Of a DNA stretch of 64,000 nt, positions 1-64,000 are shown piece by piece. Every line of letters starts with the position of its first letter. Position 1 is the stretch's first letter. Below the pieces are notes generated by a model. The model was not told the origin of the DNA. It saw only the letters and a program-made list of their open reading frames with translations, and did no database searches. The stretch comes from Chitinophagaceae bacterium PMP191F (GTDB lineage: Bacteria > Bacteroidota > Bacteroidia > Chitinophagales > Chitinophagaceae). A program made the translations under genes and the position numbers. The stretch spans positions 124,001 through 188,000 of the forward strand of contig LGYU01000007.1 of NCBI GenBank assembly GCA_001302245.1, written 5' to 3'.

Positions 1-823
1 CTTGTTGTTGCAGCAGCGCAGTGTAGAATTTTGAGAAATCTGTAATGGTAGTGTACATAGAGCCTGCTGCATGTGGCAATGTTCGTTCATCAAATTCATA
101 TACATGTTGTGCTGAATCGTGCCCTGTTGCATGGTTGTTATCAAATGCCTTTTGCCATACATAGCTGCTGCTGGTCATCCCCAGTGGCTTAAAAACCTCT
201 TCCTGTGCCAGCGTTTCATAACTTTTACCGGTTATTTGTTCCAGTACAAATTGTAACAGGAAAATACCTTCACCGGAGTAGCTGTAGGTGGTGCCGGGAT
301 TGTATCTGATCGACAGTTTGCCATCAGGTTCAAAACCACGGTAATTAGGAAAGCCTGTGGTATGCTCCAGGCACATTTTTGCGGTGATCTGTTCATATCG
401 TTTATCGTTTCTGAGATCGTGATAGCCACGTGTTTTTTTAGTGAAAGTATAATCAGGAAGTGGCTTGCTTAAATAATGTATCAGCGGTGTATCCAGGCTG
501 ATCACATTTTTTTCAACCAGCCTCATTACACAATAACCAAATACTGCTTTGCTGAATGAGCATGACCAGAATTCAGTAGCGGTGTCCATTTTCTGCTGTG
601 TAGCAACATTGGCATAGCCAAATGCTTTTGTGTACACCGGCTTATTATTATTGAAAATAGCTATTGTAAGACCGGTAACCCTCGCTGTATCCATCAGTTG
701 CCGGATACGCGTGGTTAAAGTGGCTGCATTGATAGTGGAATTATCAATGCGTTTAATTTTTTGAGCATGTAAATGACTGAAGACGCATGCAGAAACGATT
801 GACAGGAATAACAACTTCTTCAT
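1..823 (-). CDS. Serine beta-lactamase-family hydrolase (partial, C-terminus outside window)
   Basis: I translated this open frame by hand because it runs off the left edge with no stop; 274 codons are visible. It starts with ATG at 823 and a signal peptide (MKKLLFLSIV... ending HAQ, about residue 21). The class C beta-lactamase/DD-peptidase fold is indicated by the SxxK motif SFSK (Ser89-Lys92), by a YSYSGEG segment in place of the Tyr-x-Asn motif, and by HTTGFPNY-type sequence before it. Members of this broad family are periplasmic esterases, D-aminopeptidases or penicillin-binding-like enzymes, and true antibiotic hydrolysis is not implied. The KTG-like third motif would lie outside the window. 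The upstream neighbour on the same strand is clpP, 164 bases away, so it probably has its own promoter. Family is fairly certain; substrate unknown. Confidence 0.8.
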   Translation of the reverse strand, partial: MKKLLFLSIVSACVFSHLHAQKIKRIDNSTINAATLTTRIRQLMDTARVTGLTIAIFNNNKPVYTKAFGYANVATQQKMDTATEFWSCSFSKAVFGYCVMRLVEKNVISLDTPLIHYLSKPLPDYTFTKKTRGYHDLRNDKRYEQITAKMCLEHTTGFPNYRGFEPDGKLSIRYNPGTTYSYSGEGIFLLQFVLEQITGKSYETLAQEEVFKPLGMTSSSYVWQKAFDNNHATGHDSAQHVYEFDERTLPHAAGSMYTTITDFSKFYTALLQQQ

Positions 824-987
824 AACGGGTGATTTGAATAGTTGCTGTTATGAGAGAAGTGTGCCGGAAAATACGGGCGCTGTAAATCAGTCAATTATGG
901 TGAAATGTAGTTGTCATGTGTACGGTTTTGAAACTGTTTTTGTGCGATTTTGCAACAACTGCATCTTATCGGGCAGTGTATCTTAAA

Positions 988-1626
988 TCAACTGTATTGC
1001 TGTTGTAATAATAAAGGCACCGGGTTAAAGCTGCTGTCCGGCAACAACAGGTCGCTGGTATCGCCCAATACTTCATCTACCAGTCCAAAATCTTTTGCCT
1101 GTACAGCATTCATAAAACGATCTCTTCTGAATGCATCTTCAATTTCCTGGCGCGTGTGATTGGAGTGCCGGCCTATCAGGTGGAATACCTGGTTTTGCAA
1201 TCTTTCCTGTTCACGGTAAGCGATGCCTACATCTTCTGTATATCCTTTGGCACCTCCGCCGGTTGGGTGCATATGAATGGTGCTGTGTGCCAGTGCATAC
1301 CTTTTACCGGCAGCGCCTGCTGTAAGTATTACAGTGCCCATGCTCATAGTAGCGCCCATTGCTACGGTAGAGACCGGCGATTTCAGCATTTTCATAGTAT
1401 CATAAATGGCAAGCCCGGCATATACCTGGCCGCCGGGACTGTTGATGTACATGCTGATGGTGCTATGATTCTCATTGTCAAGGTACAATAGTTGTGCTAC
1501 TACCAGGTTAGCTATCTGGTCGTCAATACCCGTTCCCAGGAAAATGATCCTTTCTTTCAGCAGCAGGCTATAAATATCAAATGCACCCCGGGTGGAGTTA
1601 TCAATAACGGTGGGAATAAGTGCCAT
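988..1626 (-). CDS. clpP: ClpP-type serine protease subunit
   Basis: The product (212 residues) is a ClpP peptidase subunit, which forms a barrel fed by an AAA+ unfoldase such as ClpX. The N-terminal loop ([13 protein letters not shown]), [15 protein letters not shown] and [11 protein letters not shown] are typical. The catalytic triad appears intact: Ser95 in GATMSMG, His120 in IHMHP and Asp169 in RRDRF. The His motif reads HMHPTGG where housekeeping ClpP has MIHQPLGG, so this looks like a paralogue rather than the main ClpP. It begins one base after the stop of the anti-sigma-like gene, and no clpX or tig lies beside it, unlike the usual housekeeping locus. The context suggests a protease dedicated to the sigma/anti-sigma pair upstream; that link is inference. 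Confidence 0.88.
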
Positions 1627-1627
1627 G

Positions 1628-1876
1628 TTATTTAAAAATATTATGGATGCAGGTTGAAAAATCTTTGTTGTTCATCAGTTGCCGGTGCAGGTTTTCCAGT
1701 TTTCTCTTCCGGGCCCACCAGCGTATCAGTAGATGTGCTTTGCGCTGGTGACGTACTTTTTCTTCCAGCACAGGATCAATGATTATGCGTGCCTGGAAAA
1801 CCAGCTTGTCTGCGATGCTCATTTTATTAAAAAGGAAGCGATCGGTTTCCTGTACCTCAAGCAGCGATGTTCTCAT
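1628..1876 (-). CDS. Small anti-sigma-like protein
   Basis: I place the start at ATG 1876 (82 residues, MRTSLLEV...). A TTG at 1915 would give 95 residues but lies deep inside the sigma gene. The start overlaps the 3' end of the sigma factor gene by 20 bases, which suggests translational coupling. The N-terminal half ([26 protein letters not shown] in outline) follows the pattern seen at the start of many anti-sigma proteins: a short helix, G/K-x-M/L-s-x-x-x-x-x-F-x-x-x-L/I-x-x-D-P. There is no Cys-His zinc motif and no membrane segment; the middle is very basic (RWWARKRK). It could be a soluble mini anti-sigma or an adaptor for ClpP. No family is recognised with certainty. Confidence 0.6.
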
Positions 1877-2387
1877 AAGCTTCTGATTTTTTAATGTGTT
1901 CACGTACTTTCTCAAGACACTTGTATTTCTGCACGGTAGCAGAATGTTCAGTTTTGTAATTGAATGCGTTTGCTATCCGCTGCATTGACCATCGTTGATA
2001 ATAAAAAGCCTGGAGCAATTCCATGCACCTGTTGCCTGCTTTTTGCAGGCTTTGCACTACTGCATTTCTTTGTTCATTACGAGATGGAAAGAATTCTTCC
2101 GGTATATCAATCACATCATTCATGGTATCCAGTGACACAACATGATGATCACCTTTTATTTTTTTGATCCAGAGAATACGGGCAATGCCTGCAATGTATG
2201 CCTGTGGGGTAGTACGGATGTTTAACGTATTGTCTGCCTGCTTCTCCATATAGATAAGCAGGGCATCGTGGAAAATATCTTTGGCAGCATTCAGATCACC
2301 TCCTGCACGCTGTATCCATGCGGCAAAAATGGGGAAAGTTTGCCGGTAAATGATTTCCAGCCATTTATCGTCATCATGTATTGTCAT
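1857..2387 (-). CDS. ECF-type RNA polymerase sigma factor
   Basis: A protein of 176 residues with the layout of an extracytoplasmic-function sigma-70 factor. Region 2 spans roughly residues 15-85 (KDIFHDALLIYMEK, then QAYIAGIARILWIKKIK, the usual -10 binding helix). Region 4 is about residues 115-170, ending in a helix-turn-helix (QRIANAFNYKTEHSATVQKYKCLEKVR) of the form common in Bacteroidota ECF factors. It heads a three-gene operon with the anti-sigma-like protein and ClpP. No FecR anti-sigma or SusC/SusD genes follow, so it is not a typical nutrient-uptake ECF system. A divergent TPR histidine kinase starts about 200 bases away and could share regulatory sequence. Target promoters are unknown. 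Confidence 0.87.
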   Translation of the reverse strand: MTIHDDDKWLEIIYRQTFPIFAAWIQRAGGDLNAAKDIFHDALLIYMEKQADNTLNIRTTPQAYIAGIARILWIKKIKGDHHVVSLDTMNDVIDIPEEFFPSRNEQRNAVVQSLQKAGNRCMELLQAFYYQRWSMQRIANAFNYKTEHSATVQKYKCLEKVREHIKKSEAYENIAA

Positions 2388-2584
2388 ACCTGAACGTTTT
2401 AATAGTAAGTGTCAGAAACAACCTGTATATCACCCGGTTGTTGAAATAAAATCTGTCTTTGCAAAAGGTACCACTTTTTTCAGCAGCGGTATTTACAGCT
2501 ACTCACCCGGAACCGCTAATGGCGGGCGGAAACCGCCAACCAATCATTCACCGGATATTTAATATATAAGTGCCTAACTTTAAA

Positions 2585-4714
2585 ATGCGGAAATACCTAT
2601 CACCGCCTAATCAGTATAGCATGCGTATAGCCAGTATAATAACCGGAATGCTGTTGATGTGGAATATCTGTGCGCAGGCACAGGATCCGCATTATATGGA
2701 TTCTTTAAAAAGGCAACTGCCGTTGTTAAAAGATTCAGCCAAGGCATATTGTCTTAACAGAATAGCTGCCGGTTATGTGGAAGCCTGGCAGGTACATGCT
2801 GATTCGGGTCTGGTCTATGCAGAAGCAGCTTATAAATATGCAAAAGAGAATGGATACAAACAGCCTTTGCGCAGAGCTGCTTTTCTCTGTGCAAAAGTAT
2901 CATTACAGCTTTCAAGGGTTAATGACGGGCTGAAGTATCACAAGGAGGTAGTACAGCTTGCTGAAGAAGCTGGTAATAAACAGATAATAGCAGTGGGTAT
3001 GCGTGGTATCGGGGAAGCGTTATGGTATCGTGCAGATTTTGACGATGCTATTGAAATGATTAAACAAGCCATTGCTCTTTTTGAACAATTTGGCTGGAAG
3101 CGCGAAATATCACAGTCGCAGCTGGCTATCAGCAATATCTATGGCGATCAGGGTAATTATGAAAAGGCTTTTGAATGGAGCCGCAAGGCGATGGAATATA
3201 GTTCCAGTCTTCGTGATACGCCTATCATTACACTGGTGCTGGTTGAAATGGGCAAGCTCTACCGGAATATTGGTGATTATGAAACGGCGATGGACTATTA
3301 CCGGAGAAGCTATGCCATGAAACCACCGGAAGGTATCTGGGCATACAGGTATCTGCAAGCCAATATGGGTGATCTGTATTGCGATCTGAAAAAATATGAC
3401 TCTGCATACAATTTTCTTGAACAGGCTTTTGCCGGACATGCACAGGGAAAAACAGCGCGCATGAAGATGGGACGATATTTCCTGGAACAGAAAAAGTATG
3501 ATTCTGCACTGACTTATTATACAGGGCTATATCGCGATCTGAAGGGCACCGGTGAGAATAATATCTATATCATTTCAATGCTGGGGTTGTGCAATATATA
3601 CATGGAAACAGGTAAGCTGCCCCAGGCGTTGCAGTATGGAAAGGATGCATTACAGTTGGCTCAGCAGAAAAACGCTAAGATCCTCGTTTGTGATGCCAGT
3701 AAGCTGCTGTACATGATATATGAAAAAATGCAGCAGCCCGGTTCTGCTTTTCTGTATTATAAACAGTATGTAAATACCAAAGATTCTCTTATCACTGATC
3801 AGTTCAAAGGCAAGCTATATGAGTTCCGGCGTATTGCAGATGATGAAAAGAAACAGGCGCAGATAGAATTGTTAAAAAAAGAAAGCCTGATCACTGCACA
3901 AAAACTGAAAGGCAACAGGTTTCAGCGCAACCTGCTGGTAGGTAGTATCCTGCTGCTGGTGCTGATCAGTTCTTTCCTGGTATGGAATATTTCACTGAAA
4001 CGTAAAAATGAAAAACTGCGCAACGAGCGGATCACCGCTGCACTGGAGCATAAGGCTACAGAACTGGAAATGCAGGCATTGAGGGCACAGATGAATCCGC
4101 ATTTTATTTTTAACTGTTTAAGCTCCATCAACCGGTTTATTTTAAAAAATGAATCCGAAAAAGCCTCAGACTACCTGACCCGTTTTTCACGGCTTATCCG
4201 GTTAGTACTGATCAATTCGCAGAAACCATTGATTGCGCTGGAGGATGAGATTGAAATGTTACGATTGTATGTGGAAATGGAACAGCTACGGTTTAAGAGC
4301 AGTTTTGATTACAGCATTACCTACAATAACAGCATACAACCCGGGAACATTGTAGTACCTCCGTTGCTGTTACAACCGTTCTGTGAAAATGCTATCTGGC
4401 ACGGGCTGATGCATAAAGAAGGACATGGCGAACTGCGTATCACCTTCACCATGCAGAAAGAAACATTGATCTGCGTCATTACCGACAACGGTGTAGGCCG
4501 TGCCCGGGCAGCCCAGATCAGAAACCATTCTACCGAAAAAGTAAAGTCGTTGGGATTAAAGCTTACTACTGAACGGCTTGCGATTTTTAATGAGAGCAGG
4601 GAAGTAGAAACTTTTTATGATATTGAGGATATTAATGACGAGGGAGGCAACATTTCCGGAACCCGCGTGACTCTTAGAATAAAGTATAAGGAAAGTATTG
4701 AAGAACCCGTTTGA
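2585..4714 (+). CDS. TPR sensor histidine kinase, LytS type
   Basis: A secreted-sensor kinase of about 709 residues. The frame extends to a GTG at 2570, but I prefer ATG 2585; ATG 2621 is also possible, since the signal peptide proper is MRIASIITGMLLMWNICAQA. After it come tandem TPR units over about residues 40-440 (e.g. GNYEKAFEWSRKAMEY, GDYETAMDYYRRSYAM), a coiled region, one membrane segment (LLVGSILLLVLISSFLVW), and a cytoplasmic His_kinase domain. The phospho-His lies in QMNPHFIFNCLSSI and the ATP-binding N box is PFCENAIWHGL. The TPR part should lie in the periplasm and bind a ligand or protein. Its LytTR partner starts 10 bases downstream. Confidence 0.9.
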   Translation: MRKYLSPPNQYSMRIASIITGMLLMWNICAQAQDPHYMDSLKRQLPLLKDSAKAYCLNRIAAGYVEAWQVHADSGLVYAEAAYKYAKENGYKQPLRRAAFLCAKVSLQLSRVNDGLKYHKEVVQLAEEAGNKQIIAVGMRGIGEALWYRADFDDAIEMIKQAIALFEQFGWKREISQSQLAISNIYGDQGNYEKAFEWSRKAMEYSSSLRDTPIITLVLVEMGKLYRNIGDYETAMDYYRRSYAMKPPEGIWAYRYLQANMGDLYCDLKKYDSAYNFLEQAFAGHAQGKTARMKMGRYFLEQKKYDSALTYYTGLYRDLKGTGENNIYIISMLGLCNIYMETGKLPQALQYGKDALQLAQQKNAKILVCDASKLLYMIYEKMQQPGSAFLYYKQYVNTKDSLITDQFKGKLYEFRRIADDEKKQAQIELLKKESLITAQKLKGNRFQRNLLVGSILLLVLISSFLVWNISLKRKNEKLRNERITAALEHKATELEMQALRAQMNPHFIFNCLSSINRFILKNESEKASDYLTRFSRLIRLVLINSQKPLIALEDEIEMLRLYVEMEQLRFKSSFDYSITYNNSIQPGNIVVPPLLLQPFCENAIWHGLMHKEGHGELRITFTMQKETLICVITDNGVGRARAAQIRNHSTEKVKSLGLKLTTERLAIFNESREVETFYDIEDINDEGGNISGTRVTLRIKYKESIEEPV

Positions 4715-4724
4715 AAAACCAGCC

Positions 4725-5471
4725 ATGATCAACGCTGTTATTATTGATGATGAACCTCATTGCTGTGAGGTGCTGGCATTGCTGCTGGAAAAGTATTGTC
4801 CTGATGTGCGTGTGGAAGCGATCTGCTATTCGGCGCAGGAGGCATTGAGGGTACTTACCTCCGGCAATCCGCAACTGGTGTTTATGGATATTGAAATGCC
4901 GCATATGAATGGCTTCCAGTTGCTGGAACAATTGCCGCGTGTCAATTTCGGACTGATCTTTACTACCAGCTATGATCAGTATGCTATAAAAGCCATCCGC
5001 TTCAGTGCGCTGGATTACTTATTGAAGCCTATTGACCGGGAAGAGTTGCAGATGGCTGTACGAAAAGCCATACAGCGATTGCAATCGCCCCTGCCCCAGC
5101 AACTGGAAATATTATTACAGAAGTTTCACCAGGCTACGGGGCAGATACAGCGTATTGCATTGCCCACAATGGAAGGGCTGCAGCTGATCTCGCTGGATTC
5201 TATTATCAGTTGTACATCCAGCAGTAACTATACCATTATTGCATTGAAAGATACTTCTAAACTGGTGGTATCCCGCACACTGAAAGAAATAGAAGAGATG
5301 CTGGAAGAGCATACCTTTCTGCGGGTACATCATTCACATATTGTAAACCTGAATGAAATAAGACGATACATCAGGGGAGAAGGTGGTAATCTGGTAATGA
5401 GTGACGGATCTTCCATAGATGTTTCGCGCAGCAGAAAAGATGCATTATTGAAAAGACTGTTGCCAAAATAG
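4725..5471 (+). CDS. LytTR-family response regulator
   Basis: I chose ATG 4725 (248 residues, MINAVIIDDEP) over the TTG at 4698, which would overlap the kinase gene. Residues 1-120 form a receiver domain with acidic pair DD, phospho-acceptor Asp55 (LVFMDIEMP) and conserved Lys101 (DYLLKP). The C-terminal 100 residues are a LytTR DNA-binding domain (SSNYTIIAL, FLRVHHSHIVNLNEIRRYI, GSSIDVSRSRKDALL). It is the partner of the TPR kinase upstream and is expected to act as a transcription factor binding direct repeats. Its target could be the TPR protein gene downstream, but no evidence of a binding site was found. Confidence 0.92.
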   Translation: MINAVIIDDEPHCCEVLALLLEKYCPDVRVEAICYSAQEALRVLTSGNPQLVFMDIEMPHMNGFQLLEQLPRVNFGLIFTTSYDQYAIKAIRFSALDYLLKPIDREELQMAVRKAIQRLQSPLPQQLEILLQKFHQATGQIQRIALPTMEGLQLISLDSIISCTSSSNYTIIALKDTSKLVVSRTLKEIEEMLEEHTFLRVHHSHIVNLNEIRRYIRGEGGNLVMSDGSSIDVSRSRKDALLKRLLPK

Positions 5472-5578
5472 TGATACACTATAGCCTTTGCAGACTACTC
5501 ATTCACACCTGCAAACTGCTCATTCCTCATTGATATTTACATGCCGGCCAAATAGTTTTATCTTAAATATAGTCAGCC

Positions 5579-6433
5579 ATGAAAAATGTCATCTTATTAG
5601 CCACGGCTCTTGTCGTGGGCCTGCTCTCTTATGGGCAGTCAGCAAACCGTTTGTTCAAAAAAGGTGTGAAAGCAGCCGCGCAGGGACATTACGAACAGGC
5701 AATAACCATCTTCACACAGGTTATTCAACAGCATCCCGATTTGGCAGAAGTATGGTACAACCGGGCGTTGTCAGCATCAAAGCTGAAACAGTATCGCGCA
5801 GCTATTGAAGATTACAGCAAAGCCATTGAATTGAAGCCTGCTTTTCCCACAGCTTATCTTAACCGAGGTGCAGACAAAAATGAAACCGGCGATCGTGAGG
5901 GCGCTGTTGCTGATTATACCAAAGCAATAGCGCTGAGACCTGCTTATGGATTTGCTTACTACAACAGGGGTATTATCTTTTTCCAGGCAAAGGAGTATGA
6001 AAAGGCAATGAATGATTTCAGCAAAGCCATTGAGATGGAACCTGCGCAGGCAGAAGCATGGTATAATCGTGGAATGACAAAATGTAAGCAGGAAGATTAT
6101 GCCGGTGCTATTATCGATTTTGACAGAACGCTGCAGTTAAATCCTGCTTATCAGAAAGCTTATAAGAACAGAGGGATAGCAAAGTCAAACCTGAGGCAAT
6201 ATGCAGAAGCTATACAGGATTATCGCAAAAGTCTGTTGTTGAACCCGGATGATTGCCAGGCGCTGAACCTGCTGGCAATAGCGGGCGCTCATGCCACAGC
6301 CGGGAAAGATGTACTGAATGATGTTGGGCGTGCGAAAGAACTGGGTTGCCCGGTTCCTGCATTACTGCCCGGCGAAAGTTATGCCAGGCTTCATGAACAG
6401 GAGAAGCAACACAAAGATACCCTGCGGCGGTAA
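5579..6433 (+). CDS. Secreted TPR-repeat protein
   Basis: The protein has 284 residues, with a signal peptide (MKNVILLATALVVGLLSYGQ) and then about six 34-residue TPR units filling the chain to residue ~235 (EVWYNRALSASKLKQYRAAIEDYSKAIELKP and following in the same register). The C-terminal 45 residues are charged and lack a known domain. It is probably a periplasmic scaffold for protein interactions; no catalytic residues are seen. It lies 107 bases after the LytTR gene on the same strand, so it could be read through from that operon or have its own promoter. A strong hairpin follows its stop codon. Confidence 0.85.
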   Translation: MKNVILLATALVVGLLSYGQSANRLFKKGVKAAAQGHYEQAITIFTQVIQQHPDLAEVWYNRALSASKLKQYRAAIEDYSKAIELKPAFPTAYLNRGADKNETGDREGAVADYTKAIALRPAYGFAYYNRGIIFFQAKEYEKAMNDFSKAIEMEPAQAEAWYNRGMTKCKQEDYAGAIIDFDRTLQLNPAYQKAYKNRGIAKSNLRQYAEAIQDYRKSLLLNPDDCQALNLLAIAGAHATAGKDVLNDVGRAKELGCPVPALLPGESYARLHEQEKQHKDTLRR

Positions 6434-6440
6434 ATAGAAA

Positions 6441-6470
6441 GCGGCGCCGGAATAACCGGCGCCGCTTTTA
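6441..6470. terminator. Bidirectional rho-independent terminator
   Basis: A perfect 10-bp GC-rich stem (GCGGCGCCGG / CCGGCGCCGC) with a 5-base loop is followed by TTTTATT on the plus strand; A-rich sequence precedes it. It lies between the convergent TPR gene and the SRPBCC gene, so it probably serves both. Confidence 0.85.
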
Positions 6471-6473
6471 TTA

Positions 6474-6926
6474 TCAGGCTTCTGCCAGTTTTTTAATTTC
6501 ATTCAGTATGGGCATCCAGCCGCCTCCGGCAATGGTTTCGTGATATCTTTTTTCACCGTCGCCTACGGTGGAGTAATCTCCCTGTGTAACGGTTAATTCA
6601 GTTGCTCCGCTATCACCAGGTTCCAGCGTATAAGTTACGGTAAGATAATTCTCCGGAATATCAGCAATGCCTGAATTGGGATCAATGGTGGTATAGGCCA
6701 GAAAACTACCGGGTTTGATATCTGTAATGGTACCTTTTACAAATACCATCTCTTTGCCTTCGTACATCCCTTTCCATAACAGCGCACTGCCGGTTTTCCA
6801 GTCAGAAACAGTTTCACAGCCAAACATATATTTCTTTGTTTGCTGTGGATTGGTCAATAAATCCCACACCTTTTCAGTGGATGCATTGATGGTAATACTA
6901 CTGCTAACAATTAATGAAGTACTCAT
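6474..6926 (-). CDS. SRPBCC/AHSA1 (START-like) domain protein
   Basis: A 150-residue cytoplasmic protein of the Activator of Hsp90 ATPase homologue 1-like group (START/SRPBCC fold). The opening strand ITINASTEKVWDLLTNPQQTKKYMFG, then WKTGSALLWKG and the closing helix HHETIAGGGWMPILNEIKKL-like segment are typical. Such proteins have a deep hydrophobic pocket and usually stand beside regulators and VOC or DoxX genes in Bacteroidota; their ligands are mostly unknown. The AraC regulator gene lies directly upstream on the same strand (91-base gap), so the two may be co-transcribed. Confidence 0.85.
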   Translation of the reverse strand: MSTSLIVSSSITINASTEKVWDLLTNPQQTKKYMFGCETVSDWKTGSALLWKGMYEGKEMVFVKGTITDIKPGSFLAYTTIDPNSGIADIPENYLTVTYTLEPGDSGATELTVTQGDYSTVGDGEKRYHETIAGGGWMPILNEIKKLAEA

Positions 6927-7017
6927 ACGGGTTCGTTTTTTCAGTTAAATAGTACAATACTATCCGGTAACAACCGGTATGCAATAGTAAACAGCCGGGA
7001 AAAAAGGCGATTGCATT

Positions 7018-7920
7018 TTACGGATTATTTCTTGCGGCAGCAGGTGTAATGCCGAATTTCTTTTTAAAAGCATTGTTGAAATGCTGTGGTGTGGCATAAC
7101 CCAGCTCCAGTGAAATTTCTGCGGCTGTTTTACCGGTATCGCGTAAAAAACGATGTGCCAGGTGTAATCTTTGTTCGGCCAGGTAACCAAAAACAGTGGT
7201 CTGGAAGGTTTCTTTAAAACCCCGTTTCAGTTTGTACTCATTCAATCCTACAATACGCGCTATCTGTGAAAGATTGGGCGGGCTTTGTACCTGTTCGTTA
7301 ATAAGGTCTCTTACCGCGATGATCTTTTCTTTATCGGTCCTGGTCTTGATAAAAGCTTCCGTTCTGTTGGTGGCAACTGTACAGGCATCGGCACACAATA
7401 CCAGCAGCTCTACACTTTTTGACAGCAGGAAGATCTTTTGCAGATCACCGGTATACCTGCTGTGTATAATCTGGTCTATGGCCTGCTGGATAGGCGGCTC
7501 AATGGCGCCCCATTGATCAGACAGTAATATACTTCTGCCGCTGATGATAGCTTCTGCAAAACGTTTCAACGCATCGTTGCCATTCACGGTAAATTGGATA
7601 AACAGTTCTTTGGGAAACTGTACGCCAAAAGTTTCAATGTTGTATGTTTTGTTCTCTATTACAATATCAAATTCCGGAGAATACATTATGTTGTGATGGC
7701 CGCCCAACAGATCAAATGAGCGTTCGAGTTGTTTGTAATAAAAACGGTAATCGCCCTTTAGTCCGAAGTGCATACGTACTGCATCATTACGATTGCCTGC
7801 AGCATGGCTTAGCAGTTTGCTGAATGAAGAAACAGCATGTCCCAGCCTGATGCCATCACATTGCCAGGTAACAGAACTTACCGTACCATGTTCGTAGGTG
7901 GTTACTTTTCTTTCTTCCAT
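7018..7920 (-). CDS. AraC-family transcriptional regulator
   Basis: The open frame extends to 8265 but would then overlap the divergent lipoprotein gene by 180 bases. ATG 7920 (300 residues, MEERKVTTYEHG) is the only reasonable start I find. Residues ~1-190 form a ligand-sensing domain like that of PchR-type Bacteroidota regulators (MHFGLKGDYRFYYKQ, GGHHNIMYSPEF). The last ~100 residues carry two helix-turn-helix motifs of AraC type (PNLSQIARIVGLNEYKLKRGFKE, then SLELGYATPQHFNNAFKKKFG). It is divergent from the GHL10-amidase gene (162-base gap) and upstream of the SRPBCC gene, either of which could be its target. Effector unknown. Confidence 0.88.
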   Translation of the reverse strand: MEERKVTTYEHGTVSSVTWQCDGIRLGHAVSSFSKLLSHAAGNRNDAVRMHFGLKGDYRFYYKQLERSFDLLGGHHNIMYSPEFDIVIENKTYNIETFGVQFPKELFIQFTVNGNDALKRFAEAIISGRSILLSDQWGAIEPPIQQAIDQIIHSRYTGDLQKIFLLSKSVELLVLCADACTVATNRTEAFIKTRTDKEKIIAVRDLINEQVQSPPNLSQIARIVGLNEYKLKRGFKETFQTTVFGYLAEQRLHLAHRFLRDTGKTAAEISLELGYATPQHFNNAFKKKFGITPAAARNNP

Positions 7921-8082
7921 ATTGCCTGCATGCGGGTAGAATGATACTGCAAGATATTCCCTTTCCTGCGTATTGGCATACTGGTAGAAAACAAGCGTAA
8001 GTTTTGTACAGATGGCAGCAGGGCAAGCACTTTCTATTGTATCTTTAGTTTTATCAACCTTAAGTTTTACAAACCAGCCCGT

Positions 8083-10113
8083 ATGTACAGATACGTATTG
8101 TTTGCAATAGTCATTGCTATAACAGGTCTTGCAGCCTGCAGTTCTTCCCGGAAAACAAATATCCAGCCGGTAACCACGGTAAATAATCCTGCGCATGCCA
8201 GTGCGGCGAGGGAGTTCAGGGCTGCATGGGTAGCCACAGTAGCCAATATTGACTGGCCTTCTCAAAAAGGACTCAGTACTGCCGAACAGCAGAAAGAAGC
8301 AATTGCGCTGCTTGATTTTTTACAGGCAAAGAATTTTAATGCAGTTGTGTTCCAGGTGCGTCCGCAGGCAGATGCTTTGTACCAGAGCAGCCTTGAACCC
8401 TGGTCATATTATCTTACCGGTGTACAGGGAAAAGCCCCTGAGCCTTTTTATGACCCACTGCAGTTCTGGGTAGAAGCAGCACACAAGCGCGGACTGGAAC
8501 TGCATGTATGGCTCAACCCATATCGTGCGCATCACACCGTGGGTGGCCCTGTCACCGAAACCTCCATTGTAAAAAGAAAGCCGGAACTGGTAGTGCCGCT
8601 GAAAGATGGTTACTGGTGGTTTGATCCTTCACTGAAAGGCACGCGTGATCATGCTACAGCAGTGGTAATGGATATTGTAAAACGCTATGATATTGATGGA
8701 GTGCATTTCGATGATTATTTCTATCCTTATCCTGAATACAACAAAGGTGCAGATTTCCCGGATAGTGCATCGTATGCTGCTTATGTTGGTAGTGGTGGTA
8801 AGCTAACAAGAGGTGACTGGCGCAGGGAAAGTGTGAATGTTTTTATTGAAAACCTGTATAAGGAGATTAAGAAAGAAAAACAACATGTAAAATTCGGCCT
8901 CAGTCCATTTGGTATCTGGCGTCCCGGCTATCCGGAGTCTATTGGAGGATTTGATCAGTACAGTGTATTGTATGCAGATGCAAAGCTGTGGCTGAACAAA
9001 GGATGGATAGATTATTTTGCCCCGCAACTCTACTGGCCTATCAATCGTATTTCCACCAGCTTCCCGGTATTGCTGGGATGGTGGAAAGGTGAGAATACCA
9101 TGCAGCGGCATTTATGGCCCGGCATCAGCGTAGGAAGTGATACCAGTGCAAAGAACGTAACAGAAGTATTGAGCCAGATCATGATCTCGCGTGGTATGCT
9201 GCCTGAAAGCAGTGGCGTAATACACTGGAATCTTTCTTCAGTGGTGAAAAATCCTAACCTGGCAAAAGCATTGACAGACGGGCCTTATAAAAAACAGGCA
9301 TTGGTACCTGCCAGTGCATGGCTGGATACTAAAGTTCCGTCAACTCCCGCAGTACAGACTGTACAGAAAAATGATTCACTACAGCTTGGCTGGACACCGA
9401 TGCAGGATGCATTTCATTATGTAGTGTACTATCGTTATGGAACTAACTGGAACTACAGGATCGTTAACCGTGATGATCGCTCTGTGACCATACCACTTAC
9501 CGAAGCAAAAAATAACCTGCAACAGTTTGCTGTAACAGCAGTAAGCCGTTCGGGCAATGAAAGCGAATTTAAAGCAATACAGAACCCGGTAGTATTGCCG
9601 GATGTTTCTATTGTACCCCGTTCGGGCTGGAACGCCAATGCACCTAAACCTTTCAAACAGCAAGTGCCTGTAAAGATCACCATTCATCATGAAGGCACTA
9701 AATTCGATTCAACAGGTGATGCCCCCAAACATATAAAAAACGTGCAGGTATGGGGTATGGGGCCCGACAGGAACTGGGCAGATATTCCCTACCATTTTTT
9801 AATTGCTCCAAACGGTACTATTTATGAAGGACGCAATGTTTATACCACCGGAGAAACTGCTACTGAATATGATCCCACAGGACATTTGCTGATCACTTGC
9901 CTGGGCAACCTGGAAGAACAACAGGTGCCTGCTGCGCAATTGGAAGCCCTGGTAAAACTGGTTGCATATGTTGCTAAGAAATATAACATACCGTATGAAA
10001 CCATTGCTTCGCATAAAGATTATGCAGCAGCAACAGACTGTCCGGGTAAAAACCTGTACCAGTACCTGCAGAACGGGTATATCAAAAAAAAAGTGAAGGA
10101 ATTGCTGAAATAA
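8083..10113 (+). CDS. GHL10 glycosidase-like lipoprotein fused to amidase
   Basis: A 676-residue lipoprotein with lipobox GLAAC (Cys about residue 19). Residues ~45-380 match the glycosyl hydrolase-like 10 family (GHL10/UPF0748, YngK type): REFRAAWVATVANIDWPS, NAVVFQVRPQADALY, ELHVWLNPYRAHH, DIDGVHFDDYFYPYPEY and PQLYWPI. A short fibronectin-III-like stretch follows (~415-505). Residues ~515-670 form an Amidase_2/PGRP domain with candidate zinc ligands in ITIHHEG, and in SHKDYAAATDCPGK. The family acts on cell-wall or polysaccharide substrates, and the amidase would cleave the muramoyl-L-alanine bond of peptidoglycan. It should act at the outer membrane or periplasmic face. The combination suggests one enzyme attacking glycan and peptide cross-link of murein; GHL10 activity itself is poorly characterised. 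Confidence 0.88.
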   Translation: MYRYVLFAIVIAITGLAACSSSRKTNIQPVTTVNNPAHASAAREFRAAWVATVANIDWPSQKGLSTAEQQKEAIALLDFLQAKNFNAVVFQVRPQADALYQSSLEPWSYYLTGVQGKAPEPFYDPLQFWVEAAHKRGLELHVWLNPYRAHHTVGGPVTETSIVKRKPELVVPLKDGYWWFDPSLKGTRDHATAVVMDIVKRYDIDGVHFDDYFYPYPEYNKGADFPDSASYAAYVGSGGKLTRGDWRRESVNVFIENLYKEIKKEKQHVKFGLSPFGIWRPGYPESIGGFDQYSVLYADAKLWLNKGWIDYFAPQLYWPINRISTSFPVLLGWWKGENTMQRHLWPGISVGSDTSAKNVTEVLSQIMISRGMLPESSGVIHWNLSSVVKNPNLAKALTDGPYKKQALVPASAWLDTKVPSTPAVQTVQKNDSLQLGWTPMQDAFHYVVYYRYGTNWNYRIVNRDDRSVTIPLTEAKNNLQQFAVTAVSRSGNESEFKAIQNPVVLPDVSIVPRSGWNANAPKPFKQQVPVKITIHHEGTKFDSTGDAPKHIKNVQVWGMGPDRNWADIPYHFLIAPNGTIYEGRNVYTTGETATEYDPTGHLLITCLGNLEEQQVPAAQLEALVKLVAYVAKKYNIPYETIASHKDYAAATDCPGKNLYQYLQNGYIKKKVKELLK

Positions 10114-10131
10114 TATTGCGGTATCATTGAA

Positions 10132-10177
10132 AAGGGGCGTGCAGTGATTATCACCAGGATGATCATGTACGCCCCTG
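10132..10177 (-). terminator. Terminator-like hairpin between convergent genes
   Basis: An 8-bp arm AGGGGCGT (10133-10140) pairs with ACGCCCCT (10169-10176). The loop itself contains the palindrome GTGATTATCAC. On the minus strand the stem is followed by TTTTC, so it best serves the lipoprotein gene at 10202-11047. Confidence 0.55.
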
Positions 10178-10201
10178 GTCTTTCGCAGCAATGTGTGCAT
10201 C

Positions 10202-11047
10202 TTATTGTGGTGCTACCGTTGAGCTTTTGTTTACTATTGGCCATACACCAGGTGATGGTACACTAACCCCTTTTGTGTTGCCGCGTACGCTACTGTCTTT
10301 GCCATAGTAATACAATGGCCAGCCTTTGTAGGTGATCTGTATTTTTCCATAAACCATCACGGTGTCAAAATCTGTTTTAATCAATATGGATGGTATATTG
10401 CTTACAGCGGTAATAGTGTCAATGGGCCATACAGGATTGTTACTGAAATCAGTTTTGGTAAAAGTGTTTTTCTTAAACTTATCAGGACTGAAGCTGTACA
10501 AGGTATGTCCGCGGTCGTCAGTAATATACTGGGTAACACCTTGTCCGGGTTGAAGCTGGCTGTTGTATTGAACACCATTCTGACCAACCAGTTGTATATT
10601 GGCCAGCATTACGGTGTAATCAGGTTTTGCCACAAACCATACATTGTTAATGGCTTCACCATTAATATCTCCTGTTTTGGCATCGCTTTGATAGTAATAC
10701 AATGGCCAGCCTTTATAAGAGGTTTGAGAAGAGCCGTCGGGTCTTGTAATAACACCAAAATCTGCAGCATTTAATCCTGCTGATAAACGGGGATCAGGTT
10801 TGTAAAATACAGGCCATACTGTAAGGCAACCGCCGGTACAACCTGAGCTTCCATTGGCATCCAGAGAAAAGAAATACAGGGTACGTCCGGCGCTGTCTGT
10901 AAGGATCTTTCCAAACTTTACGTTGGTTTGTATCTGGATATCTGTTACCGGTTCCTGCTTGTCGGCAGATTTGCTGCAGGCACTGTAGCCAGCCATAATG
11001 GCAATAAGGATCCCTGCAGCCATGAAGGCCTGCTTGTACTGTTTCAT
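10202..11047 (-). CDS. Lipoprotein with two 'secreted repeat' domains
   Basis: The protein has 281 residues and a lipoprotein signal (lipobox GYSAC, Cys about 24). It contains two copies of the repeat of unknown function found in COG4315 secreted proteins: first GKILTDSAGRTLYFFSLDA, then CTGGCLTVWPVF and KGWPLYYYQSDAKTGDINGE; the second copy has YITDDRGHTLYSFSPD, NNPVWPID and KGWPLYYYGKDSSVRGNTKG. The Cys pair CTGGC of copy 1 is absent from copy 2. The function of this family is not established. The protein should sit on the outer membrane or periplasmic leaflet. It stands alone between convergent and divergent neighbours. Confidence 0.82.
   Translation of the reverse strand: MKQYKQAFMAAGILIAIMAGYSACSKSADKQEPVTDIQIQTNVKFGKILTDSAGRTLYFFSLDANGSSGCTGGCLTVWPVFYKPDPRLSAGLNAADFGVITRPDGSSQTSYKGWPLYYYQSDAKTGDINGEAINNVWFVAKPDYTVMLANIQLVGQNGVQYNSQLQPGQGVTQYITDDRGHTLYSFSPDKFKKNTFTKTDFSNNPVWPIDTITAVSNIPSILIKTDFDTVMVYGKIQITYKGWPLYYYGKDSSVRGNTKGVSVPSPGVWPIVNKSSTVAPQ
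10304..10327. repeat. 24-bp direct repeat, copy 1 (copy 2 at 10691-10714)
   Basis: The 24 bases at 10304-10327 recur without mismatch at 10691-10714. Both encode the KGWPLYYY motif of the two protein repeats in the lipoprotein gene, in the same frame, so this is an internal domain duplication kept identical at DNA level over the core motif. Confidence 0.8.
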
Positions 11048-11184
11048 AATCTCAATATGTTAGTGGATTGAATACATTTGAATACGGCACGGAAAATAAC
11101 AGGGTTGCCTGCTATGTGAAATTTCCCTGTTCAGCGATATCTGTATGATTGTTATGTGCAATACAGGGAAGGCCCGGTTTTTGT

Positions 11185-11192
11185 TATATTTG
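11185..11192 (+). promoter_or_regulatory. Candidate -7 promoter element
   Basis: TATATTTG matches the Bacteroidota -7 consensus TAnnTTTG and lies 19 bases before the chosen ATG at 11211. No clear TTG -33 element is seen at the expected spacing, so confidence is limited. Confidence 0.4.
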
Positions 11193-11210
11193 TATTCAAT
11201 AACCTCATCT

Positions 11211-12212
11211 ATGAGCACTATTATTACCAGGCCGAAGATCGGTTTCCATTCTCTGTTAGTATTACTGCTTGTTGCTGTTTTTTGCAGTTGTCAGAAAGAA
11301 ATGTCTTTTGAAACAAGTAACAGCGGTGGCGGTGTTTCCGGCGGCAGCGCAGTGTTTGCATTAGTGCCGTCCGGCGCTTCCTGTTCTGATGCTGTTGTGT
11401 CCGGCGCATACCAGGCAGGAACTGCGCTGGGAACGGATGCGCAGATTGTGCTTACTGTAAATGTTACCAAAGCCGGCGACTGGACCTATACTACAGGTAC
11501 AGTGAACGGATATTCTTTTACCGGTGCAGGTTCATTTGCAGCAACCGGCACACAGTCCATTACACTGTATGGAACAGGTACGCCTGCTGCAGCCGGAACC
11601 AACGAGTTTCCTTTAAATATTGGCGGTGCTGCCTGTAAAGCCTCTGTAACGGTTGTGCCGGCAAGTACACCTGTTACCGGTTCAGATTTTTATTATAAAG
11701 CAACCATCGGCGGTGTTAATTACTCGCAGGTGGTAACGGCTACCAATGATTTTGAAGCCGGTTCAGGTTTGAACGGTGTGGACGATGTATCTTTTGTAGC
11801 CGGGATTGATTATGGCGGTACTGGTCAGCCACCTGCCGGTTCTACCAGCATGGGAGTGGAAAAAGGATTGATGCATGGTTATCTTTCTGCAACCAATGCA
11901 GCTTTTAAAGCATTCTTCCCTATTGGTGATGTCCCTTATGCAAAACCCGGTGTGGGCAGCTTTAGCAATGGTGACGGCGTAATTCTGGGCTGGTCTGACC
12001 CTTCCGGTGATAGCTGGGATACACAAAGCGGCACCGGCGACCAGACAGGAAGTACTTTCAAAATTGTGAGTATAACAGAAAAAACAGACATTACCGGTAC
12101 ATACTACCTGGTGGTGAAAATGCAGTTCAGTTGTAAATTGTACAACCACACTACCGGTACCATGAAACAACTGACCAATGGGGAAATGGTATCTATTTTT
12201 GCAAAGATCTGA
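11211..12212 (+). CDS. Lipoprotein with beta-sandwich-like repeats, unknown function
   Basis: ATG 11211 is chosen (333 residues); the longer frame from 11145 adds 22 residues that lack signal character and cross the putative promoter. The signal peptide ends at FCSC (lipoprotein-type Cys), followed by a Gly/Ser-rich spacer. Residues ~45-150 read like an Ig/beta-sandwich module (VVSGAYQAGTALG, GDWTYTTGTVNGYSFTGAG, TGTQSITLYGTGTP). This style is common in Bacteroidota surface lipoproteins. The C-terminal half (~160-333) is a separate unknown domain ending YYLVVKMQFSCKLYN. No catalytic motif is seen. It is probably exported to the outer membrane, and the downstream hairpin indicates a single-gene unit. 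Confidence 0.7.
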   Translation: MSTIITRPKIGFHSLLVLLLVAVFCSCQKEMSFETSNSGGGVSGGSAVFALVPSGASCSDAVVSGAYQAGTALGTDAQIVLTVNVTKAGDWTYTTGTVNGYSFTGAGSFAATGTQSITLYGTGTPAAAGTNEFPLNIGGAACKASVTVVPASTPVTGSDFYYKATIGGVNYSQVVTATNDFEAGSGLNGVDDVSFVAGIDYGGTGQPPAGSTSMGVEKGLMHGYLSATNAAFKAFFPIGDVPYAKPGVGSFSNGDGVILGWSDPSGDSWDTQSGTGDQTGSTFKIVSITEKTDITGTYYLVVKMQFSCKLYNHTTGTMKQLTNGEMVSIFAKI

Positions 12213-12236
12213 TCCAAACACTGCAGATAATATATT

Positions 12237-13427
12237 GTGGCTGATATCTTTCAACAGGTATCAGCCATTTTACTTGAATACCTTTTCCGCGTTTGTCCCC
12301 GCTTCACCGCACCGGTGTACTTTTCTTTTCTGCTTCTGCTGATATTTTGTTGTTTTGTTACTGTATTGGAGAAACAACCCGCAATATCACTTTATTGGAA
12401 ATGCCAGCTTGCCGGATGGTCGGTGGCAGCCTTGTATTGGGGATATACAGGGTATATAGCACCGGGATTTAACCTGTGGCTGGCCATTCTTTACTTTGTT
12501 TCAGATGTGGTATTGTACATTGGTATTACACACCTGTACCGCACGGTTGCATTGCGTTACCAATGGCATTTATTACCGGCAGGCAAACTGGTTTGGATAT
12601 TGCTGCCTGCAGTACTGTTGCTGGCGCTGCTTTCTACAGTGCTTACCATACTGAAGATCTATTATTTCAGAAGATGGTTGTCACCGGGGTTTGATGTTTC
12701 GTTTTACAACTTCTTTATACAGAACCGGTTGAGTGTTTTTGTAGCAGGTATAAGACTGATGTCTATCTGGTTACTGGCTTATCATTTGTATCATTATGCA
12801 CGGCGTGACATTATTAGTACAAAAGAAAATGCAAGACTGGCAATCATCAACAGAGATATACAACTGAACAACTTATCGTCGCAGCTTAACCCGCATTTCC
12901 TGTTCAACTCACTGAACAATATAAAATGGCTGGTAGCAGAAAATCCTGTTGCGGCAAGACGTGCTATTGATCTGCTGGCCGACCTGTTACGCACTTCGCT
13001 GAACAACAGGGATACGGTACTGGTACCGCTGCACGAAGAAATGGATATGGTAAAGGACTATCTAGAGCTGGAACAGTTCAGGCTGGAAGAAAGATTGCAG
13101 GTAAAGATCAATATCAATGAATTGCTGCTGACGATCCCGGTTCCGCGACTGTGTATACAAACGCTGGCGGAGAATGCTATTAAGCATGGTATTGAAAAAC
13201 AAAAGGCCGGTGGTCTGCTGTATATAACAGTTGAAAGCAATGAGCACGCACTGGTGATCATTGTACGGAATACCGGGCTGTTGCAAAATGTATTGTCACC
13301 AACAGGTGTAGGGTTAAGTAACCTGCAAGAGCGCCTGCAATTGCAGTATAAAGGAAAAGCTGGTTTTTCTATTGCGGATAATGCTGATCATACCGTAGAA
13401 GCCATAATTACAATTCCGCTGACATGA
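12237..13427 (+). CDS. Membrane sensor histidine kinase, LytS type
   Basis: The frame opens with GTG 12237 (396 residues), but that codon lies in a terminator hairpin, so the real start may be downstream, for example GTG 12315. Four hydrophobic segments follow (YFSFLLLLIFCCFVTVL, LAILYFVSDVVLYIGI, LVWILLPAVLLLALLSTVL, VFVAGIRLMSIWLLAYHLY). The cytoplasmic part is a His_kinase domain with phospho-His in SSQLNPHFLFNSLNNI and an ATPase N box LAENAIKHGIEKQ, then GVGLSNLQERLQL. It senses through its membrane part, as there is no large periplasmic domain. It overlaps its LytTR partner by four bases (ATGA) and a CocE-type hydrolase gene follows. Confidence 0.85.
   Translation: MADIFQQVSAILLEYLFRVCPRFTAPVYFSFLLLLIFCCFVTVLEKQPAISLYWKCQLAGWSVAALYWGYTGYIAPGFNLWLAILYFVSDVVLYIGITHLYRTVALRYQWHLLPAGKLVWILLPAVLLLALLSTVLTILKIYYFRRWLSPGFDVSFYNFFIQNRLSVFVAGIRLMSIWLLAYHLYHYARRDIISTKENARLAIINRDIQLNNLSSQLNPHFLFNSLNNIKWLVAENPVAARRAIDLLADLLRTSLNNRDTVLVPLHEEMDMVKDYLELEQFRLEERLQVKININELLLTIPVPRLCIQTLAENAIKHGIEKQKAGGLLYITVESNEHALVIIVRNTGLLQNVLSPTGVGLSNLQERLQLQYKGKAGFSIADNADHTVEAIITIPLT
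12238..12271 (+). terminator. Rho-independent terminator
   Basis: A perfect 9-bp stem (TGGCTGATA 12238-12246 with TATCAGCCA 12259-12267) is followed by TTTTA. It lies 26 bases after the lipoprotein stop and overlaps the first possible start codon of the next gene. Confidence 0.7.
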
Positions 13428-14137
13428 AGAAAATAAGGGTATTGATAGCAGATGATGAACGGGCAGCGCGGCAGGAGTTAAAAAGACTGTTGCAGCCATA
13501 TCCTGATTTTGAAGTGGTGGCAGAAGCAGGCAATACAGATGATGCTGCCATGCAAATTGCAGCATTACACCCCGATCTGCTTTTCCTGGATATACAAATG
13601 CCTGAAGGATCGGGCTTTGATCTGCTGCAATCATTGGAAGAGGTCCCGGAAGTGATCTTTGTTACTGCATTTGATCAGTATGCTGTGCAGGCTTTTGAAA
13701 CCAATGCGTTGGATTACCTGCTAAAACCGATTCGTGATGAAAGATTTGCAAAGACAATTGAGAAATTCAGAAAGCAGTTTGCTGCAAAAAGTATAAACAC
13801 TTCATTGCAGAAGCCCCAACAGGTTTTTATAAAAGACGGGCAGCATTATTATTTTGTACCATGGAATGATGTTTACCTGATTGAATCTTTGGATAACTAT
13901 GCGCGGCTGCATTTTCATAATAAAAAAGCGCTGATCAAAAGTTCGCTGAATCAGTTGGAGCAAAAACTAAGTGAACACGATTTCTTTCGTGTTAACAGGG
14001 CGCAACTCATCAATACGCGTTTTATACAGCATATACATGCCATGACTGATGGTAAGATTGAAGTGACACTGCAAAACGGCGAACGCGTAAAACTTTCAGA
14101 AAGACAGTCTGCCAGGTTTCGTAGTCAGCGCAGCTAA
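13424..14137 (+). CDS. LytTR-family response regulator
   Basis: A 237-residue regulator: receiver domain with acidic pair D10/D11, phospho-acceptor Asp56 (LLFLDIQMP) and Lys101 (DYLLKP), then a LytTR DNA-binding domain (WNDVYLIESLDNYARLHF, FFRVNRAQLINTRFIQHI, KLSERQSARFRS). The start codon overlaps the kinase stop in ATGA, so the pair is translationally coupled. The CocE-type gene begins 27 bases downstream and is probably in the same transcript, making it a candidate output or associated function of this pair. Confidence 0.93.
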   Translation: MKKIRVLIADDERAARQELKRLLQPYPDFEVVAEAGNTDDAAMQIAALHPDLLFLDIQMPEGSGFDLLQSLEEVPEVIFVTAFDQYAVQAFETNALDYLLKPIRDERFAKTIEKFRKQFAAKSINTSLQKPQQVFIKDGQHYYFVPWNDVYLIESLDNYARLHFHNKKALIKSSLNQLEQKLSEHDFFRVNRAQLINTRFIQHIHAMTDGKIEVTLQNGERVKLSERQSARFRSQRS

Positions 14138-14164
14138 TCAATTGTTTTATTAAAAGAGATAACT

Positions 14165-16417
14165 ATGAATCGCAAAATTATTTTTTGCATAGCAATGCTA
14201 TGGGTATACCTGTACAGTCCATTGTATGCACAGCAATACAAGATCCCTGCAATAAAAGACAGTGGCGTATGGCAAAGCAATATGCAGGAGCTGGCAGGTT
14301 CGTTGTTAAACACATCAGCCGGTGTGTCATTGAACGATCTGTTCCGGTTACAATTACTTGCCGGCAATATGCAGGAAGCAAAACAAACGATCAACCGGTT
14401 GAGAAATATTGCAACACAGGAGCATCAGCCCTTTGCCGGCGTACAGTATATAGCATTTGAGCTGTATGCCGAAACATGTATACAGCAACGCAACACCGGT
14501 AAACCGTTCAGTGGGTTGTTTGCCTCATTACTGAGCAGGAGATTACGATCACTGGATGACAGTACTGCATTACAGGTTTCTACTGCGTTTACAACATTAA
14601 ATGGCATTGCAGAGCTGGAAAATGGATTCAGGAAGTTGTTGAATGATGTGCATCGAAAAGATAGCATTACGCAGCAGGATGTAATTGGGCTTTGTAAAAA
14701 CTATCAGCTATGGCAGCAATTCCGGCAGATCGAAACACCTGCTGTTCCTGTTTTGCAAAAAGACGACGAACGGCGTTATGTTATTAATGACAGTGTATTG
14801 ATCAGAACAAAAGATGGCGCTACAATGTCTGCCATTGTTGCCCGGAAAAGGAACCTGGTATTGCCACAGCCTGCGGTATTGTTCTTTTTTATTTACACCA
14901 ACACACAAAGGTGTTTGTATGAGGCCAAACAGATAGCGCTGCATGGTTATGTAGGTGTAGTGGCCGATACCCGTGGTAAGAGATTAAGCACAGACAGCAT
15001 CAGGCCATATGAGTGTGAGGTAGATGATGTAAACGGAGTGATAGACTGGATCAGTCATCAATCGTGGAACAATGGTAAGGTAGGGATGTATGGTGGCAGC
15101 TATTCCGGTTTTGCACAATGGGCAGCATTAAAACATCCGCACCCTGCATTGAAAACCATTGTGCCATATGTAGCAGCCATTCCCGGCATGGGGTTGCCGA
15201 TGGAGAATAATATTTTTCTCAATGCCAATTACGGCTGGGCTTTTTATGTTGGTAACAACAGGTACCTGGATAATAAGGTGTATGCAGACCGGCAACGCTG
15301 GCGCAATATGGAGCGGAGATGGTTTGCCTCAGGTGTTGCCTACAGAAGTATTGACAGCGTAGATGGAACACCCAACCCATGGTTGCAGCAGTGGCTGAAA
15401 CACCCAGATTACGACAGTTACTGGCAAGGGATGGTGCCTTATAAGGAAGAGTTTGCAAACATCCATATCCCTGTTTTGTCCATTACGGGTTATTATGATG
15501 ACGGGCAACTGTCTGCCCTGCATTACCTGCGCCAGCATGTGAAGTACAATAAGAATGCAGAACATTACCTGGTTATAGGCCCTTATGATCACTTTGGTGC
15601 ACAGCGTGGTGGTACGCCCTGGTTACGCGAATACCAGGTAGATACTGTAGCACTGATCAATACACCTGCTATCACATTTGCATGGCTGGACTATATTTTA
15701 CGCAACGGTAAAAAGCCTGCTATTCTGAAAGACAGGATCAATTACGAAGTAATGGGTGCCAATACATGGCTGCATGCCCCTTCACTGGAAAAAATGGCTG
15801 CAACGTCTGAGCGGTTGTACCTGTCGGACAAGCATTCCGGTAATTACTATTTGCTGACAGGAACAAAGCCCGCACATACCGGCTATCTGCAGCAAACAGT
15901 TGACTTTGCAGACAGGAATGCCTGGAACAATGATTATTACCCGGATCCCATTGTGCGGAATGAGCCCGATACCGCCAGTGGTTTTCTTTTTATCAGTGAT
16001 CCTTTTGATAAACCGGTTGTATTCAATGGGTCGTTCAGTGGTGCGCTGAAGATAGGCATCAATAAAAAAGATGCAGATATTGGTGTTACACTGTATGAAG
16101 TATTACCGGATGGCCGTTTGTTTCATCTTTCTTATTTTCTGGGCCGGGCCAGTTATGCGCAGGATCCGGCAGAGAGACATCTGTTACAACCTGGTATAAT
16201 AACTACCGTTCCTTTTTCCAATACAAGATTGTGCAGCAGGCAACTGCAAAAAGGAAGCCGTTTGCTGGTGATGGTGAATATTAATAAAAACCCTTTTGCA
16301 CAGGTGAACTACGGAACAGGCAAAGATGTAAGTGACGAAACAATTGCGGATGCAAAAGAACCCTTGCAGATAAAATGGTATAATGATAGTTATATCAATA
16401 TTCCATTGCTGCAGTAA
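14165..16417 (+). CDS. CocE/NonD-type alpha/beta hydrolase (X-Pro peptidase S15-like)
   Basis: A 750-residue secreted hydrolase, with signal peptide ending YSPLYAQ. The first ~200 residues are a helical region with no recognised domain. The S15/CocE core begins near residue 210 (VLIRTKDGATMSAIVARK). The nucleophile is Ser312 in GMYGGSYSGF, and the likely acid and base are Asp445/446 (TGYYDDGQ) and His476 (GPYDHFGAQRG). The C-terminal ~200 residues form the jelly-roll domain of this family (YLSDKHSGNYYLL ... LFISDPFDKPVVFNGSFSG). Relatives are glutaryl-acylases, esterases and Xaa-Pro dipeptidyl-peptidases; the exact substrate cannot be read from sequence. It probably acts in the periplasm on acylated or peptide substrates and is likely co-transcribed with the LytS/LytTR pair. 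Confidence 0.88.
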   Translation: MNRKIIFCIAMLWVYLYSPLYAQQYKIPAIKDSGVWQSNMQELAGSLLNTSAGVSLNDLFRLQLLAGNMQEAKQTINRLRNIATQEHQPFAGVQYIAFELYAETCIQQRNTGKPFSGLFASLLSRRLRSLDDSTALQVSTAFTTLNGIAELENGFRKLLNDVHRKDSITQQDVIGLCKNYQLWQQFRQIETPAVPVLQKDDERRYVINDSVLIRTKDGATMSAIVARKRNLVLPQPAVLFFFIYTNTQRCLYEAKQIALHGYVGVVADTRGKRLSTDSIRPYECEVDDVNGVIDWISHQSWNNGKVGMYGGSYSGFAQWAALKHPHPALKTIVPYVAAIPGMGLPMENNIFLNANYGWAFYVGNNRYLDNKVYADRQRWRNMERRWFASGVAYRSIDSVDGTPNPWLQQWLKHPDYDSYWQGMVPYKEEFANIHIPVLSITGYYDDGQLSALHYLRQHVKYNKNAEHYLVIGPYDHFGAQRGGTPWLREYQVDTVALINTPAITFAWLDYILRNGKKPAILKDRINYEVMGANTWLHAPSLEKMAATSERLYLSDKHSGNYYLLTGTKPAHTGYLQQTVDFADRNAWNNDYYPDPIVRNEPDTASGFLFISDPFDKPVVFNGSFSGALKIGINKKDADIGVTLYEVLPDGRLFHLSYFLGRASYAQDPAERHLLQPGIITTVPFSNTRLCSRQLQKGSRLLVMVNINKNPFAQVNYGTGKDVSDETIADAKEPLQIKWYNDSYINIPLLQ

Positions 16418-16521
16418 AACCGTTAATACGGGCAAATGCAGGATTCATACAGGGTTTTGTCGTGATCATTTCACATAGACTTGTTTCAGGCTGCCGCTGT
16501 AAGCATTTTTGAATAAAAAAG

Positions 16522-17064
16522 ATGAAGGGACGTGTATTTGAAAACCCGCGTATAAAGGATAAGGTAACAGTGTTAGAGTCTCATGAAGATACCGCCGGTG
16601 AACACCTGTTGGTAGAGGTAGAAATGCTTGCGGGTGGTGGCAACGCCTGGCATTATCATACTTCGTTCGATGAAGAATTTACGGCTATAGAGGGTGTGCT
16701 GGGTATTGGGCTGAACAGAACAAACCTGCATCTGCAACCCGGTGAAAAGGCTGTGGCAAAGAAAGGTGAGTTGCACCGCTTTTTTAATCCGGGTAATTCA
16801 ACCGTACGTTTCCGGGTAAAGATAATGCCGGCAAGACCCAGTTTCTTACAAAGTCTTTGTATTGGGTATGGCCTGGCTTCAGACGGATTGACCAATAAAA
16901 AAGGGATACCTAAAAAACTGGATCACCTGGCTTGTTTGCTGGATATTTCAGATACCCGGTTACCGGGCTTTCTTTCATTGATTACACCTTACCTGTTGCG
17001 CAGGGCCGCAAGGGCCAGGAAAAGAGGAGTAGAAAAGAAACTGCTGGAAAAATACTGGGCATAA
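16522..17064 (+). CDS. Cupin-domain protein
   Basis: A 180-residue protein whose first ~105 residues form a single cupin barrel. Metal-binding motif 1 is WHYHTSFDEEFTAIEG and motif 2 is HRFFNPG, with PGEKAVAKKGELHR between them. The C-terminal ~70 residues are basic and partly hydrophobic (GFLSLITPYLLRRAARARKRG), suggesting membrane association or an amphipathic helix. No signal peptide. Function unknown; many such proteins are small-molecule-binding or dioxygenase-like. It is followed by a terminator shared with the convergent DoxX gene. Confidence 0.83.
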   Translation: MKGRVFENPRIKDKVTVLESHEDTAGEHLLVEVEMLAGGGNAWHYHTSFDEEFTAIEGVLGIGLNRTNLHLQPGEKAVAKKGELHRFFNPGNSTVRFRVKIMPARPSFLQSLCIGYGLASDGLTNKKGIPKKLDHLACLLDISDTRLPGFLSLITPYLLRRAARARKRGVEKKLLEKYWA

Positions 17065-17110
17065 AAAACAGGAAACCTGTTTGAGTAACATCTGCAGATT
17101 TCCTGTTCTG
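17062..17110. terminator. Bidirectional terminator-like hairpin
   Basis: AACAGGAAA (17067-17075) pairs with TTTCCTGTT (17099-17107). The stem starts two bases after the cupin stop codon and lies before the convergent DoxX gene; A-rich and T-rich flanks suit both directions. Confidence 0.55.
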
Positions 17111-17123
17111 TGATCTCTATCGG

Positions 17124-17513
17124 TTACATAGCAACCCGTGTAACAGGCGCTGTTCTTTGTATCTTATGATAATAGATGTAAGAAACAACCAGTATAGCCA
17201 GTATCACCAGTGGCAGAAATGTTTGCCCATTGAGACCATCTATCACACAATGGCCGATGAATGCAGAGATAAAAGAAATACCAAAACCTGCATAAGCCCA
17301 TTCTTTAACACGTGCAGGTACAAAGGGAAGTACCAGCGCAAGACCACCCAGTATTTTAAAAATGGTCAGTTCAACCCTGAAGTAATCAGGATAGCCAAGA
17401 TGACGGATGCCTTCTTTGGCCAGCTCAGTATGCGAAGTAAGTGCCGGCATCACTGTGTCGAACAGGAAAATGATACCTGTTGCGATCCAATATATGATCT
17501 TATCTTTTTTCAT
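17124..17513 (-). CDS. DoxX-family membrane protein
   Basis: ATG 17513 is chosen (129 residues, MKKDKIIYWIATG); the longer frame adds 11 residues overlapping the previous gene. Four membrane helices are visible: IYWIATGIIFLFDTVM, IFKILGGLALVLPFV, WAYAGFGISFISAFIGH and FLPLVILAILVVSYIYY. DoxX-like proteins are small inner-membrane proteins of mostly unknown role, some linked to quinone or redox metabolism. It is the last gene of a three-gene operon with two VOC proteins, 13 bases after the second. Confidence 0.82.
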   Translation of the reverse strand: MKKDKIIYWIATGIIFLFDTVMPALTSHTELAKEGIRHLGYPDYFRVELTIFKILGGLALVLPFVPARVKEWAYAGFGISFISAFIGHCVIDGLNGQTFLPLVILAILVVSYIYYHKIQRTAPVTRVAM

Positions 17514-17526
17514 AACAACATCTTTA

Positions 17527-17946
17527 TTATTGTTTGTTTTTATCAAAGTTTAGCATCCATACCATGCCGAACCTGTCTTCTACCACCCCAAACAGCGCTC
17601 CCCAGAATGAAATTTCCAGTTTGGTAAGAACCCTGCCGCCGGCTACCAGTTTTGCATAACACGCATTGATCTCTTCTTCTGCACTGAAGTTGAGCGACAT
17701 GGACATGGTGGCATTTTTTGTTTGCATGTCCGGATGACTCATATCTGTGGCCATCAGTATAAAAGGTCCGTTGATGAGCGTGGAGTGCATGATCTGGTCC
17801 TGCATCCCCGCCGGGCATTGCGCTGCTGCGGGTGTTTCAGCTACAGTAAGAAGGGTTAATTCTCCGCCAAAACATTCTTTATAAAAACTCATGGCTTCAC
17901 GGCATTTTCCATTAAGCCCCAGGTAGGGTGCAATTTCAATTGGCAT
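17527..17946 (-). CDS. VOC-family protein, PhnB-like
   Basis: ATG 17946 gives 139 residues (MPIEIAPYLGLNG). The pattern AREAMSFYKECFGGELTLL, then DQIMHSTLINGPFILMATDM, and VEDRFGMVWMLNFDK is that of PhnB/3-demethylubiquinone methyltransferase-like members of the vicinal oxygen chelate superfamily. They usually act as small dimeric binding proteins or enzymes; the catalytic role here is not known. The codon chosen keeps a 25-base gap to the upstream VOC gene. Confidence 0.85.
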   Translation of the reverse strand: MPIEIAPYLGLNGKCREAMSFYKECFGGELTLLTVAETPAAAQCPAGMQDQIMHSTLINGPFILMATDMSHPDMQTKNATMSMSLNFSAEEEINACYAKLVAGGRVLTKLEISFWGALFGVVEDRFGMVWMLNFDKNKQ

Positions 17947-17971
17947 ATAGGTTATTATTAATGGTGATTGA

Positions 17972-18385
17972 TTATTGTTGTGGCATTGCAGCAGGGTCCA
18001 TCCAGATGATCTCCCATACATGACCATCTAGGTCGTTAAAGCTTCTGCCAAACATAAAACCATAGTCCTGTGGTTCGCGTGCTTCTGTAGCGCCCATTGA
18101 TAAGGCAATATTCATCATTTCATGTACACGGTCTTTGCTGTTGGCAGACAAAGCAATCATTACTTCAGTACTGCGGTTTGCATCTGCCACTTCTTTTTGT
18201 TTGGGTGTAAAACTTTTGAAGAAAGGGCCGGACAGTAACATCACAGCTGCATCGTCATTAATGATCATACAGGCCGCTTTTTCGTCGGTAAATTGCTTAT
18301 TGAAGGTAAAACCCAGTTTGTCGAAAAAGTTCTTTGTTTTTTCAAGGTCCTTTACAGCCAGGTTTACAAAGATTTTGGTTGGCAT
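17972..18385 (-). CDS. VOC-family (glyoxalase-like) protein
   Basis: A 137-residue protein with the two beta-alpha-beta-beta-beta halves of the VOC fold: MPTKIFVNLAVKDLEKTKNFFDKLGF in the first and ALSMGATEAREPQDYGFMFGRSFNDLDGHVWEI in the second. The DLDGHVWEI ending is typical of the lactoylglutathione lyase-like Bacteroidota group. It is first in the VOC-VOC-DoxX operon; no cofactor can be inferred safely. Confidence 0.86.
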   Translation of the reverse strand: MPTKIFVNLAVKDLEKTKNFFDKLGFTFNKQFTDEKAACMIINDDAAVMLLSGPFFKSFTPKQKEVADANRSTEVMIALSANSKDRVHEMMNIALSMGATEAREPQDYGFMFGRSFNDLDGHVWEIIWMDPAAMPQQ

Positions 18386-18614
18386 ATCGTTGTGTTTTGT
18401 GAGAACAAATATCCTGCGGTTATTATTTCCAGGCGCTGTGCCGTTGTGACAATTTAGGGGGGTATTTACGACATCATGTAAGGTTGGATACCAATGAGTA
18501 CATATAACACATTGGTTGTTATAAATGTTAAGAGCAGGTTTAAATCAAAAAAATATCGCCGTCATAAACTTTCCTTATCTGATATTTGCACTTTCTTAAA
18601 AAGATAGCCAGCGT

Positions 18615-19607
18615 ATGCGTATTGCGATTAACGGCATGGGCCGCATCGGTCGTTTGTTATTCAGACGACTGGTAAACCACCCCGATATTGAAGTGGTGGC
18701 AATCAACGATATCATGGACAAGGATAATCTTGTCTACCTGCTGAAATATGATTCTGTATATGGAACCTTCGGCAGCGAACTATTGTATAGTAACGATGTA
18801 TTGACTGTAAATAACCGGCAGGTTAAAGTTTGCCAGGAATCCTCACCCGCTGCATTGCCATGGAAAGCATTGCAGGTAGATGTAGTGCTGGAATGTTCAG
18901 GACATTTTTCCGGCAGAGAAGGAGCTTCACTGCATTTACAGGCGGGAGCCCGGAAAGTGCTGTTATCCACTACAGGGCCATCTGATATTCCCCTGTTGAT
19001 CTATGGATTTAACCAGCATGCATTAACACCGGATGCTGATATTATCAGTCCGGGTGGTTGTATGACCAACTGTTCTACCCATGTGTTGTATATCTTAAAT
19101 GCTATTGGTGTTGAATCTGCACAACTCAATATTTTGCATTCATACACTTCACGGCAGGAACTGGTAGATGCCCCGCATAAACATTTCAGGCGGGGAAGAG
19201 CGGCAGCAGAATCTATTATACCAGTGGAAATTGACCTGCAGCATTCGCTGGAGAGGTTGATGCCGCTGATGCAGGATAAAATAGCCTGTCTATCTACACG
19301 TATACCGGTAGCCAATGGTGCTATGGCCGATTTTACTGTACAGTTGAGCGAAAAAACATCCAAAGCTGCTATCAATAAGCTGTTTCAGACAGCTTCACAA
19401 ACGGAATACAAAGGCATTATTGAGTATACTGAAGATCCGCTGGTATCACTTGACATCAAAGGGAATCCGCATTCCTGCATTATAGATGGTTCGCTTACCT
19501 CTGTTGTAGGAAACCAATGCAAACTCATTGCATGGTTCGATAACGAATACGGATTTACCACCAGGATGATCGACTGGCTGATCTGCTGGAAAAAACTGAT
19601 CGCCTGA
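18615..19607 (+). CDS. GAPDH-family dehydrogenase, erythrose-4-phosphate dehydrogenase-like
   Basis: A 330-residue member of the phosphorylating GAPDH family. The NAD site is INGMGRIGRLLFRRL. The catalytic Cys149 lies in GGCMTNCSTH (usual form SCTTNC) and the His is His175 in ILHSYTSRQ. After RRGRAAAESIIP the sequence continues PVEIDLQ, where glycolytic GAPDH has STGAAKAV. That, and PLVSLDIKGNPHSCIIDG later, recalls E. coli Epd, which oxidises erythrose 4-phosphate for pyridoxal phosphate synthesis. It is probably not the main glycolytic enzyme. Single gene with its own terminator. Family certain; substrate is inference. Confidence 0.85.
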   Translation: MRIAINGMGRIGRLLFRRLVNHPDIEVVAINDIMDKDNLVYLLKYDSVYGTFGSELLYSNDVLTVNNRQVKVCQESSPAALPWKALQVDVVLECSGHFSGREGASLHLQAGARKVLLSTTGPSDIPLLIYGFNQHALTPDADIISPGGCMTNCSTHVLYILNAIGVESAQLNILHSYTSRQELVDAPHKHFRRGRAAAESIIPVEIDLQHSLERLMPLMQDKIACLSTRIPVANGAMADFTVQLSEKTSKAAINKLFQTASQTEYKGIIEYTEDPLVSLDIKGNPHSCIIDGSLTSVVGNQCKLIAWFDNEYGFTTRMIDWLICWKKLIA

Positions 19608-19628
19608 TGACAGGCATACGTTATAAAT

Positions 19629-19660
19629 AAAAGACCGGTGTTTTTTCACCGGTCTTTTTA
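19629..19660. terminator. Bidirectional rho-independent terminator
   Basis: AAGACCGGTG (19631-19640), loop TTTTTT, CACCGGTCTT (19647-19656), then a T run. Between the convergent GAPDH-like and esterase genes. Confidence 0.88.
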
Positions 19661-19692
19661 ATGTTATCGCTGTAACAGATACGGGCTGTACA

Positions 19693-21366
19693 TTAACTGT
19701 TCACATCTATATATCCCACCCATATTGCTTTGCGATCAAATTGTTCGCGGAAATTCTGCAGCATAAACGTTTTGTTGTATTGTACTTTTTTGTCAAATAC
19801 CTTTTTGCCATTGATCCATACTGCAACGGGTTTTGAAAAGTCAATCATTTGTGGCGAAAGAAAAATGCGGAGACTTTGTACACAGGACGACTCAATGCGG
19901 AATACATTCGCTGCGTAAGTAGCTTGCACAGCCCCAGATTGGCGCGGATACCTGAAGCCGGCAGAACTGCTGTCAATGATCTTGTCGGGATTCATATTGT
20001 CGATCCAGTATGGAATGGTAAAGTTGTATTGCAGATGCCATTTCGCGCGCTGTTGCAGAGTATCAAGTCTGGTGATGGACAGCCAGTCGCACCGGCCATA
20101 CTGTATATTGTCACATTCCCAGTACAGGGTGTTCTGAAAAGGATTGCGTTGATAGGACAACATAGACGCAAACATTTTCTTTACGGGTATGTCTGCTGTG
20201 TCAAACTGCGGGAACCAGTGCGGGAAACCTTTTTGCATATCCACGGTCCAGTTGATATTTAACTGGTGTGCCAGCTTGCTGATGCTGTCGTTTGCCGCAG
20301 GCGGATAATAATAATCTTTATCAGTAGCAATATTGTAAAAATTCCTGTTACGCGCATTGAGCAGGAAAGTACCGCCTGTGCGTATTATTGGCTGTGTGTT
20401 CATGCCGGAGAAACCTGCAAACAGGGATGGCTGTTTTAACAGGTAACCAAAAGAACCGGTAGCGCCGTTGGAATGGCCGGTAATATACACTGCATTATCA
20501 TCAATATTTATAAACTGTTTCAGGTAATGGATAATGTCCGGTGTAACACGAAAGCCGGAATCTGGATAGACCCAGTTGTATTTGCGACTGGCATTCGGGT
20601 ATACCACGATCATATTGGCCTGGCTGGCATATTTGGTAAAATGCCGGTGATAATACCGGGTAGCAGATGAGTCGGCGTATGGCTGCAGGTCATCCTGCAT
20701 AAACACTGCGCCGTGCAACACTACCAGCAATGGATATGCTTTTTGGGGGTTGTAGTTGTTGGGTAGCAATACCGTGTAGGGTGCTTTTTTACTGTTGTTG
20801 ATAGGTTGATATAAAAAAAGATAGTTGTTGATGCTGCTGATAGGTTGATATGGGTTCCAGTGCTGCAGCCGCTGGTATACCTGCCGGGCAGAGCCCGCAG
20901 TATCTGCATTCTGTAATGCGATACGGTATTGTTTTTCCCAATTATGCTGCCAGTTGGTATAGCGTGTGTTCAGCTCCTTGTTCCGTTTTGCCCTTTTCTC
21001 CATGGCAATAGCATAATTATCGGCAGAAAGTTTTTGCAGGGCAGGCCATTCCGGTAACCCGTGCAGACTTTTCAGATCATCATCCTGCTCAAGGTACCTG
21101 GCTGCATAACCCAGTTTGAACGAACGTCTGAGATAGAGGATTGCCTTTTCCTTATTGCCTGCCAATGCATTGTAACAGGCTGCATTGTAGGTACAGCCGT
21201 CGCAGGTTGAATCTAAAGCAATGAACTGATCCATATAGCTTGCAGCTTCTGTATAATTCTTTGCTGCATAGCAGGAGTCTGCTTTTTCCATGATGGTGCG
21301 TGCCTCCTGCGCATGTGCCAGTACAGGCAATAGCAATAGTGATAGTATTAGTCTTTTCATGGTCAT
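19693..21366 (-). CDS. Secreted alpha/beta hydrolase with N-terminal TPR region
   Basis: A 557-residue exported protein (signal MTMKRLILSLLLLPVLAHA; ATG 21360 is an equal candidate start). Residues ~20-100 look like TPR-type helices (AKNYTEAASYMDQFIALDS), with a helical linker to ~175. The hydrolase domain (~180-420) has PLLVVLHGAVF as oxyanion strand and the nucleophile Ser299 in TGHSNGATG; GFPHWFPQF may hold the catalytic His. It resembles PHB-depolymerase/feruloyl-esterase-like enzymes. The C-terminal ~140 residues (YWIDNMNPDKI ... VWINGKKVFDKKVQYN) are of unknown function. It is co-transcribed with the HEGAH protein gene upstream (12-base gap). Substrate unknown. Confidence 0.82.
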   Translation of the reverse strand: MTMKRLILSLLLLPVLAHAQEARTIMEKADSCYAAKNYTEAASYMDQFIALDSTCDGCTYNAACYNALAGNKEKAILYLRRSFKLGYAARYLEQDDDLKSLHGLPEWPALQKLSADNYAIAMEKRAKRNKELNTRYTNWQHNWEKQYRIALQNADTAGSARQVYQRLQHWNPYQPISSINNYLFLYQPINNSKKAPYTVLLPNNYNPQKAYPLLVVLHGAVFMQDDLQPYADSSATRYYHRHFTKYASQANMIVVYPNASRKYNWVYPDSGFRVTPDIIHYLKQFINIDDNAVYITGHSNGATGSFGYLLKQPSLFAGFSGMNTQPIIRTGGTFLLNARNRNFYNIATDKDYYYPPAANDSISKLAHQLNINWTVDMQKGFPHWFPQFDTADIPVKKMFASMLSYQRNPFQNTLYWECDNIQYGRCDWLSITRLDTLQQRAKWHLQYNFTIPYWIDNMNPDKIIDSSSAGFRYPRQSGAVQATYAANVFRIESSCVQSLRIFLSPQMIDFSKPVAVWINGKKVFDKKVQYNKTFMLQNFREQFDRKAIWVGYIDVNS

Positions 21367-21378
21367 ACTTTGTAATTT

Positions 21379-22449
21379 TTAAGGATTGTGCTGGCTATAG
21401 CGTGTATGCAACATTGTGAAGATCAACGGAAATACTTCTTCAAAACTGTTGACTTTTTTTTCGTGAATGAATTGTGTATAGATCAGGTCAGATACATCTT
21501 TTGCATGAATAAAACCACGACCGGTTTCAAACTGTAATAGTTTTTCGTAATCAGCATTGCTGCAATATTCTTTATGCAATGCAATAGACACACTACGGGC
21601 AACCAGCTCATCAAAGTAGCGCGCCCAGTCGTTGATGTTTTGTTTTTTAAGTGCAGCATCATCTTTCAGCAGAAAAGACAGTGAGTCAATTTGTGTACGG
21701 TATTGTTTCAGTATGGCATCGGTAATGGCATGTGCGCCTTCGTGCCAGGTAAAATCGTATACGTTCATTTTAAACACCATGTTGTCTGCAGAATCTTTAT
21801 CGCCAAAATAACCTACCTGGTATACTACATAATTCTCTTTGCCTGGTTCCAGTTTTTGGGGTACAATGGTGTGCGCTCCCCAATCATTCAGCGGGTCCAG
21901 GTAAACCTGCCAGTGTAAGGGCTTGCGGCCGGTAAATACCTGTGAGAATATCTTAACCGGTGTTTCCATTTTGGTTTGCAGTGCATTGCCCCATAGTGTA
22001 TACTGTTGCTGATGGCTGGTGTAGAACTTGTGAAACCTGCTGTCCTTGTAGAATTGCATACATTGACGGAAATAATTTTCCAGCACCTGTTTAGGAAAAT
22101 GTTTGTACCAGCTTGAGTTGTCGGGCATGGAACGCATACGGATATCCGGGAAGTTATAAAACAATAAACCCATCTCTGTCAGGTCCGGATAGATGGTTTT
22201 ATCAAACATGAACATAGTAGTTACTGCTGCGTGTGTTCTGTAAGGCAGGAAGTATTTTTTTAATTCCTGTTTGTAAGTTGAGGGGGTAGAGTTGCCGAGC
22301 TGACAACCCAGGTACTGTATTACAGAAAGTAGTTCAATGCCTTCCTGAACATTGATAGATAAAGCTGGCTCTGCGCCTGGTGAAGTGGATTGTGCACTTC
22401 CGGCTTGCAGCAGGTAACAACAACCGAGTGTAATGAGGAGTTTTTCCAT
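21379..22449 (-). CDS. Secreted HEGAH-motif protein, DUF4932-like
   Basis: A 356-residue exported protein (signal MEKLLITLGCCYLLQAGSAQ). It has a zinc-peptidase-type motif His236-Glu-Gly-Ala-His240 (FTWHEGAHAITD), followed about 35 residues later by a helix with Glu (YFDELVARSVSIAL) that could be the third ligand. The N-terminal region (VQEGIELLSVIQYLGCQLG, then KYFLPYRTHAAV) resembles DUF4932 proteins as I know them. It is therefore probably a periplasmic metallopeptidase, but this is inference from motifs. It begins the operon with the esterase gene and is divergent from a LytS kinase. Confidence 0.72.
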   Translation of the reverse strand: MEKLLITLGCCYLLQAGSAQSTSPGAEPALSINVQEGIELLSVIQYLGCQLGNSTPSTYKQELKKYFLPYRTHAAVTTMFMFDKTIYPDLTEMGLLFYNFPDIRMRSMPDNSSWYKHFPKQVLENYFRQCMQFYKDSRFHKFYTSHQQQYTLWGNALQTKMETPVKIFSQVFTGRKPLHWQVYLDPLNDWGAHTIVPQKLEPGKENYVVYQVGYFGDKDSADNMVFKMNVYDFTWHEGAHAITDAILKQYRTQIDSLSFLLKDDAALKKQNINDWARYFDELVARSVSIALHKEYCSNADYEKLLQFETGRGFIHAKDVSDLIYTQFIHEKKVNSFEEVFPLIFTMLHTRYSQHNP

Positions 22450-22619
22450 GGCGATGTCATTTTTGTAAAGGTGTTGTGTAACAGGTTGTTTGCCGGCCGG
22501 GATTGATAAACAGGCTCAGGATGTTGACGTACGCCTTTTTTTCAGAAACCAGTATTTGCACCCCGGAAAGTGCCTGTTTATGTAGTTTTTTAGCCGGTTG
22601 ATGTATTGCCCCGTTTCAA

Positions 22620-23708
22620 ATGGCACAAACCAGTATATTTAGCCCTGTGAAGAAAAATGTTTATATTCTTTTACACATACTTGGCTGGCTGATATTGCTT
22701 TCGGGTAATGTGTTTGATGAGGCACATAACCCCGGCAAAGATGTTGTAAAAGGCATTGCCGATTCTGGTATACCCAAACCGGTATATTATGTCATTTTTG
22801 AGTTGTGCTACCTGTCTGTAATGCTGACCGGTTTTTATGGTTTTTATTTCCTGGTGGGGCCTGCTGTGTTTGTACTCCGGAAACCGGTTATGGCAATACT
22901 ACGTATTGTTGTTGTGTTGATGGCAATGGTATTGGTGCGTTATGTAGCAGAATTTCATATACTGCTGCCGCTTCTGAAAGTGCACAATTACTTTGGCAGA
23001 ACACCGGAGGTATGGTGGTACATTCAAAACTGCATTGGTTACTCCTATATATCCTGTTTGTTTGGTTTACTGGTGTATTTTATCATGGCATCACAAAAAG
23101 CAGAACGGAAACGCAAAGAAACAGAAAGAGAAAAAGTGCAGGCCGAGTTGTCATTCCTGCGTTCGCAGGTGAATCCGCATTTTCTGTTCAATACCATCAA
23201 TGATATCTATGCGCTGACGTACCAGAAAAATGACCTGGCGCCGGAAGCTCTGCTCAAATTGTCGGGTATTCTCCGGTACATGTTGTACGAAGGCAACAGG
23301 GATACAGTATCGCTGAAAAAAGAGCTGGAATACATGGATGACTATATAGCCCTGCAACGTATAGGGCTGAAAGACCAGTTGCAGCTACAGGTACAGGTAG
23401 ATGGTGATGCCGGCGAACAGCAGATCCCTCCATTATTACTGATCCCGTTTGTTGAAAATATATTTAAACACGGTGTGCTGAATGATGCGGAACACCCGGC
23501 ACGTTTGCACATTGGCATTACTGACCGTCAACTTACGCTGGAGTGCAGTAACCTGGTAAAAAAACAACAGAAAGATGCTGTTTCAGGTATAGGAATTTCG
23601 AATGTAGAAAGAAGATTGCAGCTATTGTATCCTGGTAAACATACCTTTGTAGTACGGCAGGAAGCCAGTGTTTTTCATTGTTCATTATTGCTGCAAACAG
23701 GCAGGTGA
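22620..23708 (+). CDS. Membrane sensor histidine kinase, LytS type
   Basis: A 362-residue kinase starting at ATG 22620. Four hydrophobic segments occupy residues ~15-155 (YILLHILGWLILLSG, LCYLSVMLTGFYGFYFLV, ILRIVVVLMAMVLVRYV, YSYISCLFGLLVYFIM). The His_kinase domain has SQVNPHFLFNTINDIYAL with the phospho-His, PFVENIFKHGVL as N box, and SGIGISNVERRLQLLYPG. Its LytTR partner begins 15 bases after its stop. It is divergent from the HEGAH gene (170-base gap), which may be part of its regulon. Confidence 0.92.
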   Translation: MAQTSIFSPVKKNVYILLHILGWLILLSGNVFDEAHNPGKDVVKGIADSGIPKPVYYVIFELCYLSVMLTGFYGFYFLVGPAVFVLRKPVMAILRIVVVLMAMVLVRYVAEFHILLPLLKVHNYFGRTPEVWWYIQNCIGYSYISCLFGLLVYFIMASQKAERKRKETEREKVQAELSFLRSQVNPHFLFNTINDIYALTYQKNDLAPEALLKLSGILRYMLYEGNRDTVSLKKELEYMDDYIALQRIGLKDQLQLQVQVDGDAGEQQIPPLLLIPFVENIFKHGVLNDAEHPARLHIGITDRQLTLECSNLVKKQQKDAVSGIGISNVERRLQLLYPGKHTFVVRQEASVFHCSLLLQTGR

Positions 23709-23723
23709 TCTAAACAGCCATCT

Positions 23724-24428
23724 ATGATCCGTTGTATTATTGTGGACGACAAGCCGCTGGCTATTGATATCTTAAAAGAATATGCTTCTAAAATATCGTT
23801 TTTAGAACTGGTACATGTTACGCAAAACCCGTTGAACGCACTGGAATATATACGCAGTCACCCGGTTGATCTTGTTTTTCTTGATATACAGATGCCTGAG
23901 CTGAATGGCATCCAGTTCATGAAAATACTCAATGGTGCCTGTAAGGTTATACTAACTACTGCCTATAGTGAATATGCGCTGGAAGGGTATGAGCATGATG
24001 TAACAGATTATCTGTTGAAACCAGTTTCTTTTGAACGTTTTTACAGGGCTGCTGAAAAAGCCAGGAAGGTCATTGATGCAGCAACTGTTGCCACTGTCCC
24101 TGAAAATGCAGCTATTGAAAATCATGGTCTGTTTGTAAAAACAGAGTATAAGATCCAGCGTATTGAATTTGCATCTATATTGTATGTGGAAGCACGACAG
24201 AATTATGTAGTGATCGTAACCACCGGTGGGCAGGTGATGAGCCTGCAAAGTATCAAAAGCATTGAAGAAAAGCTGCCGGGCAACACTTTCATGCGTGTTC
24301 ACAAATCATATATCATATCCCTGCACAAAATAGACACCATTGAACGCAGCAGGATCTTTATTGGTGAGGCGGTGATACCAGTTGGTGACAGTTACCGGGA
24401 GGCCTTCTTTAGCCGGCTGAATACCTGA
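23724..24428 (+). CDS. LytTR-family response regulator
   Basis: A 234-residue regulator. The receiver has acidic pair D8/D9 (VDDKPLA, with Lys where DDEP is usual), phospho-acceptor Asp54 (LVFLDIQMP) and DYLLKP. The LytTR domain follows (SILYVEARQNYVVIVT, FMRVHKSYIISLHKIDTI, IPVGDSYREAFF). It is the partner of the LytS kinase upstream. The next gene, an OmpR-type regulator on the same strand, begins about 120 bases later with separate control likely. Confidence 0.93.
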   Translation: MIRCIIVDDKPLAIDILKEYASKISFLELVHVTQNPLNALEYIRSHPVDLVFLDIQMPELNGIQFMKILNGACKVILTTAYSEYALEGYEHDVTDYLLKPVSFERFYRAAEKARKVIDAATVATVPENAAIENHGLFVKTEYKIQRIEFASILYVEARQNYVVIVTTGGQVMSLQSIKSIEEKLPGNTFMRVHKSYIISLHKIDTIERSRIFIGEAVIPVGDSYREAFFSRLNT

Positions 24429-24548
24429 ATCAGCGTCAGATATAGCTTTCTGCATTATTATTGGCCGGATTTTAATTTTTTTTTAATCTTGTGGTAGTTA
24501 TCTTCCTCAGTGTTAACACCATATATTCCAGAATTTTGTGAAATAAGC

Positions 24549-25244
24549 ATGAAGCATATGGAAGAGATAAAAATTTTACTGGTTGAAGATGAAAAGAAGA
24601 TTGCTGAGGCATTGAAAAAAGGGTTGATAGAACAGCAATATCATGTAGAAACTGCTTTCGATGGCCTGATAGGCAAGAAGCTGTTTGAAACATATTCATT
24701 CGACCTGGTGATATTGGATATTAATTTGCCCGGAATGAATGGATATGAACTGTGTAAAGAGATACGAAAGCGCGATGAACGTGTACCCATTGTAATGCTG
24801 ACCGCACTCAATGCTACCGAAGACAAGATTGAAGGTTTTGATGCAGGTGCAGATGATTACATTGTAAAACCATTCGATTTTAAAGAATTGCTGGTACGTA
24901 TACGTGCGTTGCTGAAAAGGATCTATCAGTCTGGCCCTACCGGCAATATGCTGAAGGTGGCAGACCTGGTGATGAACCTTGACAGTAAGGAAGTGACCCG
25001 CTCTGAAAAACCGATCTCACTGACGGCCAAAGAATTTCAGTTGCTGGAATACCTGGTACGTAACAAGAACAGGGTCGTATCGCGCGCAGACATAGCATTG
25101 AACGTATGGGATATTGACTTTGATACAAAGACTAATGTAATCGACGTGTACGTGAATTTTCTGCGTAAAAAACTCGATAAGGAATTTGATTCAAAGCTGA
25201 TTCATACACAGGTAGGCATGGGCTATATATTAAAAGAAAACTGA
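24549..25244 (+). CDS. OmpR/PhoB-family response regulator
   Basis: ATG 24549 is chosen (231 residues; ATG 24558 is equally possible), rather than the GTG at 24510. The receiver domain begins IKILLVEDEKKIAEALK, with phospho-acceptor Asp57 (LVILDINLPGMNG) and Lys in DYIVKPF. The C-terminal winged helix has LTAKEFQLLEYLVRNKNRVVSRADI and TNVIDVYVNFLRKKL. It resembles CusR/CopR-type regulators of metal or envelope stress. The cognate kinase gene begins 4 bases after its stop. Confidence 0.93.
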   Translation: MKHMEEIKILLVEDEKKIAEALKKGLIEQQYHVETAFDGLIGKKLFETYSFDLVILDINLPGMNGYELCKEIRKRDERVPIVMLTALNATEDKIEGFDAGADDYIVKPFDFKELLVRIRALLKRIYQSGPTGNMLKVADLVMNLDSKEVTRSEKPISLTAKEFQLLEYLVRNKNRVVSRADIALNVWDIDFDTKTNVIDVYVNFLRKKLDKEFDSKLIHTQVGMGYILKEN

Positions 25245-25248
25245 CAGG

Positions 25249-26643
25249 TTGAAGATCAAATTTAAAATTACAACCCTTTTTACGCTATTGGTAACGGCTA
25301 TCCTGTTGCTGCTTAGCGGATCTATTTACTATTTTACTTCTCTTCAGCGCAAAGATGCTTTCAACAAACGGTTGCTGGGCCGTGCCAACAACAATGCACA
25401 GATGTTGTCTGTGCTCAGCAACAATGCACATGCGCTGGAAATACTCCGGAATCTCGATTCGGCTTCTACCACTACACTTACCCATAAAAGTGTGTACATC
25501 TACAATTATCTTGATGAGCCGATCTATAAGTTCAATGCGCGGCCAGAGGATTCCCTGACCATTGATAAGGAAATTCTGCGTGACGCACGGTTGAATCACG
25601 TAGTATATTTCGATGTTACAGGACGCGATGCACTGGCCTTTCATTTTACGGATGCCAATACCCGCATTGTTATTGTGGTGGCAGCTTATGATGATGACGG
25701 ATGGAACAGGTTGAAACAATTGTGGAGCATATTGCTGCTAAGTTTGCTGATAGGTATTTTTATTACCCTTATTGTGGGTTATGTATTCTCTCGTCAGCTG
25801 GTACAACCCATCATGCAGATCATTACAGAGGTAAATGATATTTCCTCGCAAAACCTGTCGCAGCGCCTGCAGGCAGGCAGCAGTCGTGATGAGCTGAACC
25901 ATCTTGCCAACACCTTCAACCAGTTACTGAACCGTTTGCAGGAATCATTCAATACCCAGCGCCGTTTTATTTCCAACGCCTCGCATGAACTGTCTACGCC
26001 GCTTACCTCCATATCCAGCCAACTGGAAGTGATACTGAACAAGGAACGAAGCACGGAAGAATACAAACAGGTATTACTGTCTGTGTGGGAAGATGTACAG
26101 GAAATGCAGCATCTTACCAAAGGACTGCTGGAACTGGCACGTGCCGGATCACAGGGCAGTATCTCACTGACAGAAGTACGTATTGATGAAGTGCTGTTCA
26201 AGGTTACCAGCAGCGTGCAGAAGATACATGAAACCTACGAGGTGGAGCTGCATTTTGGCGATTTTCCCGAAGATGAGAAATGCTTCCTGGTGTTTGGTAA
26301 CAATGACCTGTTGTACAGTTCATTAAAGAATGTGGTGGAAAACGGCTGTAAATACTCGTACAACCACCTGGCATCTGTAGAGCTGTCATTTGCCGATGAC
26401 GATGTAATTGTAAAAGTACATAACAGGGGTGCTGTGATCCCGGCCGAAGAGATTGAGCACATCTTTCATACGTTCTACCGTACCGCCGATGCCTCACAGG
26501 CAAAAGGTTTCGGGCTTGGACTGGCTTTGGCCAGACGTATTATCAGTATACATAAAGGAACCATCTCCGTACAATCTGATGCTGTCAATGGAACAGTGTT
26601 TACCATTATCCTGCCTTCTGTGAAAGTTTTTACAGAACGATAG
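25249..26643 (+). CDS. HAMP sensor histidine kinase (CusS-like)
   Basis: The frame starts with TTG 25249, four bases after the OmpR-type gene, with no better start nearby; 464 residues. Membrane helices at ~8-30 and ~165-188 enclose a periplasmic domain of about 135 residues. A HAMP linker (SRQLVQPIMQIITEVNDI) is followed by HisKA with His246 in RRFISNASHELSTPLTS, then the ATPase domain with N box NVVENGCKYSYN and GFGLGLALARRII. The first ATP-lid box reads HNRGAVIP, with Asn in place of the usual Asp of DxGxG. Such substitutions occur in working kinases, so loss of activity is not implied. The signal is unknown; metal stress is a guess by similarity. Confidence 0.9.
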   Translation: MKIKFKITTLFTLLVTAILLLLSGSIYYFTSLQRKDAFNKRLLGRANNNAQMLSVLSNNAHALEILRNLDSASTTTLTHKSVYIYNYLDEPIYKFNARPEDSLTIDKEILRDARLNHVVYFDVTGRDALAFHFTDANTRIVIVVAAYDDDGWNRLKQLWSILLLSLLIGIFITLIVGYVFSRQLVQPIMQIITEVNDISSQNLSQRLQAGSSRDELNHLANTFNQLLNRLQESFNTQRRFISNASHELSTPLTSISSQLEVILNKERSTEEYKQVLLSVWEDVQEMQHLTKGLLELARAGSQGSISLTEVRIDEVLFKVTSSVQKIHETYEVELHFGDFPEDEKCFLVFGNNDLLYSSLKNVVENGCKYSYNHLASVELSFADDDVIVKVHNRGAVIPAEEIEHIFHTFYRTADASQAKGFGLGLALARRIISIHKGTISVQSDAVNGTVFTIILPSVKVFTER

Positions 26644-26765
26644 GGCGAAATAGCCCCTGTTTTAGCCGGAACAGGTAGCCAGATAGTGATTTAATTCGCT
26701 TTTAATTCCCCTTTAATCAACATTTAACTGCTTAAATTCATATTTGGGTTACAGGTAAATTCTCT

Positions 26766-27026
26766 ATGAATAGAAATGCATTATTGCAATGGATCCCGGT
26801 TTTACTGGTATTAATGCTGATCACGGCCGGGATAGGGTTAAAACAAAGAAATGCCTATCTGCATAAACTGAACAATGAACTGTTGTTGCGGAACGATTCT
26901 ATATTATCTGTAAACCTGCAACTGGAAAAAGAAATGGCAGATGTAAAGCGTAAGCTGGACAGTGTGAACAAACAACGCCGTACGGCAAAATTCCAGGTAT
27001 CAGCAGTGTCTTACAGCAGGCGATAA
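26766..27026 (+). CDS. Small single-pass coiled-coil membrane protein
   Basis: An 86-residue protein with one N-terminal membrane helix (LLQWIPVLLVLMLITAGIGL) followed by a heptad-rich region of about 50 residues (YLHKLNNELLLRNDSILSVN, then QLEKEMADVKRKLDSVNK) and a basic tail. No family recognised. The layout recalls small cell-envelope or division proteins such as FtsB/FtsL, but there is no further support. It lies 122 bases after the kinase gene, with terminators after it. Confidence 0.65.
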   Translation: MNRNALLQWIPVLLVLMLITAGIGLKQRNAYLHKLNNELLLRNDSILSVNLQLEKEMADVKRKLDSVNKQRRTAKFQVSAVSYSRR

Positions 27027-27047
27027 ATAACTTTTAAAAGAAATAAA

Positions 27048-27075
27048 CAGGGCAGCTCCGGAAGCCCTGAAGTTT
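27048..27075 (+). terminator. Rho-independent terminator
   Basis: CAGGGC (27048-27053) pairs with GCCCTG (27064-27069) across a 10-base loop and is followed by AAGTTTTT. It lies just after the small coiled-coil gene. Confidence 0.65.
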
Positions 27076-27108
27076 TTGCAAGGTCAATGGTGATTATTAC
27101 TGTTTATT

Positions 27109-27139
27109 GCTCTCCGTCAAATGGCGGGGAGCTTTTTTT
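27109..27139 (+). terminator. Second rho-independent terminator
   Basis: GCTCTCCGTC pairs with GGCGGGGAGC (27123-27132) including G-U pairs across a 4-base loop, followed by seven T. It is a stronger terminator than the one 40 bases before it, on the same strand. The gap 27140-27397 has no convincing gene. Confidence 0.8.
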
Positions 27140-27397
27140 ATGCCTTCTTTAAGCAAGGTCAAAACAGTTTGCCTGCCACTGTCATTCCCGGAAATATTTA
27201 AGTTAAAATCTTTGGAAGGTTGGGGTAAAATGTCGTAACTTATCAGTTGTAAAAGACAGTGTACTTTAGCCTTTTTTAACTCCTGATAAACACGCCCCTT
27301 CATCTTTTTTAACCGTTGTTTTTTGCCACGACACCCTTGTGGAAACAGACACCCTTACGCCACCCCGGAGAAACGCCATACAGGTACGTCTAAAAAC

Positions 27398-27405
27398 AAG
27401 GAGGT
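27398..27405 (+). promoter_or_regulatory. Strong Shine-Dalgarno site
   Basis: AAGGAGGT, near-perfectly complementary to the 16S rRNA 3' end, stands three bases before ATG 27409. Strong sites are rare in Bacteroidota genes, including the others in this window. Confidence 0.7.
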
Positions 27406-27408
27406 CTT

Positions 27409-27705
27409 ATGAAAGCGCATCAATCACCCTACGTGAATAAGCGGAAGAAGACGATTGAGTTCCATATTCACAACAGTTGTGCCCGTATTATTACGCTGGC
27501 AGGTACATTCAATCATTGGGCACATGATCAATTGATGTTAAAGCCTGCTGAAGATGGAGATTGGATAATTGAAATTCCGATGTTACCACATGGGCGCTAT
27601 CACTACAAGTTTTTTATTGACGACAAAATGTGGGCAGAAGATATTGAGAACCCACTACGTGAGCCCGATGGAGTAACAGGGTGGAACAGTGTGCTGACTA
27701 TCTAA
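27409..27705 (+). CDS. Stand-alone CBM48/AMPK-type glycogen-binding domain protein
   Basis: A 98-residue protein made almost entirely of one early-set beta-sandwich domain of the CBM48/AMPK glycogen-binding type: IEFHIHNSCARIITLAGTFNHW, DGDWIIEIPMLPHGRYHYKFFIDD and MWAEDIENPLREPDG. The two Trp residues in FNHW and DWIIE match the carbohydrate-binding face of the family. No signal peptide and no enzyme domain. It could tether or regulate glycogen or maltodextrin metabolism, but no glycan genes are adjacent. It is preceded by two terminators and an unusually strong ribosome-binding site. Confidence 0.85.
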   Translation: MKAHQSPYVNKRKKTIEFHIHNSCARIITLAGTFNHWAHDQLMLKPAEDGDWIIEIPMLPHGRYHYKFFIDDKMWAEDIENPLREPDGVTGWNSVLTI

Positions 27706-27905
27706 AAAATTGGCTGTCGGAGGCCTGTTGATAGAAGAAACCTCCTGTCCCGTTTTTATCCGTATCCTGTTGCAACCCTTCAATCATATATACCCAACCG
27801 GGTGTTGTGTACAGGGAATGATAGTTGTACGAAGCGGGAAGCTCCTTCTTTATACCACTGTTGTTACCTGCATTTTTGAGGATGTATGAACCCGGTTGGT
27901 TTTGG

Positions 27906-28598
27906 TTATGCGTTGTTATATACTTTGTAAATGGGTTCACGCAATGAAGAACCTTTTTCTGAACAGATAAATTCCAGCACTTCTGCAATCTGTTCCGGTT
28001 TTACCCAGCTATTAATAGCTGCATCCGGCATGCTTTCACGGTTTGCAGCAGTATCTATGGTACTGGGCACAATAACAGAAGTAACCACATTGGTACCTTT
28101 GGCCGTAGCATTGAACATTTCAGCCAGTTTAAATAACAGTGATTTACTAAGCGCATACGCCATCATATCTTTTCCGGCAGAGGCCAGCAATGCTGGTCTT
28201 GCGCCCACCAGTACAATACGGCCATAACCCTTTTGCAGCATGTGTTGAAACAATGGCCGTGCCATGTGGTAGGCCGTTTCAAAATTGATTGCAAACATTT
28301 TTTTGATGGCTGCATCATCAGTAGTGTCAACACCTCCCATGGCAAAGCCACCAGCCAGCAACAATGCTCCGTCAATATTTACATGCAGTGCCGCTGCTTC
28401 CTGTACAAATGTTTCACAGGCCGCTTCATTGGTAAGATCTACCGCATGCAGTTCAAACAACGTGTTGCCTTCTGCAAATCCCAGGTGGCTGCCCGAACGG
28501 TCTACGGCCAGTACTTTATAATTTTCTGCTAAAAACTTTTTTACTACTGCTGAACCCAGGCCGCCGTTAGCACCTGTAATGATAATGTTTCTGGACAT
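27906..28598 (-). CDS. SDR-family oxidoreductase
   Basis: ATG 28598 is chosen (230 residues, MSRNIIITGANGG). The nucleotide-binding motif is TGANGGLG, followed by LLLAGGF (NAG-like) and the catalytic YALSK (YxxxK) with Ser/Gly preceding (GARPALLASAGKDMMAY). It belongs to classical short-chain dehydrogenases, with NAD(P)-dependent oxidation or reduction of an unknown substrate. It follows the GNAT gene on the same strand (86-base gap). Downstream, 27706-27905 holds no clear gene. Confidence 0.88.
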   Translation of the reverse strand: MSRNIIITGANGGLGSAVVKKFLAENYKVLAVDRSGSHLGFAEGNTLFELHAVDLTNEAACETFVQEAAALHVNIDGALLLAGGFAMGGVDTTDDAAIKKMFAINFETAYHMARPLFQHMLQKGYGRIVLVGARPALLASAGKDMMAYALSKSLLFKLAEMFNATAKGTNVVTSVIVPSTIDTAANRESMPDAAINSWVKPEQIAEVLEFICSEKGSSLREPIYKVYNNA

Positions 28599-28684
28599 AT
28601 TGTACCGGTTATTCAGCAAAGGTAAAATTTGTACTGTTACATAGTGTACACCGCAACGATAACATAACAGATAACACCGGTTTA

Positions 28685-29164
28685 TCAGCGCTGTTCCGGT
28701 TGCAGCACCAGTTCCATTTTTATATCAGAGCGTTTGTACACATGGCCGGGTATCAGCGGAACTTCCTGGAAGCCCAGCTTCCGGTACAGCGTTACGGCGG
28801 GTTGTAAAATAGTTTGTGAATACAGGATGATACTGGTGGCCTGAAGGGTAACGGCTTTGTGTATGGCAGCCCGGCTCAATGCTTCAGCCACACCTTTGCG
28901 GCGGAAACGTTCATCAACGGCCATCTTGGTAAATTCATAGGTGGTATCATTTACTTTGCGCAAAGCTACTACACCGGCCACTGCATTGTTCAGCAATGCT
29001 ACCAGTATGGCACCGCCCGGTTCAATAATGGCTTTTTCAGGTTGCGTCAGTACAAACCTGTCTACTTCTTCCAGCCAGAAATAATGTTCAATCCAGTTCC
29101 TGTTGAACTGCTCAAAATAAGGCTGGTGTTCGGGACGATAATCAATAACACTGATGTTTTCCAT
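28685..29164 (-). CDS. GNAT-family N-acetyltransferase
   Basis: A 159-residue GNAT protein. Acetyl-CoA-binding motif A is MAVDERFRRKGVAEALSRAAI (R/Q-x-x-G-x-A type), preceded by strand GAILVALLNNAVAGVVALRK and followed by LYSQTILQPAVTLYRKLGF. Substrate unknown; the family acetylates amines of small molecules or proteins. It heads a likely GNAT-SDR operon, divergent from a MocR regulator with 145 bases between them. Confidence 0.88.
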   Translation of the reverse strand: MENISVIDYRPEHQPYFEQFNRNWIEHYFWLEEVDRFVLTQPEKAIIEPGGAILVALLNNAVAGVVALRKVNDTTYEFTKMAVDERFRRKGVAEALSRAAIHKAVTLQATSIILYSQTILQPAVTLYRKLGFQEVPLIPGHVYKRSDIKMELVLQPEQR

Positions 29165-29279
29165 ACAAGATCATTTTAAACAGCAACAGGTTTTGATGAA
29201 TGTGCAGACCGGTTGGGTCTGTTGCTGTGCTATTGCAAAGCTCCTGTAAAGCATTCTTTTAAAACAGATTCAGTTTTGT

Positions 29280-29287
29280 TATTTTTG
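29280..29287 (+). promoter_or_regulatory. Candidate -7 promoter element of the MocR gene
   Basis: TATTTTTG matches the Bacteroidota TAnnTTTG element 23 bases before ATG 29310. The region also carries T-rich sequence at the expected -33 distance. Confidence 0.45.
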
Positions 29288-29309
29288 GCTGTATCAGATT
29301 TGTTGTAGT

Positions 29310-30758
29310 ATGCAAAAAACAGTCAATACCGGTACAGAACATCTTTATCTGCAGATTGCTGACAGGCTGGAGAAAATGATCCATGATGAAACGTTCCGCA
29401 TTGGCGACAAACTTCCTTCCGTAAGGTTGTTGAGCACAGAATACGGCATCAGTATGGGTACTGCATTCCAGTCGTATTATCACCTGGAAGCAAAAGGATT
29501 GATAGAGGCAAGACCAAAGTCGGGATACTATGTACGGTTTAATCAAAAACGTTTTCCGCAACTGCCGGCTGTAAAAACAGCTGTGATGGAAGAGCCGCAG
29601 CATGTAAGCGTGGCAGATATGATATCGGCAGTGTTTAAGAATATCACTTCCACTGACCTGGTAAATTTTTCCATTGCAGCGCCTCCTGTAGAGTTATTAC
29701 CGGTAGCACGTTTAAGCAAATCTGTCATGCACGCTTTGCGTAGTTCCGGCAATGGTTGTATTGTGTATGAGCATATTCAGGGTAACCGCGAATTGCGTAC
29801 ACAGGTAGCACGACTCGCTTTTAACTGGGCTGGAAAAATTTCAGCAGATGATGTGGTGATCACTGCGGGATGTATGGAAGCACTGGTAATGTGTCTGAAA
29901 GCGGTAACCCAACCGGGCGATACTGTAGCAATTGAAAACCCCACCTACTTTGGTATTTTCCAGGCAATAGAAAGCCTGGGATTGAAGGTGGTGGAGATAC
30001 CGGCCGACCCGGTATCGGGTATTGACCTGGTATATCTTGAGCAGGTATTTAAAAAGATACCGGTAAAAGCCTGTGTATTTGTTCCCAATTTTAATAATCC
30101 GCTGGGTTGTTGTATGCCGGATAGTAATAAGAAAGCACTGGTACAACTGATCACTGCTTACCGCATTCCGCTGATAGAAGATGATATTTACGGCGAACTG
30201 TATTTTGGTAAACAACGGCCCAAAACCTGTAAAACCTTTGATAAGGAAGGCTGGGTATTGCAATGTGCCAGTGTATCAAAATCAGTGGCGCCGGGCTATC
30301 GCATTGGCTGGGCCATACCGGGACGGTTTACTGCACAGGTAACGCGGATTAAACTGATGCATACCGTAACGGGCAATACGCTTACACAGGCAGCTATGGC
30401 ACACTTTCTCAGCATAGGCCGGTACGAATATCACCTGAAAAATTTGCGGAAAGTATTGCATACACAATGTCTGCGCTATATGCAGGGTATCATCGATCAT
30501 TTTCCGGTCAATACGCGTGTATCACGTCCGCAGGGAGGTTTTGTGCTGTGGGTACAACTGGATAAAAAAGTGAACAGCTACCTGTTGTATCAACAGGCCA
30601 TGAAACACAATATTGCTATTTCTCCGGGCCAGATCTTTTCAGTGCAGGGAACCTACAGCAATTGTCTGCGCATCAGCTACAGTAATCCGTGGAATGAAAA
30701 AACAGAAGAAGGGGTCAGAACATTGGGCAACCTGGTAAAGAAGATGCTCAGTAGTTAA
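29310..30758 (+). CDS. MocR-type PLP-dependent transcriptional regulator
   Basis: A 482-residue fusion. Residues ~10-80 are a GntR winged helix (HLYLQIADRLEKMIHDETFRIGDKLPSVRLLS), and residues ~115-480 a class I aminotransferase-like domain. The PLP Lys lies in CASVSKSVAPGYRIGW, with FNNPLGCCMP and IEDDIYGEL typical of the group. MocR proteins (PdxR, GabR, TauR) bind PLP and an amine-containing effector. The likely target is the divergent GNAT-SDR operon. Effector unknown. Confidence 0.92.
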   Translation: MQKTVNTGTEHLYLQIADRLEKMIHDETFRIGDKLPSVRLLSTEYGISMGTAFQSYYHLEAKGLIEARPKSGYYVRFNQKRFPQLPAVKTAVMEEPQHVSVADMISAVFKNITSTDLVNFSIAAPPVELLPVARLSKSVMHALRSSGNGCIVYEHIQGNRELRTQVARLAFNWAGKISADDVVITAGCMEALVMCLKAVTQPGDTVAIENPTYFGIFQAIESLGLKVVEIPADPVSGIDLVYLEQVFKKIPVKACVFVPNFNNPLGCCMPDSNKKALVQLITAYRIPLIEDDIYGELYFGKQRPKTCKTFDKEGWVLQCASVSKSVAPGYRIGWAIPGRFTAQVTRIKLMHTVTGNTLTQAAMAHFLSIGRYEYHLKNLRKVLHTQCLRYMQGIIDHFPVNTRVSRPQGGFVLWVQLDKKVNSYLLYQQAMKHNIAISPGQIFSVQGTYSNCLRISYSNPWNEKTEEGVRTLGNLVKKMLSS

Positions 30759-30921
30759 TAATGGTGCAGTCGTTGCTGGTAACTTCAATATAATTGGTGC
30801 GGCTGACAACCGAATGCCGGTTGGGACGATCCTGTTGCTTTACGGGCGGCTGGTAACCGGCCGGTATGCTGGTAAAGCCCAGTGATGCCATAATACAGGT
30901 AACTAATAATAGCTTTTTCAT
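30748..30921 (-). CDS. Short secreted peptide of unknown function
   Basis: ATG 30921 gives 57 residues: signal peptide MKKLLLVTCIMASLGFTSI, then a polar tail (QDRPNRHSVVSRTNYIEV) with one Cys near the end (SNDCTIINY). The gene is convergent with the MocR gene and overlaps its last 11 bases. No family recognised. The convincing signal peptide and typical MKK start favour a real gene over a chance frame. Confidence 0.5.
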   Translation of the reverse strand: MKKLLLVTCIMASLGFTSIPAGYQPPVKQQDRPNRHSVVSRTNYIEVTSNDCTIINY

Positions 30922-31080
30922 TTTACAAGGTTTCTGGTCAGTGGTTACTGAAATGTTCTGCAAATATGACTATCGTAGCGGGCTGCTGCAACGGAAAAGC
31001 GACCGAATTGCGGCTTTGGGCGGGTGAAATGCAGAAAAGCTGGCATAAAAGCAATGGTCTTCCAGTACTGTATAGGCATG

Positions 31081-31105
31081 AAAAAAGCCCTTGCGCAAGG
31101 GCTGT
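31081..31105 (-). terminator. Rho-independent terminator of the LytTR operon
   Basis: A perfect 18-base palindrome (AGCCCTTGC/GCAAGGGCT, 31086-31103) is followed on the minus strand by a run of T (AAAAAA on plus). Confidence 0.85.
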
Positions 31106-31129
31106 ATAGTAAAGCAGTCAATCCTGTTG

Positions 31130-31822
31130 TTATCCGATAGCAGAGAACAGTCTTTCGCGGTAGTTGTCGCTTACCGGCAGCGTTTTGTTGCCAATGGTAA
31201 CCGATTTACGCGAAACAGTAGTGATCATCCGTATGGGCGCAATGTACGAGCGGTGGATACGGATAAACTCATTGCCCTGTAAAATATCCTCAAAATGCTT
31301 CAGGTTGTGCAGTATCACCAGTGGCGAAGGTGTGCTGGCAAGGTAGATCTTGGTGTAATCTTTAAAACCTTCCAGGTACAGGATATCTGTATAGAAGATC
31401 TTATACAGCTTGTGCGAGGCATTGATAAAAAAGTAATCGCGGGCTTTACTGGTTTTATTGTTCTTATATTCCAGGTAATCTTTGAAGCGGTTCACCGAAC
31501 TCATAAATACTTCGAAAGAGATAGGCTTTACCAGGTAGTCCAGTGCTTTCAGCTCAAAGCCATTCAGTGCAAACTCTGTATATGCAGTAGTGAAGATCAC
31601 CTCAGGTTTATGATGCAGTGACTTAAAGAAATCAATACCGTTGATATCAGGCATATTAATATCCAGGAACATCAGATCAACTTTGCCACTCTCCAGCAAT
31701 GGCAATGCCTGCATCGGTTCTTCAAACTTTCCTGCAAGTTTCAGGTAGGGGATCTTGCTGATAAAATTCTCCAGCAGATCAAGAGCCAGGGGCTCATCGT
31801 CTATTAATAGGCAATTAATCAC
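31130..31822 (-). CDS. LytTR-family response regulator
   Basis: A 230-residue regulator, with acidic pair D8/D9, phospho-acceptor Asp54 (LMFLDINMP), DYLVKP, and a LytTR domain (DILYLEGFKDYTKIYL, FIRIHRSYIAPIRMITTV, LPVSDNYRERLF). Its start overlaps the stop of the LytS gene by 8 bases. It is the last gene of the Kelch-DUF4907-LytS-LytTR operon. Confidence 0.93.
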   Translation of the reverse strand: MINCLLIDDEPLALDLLENFISKIPYLKLAGKFEEPMQALPLLESGKVDLMFLDINMPDINGIDFFKSLHHKPEVIFTTAYTEFALNGFELKALDYLVKPISFEVFMSSVNRFKDYLEYKNNKTSKARDYFFINASHKLYKIFYTDILYLEGFKDYTKIYLASTPSPLVILHNLKHFEDILQGNEFIRIHRSYIAPIRMITTVSRKSVTIGNKTLPVSDNYRERLFSAIG

Positions 31823-33041
31823 GTTTGAGGATGATTTTTAAGTTTACAATGTAGGACTGCTCATAATGTACGATATCAAGCGAATAAGTGTTGGGGTACA
31901 GCAGATCCAATCTTCTCCTGGCATTCTTTAACCCAATGCCGCCTTGTTCAAAATTATTATTTTCTGATATGGGATTACTGGTGACCATAGTTAATGTTTT
32001 TTCAAAAACATTAATGTCAATCGTAATGTGTGAGCCCTTTGTGTAACTTAATCCGTGTTTAAATGCGTTTTCTATAAACGTTATGAGTAATAGCGGTTCT
32101 ATAAACAAACCCTGCGTATCGCCCTGCACACGGTAATCTATCTGCACTTTTTTTGACACACGCATCCGCTGCAGGTGGATATAGTTAGAGATATAGTCAA
32201 TATCACGTGCAAGCTCAATCTTTTCGGCACTGCTGTCGTATAGCATGTACCGCAGCATTTCTGAAAGCTTCAGGATGGCTTTTTCAGTCTGGTCCGACCG
32301 GGCATGCGCCAGCGAATAAATACCGTTGAGGGTATTGAACAGAAAATGGGGATTGATCTGCGATTTTAAAAACTTCACTTCTGCATCCAGCTGGGCATTT
32401 TCAAATGCTCTTTTTTCATCCTGGTTCCTGATCAGCGAAAAGGCCAGGTAAATGAAACCGCTCATTAAAGTAAGCAGGAAGAAGGAGGATATAACATTAC
32501 CCAGCGTCATCAGCACCAGCCTGTCCGGCAAACCCAGGGTATGTGGTTCATTGATGCGCATAAGCAGTTCCGGGCTGCTGATAGGCGCCCTGTCCGGAAA
32601 ATCTTTTAGCAATTCAAAGGTGTCCTTCACCACGGGCGTACGCCTGTGAATGGGAACCAGTTGAAATGTTTCGCGGGGAATGCTGATAAACCTCCTGAAA
32701 AAGTGATTCTCAACAGAAAGTTGTTGTGAAAAAATGAACAGCAGGCAAACCAGCAACATCAGCAGGTAAGCCGTGATCTTCTTTTTTGCAAAAAAACGGG
32801 GGATCAGGAAATAATAGTGGAAGTAGAAATAAGCCACCAGCACCAGCTTATTGATCAGCTCTTTAAACAGGAACTGTTCATCTACTATCCTGATACGATA
32901 AATGAAAACCGGCAGCAGGAAGAAAAAGCACCAGGCTGTAATGTGAATGAGAATGATCAGCAGCAGGTCAAATTTGCCGGTATTTTTTTTGAACCCGAAC
33001 AGGTAATGCAAAAAATTATGGGGTTTCTCCTGTGTGGGCAT
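31815..33041 (-). CDS. Membrane sensor histidine kinase, LytS type
   Basis: A 408-residue kinase. N-terminal membrane helices are FDLLLIILIHITAWCFFFL, LVLVAYFYFHYYFLIP, AYLLMLLVCLLFIF and ISSFFLLTLMSGFIYLAFSLI. An extracytoplasmic loop of roughly 60 residues (~110-165) lies before the last helix. The His_kinase domain has SQINPHFLFNTLNGIYSL, TFIENAFKHGLSYTK and GIGLKNARRRLDLLYP. It sits between DUF4907 and LytTR genes in one operon, so those envelope proteins may supply or modulate its signal. Confidence 0.92.
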   Translation of the reverse strand: MPTQEKPHNFLHYLFGFKKNTGKFDLLLIILIHITAWCFFFLLPVFIYRIRIVDEQFLFKELINKLVLVAYFYFHYYFLIPRFFAKKKITAYLLMLLVCLLFIFSQQLSVENHFFRRFISIPRETFQLVPIHRRTPVVKDTFELLKDFPDRAPISSPELLMRINEPHTLGLPDRLVLMTLGNVISSFFLLTLMSGFIYLAFSLIRNQDEKRAFENAQLDAEVKFLKSQINPHFLFNTLNGIYSLAHARSDQTEKAILKLSEMLRYMLYDSSAEKIELARDIDYISNYIHLQRMRVSKKVQIDYRVQGDTQGLFIEPLLLITFIENAFKHGLSYTKGSHITIDINVFEKTLTMVTSNPISENNNFEQGGIGLKNARRRLDLLYPNTYSLDIVHYEQSYIVNLKIILKRD

Positions 33042-33054
33042 GCTGCAATCTGGT

Positions 33055-33390
33055 TCACTCTTTGCAAATCTGTTCCATCTCTGCTACGGAAATAAAAGGC
33101 AGCTTGCTTTTGTGCAGTTTTTTGATCATCAGTTTAGCTGCCTGTTCGGCCTGTTCTTTCTTTCTAAAACCACTATCGGTAGGCAAAACAGGGATGCGCT
33201 CCTGGTGGATATAAATGCTTGTATCCACCAGGATATTAAATCCCCATCCCTTATTACCTTGAAAAATCTCGTAGCTGTAGGTATGCCTGTTGGTATTTCT
33301 TGCAAATGCTAGTATTAATATAGTAACCGAAATAACAGCAGCTACGCAGATTACAATAGTATTATGTTTTTTATTGCTCTTACTAGTCAT
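33055..33390 (-). CDS. DUF4907-type membrane-anchored protein
   Basis: I choose ATG 33390 (111 residues, MTSKSNKKHNTI), which overlaps the Kelch gene stop by 8 bases; ATG 33405 is also possible. One membrane helix (IVICVAAVISVTILILAF) is followed by a periplasmic domain of ~75 residues with the DUF4907 pattern: YSYEIFQGNKGWGFNILVDT, IYIHQERIPVLP and FRKKEQAEQAAKLMIKKLHKSKLP. The function of DUF4907 is not established. It lies between a Kelch lipoprotein and a LytS/LytTR pair, and its size and position suit a sensor accessory. Confidence 0.8.
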   Translation of the reverse strand: MTSKSNKKHNTIVICVAAVISVTILILAFARNTNRHTYSYEIFQGNKGWGFNILVDTSIYIHQERIPVLPTDSGFRKKEQAEQAAKLMIKKLHKSKLPFISVAEMEQICKE

Positions 33391-34432
33391 TATCAACTTT
33401 TGCATCGTTGGGGTGCCATTCCATACCATTGCCTAAAGGAGCGGTACCGCTTAAACCGGTCATTACAAAACCGCGATCGCTCAGTACAAAAGCAATAGCA
33501 CTTGCACGTGAAGAACCTTCAAAGGCTGTTTTTTCCAGCCATGTATCAGCAGTAGCATCATATTCCCAGGTGCTGCTGATGTTAGAACCATTGGTACCAG
33601 TGGTCAGGTAACCTTTTCCACCCTGTGTGAAGGCTACACCATTATAACGTGGAATAGTAGTATAGTTATCATCGTATGACTCGCTGGAGAAGTTGAAGAT
33701 CTTTCTCATTTCAGTCCATTGGTTGGTAGCGTCGTTGTACATCCAGAGGTCTTTCAATACCGTACCGCTGCTGTTACCAGAGATAACATAGGCTTTTCCG
33801 TTTATGATGAAGCATTGCGCTGAGTAGCGTTTTGCACCCAGAGAGGCTTTTTGGGTCCAGGTACCGTTTGCACCGCTGTTAGGGTTGAACTGCCACAGAT
33901 CAAGTAATGCACTGCCGTTGTAACCGCAGGTAACATATCCCATATTGTTCAGTGAAAAGGCAGTAGCTTCCTGGCGACCGTCTTTTCCATTTACAGCAGG
34001 AATGTCTGCTTTCTGGGTCCATTTACCACCAGCAGCGCCGGCAGGATCAAATTCCCACAGATCTTTCAGGTAGTTAGCGCCATCATATCCGGTGCCTATA
34101 TAGGCTTTTGTACCTACTACAAATGCTACAGCAGAATTCCTGTTGCCGGCGGCAGCAGGCATGGAAGTCATTGATTCCCAGTATTTAGTAGCAAGGCTGA
34201 ATCTCCACAGATCGTTGTATTTATCTTTGTTGTTGGATGTTCCGGTGCCGATGTATGCGTAATCTCCTATTACAAAACTTACTGCCTCACCCCGGTCATC
34301 ACCTCCAAAATCAGGAGCAGTAGTCCAGTTGCCAAGAAGTTCAGTTGTGGTTGATTTAGAGCAGCTTTCGGTAAGCAAAACAGAGGTCCCAATCATGGCA
34401 ATACCCAATAAATACGCATTTGCTTTTCTCAT
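33383..34432 (-). CDS. Kelch-repeat lipoprotein
   Basis: A 349-residue lipoprotein (signal MRKANAYLLGIAMIGTSVLLTESC). The rest is about six Kelch blades of a beta-propeller: DRGEAVSFVIGDYAYIGTGTSN, YNDLWRFSLATKYWESMTSMP, NRNSAVAFVVGTKAYIGTGYDG and so on. The blades are regular, with the FxxGxKAYIxTGxxG and LxDLWxFxP motifs. It is probably an outer-membrane or periplasmic binding protein. It is first in an operon with DUF4907, LytS and LytTR genes, all overlapping or nearly so, which suggests a sensory complex. Confidence 0.87.
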   Translation of the reverse strand: MRKANAYLLGIAMIGTSVLLTESCSKSTTTELLGNWTTAPDFGGDDRGEAVSFVIGDYAYIGTGTSNNKDKYNDLWRFSLATKYWESMTSMPAAAGNRNSAVAFVVGTKAYIGTGYDGANYLKDLWEFDPAGAAGGKWTQKADIPAVNGKDGRQEATAFSLNNMGYVTCGYNGSALLDLWQFNPNSGANGTWTQKASLGAKRYSAQCFIINGKAYVISGNSSGTVLKDLWMYNDATNQWTEMRKIFNFSSESYDDNYTTIPRYNGVAFTQGGKGYLTTGTNGSNISSTWEYDATADTWLEKTAFEGSSRASAIAFVLSDRGFVMTGLSGTAPLGNGMEWHPNDAKVDND

Positions 34433-34708
34433 AAAAAAAGAATGATTTTTGATAAAAGTATTTTCAAACTATCAGAAAGGTATCCTAAAATAGATTAACG
34501 ACGCAAATTTGAAGATAAATACGCTTTCTAAAACTATTATTGACAAGTTTAATTTTTTTTTGACAAAAAGAGTTTCTTTGCAGTCATTTGTATCCTTAAA
34601 ATTGCATTTCGCAGATTATTTGGGCTTATATATAGACTATAACAACTTGTCAACCAGTAGCCGGAATATATTGCGCTATTATAATTCATTACTTGCAAAC
34701 AAATTTAC

Positions 34709-36055
34709 ATGTTTCACAAACAAGCTGTGGCTTACCTGCTTTTGATGTGTGCACTGCCTTTGTTCTTTGTTTCTTGCTACAGGAAAACGATAGATTTTCA
34801 GGGAGATACTCCCAATACCTATACAGGCGTAATCCGTATTGACACTGTTGAACCGATCCTTTCCACCATCTTACTGGACTCATTTGCCACCAATAGTAAC
34901 TCCAAGTTCTTTGTTGGCCGCTATAAAGATCCCTACCTGGGGGTGATCACTGCAAAACCCTTTTTCCAGGTGAACATGCCTACTACTATTCCCGATATTC
35001 CTGATGGAGCCCTGTACGACTCTCTGGTTTTTGTATTGAAACTCAGCAGGTATTCTTACGGAGACACTACCATCAGCCAGACTATCTCGGTAAACGAAAT
35101 GGCCGAAGATTTTGGTTTCAGCTACAATAATCAATTATATAATACCAGCAATTTTGCAATAAAACCCACCCCGCTGGGTACCAAAACCCTGCGTATCCGC
35201 CCTACTGTGGATGATACGGTGGTAGTACGTCTCAGCGACAGCAAAGGACAGGAGCTGTTTGGCAAACTGAGAGACAAAAGCGGTGAATTTGATAACAGCG
35301 ACAGGTTTTACCAGTACTTTAAAGGTATTCGCCTGTCTTTTGGCGATAATGACAATAGTGGCATATATGGTATCAACGACTCGGCCAATATTGTAACGAT
35401 GCGTTTGTATTACCACACCACTTTCCCGGTATTAAACCAGCAACATGTTGATTTTCCCCGTGTAACCAATAGTTATGCCTTTACCCAGATCTTGTCAGAC
35501 CGTACGGGAACATTGTTGCCCACAGGTCCATCCGGATCTCTGTACGGAATACAGGAAGTCCGCTCTGAAGCTACCGGAAATATGGCGTTTACACAGGTAG
35601 GAACAGGGGTAATGCTAAAAGCAATATTCCCCAGTTTGCGAAACATTCTGCAGCGTGATGGGGTAACTACCTTATTAAAGGCTGAGTTTTTATTGCGGCC
35701 GGTTTCCCAAACCTATGGCACCTACGCACTGCCTTCCAAACTGTACCTGGCCCAAACATCTTCTACCAATATTATAGGAGGTAGTCTGTACGATTCAACA
35801 GGCAGCTCCATTATGTATGCTACCCCCGTAATAGATTTTATTTACGGACGCGATACCTACTACCGTTTCAATGTAAGTGCCTATATGAGCTCGTTGCTGT
35901 CAACAGGCGGAGTAGCCGATCACGGCTTTTTTGTATTGCAGGAACCACCTACCAGTGTTACAGAAGTAGACCGGGGTGTTTTCGGAAATGGAAAATTCAA
36001 TACAGCCGCCAACCGCGCGCAACTGGTATTATATGTTCTAACTGTTAATAAATAA
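34709..36055 (+). CDS. DUF4270 lipoprotein
   Basis: A 448-residue lipoprotein (lipobox FVSC, Cys about 23). The mature part begins with the DUF4270 pattern: VIRIDTVEPILSTILLDSFATNSNSKFFVGRYKDPYLGVITAK in outline, i.e. Thr/Val-Asp-Thr-Val, Leu-Asp-Ser, Gly-x-Tyr-x-Asp-Pro-x-x-Gly. The domain runs through most of the chain and ends in a strand-rich segment. DUF4270 proteins are widespread Bacteroidota surface lipoproteins of unknown function. The next gene begins 3 bases after the stop, so the two are certainly co-transcribed. Confidence 0.85.
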   Translation: MFHKQAVAYLLLMCALPLFFVSCYRKTIDFQGDTPNTYTGVIRIDTVEPILSTILLDSFATNSNSKFFVGRYKDPYLGVITAKPFFQVNMPTTIPDIPDGALYDSLVFVLKLSRYSYGDTTISQTISVNEMAEDFGFSYNNQLYNTSNFAIKPTPLGTKTLRIRPTVDDTVVVRLSDSKGQELFGKLRDKSGEFDNSDRFYQYFKGIRLSFGDNDNSGIYGINDSANIVTMRLYYHTTFPVLNQQHVDFPRVTNSYAFTQILSDRTGTLLPTGPSGSLYGIQEVRSEATGNMAFTQVGTGVMLKAIFPSLRNILQRDGVTTLLKAEFLLRPVSQTYGTYALPSKLYLAQTSSTNIIGGSLYDSTGSSIMYATPVIDFIYGRDTYYRFNVSAYMSSLLSTGGVADHGFFVLQEPPTSVTEVDRGVFGNGKFNTAANRAQLVLYVLTVNK

Positions 36056-36058
36056 TTC

Positions 36059-37318
36059 ATGACTGCTTATAAAAAGCCTTTTTGTTTACTGGTAGCTACC
36101 GTTGTTGGATTAGGAACCACCGGGCTGTATGCACAGAATATGACCAGCCCTTATTCCGTATACGGTATTGGCGATATTGATCACAGGGCTTATAACCGCA
36201 CCAGTGGTATGGCCTCTACAGGCCTGGCAATAAAATCAGCCGCTTACATTATTAATAATAACCCGGCAGCTATTGGCAGCCTTGAACGTAGTTTCTATGT
36301 AATAGACGCCGGCGCGGTAGGAAAATTCTCCACTTATAAAGGAGACAGAATAACGGATGACAGCCGCAGCAGCAAGGATTTTGTTATTAAAAGACTGTCG
36401 CTGGCAGTAAAGATCAATAAATTCTGGGCTTCCAATGTTGGCTTCAGACAATTCAGCTCTGTAAACTACCAGTTTACAGGCAGCAAGTTTGTGGAAGGTT
36501 CTGCCGCCAGCTACCCAACTGTATACCAGGGCGACGGTGGTTTGAATGATTTTTACTGGACCAATGCCATTGCCATCAATAAACATATCAACGTTGGTGT
36601 AAAAGCATCGTTCCTGACAGGTTCTATTAACCAGACAGAAACGTTTATTGACGCTTCATCCAATGCTGCCATTGCCAGTGTGCAGAGTGATTATTATCAC
36701 CGTATACGCCTGGAATATGGTGCGCAGTATTTTACACAGATCGGTAAAAAGTATGAGTTTGCATTAGGTGGTAAGTTCACACCAAAGGCCACTTTCTCGC
36801 CAGAACGCTCACTGCAGGTAACGCAGAACGGAAGCACTATTTTCAGTGAAAATTTTACCAAAACAGGTAATTTCAAAACGCCTGATACCTATGGTGTAGG
36901 TTTTTCACTGTCTAAAAATAATAAGGTCACTTTTGCGGCTGACTATACTTATGAAAAATGGTCGGGCCTGGAACAGGGCGGTACCAACTGGAAAATGCAG
37001 GATGGTCACCGTATTTCAGCCGGTCTTGAGTTCTCAAAACAGGTAGTGATTTGGAACCAGCCTATTGAAAGACGTTTCTTCCAGATCGGTGGTTTTTTTG
37101 ATAACTCCGGTTTGTATGTAAAAGGCACCCAGGTCAATGATATGGGTGTTACCATTGGTACCGGCGGATCTTACCGCAATATGATGTACAACCTGGTACT
37201 GGAAGGTGGTGTGCGTGGTACCAAAAGTAATGGTCTGATTAAAGAGAACTATGTACAGTTGACCATTGGTATTTCATACAGAGACTTCCTGGCAAGTAAA
37301 GGCCGTAAGTACAACTAG
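36059..37318 (+). CDS. Outer-membrane beta-barrel protein (FadL/PorV-like)
   Basis: A 419-residue exported protein (signal MTAYKKPFCLLVATVVGLGTTGLYAQ). The mature N-terminus TSPYSVYGIGDIDHRAYNRTSGMASTGLA resembles Bacteroidota OmpP1/FadL-like or PorV-like barrels that begin 'SPYS.YG.GD'. The rest is alternating amphipathic strands with Gly/Tyr-rich turns, ending in an aromatic strand (YVQLTIGISYRDF). Coupled to the DUF4270 gene; the two may form a surface pair. The ligand is unknown. Confidence 0.83.
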   Translation: MTAYKKPFCLLVATVVGLGTTGLYAQNMTSPYSVYGIGDIDHRAYNRTSGMASTGLAIKSAAYIINNNPAAIGSLERSFYVIDAGAVGKFSTYKGDRITDDSRSSKDFVIKRLSLAVKINKFWASNVGFRQFSSVNYQFTGSKFVEGSAASYPTVYQGDGGLNDFYWTNAIAINKHINVGVKASFLTGSINQTETFIDASSNAAIASVQSDYYHRIRLEYGAQYFTQIGKKYEFALGGKFTPKATFSPERSLQVTQNGSTIFSENFTKTGNFKTPDTYGVGFSLSKNNKVTFAADYTYEKWSGLEQGGTNWKMQDGHRISAGLEFSKQVVIWNQPIERRFFQIGGFFDNSGLYVKGTQVNDMGVTIGTGGSYRNMMYNLVLEGGVRGTKSNGLIKENYVQLTIGISYRDFLASKGRKYN

Positions 37319-37340
37319 CAGTATACAACCTGATTATAAT

Positions 37341-37372
37341 AAAAAAGGATTCAGCTTGCTGAATCCTTTTTT
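37341..37372. terminator. Bidirectional rho-independent terminator
   Basis: GGATTCAGC (37347-37355) pairs with GCTGAATCC (37358-37366), flanked by AAAAAA and TTTTTT. It lies between the convergent OMP and acyl-CoA ligase genes. Confidence 0.88.
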
Positions 37373-37398
37373 ATTGCGTGTCAATCAACTGTTGTATG

Positions 37399-39180
37399 CT
37401 ATGCGTAGATGCGCTCAATGGCATCATTGTATTTTTCCAGTACTATCTTTCTGCGCAAACTCAGCTTGGGCGTCATTTCACCGGTTTCAATACCCCACTC
37501 ATCAGAAAGCAGTTCGAATTTTTTGATCTGCTCTACATGGTTAAAGAACTTGTTATAGCTCTCCACCGTTTCCTGATACAGTTTCTTAACCTGCTCGTTT
37601 TGTATCAGGGCTTTGGAAGATGTTTCCGTAATACCATTTTTGCGTGCCCATTCCTTCAGGTTGTTGAAAGACGGAACGATCAGGGCCCCCACAAATTTTC
37701 TGCCTGCACCCACTATCATGATCTGTTCTATCAGGTTTGATTCTTTCAGCTTATTTTCAATGGGAAGCGGCGCTACATATTTACCACCACTGGTTTTGAA
37801 CATCTCCTTTTTACGATCAGTGATCTTGAGATATTTGTCTTCTACTATTTGTCCTATATCTCCGGTATGATACCAGCCATCCGTCATTACTTCGGCGGTA
37901 AGATCGGGACGTTTATAATAACCCATCATAATGTTGGGTCCTTTGCAAAGAATTTCACCGTCTTCTGCAAGACGTACTTCCACTCCCTCAATCAATGGAC
38001 CTACAGTACCCAGTCTTCTTTCAGCTTCATCGTACCTGTTTACGCTGATCACCGGTGATGTTTCGGTAAGACCATATCCTTCCATAATAGGAATACCTGC
38101 TGCTGTAAAAATGCGGATCAGTCGTATCTGGCAGGCAGCACCCCCGGAAACAATGCACAACAGTTCATTACCCAGTGCTTCGCGCCATTTGCTGAAGATC
38201 AGTTTATCTGCCAGTGCCATCTGCATATTGTACCAAACGCCCTGGTTGGTATTCAGTTCATAACGTGCAGCCAGGCCATGCGCCCAGAAGAACAGTTTCT
38301 TTTTAATGCCGGTAAGTTCAGCACCTTTGCTCATAATACGTTCGTATACTTTTTCCAGCAAACGTGGTACCGTAGTGAACATGGTGGGTTTTACCTCTTT
38401 CAGATTCTCACCAATGGTGTCCATGCTTTCGGCATAATAAATAGAAGTGCCTTTGAACATGTACAGGTAGGTCAGCATTCTTTCAAAAATGTGATTGAGC
38501 GGTAAAAAGCTCAATGCACGCATTTTGTTGCCTGGAGGAAAACAGGGGATACAGGCCAGTACATTGCTGAGAATATTGTTGTGTGACAACATTACGCCTT
38601 TGGGCGTACCGGTAGTGCCGGATGTGTAAATAATAGTGGCCAGGTGTGCAGGCAGAATGGTGGCAGCAATAGCATGTGCCTGTTTGATAGATTCCTCATC
38701 TGCCATGTCTGTGATCTCTTTCCAGTATCGTGCATTGGTAACATGCTCAAACGTAAATATCTCCCCCAATGTAGGTACTTCATCTTTTATGCTCAGTACT
38801 TTATGAAACAGCTCTTCGTCGTTTACAAAGATCATTTTTACGGATGCATCAGACAGTACAAACTGCAGCTCGTGTACATGTATGGTGGGATATACGGGAA
38901 CCAATATGGCACCGATCTGTTGTAATGCCATATCCAGTATTACCCATTCGGGCCTGTTCTTACAAATAATGGCTACTTTATCGCGCTTTTCATCGGTCAT
39001 GTCGCCACAACTGATGCCACATTTCAGTAATCCTGCGCTGAGTTTATCTACCGTACTTCTTATTTCCTGTGTGCTATAGGCTTTCCATTGACCGCTTTCT
39101 TTGGCAGCCAGCATGTCCGGCAACGGATTTTTTTCAAGATGGTAGTCAATGCAATCAAATAATCTTCTGGGTTCGGTCAT
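37399..39180 (-). CDS. Long-chain acyl-CoA ligase (AMP-binding)
   Basis: ATG 39180 (593 residues, MTEPRRLFDCIDYHLEKNP) is chosen; the longer frame from 39258 has no support. An adenylate-forming enzyme activating fatty acids to acyl-CoA with ATP. The P-loop is IIYTSGTTGTPKGVMLSH, the second motif GYGLTETSPVISVN, then WYHTGDIGQI and the hinge DRKKEMFKTSGGKYVAP with the catalytic Lys expected further on. This is the FadD-like group typical of Bacteroidota (AMP-dependent synthetase with TPKLSLRRK C-terminus). It is cytoplasmic and may support fatty-acid uptake together with the FadL-like barrel next to it, but the convergent orientation means separate control. Confidence 0.92.
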   Translation of the reverse strand: MTEPRRLFDCIDYHLEKNPLPDMLAAKESGQWKAYSTQEIRSTVDKLSAGLLKCGISCGDMTDEKRDKVAIICKNRPEWVILDMALQQIGAILVPVYPTIHVHELQFVLSDASVKMIFVNDEELFHKVLSIKDEVPTLGEIFTFEHVTNARYWKEITDMADEESIKQAHAIAATILPAHLATIIYTSGTTGTPKGVMLSHNNILSNVLACIPCFPPGNKMRALSFLPLNHIFERMLTYLYMFKGTSIYYAESMDTIGENLKEVKPTMFTTVPRLLEKVYERIMSKGAELTGIKKKLFFWAHGLAARYELNTNQGVWYNMQMALADKLIFSKWREALGNELLCIVSGGAACQIRLIRIFTAAGIPIMEGYGLTETSPVISVNRYDEAERRLGTVGPLIEGVEVRLAEDGEILCKGPNIMMGYYKRPDLTAEVMTDGWYHTGDIGQIVEDKYLKITDRKKEMFKTSGGKYVAPLPIENKLKESNLIEQIMIVGAGRKFVGALIVPSFNNLKEWARKNGITETSSKALIQNEQVKKLYQETVESYNKFFNHVEQIKKFELLSDEWGIETGEMTPKLSLRRKIVLEKYNDAIERIYA

Positions 39181-39289
39181 GGCAATCAATGTTAACGGTT
39201 TACAAATCAGCACGGGGCTGTAATTCCTGTCATCCGGGCGGTGACCCGACAGCGTCAATTACTTCTCAAATTAGCAAATTATGATGGCC

Positions 39290-39314
39290 AAAAAAAGCCG
39301 GCAGAATTGCCGGC
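39290..39314 (-). terminator. Rho-independent terminator of the TPR gene
   Basis: GCCGGCA (39297-39303) pairs with TGCCGGC (39308-39314); on the minus strand it is followed by seven T. It ends the TPR gene transcript, six bases after its stop. Confidence 0.85.
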
Positions 39315-39319
39315 CTGAA

Positions 39320-40342
39320 CTATTTTGATGCGGTCTGATAATATTGTCCTGTTGGTTGTTTGAATACACGATTGTGTTGAAAATAATCAAACTGTTTGTA
39401 TTCATCCTGGTGTGCCTTGGTCCAGTTTTCATAAGCCGGTAAACTGGCGGCCATACCAAATATCCATTGATTATAAGCATCGAACATGCCCGATTTCAGC
39501 AACTGTTGCTGATACTCGAACAGGCGGAAAGGAAATGCCGGTGAATATTTCTGAAACCAGTCCAGCACAAATTTGGTGCGGATGGCCGAAAGGCTTTCAG
39601 GTGTAATACCATTTGCCGCAATGTAACCGGATTGTGATTTCATGACTTCTATGTAAGCGCGTACAAAATCATTTTTACTGTCCTGGTTCCTGGCCATATC
39701 CGATTCGGTGAAAAGCTTTTTATATCCTTCCAGCAACATGTTCTTCATTTCTGCGGTACGTGCTGAATAGCTTTCAAGATTTACAAAAACCTCACCATAG
39801 ATTAGGCCCCATACTTTATTGGGCGAAAAGAAGTAGAATTTGGCTGCATTGTAATAGTTGCCGGAATAACCGGGATCAGATTCAATACCCTTTTCCCATA
39901 GCTGCACAGCAGGGTTGTATTCATTTTTACTCCACAGCATTTCACCATATTCGCTGTACAATACACCACTGTTAGGAAATTTTTTAACGGCTGCTTTGTA
40001 CATTTTTTCGCAATCCTTTTTCTCCTCAATAGCTTTATAGATCATACCCAGTATCTGGTAGCTCTGCACATCCACATCCTTACGATCCTGGAATGGTTTG
40101 GCTACGCCCAACGCATGTACATAGTCGCGGTGCAGGTAGTAAGCGAAAGCAAGATCTTTCTGTAATTCAAGATTATTGGGATCTGTTTGCAGGCCCCTGT
40201 TCAGCAACAGGATGGCATTGGTATAATCACCCTGACGAACAAAGCCTTTGGCTTTTTCCTGGATGGCTTTGTAATCCTGCTCCTGTGCAAGTGCCACATA
40301 AGCGGATAACAGTAAAATGCCTGCGAATAGTAATTTTTTCAT
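39320..40342 (-). CDS. Secreted TPR-repeat protein
   Basis: A 340-residue exported protein (signal MKKLLFAGILLLSAYVALAQ). TPR-type helices cover residues ~25-200 (KGFVRQGDYTNAILLLNRGLQTDPNNLELQKDLAFAYYLHR in outline). The C-terminal ~140 residues are helical with aromatic residues and form no known domain (FFSPNKVWGLIYGEVFVNLE, KSQSGYIAANGITPES). It is probably a periplasmic protein-interaction module; the partner is unknown. Confidence 0.83.
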   Translation of the reverse strand: MKKLLFAGILLLSAYVALAQEQDYKAIQEKAKGFVRQGDYTNAILLLNRGLQTDPNNLELQKDLAFAYYLHRDYVHALGVAKPFQDRKDVDVQSYQILGMIYKAIEEKKDCEKMYKAAVKKFPNSGVLYSEYGEMLWSKNEYNPAVQLWEKGIESDPGYSGNYYNAAKFYFFSPNKVWGLIYGEVFVNLESYSARTAEMKNMLLEGYKKLFTESDMARNQDSKNDFVRAYIEVMKSQSGYIAANGITPESLSAIRTKFVLDWFQKYSPAFPFRLFEYQQQLLKSGMFDAYNQWIFGMAASLPAYENWTKAHQDEYKQFDYFQHNRVFKQPTGQYYQTASK

Positions 40343-40426
40343 ATCCGTAAAGATAAGAGTTTACCTGTTTGGGTACATATCGGCCTTGTTAAAGTTGAGT
40401 GATGCGCCCGAAGCACTTATATAGCA

Positions 40427-40468
40427 AACGGCCTTTTGTGTACATAGTATTGCTCACAAAAGACCGTT
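40427..40468 (-). terminator. Terminator-like hairpin after the DUF1015 gene
   Basis: A 14-bp stem with one mismatch (40427-40440 with 40455-40468) and a 14-base loop. The following T tract on the minus strand is short, so function is uncertain. Confidence 0.5.
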
Positions 40469-40492
40469 GTAGTATATCGGAACCGGTATCAG

Positions 40493-41725
40493 TTATTCGT
40501 AGATCAGGTGCGTCAGCAGCCCGTCGCGTAGCTTGGGTTCAAACCAGGTGCTTTTCGGGGGCATTACGTTACCGCTGTCGGCAATGTCAAACAATTGCTG
40601 AATGGTAACAGGGTGCAGGCTGAAAGCCACTTTCATTTCACCGCTGTTTACACGTTTTTCCAGTTCGCCCAGGCCACGGATGCCGCCTACAAAATCAACA
40701 CGTTTGTCGGTACGTTGATCTTTAATACCCAGTAACGGGTCCAGCACAAGATTGCTGAGAATGGTTACATCCAGTACACCGATAGGATCACTGCTGAAAG
40801 TACCGGGTTTGCTGGTAAGCGTATACCATTGACCGGAAAGGTACATGCCAAACTGGTGCAGTTGTACGGGCGATACTGCTGTAGAAGCTTTTTCAATAGT
40901 AAAATGTTCCTGGAGTTTTTCCAGCAATGCAGCTTCCGTTAAACCATTCAGATCTTTTACCACGCGGTTATAATCCATAATGTGTAACTGATCAGAAGGG
41001 AACAGTGTAGTGAGGAAATAACCAGCATTAGGATGAGCACCATTGCCCAGTGTTTTACGGACTTTGGCAGCGGAGGCAGCGCGGTGATGCCCGTCTGCAA
41101 TATAAGTGCATGGTACCTGTGTACTGAACAACTGGCTGATAGACTGGATCACATTGTCGTCGTTCACCACCCATACCGTGTGACTGATATTGTCTTCAGC
41201 AATAAAATCATACACAGGTTTGTGTGTATTTTTCCATTGCTCTACAATTCTGTCAATGGCTGAAAGGCTTTTGTAAGCCAGGAATACATTGCCGGTCTGC
41301 GCACCGGTGGTAGTAATATGATTGATGCGGTCCTGCTCTTTTTCAGGGCGGGTGAATTCGTGTTTTTTGATAATGTCCTTTTCGTAATCATCTACTGAGC
41401 TTACACATACCAATCCTGTCTGGCTGCGACCATTCATGATCAACTGGTAAATATAATAGCAGGCTTTATCTTCCCTGAATAGCACATTGCGTTGTACAAA
41501 TGCGTTCAGATTTTCTTTGGCTTTATCATACACCGGCTGACTGTGAATATCAGTACCAGCGGGAAGATCAATTTCTGATTTGGTAATGTGCAGGAATGAA
41601 TCAGGGTTACCGGCGGCTTCTTCCCTGGCTTCTGCAGAATTCAGTACATCATACGGACGTGATGCTACCTGTTTTGCCCGGGCAGCTTCGGGACGTAATG
41701 CTTTAAATGGTTTAATAGTGGTCAT
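40493..41725 (-). CDS. DUF1015 family protein, possible ParB-like serine kinase
   Basis: A 410-residue cytoplasmic protein of the DUF1015/COG4198 family. The starts IKPFKALRPEAARAKQVASRPYDVL and HEFTRPEKEQDRINH are diagnostic of the family. Near residue 211 is YIADGHHRAASA. A DGHHR motif is found in ParB-like free serine kinases of the SerK/SbnI kind as I recall them, which would fit the neighbouring serC in serine synthesis. This assignment is inference; the family has no agreed function in my knowledge. It follows serC with a 47-base gap, likely one operon. No serA lies between them. Confidence 0.85.
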   Translation of the reverse strand: MTTIKPFKALRPEAARAKQVASRPYDVLNSAEAREEAAGNPDSFLHITKSEIDLPAGTDIHSQPVYDKAKENLNAFVQRNVLFREDKACYYIYQLIMNGRSQTGLVCVSSVDDYEKDIIKKHEFTRPEKEQDRINHITTTGAQTGNVFLAYKSLSAIDRIVEQWKNTHKPVYDFIAEDNISHTVWVVNDDNVIQSISQLFSTQVPCTYIADGHHRAASAAKVRKTLGNGAHPNAGYFLTTLFPSDQLHIMDYNRVVKDLNGLTEAALLEKLQEHFTIEKASTAVSPVQLHQFGMYLSGQWYTLTSKPGTFSSDPIGVLDVTILSNLVLDPLLGIKDQRTDKRVDFVGGIRGLGELEKRVNSGEMKVAFSLHPVTIQQLFDIADSGNVMPPKSTWFEPKLRDGLLTHLIYE

Positions 41726-41772
41726 GGCGAAATTTTTCCGGTTGGTTAATCTTACTTACTGTATGATGTGTG

Positions 41773-42858
41773 TTATCCTTTGCGTTGGGCAAAATCTTTC
41801 ATCAGGTCTGTCAATATCTGCACACTGCTGAGTGGCATGGCGTTGTACATAGATACACGGAACCCGCCTACACTGCGGTGCCCTTTTACACCAACCATAT
41901 TATTTTCTTTACACAAAGCCTGGAATTCTTTTTCCAGTTCTACATTGTCTATTACAAAACAGGCATTCATTTTACTACGGTCTTCTTTCGCTACAGTACC
42001 TCTGAACAGCGGATTGCTGTCAATAGTACCATACAGTAGGCTGGCTTTTTCATCGTTGGCTTTTTCAATAACACTTACACCACCCTGCGCTTTCAGCCAG
42101 CGTAACGTGAGCATACAAACATAAATGGCAAATACCGGCGGCGTGTTCAGCATAGAACCGTTTTCTATATGAACGTGGTAATCCATCATGGTAGGCAGCT
42201 TACGGGTTACTTTACCAAGTATGTTTTTATTAACCACTACCAGGTTTACTCCTGCCGCACCTACATTTTTCTGTGCCCCTGCGTAGATAAGATCAAACTT
42301 GTTGAAGTCGATATCACGGCTCAGTATATCACTGCTCATATCCGATACCAGCGGCACGCCTGTTTCATAGAACAGAGAGAGGTCCTGCCACTGTGTACCG
42401 TAAATGGTATTGTTGGTAGTCAGGTGCAGGTATTTGGCGGTTTTGGGAACTGTGAATTGTTTGGGCAGATAGTTATAATTAGCCTCTTTGGAACTGCATA
42501 CCACTTCTACATGTCCGTATAGCTTTGCTTCTTTAATAGCTTTGGCACCCCATACACCGGTGTCGGTATAAGCGGCAATTTCATTATCATCCAGCAGGTT
42601 CATGGGCACCTGAAAAAACTGGGTAGAACCACCCCCGTGCAGAAACAATACTTCATGATCACTGTCCAGTTGCATCAGTTCTTTGGTCAGAGCAACAGCC
42701 TCGTCCAGTACAGCCTGGAACAGGTCGGTACGGTGGCCGATTTCCAGGATGGACAAGCCTGTGTTGTTATAATTTAATACTGCCTGGCTGGCCTGCTCAA
42801 AAACTGTGGCCGGTAAAATGCTGGGACCTGAATTAAAATTGTGGATCGATGATTTCAT
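41773..42858 (-). CDS. serC: Phosphoserine aminotransferase
   Basis: A 361-residue PLP-dependent class V aminotransferase converting 3-phosphohydroxypyruvate and glutamate to phosphoserine in serine synthesis; it can also act in the pyridoxal phosphate pathway. Diagnostic parts are HNFNSGPSILP at the N-terminus, LFLHGGGSTQFFQVPMNLL, DMSSDILSR, the PLP Lys in YAGAQKNVGAAGV, and GHRSVGGFRVSMYNAMP near the end. Length is normal for SerC. It leads an operon with the DUF1015 gene and has a well-matched -7 element upstream. Confidence 0.96.
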   Translation of the reverse strand: MKSSIHNFNSGPSILPATVFEQASQAVLNYNNTGLSILEIGHRTDLFQAVLDEAVALTKELMQLDSDHEVLFLHGGGSTQFFQVPMNLLDDNEIAAYTDTGVWGAKAIKEAKLYGHVEVVCSSKEANYNYLPKQFTVPKTAKYLHLTTNNTIYGTQWQDLSLFYETGVPLVSDMSSDILSRDIDFNKFDLIYAGAQKNVGAAGVNLVVVNKNILGKVTRKLPTMMDYHVHIENGSMLNTPPVFAIYVCMLTLRWLKAQGGVSVIEKANDEKASLLYGTIDSNPLFRGTVAKEDRSKMNACFVIDNVELEKEFQALCKENNMVGVKGHRSVGGFRVSMYNAMPLSSVQILTDLMKDFAQRKG

Positions 42859-42890
42859 TATTTCCGGGATATGATGTTAGAAAGAGGCTG

Positions 42891-42898
42891 CAAAAGTA
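42891..42898 (-). promoter_or_regulatory. Candidate -7 element of the serC promoter
   Basis: On the minus strand this is TACTTTTG, matching TAnnTTTG, 32 bases upstream of the serC ATG at 42858. A T-rich tract lies at the -33 distance. Confidence 0.5.
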
Positions 42899-43051
42899 TT
42901 CAATTCGCAGCTTAAAGAAGCCTGAAATCTGGCCGGAAATGATGAATGATTTCTAAAAATAAATGCCCGGTATTAGAATTTAACCAATTATTGGCCGAAA
43001 AACTGTATGGTATTCAAGAAAAAGAGCAAGATTTTATATAATAGTAAGCCT

Positions 43052-44026
43052 TTAGTCGCATATTTTACCTTTTACAGACCCGTTTCTCCATTGTTGCTCC
43101 AGCGCCTGGAAAGCAGTTGAGTCACCAAGGGAAAATTGAACAGGTAATAATTGTTTCAGGTCCGGCTGCCCGGCATTGACCCAGGCTGTATACCAGAAAG
43201 AAGCAACTGCATATATTGATTGCCGCATCCTTCTTTCTACCATATCATTCAGTAACTGGTTGTAGGTACGGGTATAGGCGGTGGAATATTGTTTTACCAA
43301 TACTCCATTGTGTTCTTCAAACGCAAAACGCCGGTCCGGAGAGAACTGTCTGCTCAACTGTTTTTCATATTTCAATACCGTATCTGCTGCAATGGCACTT
43401 TCCAGTACACGTTGCCATGTAAATGACAATGGCTGATCAATGTAAGCCGCTTTGCCAATGAAGAAGTCCCATTCTGTTGCTGCCAGCAGTTCCGGTATGC
43501 GCGATTCCCAGAAACCGTGAATACCGCGCTGATCAGTAAACTGGCCATTGTGATTACTGCAGGCATGCAGGGGCACATGGGCATCTGCAATGTAATGGCC
43601 TATCTCCGCCGATAGTTTTAGTATGGCGGTAGCATTGTGTGTTTCAAATGCATGAGTAAGCCGTTGTTGCATGGTTTGGATCCACCAGGGAACAATGCCA
43701 TAGGCCATCAGGGTATCTGCTGTATATTTTTCAACAGCCGCAAACCACGTACGGGGCAGTGAATCGTAAGGATAGTTACCGTAGCGATCAATATCAATGT
43801 AATGACGTGGTCCTTCCGCTGCTATCATATAGCGGCGTTTATCAGGGTCCACAGCATGTTCACTTATAAAAGGCAGGTTGGGCTTGTAAAAAGCCAGCAT
43901 TTCGGGTGGTAAAAGAAATACGGCGTAGTAATTGATCTGGCGGTGCGCATAAAAGCCCCAGCCAAATGCAAACTGATAAATAGTCAGTAATAACAGCAGC
44001 AGACATACTTTCATAGATATTGGCAA
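43052..44026 (-). CDS. Exported zinc-dependent phospholipase C/S1-P1 nuclease-like protein
   Basis: A 324-residue exported protein (signal MKVCLLLLLLTIYQFAFG from ATG 44014; 44026 also possible). The mature chain begins with WGFYAHRQINYYAV, the Trp-x2-3-His start typical of this zinc enzyme fold. Further candidate zinc ligands are in HYIDIDRYGNYPYDS, AEIGHYIADAHVPLHA and GIHGFWESRIPELL. The family hydrolyses phospholipids or single-stranded nucleic acid using three zinc ions; which applies here cannot be read off. It likely acts in the periplasm or outside the cell. Confidence 0.85.
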   Translation of the reverse strand: MPISMKVCLLLLLLTIYQFAFGWGFYAHRQINYYAVFLLPPEMLAFYKPNLPFISEHAVDPDKRRYMIAAEGPRHYIDIDRYGNYPYDSLPRTWFAAVEKYTADTLMAYGIVPWWIQTMQQRLTHAFETHNATAILKLSAEIGHYIADAHVPLHACSNHNGQFTDQRGIHGFWESRIPELLAATEWDFFIGKAAYIDQPLSFTWQRVLESAIAADTVLKYEKQLSRQFSPDRRFAFEEHNGVLVKQYSTAYTRTYNQLLNDMVERRMRQSIYAVASFWYTAWVNAGQPDLKQLLPVQFSLGDSTAFQALEQQWRNGSVKGKICD

Positions 44027-44080
44027 TGGTATTGCCGTTAAATACGAAATATGCAGTCATTATGGTTTTAACGGAAATGA

Positions 44081-44731
44081 TTACGGTTGTACTTCACTGT
44101 GCCTGGCTTCGTCTTCATCAATTTCACTCACACCTCCGGAGATAGCAAATTTCATAGCATCAGCAGAACTGATGTCGGTGAGCAAACGAACGCGTTCACG
44201 TTTTACAAAATACAAACGCCCGGTAAAGGCATACGACTGTGGTACATACACGGCCACATGTTCCTGCAATCCAAATTCGGTCAGTTCCTGCTGGGTAATA
44301 AAGCCGATCTGCCACACGTCCGGAGATTCCACACTTACCAGCACTGATTTATCAAACTTTCTTTTATTACCGGCAAAAGCTTCAAAGAAATCTTTAATGG
44401 TAGAATAGATCAGTTTGATGCCAGGTGTACGTTCCAGGATCTTGTCAAAAAGTTCTACCAGTTTGCTCACTACAAACGAGGGTGATATATAGCCCACAAG
44501 GATTACTATCAGTATCACCAGTATAAAACCTAACCCGGGATAGCGTTCGGGATTACCTTCTTTATCGGTAAGCAGGTGAGGAAAGATATTGCCGATAAGG
44601 CCTGGCAGAATGCCGTCAATAAAATTGAACAACGCACTTACCGCGTAGATGGTAATAGCAATGGGGGCAAGGATGATGAGTCCCTGCAGGAAATATTGAA
44701 AAATTTTCTTAAGTATCTGTTGCATCTTCAT
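44081..44731 (-). CDS. DUF502 family membrane protein
   Basis: A 216-residue membrane protein of the DUF502 family. Helices LQGLIILAPIAITIYAVSALF and YPGLGFILVILIVILVGYIS are separated by FIDGILPGLIGN. After them comes IKLIYSTIKDFFEAF and the family motif QIGFITQQE ... VAVYVPQSYAFTGRLYFVKRERVRLL. The function is not established. Its upstream region is shared with the divergent TetR operon. Confidence 0.85.
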   Translation of the reverse strand: MKMQQILKKIFQYFLQGLIILAPIAITIYAVSALFNFIDGILPGLIGNIFPHLLTDKEGNPERYPGLGFILVILIVILVGYISPSFVVSKLVELFDKILERTPGIKLIYSTIKDFFEAFAGNKRKFDKSVLVSVESPDVWQIGFITQQELTEFGLQEHVAVYVPQSYAFTGRLYFVKRERVRLLTDISSADAMKFAISGGVSEIDEDEARHSEVQP

Positions 44732-44750
44732 AGGCCTGTAGTTGGAAGCC

Positions 44751-44758
44751 CAAAATTA
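44751..44758 (-). promoter_or_regulatory. Candidate -7 element of the DUF502 gene
   Basis: On the minus strand TAATTTTG matches TAnnTTTG, 19 bases before the ATG at 44731; TTTC stands about 20 bases further upstream as a possible -33 element. Confidence 0.45.
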
Positions 44759-45011
44759 CATACCTGCAATGGCCTGCCGAAATATGTGGTGGAAAATTAA
44801 TGTAAACCTTTGTGGTACAATGTAAAACAAAAGCCTTGGTAACACAGTTGTTTAATCTGCCGGCAGTAATATATAGCAATACTACATCATTTGTCCGGCT
44901 AAGGCCGGCAACTTTAAATAAGGCCGATTTAAGGGCAATGTTTTTCCGGTTCCATGCAAATATCGGCTGTTTCACCCCGTGTTTTCGGGGAAAATGGGTA
45001 AAAATCCGGTA

Positions 45012-45039
45012 GGAAACTTTCGTTACGAAAAAAGTTTCC
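45012..45039. promoter_or_regulatory. Probable TetR operator, nested inverted repeats
   Basis: Outer arms GGAAACTTT (45012-45020) and AAAGTTTCC (45031-45039) are perfect inverted repeats. Inside lies a second, TTTCGT-T-ACGAAA (45018-45030). The site covers the expected -33 element and spacer of the promoter whose -7 box is at 45041-45048, directly upstream of a tetR gene. That arrangement suits autorepression by the TetR protein and control of the whole efflux operon. Confidence 0.75.
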
Positions 45040-45040
45040 A

Positions 45041-45048
45041 TAGTTTTG
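45041..45048 (+). promoter_or_regulatory. -7 promoter element of the efflux operon
   Basis: TAGTTTTG matches TAnnTTTG. A TTTC at 45018-45021 lies 19 bases upstream, in the correct place for -33. The chosen ATG (45058) is 9 bases downstream, so the leader is very short or absent. Confidence 0.55.
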
Positions 45049-45057
45049 TGCCCGCAT

Positions 45058-45711
45058 ATGAGCACGAATGAAACATTACCAAAGGACCGTATAAGGCAGA
45101 AAGCTGACGAGTTGTTTATGCGTTACGGCATCCGGTCGGTGTCTATGGACGATATCGCCTCACAATTGGGCATGTCCAAAAAAACTATTTACCAATTCTA
45201 TTCAGATAAGGACGAACTGGTGGATGCGGTGGTAGATACGCACCTGGGAATGATGGAAGGTGATTGTACCCGTTGTCATGAAAATGCGGCCAATGCTGTT
45301 GAAGAGATTATGCTGACGATGGATTACCTGGCAGACATGGGAAACAATATTAACCCCATGGTGCTTCATGACCTGGAAAAATTCCATTTCCGTGCATTCG
45401 ACAAATTTCAAAAACATAAAAACCAATACCTGTACCAGGTAATGCGGGATAATATCGAGTGGGGCATCAATGAGGGGCTGTACCGTGCGGATATCAATAC
45501 CGATATATTGGCAAAATTCAGATTGGAAACCGCGCTACTTGCTTTTAACGTAGATGTGTATCCTCCTTCCAAATATCACTTTTCTGATGTGTGCCAGGCT
45601 ATACTGGAACATTTTTTATACGGATTAGTATCGCAGAAAGGATATACGCTTGTTTTACAGTATCAGGATAACCGAACCAATAAATTAATAAAAGATGCAA
45701 AGACTAAGTAA
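45058..45711 (+). CDS. TetR-family transcriptional repressor
   Basis: ATG 45058 is chosen (217 residues, MSTNETLPKDRIRQKADELF), since the TTG at 45046 lies in the promoter. The N-terminal HTH is RYGIRSVSMDDIASQLGMSKKTIYQFYSDKDELVDAVV, typical of TetR; the rest is the helical ligand domain. It is first in the tetR-tolC-MFP-RND operon and overlaps the tolC start by 17 bases. The ligand is probably a substrate of the pump. Confidence 0.92.
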   Translation: MSTNETLPKDRIRQKADELFMRYGIRSVSMDDIASQLGMSKKTIYQFYSDKDELVDAVVDTHLGMMEGDCTRCHENAANAVEEIMLTMDYLADMGNNINPMVLHDLEKFHFRAFDKFQKHKNQYLYQVMRDNIEWGINEGLYRADINTDILAKFRLETALLAFNVDVYPPSKYHFSDVCQAILEHFLYGLVSQKGYTLVLQYQDNRTNKLIKDAKTK

Positions 45712-47029
45712 GCTTATGGGCTGGGCGTTGTTGACTGTGCTTGCCTTACCGGCAGCCGCGCAGGAAATTCACCAGTTTTCTGTAAGGGAATGTATAGAGT
45801 ATGCCAGGAAAAACAACCTGCAGGTAAAAAATGCCCTGTTGGATATCCGTATTCAGGAGCAAAGCAACAGGGCAACTACCTCTGCAGCACTTCCTTCAGT
45901 AAATGCTTCAGGCTCACTGACAGACTATTTTAAAGTACCCATTATGCTGGTACCCGGCGAGTTTGTTAACCGGCCCGGTGAAAGAATACCGGTAAGTTTT
46001 CAAACTAAGTACAATGCTACCGGCAGTATCAATCTGCAGCAGGTGTTGTTCGACGGACAGGTGTTTGTTGGTCTGCAGGCCCGTAAAACATCTATGGATT
46101 ACAGGCAGAAGAATTATGAAGTGACAGATGAGGCCATTGCCGCCAACATTTATAAAGTGTATTACCAGTTGTCTGCCAGTAAAACACAGGTAGCATTGCT
46201 GGATGCGAACATAGAGCGTGCTTCCAAACTGGAACATGATGTAACGGTGATGCACCAGAATGGTTTTTCTGAGCAGCTGGATGTAGACCGTGCCAATGTA
46301 CAACTGGCTAACCTGCAGACAGAAAAAGAAAAACTGTTCAATACCATTGCCAACGGTTACCTGGGTTTGAAACTCCTGATCGGTATGCCGGCCAAAGACT
46401 CACTGGTGCTGACAGAAGCTGTTACAGAAAATGAGATCAAAACAGGTTTAATGGACAGTGCCTACAGCTACAATGACAGGCTCGATTTCCAATCTGTACA
46501 ACTGGCCCGCAAACTGAATGAGTTCAATGTAAAACGTTATAAACTCAGTTACTGGCCTACCGTAAGCCTGAATAGTGCTTTCTCAAAAAACTGGTTCAAT
46601 GATAAGTTCAACATGTTCGGTAAAAGCGATTGGTATACCACATTGTATGTAGGACTGAACGTTTCATTTTCCATATTTGACGGTTTTGCAAAAGATGCAA
46701 ATATTAAACAGGCTAAATATCAGTTGCAGCAAACCGAAAACCAGATCGAAGATCTGAAGAAGACAATTGATAATGATGTATCAACTGCTTTCAATACTTA
46801 TCGCTCAGCTATTGTAACACTGGATCTTCAGAAAAAGAACAGAACACTGGCAGAGAATGTCTATACACAGACCAAAAAGAAATATGAATCGGGTCTGGCA
46901 TCCAATACAGATATCACCAATACACAAACCGATCTGCGTACTGCTGAAACCAATTACATCAGCGCTATGTATGATGCCATCGTTGCCAAAATCGATTATT
47001 TAAAAGCCATTGGAAAACTGCCTAAATAA
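45695..47029 (+). CDS. TolC-family outer-membrane efflux protein
   Basis: A 444-residue outer-membrane channel (signal MQRLSKLMGWALLTVLALPAAA). Two OEP repeats begin FSVRECIEYARKNNLQVKNALLDI and are followed by long coiled helices (YQLQQTENQIEDLKKTIDNDVSTAFNTYRSA). It would form the exit duct of the tripartite pump with the adaptor and RND genes downstream. The start codon lies inside the 3' end of tetR. Confidence 0.92.
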   Translation: MQRLSKLMGWALLTVLALPAAAQEIHQFSVRECIEYARKNNLQVKNALLDIRIQEQSNRATTSAALPSVNASGSLTDYFKVPIMLVPGEFVNRPGERIPVSFQTKYNATGSINLQQVLFDGQVFVGLQARKTSMDYRQKNYEVTDEAIAANIYKVYYQLSASKTQVALLDANIERASKLEHDVTVMHQNGFSEQLDVDRANVQLANLQTEKEKLFNTIANGYLGLKLLIGMPAKDSLVLTEAVTENEIKTGLMDSAYSYNDRLDFQSVQLARKLNEFNVKRYKLSYWPTVSLNSAFSKNWFNDKFNMFGKSDWYTTLYVGLNVSFSIFDGFAKDANIKQAKYQLQQTENQIEDLKKTIDNDVSTAFNTYRSAIVTLDLQKKNRTLAENVYTQTKKKYESGLASNTDITNTQTDLRTAETNYISAMYDAIVAKIDYLKAIGKLPK

Positions 47030-47058
47030 CCACAACCAATCATTATAAAAAATCTTTT

Positions 47059-48219
47059 ATGCAAAAGTCAATACAGATAATGTTTGTTGCTTCCACTGTT
47101 GCGTTGCTCGCGGCTTGCGGAGCGTCAGACAAACCGGATTCGCTTGCTGCTAAAAAAGCGAAACTGGAATCACTGAAAAAACAACAGACGGCTTTGAGCG
47201 ATGAGGCAACCAAACTGGAAGCTGAAATTGCCAAACTGGATACTTCTTTTGTAAAAGCTGAAAAAGCGAAACTGGTGACAGTAAGTGCAGCAACACCTGC
47301 ACCCTTTACACACTACATAGACCTGCAGGGAAAAATTGAAGCAGAGAATATTGCTTATGTTACTCCGCGTGGTCAAGGTGGCCAGGTAAAAGCCATCTAT
47401 GTAAAACAGGGAGATATTGTAAGCAAAGGAAAACTGTTGCTGAAGCTGGATGATATTACCATTCGCCAGCAGATTGAGCAACTGAATGTACAGTTGAGTC
47501 TTGCAAAAACTTTATATGAGCGCCGCAAGAACCTGTGGGATCAGAAAATCGGCACTGAGGTAGATCTGCTGCAGGCAAAAACCAATATGGATAATGTGAA
47601 CAAACAGATTGACCAAGCTAAAGAACAACTGGAAATGACCAATGTGTATGCTGAAATGAGTGGTGTAGCTGATATGGTAAATATTAAAGTAGGAGAGTTC
47701 TTTACACCAGCTTCTGCCGGTTCACTGGGTATTACTATCGTTAATACATCTGATCTGAAAGTGACAGCCAACGTTCCTGAGAATTATGTCGGCAATGTGA
47801 AAGAAGGTTCATTACTGCAGATCACCTTCCCGGATATGAATAATAAAACGCTTGCTGCAAAGGTAAATACGGTGGGTAGAACCATCAGTGTGGATGGCCG
47901 TTCATTTTATATCCAGGCACATCTGCCACATGATAAAGACCTGAAACCCGGGCAGATTGCACTGACTCGTATACAGGACTATCATGCTGCCTCTACCCTT
48001 ACGGTGCCCGTAAATACTCTGCAGACAGATGATAAAGGAAAATTTGTGCTGATAGCTGTTAAAGAAAATAACCGCCTGGTAGCCCGCAAAAAATATGTAC
48101 AGCAAGGCTTGATGTACGGTGATAAAATTGAAATAAAAGGCGGTTTGGAAGCAGGTGATGCTGTTATTACGGAAGGATTCCAGGGGCTGTATGAAGGTCA
48201 GTTGATCACCACTGCTTAA
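47059..48219 (+). CDS. RND efflux periplasmic adaptor (MFP) lipoprotein
   Basis: A 386-residue membrane-fusion protein with lipobox LLAACG. After a charged coiled segment (AKLESLKKQQTALSDEATKL) comes the barrel-sandwich domain with the lipoyl-like hairpin (KAIYVKQGDIVSKGKLLLKLDD), an alpha-hairpin, and the beta-barrel (DLKVTANVPENYVGNV ... LKPGQIALTRIQ). It connects the RND pump in the inner membrane to TolC. It is 29 bases after tolC. Confidence 0.92.
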   Translation: MQKSIQIMFVASTVALLAACGASDKPDSLAAKKAKLESLKKQQTALSDEATKLEAEIAKLDTSFVKAEKAKLVTVSAATPAPFTHYIDLQGKIEAENIAYVTPRGQGGQVKAIYVKQGDIVSKGKLLLKLDDITIRQQIEQLNVQLSLAKTLYERRKNLWDQKIGTEVDLLQAKTNMDNVNKQIDQAKEQLEMTNVYAEMSGVADMVNIKVGEFFTPASAGSLGITIVNTSDLKVTANVPENYVGNVKEGSLLQITFPDMNNKTLAAKVNTVGRTISVDGRSFYIQAHLPHDKDLKPGQIALTRIQDYHAASTLTVPVNTLQTDDKGKFVLIAVKENNRLVARKKYVQQGLMYGDKIEIKGGLEAGDAVITEGFQGLYEGQLITTA

Positions 48220-48244
48220 AAGCTGTTGCTTTTGAAAACAGTTG

Positions 48245-48261
48245 CAATGCACTGTGCATTG
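48245..48261 (+). other. Intercistronic hairpin between MFP and RND genes
   Basis: CAATGCA-ctg-TGCATTG is a perfect 7-bp stem with a 3-base loop in the 108-base gap. There is no T tract, so it is more likely an mRNA-stability or processing element than a terminator. Confidence 0.4.
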
Positions 48262-48327
48262 TACACAGGTATCGCATGAACTGCTGTATGAAGCAGGGAC
48301 CGGTTACTGAATATTCAAAACTATTTT

Positions 48328-51300
48328 ATGAGTGCATTAGAAAATTTTACAGGTAAGTTTAAGCAGTTTAAACCCACTACCTGGAGTATCAATAACAAAA
48401 CTTCTGTTTACCTGCTGATGCTGATTGTCAGTATCTGGGGTATTAAAGAGTTTATCACTACTCCCAAAGAGCAGTTTCCGGATGTGGTGATCCCTACAAT
48501 TTATGTACAGACCATTTATGTAGGGAACTCGCCAAAGGACATTGAAAACCTGGTTACCAGGCCCATTGAAAAACAGATCAAGGGTATTACGGGTGCCAAG
48601 ATCAAAAAATTTACTAGTACTTCACAACAGGATTATTCTGCTATTGTGGTGGAGTTTGATACAGAGGTAAAAACAGATATAGCGTTACAGAAAGTAAAAG
48701 ATGCGGTAGATAAGGCGAAACAGGATCTGCCGAACGACCTGACACAGGAGCCTACTGTATTGGAAGTGAGCTTGTCCGATATGCCGGTGATGTATGTAAA
48801 TATCAGTGGTAATTATGATCAGCAGCGGTTGAAAAAATTTGCTGATGATATGAAGGATAGGCTGGAAGATCTGAAACAGATCAATCGTGTGGATATTGTG
48901 GGTGCGCCGGAGAGAGAGTTCCAGATCAACGTTGATAATTATCGTATGCAGAGCGCGGGTATTACGTTTGACGATATTGCCAACGCAGTGTCACGTGAAA
49001 ACATGGATGTTTCCGGTGGTCTGCTGGATGTAGGCAATATGAAACGCAGCTTGCAACTGAAAGGACAGTTCAAAACAGCATTCGATATTCAGCAGGTAAT
49101 TATCCGCAATGGCCGCGGTGCACCTGTTTATTTGAAAGATATTGCTGTTATTAAAGATACTATTAAAGAACGCGAAAGCTATGCACGCCTGGATGGTAAG
49201 AACGTGGTTACACTAAACATTATTAAACGCTCCGGTGAAAACCTCATTGAAACCAGTGATGATGTGAAGACTGCCGTGAAAGAAATGAGAGATCAGTTCC
49301 CGAAAGATCTGGATATGGTGATCACCGGTGATATGAGTGCTAAAACAAGAACTTCGTTCAACGATCTGGTAAACTCTATCGTAATCGGGTTTATACTGGT
49401 ATTGATCATCCTGATGTTCTTTATGGGAGTGGTCAACGCCTTCTTCGTGGCCTTGTCGGTACCGCTCAGTATGTTTGTAGCGTTTGTGTTTCTGCCGTCG
49501 GCCGATCTCATCATCGGTGGCAACGTGACACTGAACTTCATTGTGTTGTTTGCATTGCTGTTCGGTCTGGGTATCATTGTGGATGATGCAATTGTGGTGA
49601 TAGAAAATACGCACCGCATCTTTGTGGAAGGTCGTGGAAAGCTGAATGCGCCCACCTCCGCTAAGATGGCTGCAGGTGAGGTATTCATTCCGGTACTTGC
49701 AGGTACATTAACCACGCTGGCGCCATTCTTCCCGCTGTTGTTCTGGCCCGGTATCATTGGTAAGTTCATGATCTACCTTCCGGCGATGCTTATTTTTACG
49801 CTTACAGCATCACTGATCGTAGCGTTTATTATGAACCCGGTATTCGCGGTAGACTTTATGTCGCACGAAGAAGGACACAACACGCCTAAGTCAGCCATGT
49901 TCCGTAAGCCAGGTTTCTGGATTGCATTGGGAATTGCTCTGTTGATGATCATGACAGGATTCTCTGTAAAGAATCAGTATCTCACTGAAGAGGCTGGTCA
50001 CAATATGTATTTCTTCTGGGGTAACCTGTTATTGTGTATACTGGTGCTGATTGTGTTCAATAAATTTGTACTGGATGGTGTTATACACAGGTTCCAGAAC
50101 AGGGTACTGCCATGGATCATGGGACACTATGAAAGCCTGCTACGCTGGGCATTGAAAGGCTGGCGTCCGGCCTGGTTGCTGGTAGGTACTATCGGGTTGC
50201 TGATCTTCTCGTTTCTAATATTTTCTGCATCCGTTTCAACCGGTCGTACGCAGGTGGTATTTTTCCCGAAAGGTGATCCTAACCAGGTATATGTATACCT
50301 GAAATTACCAGTAGGTACTTCTGTTGGATACACCGATTCAGTAACACGTACACTGGAAACAAAGGTGTTCCGTATACTGGATATGGAAAATGGCAAAAAG
50401 AACCCGTTGGTGGAAAGTGTGATCGCAAACGTGGCGGTAGGGGCTGCCGATCCCAACAGCGGTGACAGAAGTACACGCAGTGAACTGGGACGTATACAGG
50501 TATCTTTTGTGGAGTTTGAAAAACGCGATAGTAAAAGCACCCGCCCTTATCTTGACTCTATTCGTGCTGCATTAAAAGGTATTCCCGGTGCAGAGATATC
50601 TGTAGACCAGGAACAAAGCGGTCCTCCTACTGATCCTCCGATCAATATTGAAATTGCCAGTGAGGATTTTGACAACCTGATCAAAACAGCAGTATCACTT
50701 AAAAACTACCTGGACTCTTTACAGGTAGATGGCGTGGAAGAACTGAAGATGGATGTAGATCTGACCAATCCTGAGATCAGTTTGACAGTGAACAGGGAAA
50801 GAGCACAGATAGAAGGTGTGTCTTCCGCACAGATCGGTCAGCAGATCAGAACAGCGCTGTTTGGACGTGAGGTTTCTAAGATAAAAGAAGGTAAAGAAGA
50901 GTATAAGATACAGTTGCGCAATAGCGAAGTTCAACGTAAGAACCTGGTAGACCTGCTGAACATGAATGTTTATTTCAGAGATATGGCTTCCGGTGGTTTT
51001 AAAAGTATTCCTATCAGCAACCTGGTGAAAGTTGATCTTACCAGTACATTGGGTAGTGTAAAAAGAAAGAACCAGAAACGTTTGATCACTTTACGCTCTA
51101 ACGTACTAACTGGCTATACACCTGCTGCTGTGAACCAGGTACTGACAAAGAAGATTGCTGATTTCAAAGGCAAAGCTGATGGTGTTACCATTAAGCAGAC
51201 CGGTGAAGGCGAACAGATGGCTGAAACCATCACCTTCCTGGGTAATGCACTGTTGATGGCGTTGATGCTGATCCTGTTCATCCTGGTACTGCAGTTCAAC

Positions 51301-51960
51301 TCTATCAGTAAAGCGGTGATCATTCTTACGGAGATCATATTCAGTATCATTGGTGTGTTGCTGGGCTTTGTGATCACAGGTATGACAGTGTCCGGTATCA
51401 TGACCGGCCTGGGTATCGTAGGTCTGGCAGGTATTGTGGTGAAGAATGGTATCCTGGTGATTGAGTTTACTGATGAGTTGCGTTCACGCGGTGTAAAAAC
51501 ACGTGAAGCGATTGTACAGGCTGGTAAAACACGTATCATTCCTGTATTGCTTACAGCGGTGGCTGTAATACTGGGCCTGATTCCGCTGGCAGTTGGTTTC
51601 AATATCAACTTCATTACCATGTTCTCCGAACTGAATCCGCATATCTATTTCGGTGGTGATAATGCGGTGTTCTGGAAACCATTATCATGGACCATCATCT
51701 TCGGTGTAATGTTCGCGTTCTTTATGACACTGATCATTGTACCAAGTATGTATCTGATGGCAGAACGGTTACGCAGACCAATGCGTCGTCACTTCGGTGG
51801 CAAATGGGTATCCTTCATGGGTATTCCGCCATTAACCATCATCTTCCTGGTACTGATGTTGCCCATTACATTAATACGTCATGCATTTGAAAAAGCACGC
51901 AGAAGAAGAAAGCTGGCCGGTGCACGTGTTAATAAAGAATTTATAGGCAGTTGGTTTTAA
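48328..51960 (+). CDS. RND-type efflux pump permease (AcrB/HAE family) with extra membrane helices
   Basis: A 1210-residue inner-membrane pump, longer than the usual ~1040. The porter regions contain PDVVIPTIYVQTIYVGNSPKDIENLVTRPIE, and TM4 has the proton-relay Asp pair Asp419-Asp420 (GIIVDDAIVVIENTH). Between TM6 (ending MNPVFAVDF, ~502-510) and TM7 (~613 on) lies an insertion with two more hydrophobic helices (~529-545 and ~562-580). After the usual last helix, a further hydrophobic segment stands near the C-terminus (PPLTIIFLVLMLPITLI). It is driven by proton motive force and exports drugs, lipids or other compounds; substrates are not predictable. Last gene of the TetR-controlled operon. 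Confidence 0.93.
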   Translation: MSALENFTGKFKQFKPTTWSINNKTSVYLLMLIVSIWGIKEFITTPKEQFPDVVIPTIYVQTIYVGNSPKDIENLVTRPIEKQIKGITGAKIKKFTSTSQQDYSAIVVEFDTEVKTDIALQKVKDAVDKAKQDLPNDLTQEPTVLEVSLSDMPVMYVNISGNYDQQRLKKFADDMKDRLEDLKQINRVDIVGAPEREFQINVDNYRMQSAGITFDDIANAVSRENMDVSGGLLDVGNMKRSLQLKGQFKTAFDIQQVIIRNGRGAPVYLKDIAVIKDTIKERESYARLDGKNVVTLNIIKRSGENLIETSDDVKTAVKEMRDQFPKDLDMVITGDMSAKTRTSFNDLVNSIVIGFILVLIILMFFMGVVNAFFVALSVPLSMFVAFVFLPSADLIIGGNVTLNFIVLFALLFGLGIIVDDAIVVIENTHRIFVEGRGKLNAPTSAKMAAGEVFIPVLAGTLTTLAPFFPLLFWPGIIGKFMIYLPAMLIFTLTASLIVAFIMNPVFAVDFMSHEEGHNTPKSAMFRKPGFWIALGIALLMIMTGFSVKNQYLTEEAGHNMYFFWGNLLLCILVLIVFNKFVLDGVIHRFQNRVLPWIMGHYESLLRWALKGWRPAWLLVGTIGLLIFSFLIFSASVSTGRTQVVFFPKGDPNQVYVYLKLPVGTSVGYTDSVTRTLETKVFRILDMENGKKNPLVESVIANVAVGAADPNSGDRSTRSELGRIQVSFVEFEKRDSKSTRPYLDSIRAALKGIPGAEISVDQEQSGPPTDPPINIEIASEDFDNLIKTAVSLKNYLDSLQVDGVEELKMDVDLTNPEISLTVNRERAQIEGVSSAQIGQQIRTALFGREVSKIKEGKEEYKIQLRNSEVQRKNLVDLLNMNVYFRDMASGGFKSIPISNLVKVDLTSTLGSVKRKNQKRLITLRSNVLTGYTPAAVNQVLTKKIADFKGKADGVTIKQTGEGEQMAETITFLGNALLMALMLILFILVLQFNSISKAVIILTEIIFSIIGVLLGFVITGMTVSGIMTGLGIVGLAGIVVKNGILVIEFTDELRSRGVKTREAIVQAGKTRIIPVLLTAVAVILGLIPLAVGFNINFITMFSELNPHIYFGGDNAVFWKPLSWTIIFGVMFAFFMTLIIVPSMYLMAERLRRPMRRHFGGKWVSFMGIPPLTIIFLVLMLPITLIRHAFEKARRRRKLAGARVNKEFIGSWF

Positions 51961-51993
51961 TAGATGATTTGTAAACTTAGGTTGGTTTAGGTT

Positions 51994-52034
51994 AAGCCGT
52001 CCTGCTGCATTTATTGCACGGGATGGCTTTTTTT
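51994..52034 (+). terminator. Rho-independent terminator of the efflux operon
   Basis: AAGCCGTCCTG pairs with CGGGATGGCTT (including G-U pairs), followed by TTTTT, 33 bases after the permease stop. Confidence 0.8.
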
Positions 52035-52059
52035 ATGGGCTGATGTGAAATTATTACGG

Positions 52060-52266
52060 TTACCTGTAGCAATAACCGCAGGCTTTTTTATGGCCTGATT
52101 CATAAGCCTGTTTAATGGTCACGGTATCAAACCTGTTTGTACAGTTTCGCAATCCCTGGCATACTTTGCTATGATAAGCGTAACTGGAGCCTGATTTACA
52201 GATAATTACCTTCTCTTGCCGGAGAGAGCATGAGCCTAGCAGAACGAGGAGTAGTAGTGTATTCAT
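52060..52266 (-). CDS. Small Cys-rich lipoprotein
   Basis: ATG 52266 gives 68 residues (MNTLLLLVLLGSCSL); the lipobox is LLGSC. The mature domain has YHSKVCQGLRNCTNRFDTV ... AYESGHKKACGYCYR: the pattern YH-x3-C-x-G-L-x2-C ... A-x3-G-x4-C-x2-C. This is a short Cys-rich module seen in many small Bacteroidota proteins and resembling the Ada metal-binding domain. It may bind zinc at the periplasmic face. The function is unknown; it is a single gene between terminators. Confidence 0.7.
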   Translation of the reverse strand: MNTLLLLVLLGSCSLRQEKVIICKSGSSYAYHSKVCQGLRNCTNRFDTVTIKQAYESGHKKACGYCYR

Positions 52267-52347
52267 GGATAGTGGTTTAGAATACACTAACGATAGGGCA
52301 TCATGTAATATTTAAAACATTGTGCAGGATTTACCAGATGTCAAAAA

Positions 52348-52382
52348 GTAAAAAGGACCACCATCATGGCGGTCCTTTTTAC
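52348..52382 (-). terminator. Rho-independent terminator of the M16 peptidase gene
   Basis: GTAAAAAGGACC pairs with GGTCCTTTTTAC around CCA-tcat-GG, giving a long stem with T-rich ends in both directions. Confidence 0.85.
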
Positions 52383-52411
52383 TTTGATATTGCATATTAA
52401 TATCTTATATG

Positions 52412-55303
52412 CTAAAACCCTCTTTTCTGTGTAGGATTTCCTTCTGCATCCAGTTCTACAATTTCATAACCCAGTCTTTGCAGTTTGGGCAATATCAGGG
52501 CTTTGTCGCCAACCAGCAGAATGTTCATTTTGCCGGTGTCAATGTATTTTCTTGACAACGCGTCAATATCCTGCTTAGTGATATTGTCCAGAATGGTATT
52601 TTGTTTTTTTACATAATCAGCAGGCAGGTTGTATTGCAGCATACGGCCAATGAAAGCAGCTTTCTGAATGCTGGTTTCATAGTTGCGTGCATCACTCTGT
52701 CCGATAGAGTTTTTCATAAAGGCAACCTCTTCATTGGTAACGCCATCAGCGCTGTAATGTTTCATCTCTTTGATTACTTCATACAATGCACTATCGGTAG
52801 CGCCGGCTTTGATGCCGCTGCTGAAGGTGAATGTGCCGGTATATTTATTACCTGCAAAACCGCTGCGTGCGCCATAGGTCCAGCCTTTGTCTTCACGCAG
52901 GTTCAGGTTAATACGGCTGTTGAAGCTGCCACCCAGTGCATAGTTCATCAATACTGATTTGTAATATTCACCAGTAGGATCATAAGTAAGGCCGGTTACA
53001 TAACCTACCCTGAATTCAGTTTGTGCTGCCTTGGGAACGTCCACTACATAGATCTTTGTTTTTTCTACTGCAACCGGTGCTGCAGGTTTGGGCAATGTGA
53101 ATGAACGTACAGGCAATTTGTTCAGGAAGTTCAGTTTGGGCAGTATTTCAGATTGTTTTACATCCCCTACAATTACAACCTGTCCATCTTCAGAAGTGAT
53201 GTATTTGTCGTAGTAGGCTTGTATATCATCCAGTGTAATGTTCTTAATGGTTTCAGTAGTACCTGATTCCGGAATACCCAGGATGTTATTGCTGCCATAG
53301 TTCAGTTTGTCATATACTGCAGTGGCAATAGCAGCAGGCTGCGTCTGGCTGTTTTTCAAGCGCTGCTCCAACTGACGTTTGATGCGGTCAAGATCATCCT
53401 GGTTGAATTTAGGATTGAACATCCTTTCTTCCAGCAGTTGCAGTGTTTTATCTACGTTCTTTTTTAAAGTCTGTACAGTAAATACTATTGCATCGTCTGT
53501 ATTGTTGATACCAACTGAACTACCGATCTTCTCCAGCTCCAGTGACAATTGCTCGCTGGTGAAGTTTTTAGTGTCTTCGTTCATCATGCTGGCAAACAGG
53601 TTCACCCATCCGGCCTTGCTCAGGTCATTGCTTTCCAGTAAACGGCCACCTTTCAGTGAAATGCTGATGGTAACTGTAGGTGTTTCCGCATTCTCAGTAC
53701 CAATCACTTTCATTTTGTTAGTCAACGCACTGGTCCAGAAATCAGGAACTTTTACTACTGGGTTAGGTCCGCTGGCAGGAACTTTATTGCGGTCAAAATT
53801 GTCTTTTGCTTTTGTGTATTTCAAACCGGCATAACCATAATCAGGTGCTTTGTAGTGCGACTGATCGATGATGTAATTGTCGGCTGCTGCTTTGGCATCT
53901 TCCTGCCCTTTGGGTACAATACTCAGAATAACGCGTGATTTGCCTTTGATGTATTTATTGTACACACGCATTACCTCTTCTTTGGTAACCCCCTGGTACA
54001 TATTCATCAGTTTGGTGATCATGTTGGGATTGCCGGCAAAGGTCTGGAACGCTGCCAATTGGCTTACTTTACCGGATACACTTGCAAGACCATTTACCAG
54101 GCGGTTTTCATAACCACTTTTGAACTTCTGGATATCTTCATCATTTACGCCTCTTTTTTCAAATTCAGCCAATGCTTCAGCTACCAGTTTTTCCATTTCA
54201 GCCAGTGATTTGCCGGGATATGGTGTTACAGAAATAGAAAATTCACCCGCCAGTTCACTGGCACCATTGTTGGCACTGGCCTGTAATGCCTTTTGAGTTT
54301 TGATAAGCGTTTGATAGAAAACAGAGTTGCGGTTGCCACCGCCACCAAAACCACCGCGGCCACCACCGCCTCCGCCACCTAATACCTGTGCAAGACAAGC
54401 CAGGGCCGGAATATCAGCATCATACTCACGTACAGTAGGGTATACAATACGCAGTTGTGGTACGCGTGCATAGTTGTCAACGTAGCTTACATAACGATCT
54501 TTATTCAGTATTACCGGCTCCAGTTTTACAGGCGTTACCTGCGGACCGCGTGGAATGGGGCCAAAGTATTTCTCAGCCAGTTTCACTACATCAGCAGGTT
54601 TTACATCACCACCTACAGTAAGGGTAGCATTGTTGGGACCATACCAACGAAGGAAAAAGTTTTTCAGGTCGTTCAGACTTACACGGTTCAGTTCTTCCAC
54701 ATACCCAATGGTAAGCCACGAGTAAGGATGGCCATAAGGATACAGATTGCGTGCGCTCACTTCACCGGCCAGTCCGTAAGGCTGGTTATCGTAGTTCTGG
54801 CCTCTTTCATTTTTTACAGTAGCACGTTGTACTTCAAACTTCTGTTGGGTAACAGCATCCAGCAGAAAGCCCATGCGGTCAGCTTCCAGCCACAGCATTT
54901 TTTCCAATTGGTTGCTGGGAACAGTTTCGTAGTAGTTGGTACGGTCGCGGTTGGTAGAGCCATTCAGTGTACCACCTGCTTCAGTTACAATTTTGAAATG
55001 CTGCTCATCACCCACGTGATCACTTCCCTGGAACATCATGTGTTCAAAGAAGTGGGCAAAACCACTTTTGCCGATCTCTTCACGCGCAGAACCTACATGA
55101 TACGTAACATCCACGTGTACAATAGGGTCACTATGATCTTCATGCACCACCACTGTAAGACCATTTGGCAGTACATACTTTTCGTAGGGAATAATCAACT
55201 CATCTCCACGCCGGGTGACCTTCTCTACCAGTTTTGCCTGCCCGGCCACATTGCCATAAAAGCAACAGAAAGCACCGGCAAGTACCAGTAAATGTTTTTT
55301 CAT
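52412..55303 (-). CDS. M16-family zinc metallopeptidase, two-domain
   Basis: ATG 55303 is chosen (963 residues, signal MKKHLLVLAGAFCCFYGNVAGQA); the frame to 55375 adds no support. The inverted zinc motif is His84-x-x-Glu87-His88 (GFAHFFEHMMFQG), with a further Glu expected ~75 residues later (QKFEVQRATVKNERGQNYDNQPYG). The chain has two peptidase-like halves; the second, from ~residue 500, has ATVTISISLKGGRLLE and lacks HxxEH, as usual for pitrilysin-type proteins. A Gly-rich loop (GGGGGGRGGFGGGGN) sits where the family has the LGGGxSSRL turn. It probably degrades peptides in the periplasm. Confidence 0.9.
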   Translation of the reverse strand: MKKHLLVLAGAFCCFYGNVAGQAKLVEKVTRRGDELIIPYEKYVLPNGLTVVVHEDHSDPIVHVDVTYHVGSAREEIGKSGFAHFFEHMMFQGSDHVGDEQHFKIVTEAGGTLNGSTNRDRTNYYETVPSNQLEKMLWLEADRMGFLLDAVTQQKFEVQRATVKNERGQNYDNQPYGLAGEVSARNLYPYGHPYSWLTIGYVEELNRVSLNDLKNFFLRWYGPNNATLTVGGDVKPADVVKLAEKYFGPIPRGPQVTPVKLEPVILNKDRYVSYVDNYARVPQLRIVYPTVREYDADIPALACLAQVLGGGGGGGRGGFGGGGNRNSVFYQTLIKTQKALQASANNGASELAGEFSISVTPYPGKSLAEMEKLVAEALAEFEKRGVNDEDIQKFKSGYENRLVNGLASVSGKVSQLAAFQTFAGNPNMITKLMNMYQGVTKEEVMRVYNKYIKGKSRVILSIVPKGQEDAKAAADNYIIDQSHYKAPDYGYAGLKYTKAKDNFDRNKVPASGPNPVVKVPDFWTSALTNKMKVIGTENAETPTVTISISLKGGRLLESNDLSKAGWVNLFASMMNEDTKNFTSEQLSLELEKIGSSVGINNTDDAIVFTVQTLKKNVDKTLQLLEERMFNPKFNQDDLDRIKRQLEQRLKNSQTQPAAIATAVYDKLNYGSNNILGIPESGTTETIKNITLDDIQAYYDKYITSEDGQVVIVGDVKQSEILPKLNFLNKLPVRSFTLPKPAAPVAVEKTKIYVVDVPKAAQTEFRVGYVTGLTYDPTGEYYKSVLMNYALGGSFNSRINLNLREDKGWTYGARSGFAGNKYTGTFTFSSGIKAGATDSALYEVIKEMKHYSADGVTNEEVAFMKNSIGQSDARNYETSIQKAAFIGRMLQYNLPADYVKKQNTILDNITKQDIDALSRKYIDTGKMNILLVGDKALILPKLQRLGYEIVELDAEGNPTQKRGF

Positions 55304-55622
55304 AACAGTTTTGTTTAGAATTAAGAAAGTTACAATGTTAACAGAATCTCCCCTGCAAGCCAAACCATTTGTCATTGCAGAATTGGTTTTAGACGTTGGG
55401 AACTATATAAACCTGTGATTACTTTTGTTAACAGGCTCAGCGGGGATAGCAGAAACTGTAATTTGTGTGGGCTTATAGCAACTATAGCCTGTAGAAGTAT
55501 GAAAATCAATATCCGGTAAATAAGGTGGCCGTATTGCCGGGCCACTGTAACATTTGTGTTTGTTCTGCAACTAATGAAGTGTATATTCCGCATCAACACA
55601 AATAAAAACATACAAGTATACC

Positions 55623-56414
55623 ATGCGTAGAAATCATGAAATAGACTACCGTATTGTAGGGGAAGAAATGCAATACGTGGAAATAGAACTGGACCCCTCA
55701 GAAACAGCTGTTGGTGAACCCGGCGCCTTTATGATGATGGACGACGGCATACAGATGCAAACTATTTTTGGTGATGGTTCACAGCAGCAACAGGGGCTTT
55801 TGGGCAAGCTGATGTCGGCCGGCAAACGCATGCTGGTAGGAGAAAATCTTTTTATGACAGCATTTACCAATGTAGGTGTAGGTAAAAAGAGAGTAAGCTT
55901 TGCTTCGCCCTATCCCGGTAAGATCATCCCGCTGGATCTGCAGCAACTGGGTGGCAAAATTGTAGCGCAGAAAGATGCGTTTCTGTGTGCTGCCAAAGGT
56001 GTAAGTGTGGGTATTGAGTTCCAGCGTAAGCTGGGCACGGGTCTTTTTGGTGGTGAAGGTTTTATTATGGAAAAGCTGGAAGGCGATGGAATGGCCTTTG
56101 TACACGCAGGCGGACACGTGTTTGAGCGTGTGTTACAACCCGGTGAATTGTTGAAAATAGATACCGGCTGTCTTGTTGCCTATACACAAAACATCAGCTA
56201 CGATATTCAGTTTGTAGGTGGTATCCGTAATACCATATTTGGAGGTGAGGGGTTGTTCTTTGCCACACTGCGTGGACCCGGTTCTGTATGGATACAAACA
56301 TTGCCCATCAGCCGTTTGGCAGGCAGGATCCTGACCTACGGTACCGTATCACGCAAAGAAGAAGGCAGCATATTAGGTGGCATTGGTAATATGCTGGATG
56401 GAGATGGTTGGTAA
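55623..56414 (+). CDS. AIM24/TIGR00266 family protein
   Basis: A 263-residue cytoplasmic protein (TIGR00266/AIM24 family). Diagnostic parts are QYVEIELDPSETAVGEPGAFMMMDDGIQM, the FASPYPGKIIPLDLQQ and AFLCAAKGVSVGIEFQRKLGTGLFGGEGFIMEKLEGDG segments, and SRLAGRIL at the end. The fold is a beta-barrel-like structure; the function is not established in bacteria. It ends before a perfect palindromic terminator shared with the Bax-inhibitor-1 gene. Confidence 0.9.
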   Translation: MRRNHEIDYRIVGEEMQYVEIELDPSETAVGEPGAFMMMDDGIQMQTIFGDGSQQQQGLLGKLMSAGKRMLVGENLFMTAFTNVGVGKKRVSFASPYPGKIIPLDLQQLGGKIVAQKDAFLCAAKGVSVGIEFQRKLGTGLFGGEGFIMEKLEGDGMAFVHAGGHVFERVLQPGELLKIDTGCLVAYTQNISYDIQFVGGIRNTIFGGEGLFFATLRGPGSVWIQTLPISRLAGRILTYGTVSRKEEGSILGGIGNMLDGDGW

Positions 56415-56476
56415 TTGGCAAATGTGCAGATATGAACTGATATGCAAAATAAATGACGATATTGGTGATACCAGAT

Positions 56477-56509
56477 AAAAAAGCCGCTGAACGTTCAGCG
56501 GCTTTTTTA
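56477..56509. terminator. Bidirectional rho-independent terminator
   Basis: A perfect palindrome, GCCGCTGAAC/GTTCAGCGGC, flanked by A6 and T7 runs, between convergent AIM24 and Bax-inhibitor-1 genes. Confidence 0.9.
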
Positions 56510-56530
56510 TTATTGAATGTTTTCGTTGTC

Positions 56531-57286
56531 TTATTTTCTGTCAGATAATTTTGCCAGCAGGCGCAAAATTTCAAGATATAACCAGATGATGGTAACCATC
56601 AGGCCAAAAGCTCCGTACCATTCCATGTACTTGGGAGCGCCACGCTTTACACCCTGCTCAATCATATCAAAATCCAGTATCAGGTTCAGTGCGGCAATAG
56701 CTACTACTATCAGAGAAAATACAATACCCATAGTAGTACTTTGGTGGATCAGCGGCATCGTTACTCCGAACATGCCCAGTATCCATGACAACAGATAGAA
56801 CACAGCGATACCGGCAGTGGCAATAAAGATGATGGATTTGAACTTTTCAGTAGCCCTGATCACCTGAAATTTATACAGCAGGAACATGGCGATCACTACA
56901 CCAAAAGTTAAACCTACTGCCTGCATTACAATGCCGGGAGCAGTTTTTGCAAAAGCTGCACTGTAGTAAGCAGAAATACCTCCTACAAAAACACCTTCAG
57001 CCAGTGCGTAAACAGGTGCCAGGAAAGCCGCCCATTGTTGTTTAAATATAATTGCAAAGGCAAGGATAAGACCAACAATTGCTGATCCCATTATCCACGG
57101 GCCTACGTTTACGTTTTCATAAAAAGCCTTCCATGTTAAAGATGCTGAAGCGATCAGCAACAACATCATCAGGCCAAATTTATTCAGGGTTCCTTTTTCG
57201 GTCATCGCATCAGCATTCTGCAACCCGATGCTTTTATCGAACATTTTTTCACTAAGGGTTGGATTTCCGGATTTAAAGAGGTCCAT
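56531..57286 (-). CDS. Bax inhibitor-1/YccA-like membrane protein
   Basis: A 251-residue inner-membrane protein with seven hydrophobic helices, e.g. FGLMMLLLIASASLTWKAF, WIMGSAIVGLILAFAIIF, FLAPVYALAEGVFVGGIS, VVIAMFLLYKFQVI, IIFIATAGIAVFYLLSWIL, GIVFSLIVVAIAALNLIL. It belongs to the bacterial Bax-inhibitor-1 (YbhL/YccA) group, with the second half carrying DFDMIEQGVKRGAPKYMEWYGAFGLMVTIIWLYLEILRLL. The bacterial role is thought to be ion leak or protease modulation; not proven here. Confidence 0.92.
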   Translation of the reverse strand: MDLFKSGNPTLSEKMFDKSIGLQNADAMTEKGTLNKFGLMMLLLIASASLTWKAFYENVNVGPWIMGSAIVGLILAFAIIFKQQWAAFLAPVYALAEGVFVGGISAYYSAAFAKTAPGIVMQAVGLTFGVVIAMFLLYKFQVIRATEKFKSIIFIATAGIAVFYLLSWILGMFGVTMPLIHQSTTMGIVFSLIVVAIAALNLILDFDMIEQGVKRGAPKYMEWYGAFGLMVTIIWLYLEILRLLAKLSDRK

Positions 57287-57433
57287 AATTGTTCAGTTTA
57301 TTTAAAGTAATATACAACAATAAAAGTAAGCATGAAAAGGCAAACAGCCTCTATTACCATGCACATTTTAACGCCATTTTTAAAGAAGTATTACCCGTTT
57401 ACTATCAATGCGCTGTATTGCTATCGGGATATA

Positions 57434-57472
57434 AAAAAAATAACCCGTTGAACAGGAAAAATTCAACGGGTT
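57434..57472 (-). terminator. Rho-independent terminator of the ricT gene
   Basis: AACCCGTTGAA (57442-57452) pairs with TTCAACGGGTT (57462-57472); on the minus strand it is followed by TTATTTTTTTT. Confidence 0.8.
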
Positions 57473-57492
57473 GTAATATGCTTGGCAACGTA

Positions 57493-58884
57493 TTATTTTT
57501 TGGGAGGAGACGGTCTGCGGTCATCTTTTTTAGGCGGCTGTTGCTGCGGCCTTTTTTCCCGTGGTTCGTTGCGGTTGTTATTGTTCTGAGGATGCTGGTC
57601 TTTACGCTGCTCATTGCGTGGCGCATTACCACGATCACGCGGCTGTGAAGCACGCTGTTCATTGCTGCCGCGTTGTTCAGGTTTGTCCTGGCGACGCGGC
57701 TGTTGTTGCTGCGGGCGGCCTCCTCCGGAGGATGGTTGTTTCTGTTGTGGGGATGATTCTTTACCTCCGAAACGGCGTTTTTTATCAGCCTTATCCAGTG
57801 AACGCAGACTGATCTGACCCACCACATCCACAAATTCAGGTTCTACCTCTTTGGGCTTGGTACTGGTCACTTCCACTGCTTCCAGTTCTTCCGGGGTGAT
57901 GCCCTGATAATTAAGTTGTTTTATTTTACGCACCCTTTCAATGGTAAGCGGGTATTGCTTGGAACTATCTGGTAAAATATACCACATCAGGTTTTTGAAA
58001 ATATCTTTCTTGATCAGCGTGGCGGTACCTTTTGCTACCTGTATAGATTCTGCATTATCAGGAAAATGCTGCAGGGCGTCCAGGTATGTATCCAGTTCGT
58101 AGTTCAAACAACATTTTAAACGGCCGCACTGACCGCTCAATTTGCTCTGGTTGATGGAAAGGTTCTGGTAACGGGCGGCTGTAGTGTTAACCGATTTAAA
58201 ATCAGTAAGCCAGGTACTGCAACACAGTTCACGGCCGCAACTGCCAATACCACCTACTTTCGCGGCTTCCTGGCGGGCACCGATCTGGCGCATTTCTACC
58301 TTTACCTTAAACTCGCGTGCGTATACTTTGATCAGTTCACGAAAGTCAACACGATCATCAGCTATATAAAAAAAAGTGGCTTTACGGCCGTCGGCCTGTA
58401 TTTCCACTTCCGAGATCTTCATTTCCAGGTTCAGCTGACGGGCAATGGCGCGGGCACGTATCAGTGCTTCTTTTTCACGATCCTTATTCTGTTGCCATAC
58501 CTCGATATCTTTATCAGTAGCGCGGCGCATTACTTTTTTGATCTCTGCGTCTGATTCGGGAATACCTTTTTTCTTCAACTGTAAACGGACAATTTCACCG
58601 GTCAGGGAAATTTCTCCCACGTCAAAACCGCTCACCCCTTCTACTGTAACCAGTTCTCCTTTCTCAAAAAGATGAACAGTGGTATTTCTGAAAAAATCTT
58701 TTCTGCTGCCGGTATTAAAACTTACCTCTACCACACGGCACATATCGCCCGTATCATTCAGCGGCAGATTGGAAAGCCAGTCGTAAGCATTCATCCTGTT
58801 ACATCCGCCCGTGCTGCAACCGCCGTTGCTTTTACAACCAGCTACTTTGCCGCCCGTTGCTGTTCCACATGAACTACATCCCAT
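57493..58884 (-). CDS. ricT: PSP1-domain protein RicT
   Basis: A 463-residue protein of the PSP1/RicT (YaaT) family. Residues ~1-30 are very Cys/Gly-rich (CSSCGTATGGKVAGCKSNGGC in outline), a Bacteroidota-specific extension. The PSP1 core (~45-285) ends in the Cys-rich motifs GSCGRELCCSTWL and SGQCGRLKCCLNYEL, probable ligands of an iron-sulphur cluster as in the Bacillus Ric complex. The last ~110 residues are Gln/Arg/Pro-rich and disordered (KRPQQQPPKKDDRRPSPPKK). RicT works in RNA-processing and development control in Bacillus. It lies next to holB, an arrangement also found in Bacillus. Confidence 0.92.
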   Translation of the reverse strand: MGCSSCGTATGGKVAGCKSNGGCSTGGCNRMNAYDWLSNLPLNDTGDMCRVVEVSFNTGSRKDFFRNTTVHLFEKGELVTVEGVSGFDVGEISLTGEIVRLQLKKKGIPESDAEIKKVMRRATDKDIEVWQQNKDREKEALIRARAIARQLNLEMKISEVEIQADGRKATFFYIADDRVDFRELIKVYAREFKVKVEMRQIGARQEAAKVGGIGSCGRELCCSTWLTDFKSVNTTAARYQNLSINQSKLSGQCGRLKCCLNYELDTYLDALQHFPDNAESIQVAKGTATLIKKDIFKNLMWYILPDSSKQYPLTIERVRKIKQLNYQGITPEELEAVEVTSTKPKEVEPEFVDVVGQISLRSLDKADKKRRFGGKESSPQQKQPSSGGGRPQQQQPRRQDKPEQRGSNEQRASQPRDRGNAPRNEQRKDQHPQNNNNRNEPREKRPQQQPPKKDDRRPSPPKK

Positions 58885-59273
58885 TCGTATTGAAATTGAC
58901 GATTGATTAAAAATTGTTTAACCAGGCAGATGAGAGGGAAAAGGTTATCAATTGTGTCATTCTTCAGCAGAAACCTTTATACAACGGGCTGTATTGTTAC
59001 AACAACAGTAAACAACATGCCTCAGGCACATTTCCATTATGCTGTCTGATACCGTACAAATGGCAAGACAGGTATTAACCAAATACTATAATGAAGTAAG
59101 ATGACTCAATTTTTCTTCCTCACAAATTCATCTGCTACCGGCTACCGGTTGTTCCGTTCAGAACAGGCCGATATACAAATATAAGTTATTCACACCAAAA
59201 GGGGGATGATTCCCGGGAACGCATCTCAACAAGTTTCTACAAACGGGAAACGGGACCTGTGGGAAGATGGCCA
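58885..59273. other. Non-coding gap between holB and ricT
   Basis: 389 bases with stops in all frames of useful length and no strong hairpin or RNA signature that I can see. The ricT promoter should be here. The gap is unusually long for genes that are often close together. Confidence 0.5.
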
Positions 59274-60476
59274 TCAGCTAAATGCAGGTACCTGTTTTTT
59301 AGCTACAATATGGTATAGTTTGATGGTCAGGGCATGAAACAGCATTTTGGCGTTGGCATTGCGCTCAATATAGTAGGCAGCTTTGTCCAGCTCTTCAATA
59401 ATGGCTTCCTGCTGTCCGAAATTAGCTATCTTATTCAGTCTCAATGCAAAATCACGTTCTGTATCCGGAATGGGAAAACTGTCGCCCATGGCCCGTACGC
59501 GGATGGCCTGCTCCAGCAGGTGGTTAAAATAGCGTAAAAACTGTTTTTGTTTTTCCCGGCCCAGCTTACTCACCTCGTCAATCCATTTCACCTGGGCTAT
59601 CGGGCCATTTTTTAAAATGGCGTTCAGCCAGTCGCGCAGCAGCACCTGCCAGTCATCCCCGGCATGCTGTACCAGTTGCAGGGCTTCCCTGAAATTGCCC
59701 CCGGCAATAGAAGCTGCCTGGCGGGCCTGCTCGGGTGAGGCACCTTTCGCCACTAAAGCTTCTGTAAGATCGGCCGTTTCCAGCACGGGTATTTTCACCA
59801 ACTGGGTTCTGGATAAGATGGTAGGTAATACCAGCGAGTCGTTTTCCGCTACCAGTATAAATAAAGTATCTGCAGGAGGTTCTTCAATCAGTTTCAGCAG
59901 TTTATTACCCTCATTGCCCAGGTATTCGGGCATCCAGAGTACCAGTATCTTAAAGCCGCTTTCAAAGCTTTTCAGGTTCAGTTTACGGATAATATCGTTA
60001 CACTCCTGGGCGGTAATATTGCCTTGTTTGTTCTCAGCGCCGATAGATTGCAGCCAGTCGTACACATTACCATAAGACTGTTTGCTGATAAATGTTCGCC
60101 ATTCAGTGATGTAGTCAGTACTTACCGGTTTGTCACCTGCCTTGCGGGGAATAACAGGATAAGCAAAATGAATATCCGGGTGTACCAGTTGCTGTGCTTT
60201 TACACAGGAGGCACACTGTCCGCAGGCGTCTGCCGGCAGGGAAGTGGGTGCTGAAGATGCCGGCTCATCTCCAAACAGGGAAGGACCGGATGGGGGAGCA
60301 TTTCTGTTGGCTACTTTTTCACAAAGAATATATTGTGCAAATGCAATGGCCAGCGATAAACCACCGCTGCCTTCTTTACCCAGGAACAACAATGCATGAC
60401 TGATACGATTCTGCTGTACCATACCGGTCAGTTGTTGTTTAATAAAAGCCTGTCCGATTACATCCCTGAATGCCAT
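59274..60476 (-). CDS. holB: DNA polymerase III, delta prime subunit
   Basis: A 400-residue clamp-loader subunit. It opens MAFRDVIGQAFIKQQLTGMVQQNRISHALLFLGKEGSGG; the Walker A position reads GKEGSGGLSLA and lacks the Lys, as expected for delta', which does not hydrolyse ATP. A zinc module is present (CEK ... CGQCASCVK), followed by HPDIHFAYPVI and, later, KILVLWMPEYLGNEGNKLLKLIEEPPADTLFILV and TILSRTQLVKIPVL, which are diagnostic. It loads the beta clamp at replication. No other clamp-loader genes are in the window. Confidence 0.93.
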   Translation of the reverse strand: MAFRDVIGQAFIKQQLTGMVQQNRISHALLFLGKEGSGGLSLAIAFAQYILCEKVANRNAPPSGPSLFGDEPASSAPTSLPADACGQCASCVKAQQLVHPDIHFAYPVIPRKAGDKPVSTDYITEWRTFISKQSYGNVYDWLQSIGAENKQGNITAQECNDIIRKLNLKSFESGFKILVLWMPEYLGNEGNKLLKLIEEPPADTLFILVAENDSLVLPTILSRTQLVKIPVLETADLTEALVAKGASPEQARQAASIAGGNFREALQLVQHAGDDWQVLLRDWLNAILKNGPIAQVKWIDEVSKLGREKQKQFLRYFNHLLEQAIRVRAMGDSFPIPDTERDFALRLNKIANFGQQEAIIEELDKAAYYIERNANAKMLFHALTIKLYHIVAKKQVPAFS

Positions 60477-60580
60477 AGGGCGAAGATAAGTATGAAAACA
60501 GGAAGTCGAAGGCCGAAATCTGAAGTGTTATTATTAAAATGAAATACAGTAGTTAATGATCCCTGCAGTTACTTAAATAT

Positions 60581-60670
60581 GAAAAGCCCCCGTAAAGAGG
60601 ACCTTTCATAACTTCCGTTGCAGCATTTGCTGTGCGGATGTGGCGTTGGTCTGGAGTTGAGGGACTAACT
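60581..60670. other. Hairpin-rich non-coding stretch
   Basis: Two hairpins lie close together: 60581-60591 with 60597-60607 (11 bp with G-U pairs), and 60615-60637 (CCG-GCAGC type, one bulge), followed by a weaker one (60654-60671). There is no open frame, so this is probably structured RNA or processing signals. The remaining gap 60477-60580 shows nothing. Confidence 0.4.
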
Positions 60671-60671
60671 C

Positions 60672-60770
60672 AAAAAAACTGGCTCCGGGTTCATGATGAA
60701 CCAGAACACCCAAACGGAGCCAGGTAATGTCGGTATAGCATTTTTTGTGGTCAGCTATTCCGGTAAGCAG
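60672..60770 (-). ncRNA. Candidate small RNA ending in an intrinsic terminator
   Basis: On the minus strand, CTGGCTCCG...CGGAGCCAG (60715-60723 with 60679-60687) encloses a second hairpin (GGTTCA-tga-TGAACC, 60688-60702) and is followed by seven T. Upstream, AATCTTTG (minus, 60773-60780) is one base from a TAnnTTTG -7 box, giving a transcript of about 95 nt with no open frame. It lies beyond the GPx terminator, so it would be an independent unit. No known RNA family is recognised. Confidence 0.35.
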
Positions 60771-60877
60771 TACAAAGATTATAACTAACCGGTGGCGGGT
60801 TTAATTTTTTCGGTAAAATGTACCGATCAGGCGATTACCGGATATATTTCTGCGATTGAATACCAGTATCTAACGAT

Positions 60878-60906
60878 AAAACCCGGTAGTACAATTACCG
60901 GGTTTT
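60878..60906. terminator. Rho-independent terminator of the GPx gene
   Basis: AAAACCCGGTA pairs with TACCGGGTTTT around a 7-base loop, 22 bases after the GPx stop on the minus strand. Confidence 0.85.
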
Positions 60907-60928
60907 ATAATGAGCTATAGGTATGTTC

Positions 60929-61441
60929 TTAGTTCAGATACTTGATAACTTCCTCGCTGGTAGGTTTTACCTTACTGGGGAACACTGCTACCAGTTTTCC
61001 CTTTTCATCTACCAGGAATTTGGTGAAGTTCCATTTAATAGGATCTTCAATGCCCATTTTACCGGCTTCAGCAACCAGGTATTTGAACAAAGGGTGAATA
61101 TCATCACCTTTTACAGAAACTTTCTCCGCCATCGGGAAGGTTACGCCATAGTTCTTGGTACAGAATTCCTTGATCTCTGTATTGGTACCTGGCTCCTGCT
61201 CACGGAAATTGTTTGCCGGGAATCCTACAATCACCAGTTTGTTTTTGTATTGCTCATACAGTTTTTCCAGGTCAGCATACTGGGGCGTATAGCCGCATTT
61301 GGAAGCTGTATTAACAATCAGGATCTTTTTGCCTTTATATTGTGAAAAGTCGATAGAACCACCATCCAGTGAAGGCACTTTAAAATCGTACAGCGACATG
61401 GCAACTGATAACACACCTGCCATTAACAGTAAACGTATCAT
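60929..61441 (-). CDS. Exported glutathione-peroxidase-family protein
   Basis: A 170-residue thiol peroxidase of the GPx family with a short signal peptide (MIRLLLMAGVLSVAMS). The peroxidatic Cys is in VNTASKCGYTPQY, and a second Cys (EFCTKNYGVTFP) suits a thioredoxin-type resolving partner. The tetrad position usually Gln reads Asn (GFPANNFREQEP instead of GFPxNQF). WNFTKFLVDEKGK is intact, with Trp and Asn of the tetrad. Likely reduces hydroperoxides in the periplasm. Confidence 0.9.
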   Translation of the reverse strand: MIRLLLMAGVLSVAMSLYDFKVPSLDGGSIDFSQYKGKKILIVNTASKCGYTPQYADLEKLYEQYKNKLVIVGFPANNFREQEPGTNTEIKEFCTKNYGVTFPMAEKVSVKGDDIHPLFKYLVAEAGKMGIEDPIKWNFTKFLVDEKGKLVAVFPSKVKPTSEEVIKYLN

Positions 61442-61572
61442 ATGTATTGATTTTTTGCGTTAACAATCTACAGCAATTTAGCACGATTCAGTGAAAACAT
61501 TGTTATCTGATCGTGAATCATAGAGCAGCGGCAAATTCCCTGCCATATAGTTACAGTGTTGCCTGGTATTTA

Positions 61573-62970
61573 CTATTGTTTCTGATAACAGCCCAGGTCG
61601 GGTTTAAGAAGATTGCGTGGTTTGCCATCCAGGTCGGTTGCCAGTGTGGTAGCTGCACCCTGCTGCAGCGCAGGAGAGGTTGATTTTAAATGGAAATCGT
61701 AATAATGATGCTGCACATCAATACTATCGAACGCCGGGGCTGTATTGGCTATGATGTTGCTAAAGATACTGTTGGCAGGATTGTTTTTAACCTTCCACAG
61801 GCAATTCTGAAAACTGACGCTGAAATTGGTATTACCCTGTTTGCTGGTTACTACTTCATCATCTATGGTACCGTTTTCGCCCCAGAAAATACAGTTTACA
61901 AAAGAAGCCGACAGATCGGCGGTGAAATAAGTATTGTTCTGTTTGATATAGTCTGCAGCAAACAACACCGGGTCTTTGTGTGAAATATAAGAACTGGAAT
62001 AAGTGGCGACAGTACAGTGTGCAAAATCATACTGACCACCATAAGTCAGCAATACGTTTTTACCACAGTTACTGATAAGACAGTTTTGCGCATGGATAGA
62101 AGAACGTATGCCCATAATACCGACATCATAACAATTGTCAATGATACATTCGTTCAGTGATAACTTCCTGGCTGCATTCACCGACGGCTGATCGGCTACA
62201 ATACCCTGGTAAGCATTTTTGATAACAGCATAATGCAATACGTTGTTACTGCTCAATCCCCTGAAGTAAATGCCCGGCCAGGAAGCGGGGTAATTGCGAT
62301 AGGGGGCATCCAGCCTGTCGCCCTGGAATACAACGCGTGTACTGTCATAGTGTTCACCATTTACCTGTAAAGTACCATCTACAATAAACGGTGCATCGGC
62401 ATGGAGATAAATGCGGCTACCTTTTTCTATTGTCAGCGATGCATTGGTATCTACCTGTAGTCCGCCAATGATCACATAAGGTTTCTGATTGGTCCAGGTC
62501 TGGTTGCCTTTGATAACACCGGAGCGTATAAAATTGGCATTCTGTCCCCATGCGCTTAGTTTTACCCAGCGTCTGTTGCCATTGTAATCAATACTGATAC
62601 TATCCTGCACAATAAAAGGAAGATTGGCACTGGTAGGATCTATTTTTACTGACAGGAAAACATATACACTGTCATTGGCATTAATCTCTACATCCTGTAC
62701 TGAAGGACCTGGCGTACCATCTATATTGATCTTAAAATAAGAAGTATTGCCGCCTGCCAGTGATACATTGCTTAAACGCAACCGGCGGTTATTGGTATTA
62801 TAAACAATGAAATACAGGGTTACTGATCCGGCAGTAGTGAACACGGTATCAAAATGCAGGCTGTCTTCGGACAGGCTCAGGGTAGCGTCACTGCCGGTAA
62901 TGAACGAATCTTTTTTGCAGGCTGTTACACTGCAGCACACAATCAGTATTAAAACGACCAGTAATCTCAT
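61573..62970 (-). CDS. Lipoprotein with right-handed parallel beta-helix
   Basis: A 465-residue lipoprotein (lipobox SVTAC, Cys about 18). The first ~130 residues are an Ig-like domain (DSLHFDTVFTTAGSVTLYFIVYN, then NDSVYVFLSVKIDP). The rest has the stacked-strand pattern of a beta-helix (LTIEKGSRIYLHADAPFIVDGTLQVNG, NVLHYAVIKNAYQGIVAD, LNECIIDNCYDVGIMG, AQNCLISNCGKNVLL), with a choice-of-anchor-like ending PDLGCYQKQ. No catalytic site is evident. It probably sits on the cell surface, binding glycans. Confidence 0.8.
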   Translation of the reverse strand: MRLLVVLILIVCCSVTACKKDSFITGSDATLSLSEDSLHFDTVFTTAGSVTLYFIVYNTNNRRLRLSNVSLAGGNTSYFKINIDGTPGPSVQDVEINANDSVYVFLSVKIDPTSANLPFIVQDSISIDYNGNRRWVKLSAWGQNANFIRSGVIKGNQTWTNQKPYVIIGGLQVDTNASLTIEKGSRIYLHADAPFIVDGTLQVNGEHYDSTRVVFQGDRLDAPYRNYPASWPGIYFRGLSSNNVLHYAVIKNAYQGIVADQPSVNAARKLSLNECIIDNCYDVGIMGIRSSIHAQNCLISNCGKNVLLTYGGQYDFAHCTVATYSSSYISHKDPVLFAADYIKQNNTYFTADLSASFVNCIFWGENGTIDDEVVTSKQGNTNFSVSFQNCLWKVKNNPANSIFSNIIANTAPAFDSIDVQHHYYDFHLKSTSPALQQGAATTLATDLDGKPRNLLKPDLGCYQKQ

Positions 62971-63031
62971 CTGTTGCCAAAAATAAGTGTTTAGATGCTT
63001 TTAAAACGGCGAAGCAAGTTTTAAATTGCTG

Positions 63032-63730
63032 TCACCTGGTGGCATAGGCCATGGTAAGAATGCTGAGTCGCACGTTACCTGCCGCCAATAGCTGCTGTCC
63101 GCAGGCTTCCAGGGTGGCGCCGGTGGTTACTACATCATCTACCAGCAATAAATGCTTTCCACTGATGGCTGCACCGGGTAACAGTTCAAAACGTCCTTCC
63201 ATATTCTGCCAGCGCTCTATCCGGTTTTTACGGGTTTGTGAACTGCTCATGCTGCGCCGTATGATAACATTGTTCCATACCGGCAGTTGCAGCGCACCGG
63301 CCATCCCTTCGCAGAGTAGGGCAGATTGATTATATCCGCGTTTTTTTTCGCGGGCAGCAAACAACGGAAGGGGAATTAACGCATCGATATCACTGAAACG
63401 ACTGGAATCATTAATAACTTCTGCAATCTTTTCTCCAAAATAAAGACCAATAGCTTTATTGCCTTTGTATTTCAGTTGGTACATAAGACGCTGCAACAAC
63501 GAGTCTTTGGTAAAATACAGGTAACTGGTAGCGGCTACCAGCGGCAGCCGTCCGTGAAATATCTTTTCAACAGGGTTATCTGTATACCGGTGAAAGTTGG
63601 TAACAGGTAAATGATTGATACAATGCAGACATAACAACTGCTGTGTACTGATCATGTCATTACCACATCCTGCGCATACATGCGGAAAGAAGAGGTGTAA
63701 TAGAGACTGGATATATGGATGGTTTTTCAT
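63032..63730 (-). CDS. comF: ComF-family phosphoribosyltransferase-like protein
   Basis: A 232-residue ComF protein. The N-terminal zinc knuckle is VCAGCGNDMISTQQLLCLHC, and the PRPP-binding motif is HLLLVDDVVTTGATLEACG. Middle parts (YKGNKAIGLYFGEKIAEVI, LIPLPLFAAREKKRGYNQSALLCEGM) are typical. In Gram-positives ComF acts in DNA uptake; in Bacteroidota its role is unproven. It follows radA on the same strand (101-base gap). Confidence 0.9.
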   Translation of the reverse strand: MKNHPYIQSLLHLFFPHVCAGCGNDMISTQQLLCLHCINHLPVTNFHRYTDNPVEKIFHGRLPLVAATSYLYFTKDSLLQRLMYQLKYKGNKAIGLYFGEKIAEVINDSSRFSDIDALIPLPLFAAREKKRGYNQSALLCEGMAGALQLPVWNNVIIRRSMSSSQTRKNRIERWQNMEGRFELLPGAAISGKHLLLVDDVVTTGATLEACGQQLLAAGNVRLSILTMAYATR

Positions 63731-63831
63731 ACCGTATCATTACAATGCGGTTACCCAGTGTGAATTGAAAAATGATGTTTTCGATTTGATATTTCCTGAC
63801 AAGTTATATGGCAGGTATCTTGCTCAACATT

Positions 63832-64000
63832 TTACTGAAACAGGAACTGGTAGATTTCTTCCACGCGACCTACACTTACCACATTAATATTGAAAGACTG
63901 TTTGGAAAGACCTTTCTGGTTGTATCGTGAAATGTATATTTTTTCAAATCCCAGTTTTTCGGCTTCTGCTATACGCTGTTCAATCCGGTTTACGGCACGT
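63832..64000 (-). CDS. radA: DNA repair protein RadA, C-terminal end (partial)
   Basis: I translated the frame at the right edge by hand: it encodes 56 residues and ends at TAA (63832-63834). The sequence RAVNRIEQRIAEAEKLGFEK, then IYISRYNQKG and VSVGRVEEIYQFLFQ matches the C-terminus of the RadA/Sms Lon-like domain, with the EAEKLGF and final LF pattern. RadA is a RecA-like helicase of branch migration. The rest of the gene lies beyond the window. Confidence 0.8.
   Translation of the reverse strand, partial: RAVNRIEQRIAEAEKLGFEKIYISRYNQKGLSKQSFNINVVSVGRVEEIYQFLFQ

Follow-up and report, generated by a model that had tools for sequence, protein, structure and literature searches.

An ECF-type sigma factor gene, a gene for a very small protein and a clpP gene follow one another on the minus strand of the window (i.e., the whole stretch of 64,000 nucleotides from Chitinophagaceae bacterium PMP191F that was analysed). 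The question raised by this locus is whether the three genes belong together and, if so, what a protease gene does behind a sigma factor and a putative anti-sigma factor. The locus comprises the following features:

1857-2387, minus strand: ECF-type sigma factor gene (176 aa; open reading frame and translation)
1628-1876, minus strand: small gene, encoding a bare anti-sigma-like domain (82 aa)
988-1626, minus strand: clpP, encoding the genome's third ClpP (212 aa; motif HMHPTGGG; catalytic residues S95, H120, and D169)
1857-1876, minus strand: overlap of the sigma stop with the small-gene ATG (20 bases)
2406-2434, minus strand: predicted promoter of this sigma factor, GGTGATAT-N15-CACTTA (47 bases ahead of the sigma start codon)

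A preliminary description of this DNA had read 988-2387 as one tight three-gene unit, and the ORF coordinates confirm both the 20-base overlap and a gap of a single base between the small-gene stop and the clpP ATG. The evidence assembled below indicates that the unit is very probably an operon for a sigma factor, its anti-sigma factor and an autoregulated ClpP.

Conservation of the three-gene order

The order was looked for from the sigma, small-protein and ClpP sides and was found each time across Bacteroidota, well outside the strain in which it was noticed. On the sigma side, all 80 loci examined in named Bacteroidota have the sigma factor, the small gene and clpP in this order and on one strand; the loci were chosen by sigma similarity as the 80 best among 364 candidates. 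The 20-base overlap, judged by the aligned start, was present in 68 of the 80 named loci, and clpP started no more than 100 bases from the end of the small gene in 75; the five wider gaps were 110 to 184 bases long and, in L186, 1,081 bases. The named loci cover 12 families by name (one represented only by a MAG under the name Bacteroides), including Chitinophagaceae, Sphingobacteriaceae, Fulvivirgaceae, Saprospiraceae, Cyclobacteriaceae, and Prolixibacteraceae. A sigma search of 394 genomes of the window's family gave 32 top matches (E ≤ 7.3e-43), all 32 in three-gene units, followed by a gap from E 7.3e-43 to 1.1e-38.

Searches with the small protein led to the same arrangement. Among 59 relatives, the 82-aa protein turned up in three further genera besides the window genome, always between a sigma gene and clpP, and a four-sequence profile run against the 394 family genomes yielded 30 strong loci and one weaker locus that was read, with the sigma gene before and clpP after in all 31 (one sigma frame and one clpP frame are broken, and one clpP is cut at a contig end). 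When the searches were extended to the order and the phylum (298 and 395 genomes), 14 of 14 further stand-alone small proteins among the loci read lay within the unit; in two of these, L072 and L073, the alignment covers 75 and 69 of 85 columns, respectively, and the overlap is missing. Eleven weaker matches that were read proved to be the starts of longer proteins beside a sigma factor, with no clpP within the fetched flank. On the ClpP side, 17 of 394 genomes of the order presented a ClpP of the window's type (type A) at E ≤ 1e-55, and all 17 were in the unit; one of them (L292) is accompanied by a divergent small protein (score 22.7). Several loci occur in more than one of these sets, which are not independent, and some loci are imperfect: clpP is broken in L019 and L187, the sigma frame is broken in L026, L030 is cut by a contig end, and the small protein of L033 is short (68 aa). 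The proposal that a sigma factor, a mini anti-sigma factor and a dedicated ClpP form one functional unit is thus supported by linkage from three sides, and the refuting condition set in the preliminary description, an order confined to this strain, is contradicted.

An arrangement that is due to chance or is merely local was ruled out by this three-sided linkage, found mostly with the exact 20-base overlap. No other neighbour family occurred in more than 14 of the 80 named loci (the commonest in 14, at scattered positions, the next in 7), in a survey covering frames of at least 90 aa in fetched flanks of up to ~4 kb. Neither this survey nor a reading of the genome's AAA_2 matches revealed a dedicated unfoldase beside the operon. 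In L186, a Mucilaginibacter locus, the wide gap (4418-5500) is ~1 kb of DNA with two short frames, and clpP is still the next clear gene. At a looser threshold (E ≤ 1e-28), sigma matches, the unit's own sigma included, were present in 358 of the 394 family genomes.

The sigma factor and the small protein

The window's sigma factor matched the NCBIfam sigma70-ECF model at E 2e-7, which is below the model's cut-off, and had no match to a Pfam sigma family; region 4 was matched by no Pfam sigma model, and the window's sigma was not among the 24 of 30 members of its family that matched Pfam Sigma70_r2 at E ≤ 0.01. A profile of the sigma factor gave no match up to E 0.01 among PDB sequences. The AlphaFold model presented two helical domains (mean pLDDT 83.3), and ECF sigmas account for its two best PDB matches and for most of the ten best, with a best E of 2.9e-3 and none at 0.001. 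Taken together, the family matches and the two-domain model agree with an ECF sigma, which consists of regions 2 and 4 only in ~160-200 aa.

The preliminary description had given the 82-aa protein neither a zinc motif nor a membrane helix, and this holds across 81 operons: the small proteins are 82-92 aa long, the HxxxCxxC zinc motif is present in 0 of 81 (the window's included), and no membrane helix was found in any of the 81, the highest mean hydropathy over 19 residues being 1.28. The AlphaFold model (mean pLDDT 91.7) has four helices (2-15, 21-33, 35-68, and 71-81), which corresponds to the class I anti-sigma layout of a three-helix bundle and a fourth helix. A Foldseek search of this model against the PDB up to E 10 returned four chains only, all of them anti-sigma factors (RslA twice, RskA, and RsiW), with E values of 2.8-6.1 and structural Z scores of 5.1-5.3 that a helical bundle can reach by chance. 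In the corresponding profile search of PDB sequences, RslA appeared at E 1.2 among ten non-significant matches, and Pfam gave only scattered matches for 79 small proteins (best E 0.0026, to an unrelated family; best zf-HC2 match 0.061, in 2 of 79). No proven anti-sigma factor was thus matched at a significant level.

A stronger indication came from the proteins encoded beside sister sigma factors. In one hhalign comparison, columns 1-75 of the small protein aligned with a profile of 20 N-termini of such proteins at a probability of 98.0 and E 1.7e-13; the 20 comprised the neighbours of 19 sister sigmas, a subset of the family sigma list, and one pair from the window's own genome chosen by a weak match. 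The proteins after the 19 sister sigmas (18 of 353-380 aa and one 148-aa frame) are probably anti-sigma factors themselves, judging by position and layout. The anti-sigma reading of the 82-aa protein, as first proposed from its N-terminal pattern, thereby gains homology support and, from the fold, weaker support, and the small protein most likely corresponds to just the part that holds the sigma factor. A covariation scan of sigma factor and small protein had an effective depth (Neff) of 65 and was underpowered; its top pair, N143-L6, hints at a contact of helix 1 with region 4.

According to PMC7406223, the class I anti-sigma domain is built of four helices, which hold regions 4 and 2 of the sigma factor, and such a domain is found nearby in only 6% of Bacteroidetes ECFs; a text search for "clp" in the main text gave no occurrence. 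The small protein resembles class I anti-sigma factors (RseA, RskA, RsiW, RslA, and ChrR) in presenting a four-helix domain beside an ECF sigma, and differs from them in being the domain only, without membrane helix, sensor domain, or zinc motif. The sister systems of related bacteria likewise have a related sigma factor with a homologous N-terminal domain directly downstream; there, however, the domain forms the start of a longer protein that also contains a hydrophobic stretch. Such a longer anti-sigma-like protein follows the sister sigma in the 19 loci read (L302-L320). Two proteins scanned (L049:2236-3345 and L050:3069-4148) carry a Trypsin_2 protease domain behind the hydrophobic stretch, and in six loci (L036-L040 and L063) proteins of ~700 aa that begin with the same anti-sigma-like domain follow another sigma factor; one protein of this type, scanned as a 547-aa piece, had no Pfam match.

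Upstream motif and ClpP

The sequence GGTGAT is present in 76 of 78 regions upstream of the operon (4.3 expected) and GGTGATAT in 53 of 78 (0.39 expected); three named loci with fewer than 260 upstream bases were left out, and GGTGAT is missing in L126 and L146. A bipartite motif (GGTGAT, 16-18 bases, then YAC and two of A/C/T) was found for 71 of the 78 operons. In the controls it turned up in 1 of 75 regions that follow clpP, in none of 77 reverse complements, and in 1 of 75 regions situated 600 bases farther upstream. The spacing from GGTGAT to CAC was 17 in 68 of 70 instances, and the distance between GGTGAT and the presumed start codon of the sigma gene was 41-54 bases in 71 of 76. This motif is predicted to be the cognate promoter of the sigma factor.

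Scans for further sites suggest that the circuit serves mainly itself, with ClpP as its main product. The pattern GGTGAT-N16-18-CACWWW matched 32 times in the window genome, as compared to 11 times for a reversed control; among the 30 sites that were scored, in the 17-base register only (two sites had no locus), the operon's own site (38.0) was the only one within the range of the operon motifs (23.5-45.1), and the next best (15.3) lies inside a coding frame. A stricter pattern applied to 46 unit-bearing genomes gave 33 sites, as compared to 6 for the control; of the 30 that were read (the other three, without a locus, were not scored), 17 precede the unit, one other scores well, and 12 score poorly. 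On the 78 known upstream regions the looser pattern recovers 56 and the strict pattern 30; with the strict pattern, the promoter of the unit itself was hit in no more than 17 of the 46 genomes. Because even the looser pattern catches only 56 of 78 known sites, we hold the odds of ClpP being the main output lower than the scans by themselves would suggest, and regard it as probable on balance. The one other site that scores well is a second promoter-like copy in genome G087 (L259, around 1501, minus strand) before a small frame, which we take to encode a SnoaL-like protein; the small protein in the unit of the same genome is shortened (68 aa).

The operon ClpP matched Pfam CLP_protease at E 7e-60 and is one of three ClpPs found in the genome with the Pfam model at E 0.001. 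The other two adjoin on contig C7, flanked by a trigger-factor-like and a ClpX-like gene (named by reading); the housekeeping clpX and tig neighbours are absent from the operon, as remarked on earlier. The His motif of the operon ClpP had been described as deviating, and it does so (MHPT, as compared to LHQP and IHQP in the other two), yet the catalytic His is kept. An MHP-type motif is present in 61 of 81 operon ClpPs, and S95, H120, and D169 in all 81, in keeping with the Clp protease fold and its triad. A dead ClpP is unlikely, since the triad is intact throughout. Positions 60 and 112 are invariant in the 81, and positions 58, 80, 88, 90, and 110 are variable; we take these positions to belong to the unfoldase docking pocket.

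In a tree of 66 ClpPs, those of the operons are spread over about four positions, of which the type-A clade is supported at 100/99; at the other three they group with the housekeeping ClpP of Sphingobacteriaceae, next to the housekeeping ClpP of the one lineage concerned, and with the ClpP2 type. For this tree, long branches and a bootstrap that had not settled were flagged. In the sigma tree, operons of types B and C are nested among type A on forks with SH-aLRT values of 85-92, and the fourth kind branches apart; this tree stems from a short search with SH-aLRT only, and the nesting forks are unstarred. Near-identical rows and re-fetched places were omitted from both trees. Because ClpPs of several lineages appear on the one tree and nesting appears on the other, ClpPs seem to have been swapped or recruited several times into one slot.

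Protein distances were compared as well. Over all 81 operons, the distances of sigma factor and small protein correlate at 0.79 and those of sigma factor and ClpP at 0.49; within type-A operons both values are 0.80, all three pairs lying between 0.72 and 0.80, and within the other operons all three lie between 0.87 and 0.89. Since the correlations are equal within type A and within the others, the difference seen over the 81 operons mostly reflects ClpP swaps. The occupation of the same slot by ClpPs of different lineages argues that ClpP activity as such has been selected.

Proposed circuit and alternative explanations

ClpP receives its substrates from an unfoldase, and anti-sigma factors such as RseA and RsiW are removed by ClpP proteases. 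Among its strong AAA_2 matches, the genome of the window has one ClpX, one ClpC, and one ClpB (by reading); the ClpX and the ClpC presumably carry ClpP-docking loops. The explanation that we favour, with somewhat more confidence than doubt, is a self-contained ECF sigma/anti-sigma circuit that supplies auxiliary ClpP on demand. The 82-aa protein would act as a brake made of the sigma-holding domain alone, encoded overlapping its sigma factor; upon loss of the brake, the sigma factor would transcribe its own operon from GGTGAT-N17-CAC, yielding more sigma factor, brake, and ClpP. The operon ClpP would join the cell's ClpX or ClpC and thereby add or replace proteolytic capacity, and Clp proteolysis may close a feedback on the sigma/brake pair, a step for which we see the chances as evenly balanced. 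The simplest substrate would be the brake, which resembles the ready-cut fragments that ClpP proteases destroy in other systems; with a sensor part missing from the brake, control would most likely act on how stable the brake is.

Removal of other anti-sigma parts provides a precedent for such a step. The removal of FpvR20 and of RsgI fragments is reported to be ClpP-dependent; these systems likewise involve ClpP proteases and a sigma-holding part, but as described there the cellular ClpP acts on a larger or membrane-bound anti-sigma factor after other steps. In the operon, by contrast, a brake that resembles such a fragment is encoded alongside a ClpP.

A first alternative is a backup or homeostat circuit, in which housekeeping Clp would normally destroy free sigma factor, so that the sigma factor builds up when Clp is blocked or swamped and turns on the spare ClpP; restored proteolysis would turn the circuit off again, as with PopR and ClpP3P4 in Streptomyces. 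According to PMC12607617 and PMC9765437, PopR is a substrate of ClpP1P2 degradation and activates the clpP3P4 genes that serve as a backup; it is thus likewise a dedicated regulator of a second ClpP system, although it is described there as a transcriptional activator, with no sigma/anti-sigma pair mentioned in the passages on it. A further precedent for a Clp-degraded regulator is the ECF sigma AntA, a ClpXP substrate according to PMC7142297. The appearance of ClpP as main output in the regulon scans fits such a circuit, as do the spare ClpPs of several lineages, which, with the changed active-site neighbourhood of type A, would suit a working and perhaps inhibitor-insensitive replacement. 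On the other hand, the AA end that is the degron of AntA was found in only 1 of 81 sigmas (the window's own), and this circuit alone leaves the constant presence of the brake unexplained; as an account of the operon we consider it rather improbable, even though a latch, in which the brake is degraded, and a backup circuit, in which the sigma factor is degraded, both fit the observations. Single A ends were present in 12 of the 81 sigmas and in 1 of the 81 small proteins. A degron shared by the sigma factors or by the small proteins was sought at the C-termini of the 81 operons only, and none was conserved.

Proteolysis could also lie outside the switch altogether, with a sigma factor that answers some stress and a ClpP that is one effector among others. 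Autoregulation by itself does not speak against such a plain stress regulon, since ECF operons commonly autoregulate (PMC7142297); the lack of a conserved C-terminal degron, the share of known sites that the scans miss, and the second good site in G087 all agree with it. It is harder to reconcile with the scores of the 30 sites in the window genome, with the lack of any other conserved neighbour, and with a brake that has no sensor part, and we see it as a minority possibility. Finally, the trio could have stayed together merely by shared descent, with a ClpP unrelated to the sigma pair. All three protein distances correlate, in type A as in the other operons, as this would predict; but the flanking neighbours vary while the trio persists, ClpPs of other lineages occupy the same slot, and the order is kept in 12 families, which makes this explanation highly improbable.

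The self-contained circuit thus consists of parts of known kinds; what appears new is their fixed combination, with a bare brake and with ClpP as the likely main output. A full-text literature search gave no recognisable description of such a unit, which the main ECF classification may list as a group, and no account of how the spare ClpPs of Bacteroidetes are controlled. A bolder version, which we put forward only tentatively and think less likely than its absence, would be a phylum-wide stand-alone feedback in which the ClpP produced under the sigma factor also serves to release that sigma factor, and the bare brake is a pre-cut Clp substrate. If this is true, the operon would sense and set Clp capacity without a membrane sensor or an upstream protease. 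In any case, the operon presents an anti-sigma-like domain in minimal form and gives the cell a private route by which a second ClpP can be made, and the motif with its fixed spacing is a possible Clp-stress reporter in Chitinophaga, Pedobacter, or Mucilaginibacter.

Elsewhere in the 64-kb window, four two-gene pairs were observed (2570-5471, 12237-14137, 22620-24428, and 31130-33041), each of which we take to consist of a sensor-kinase-like gene and a gene for a LytTR-type response regulator.
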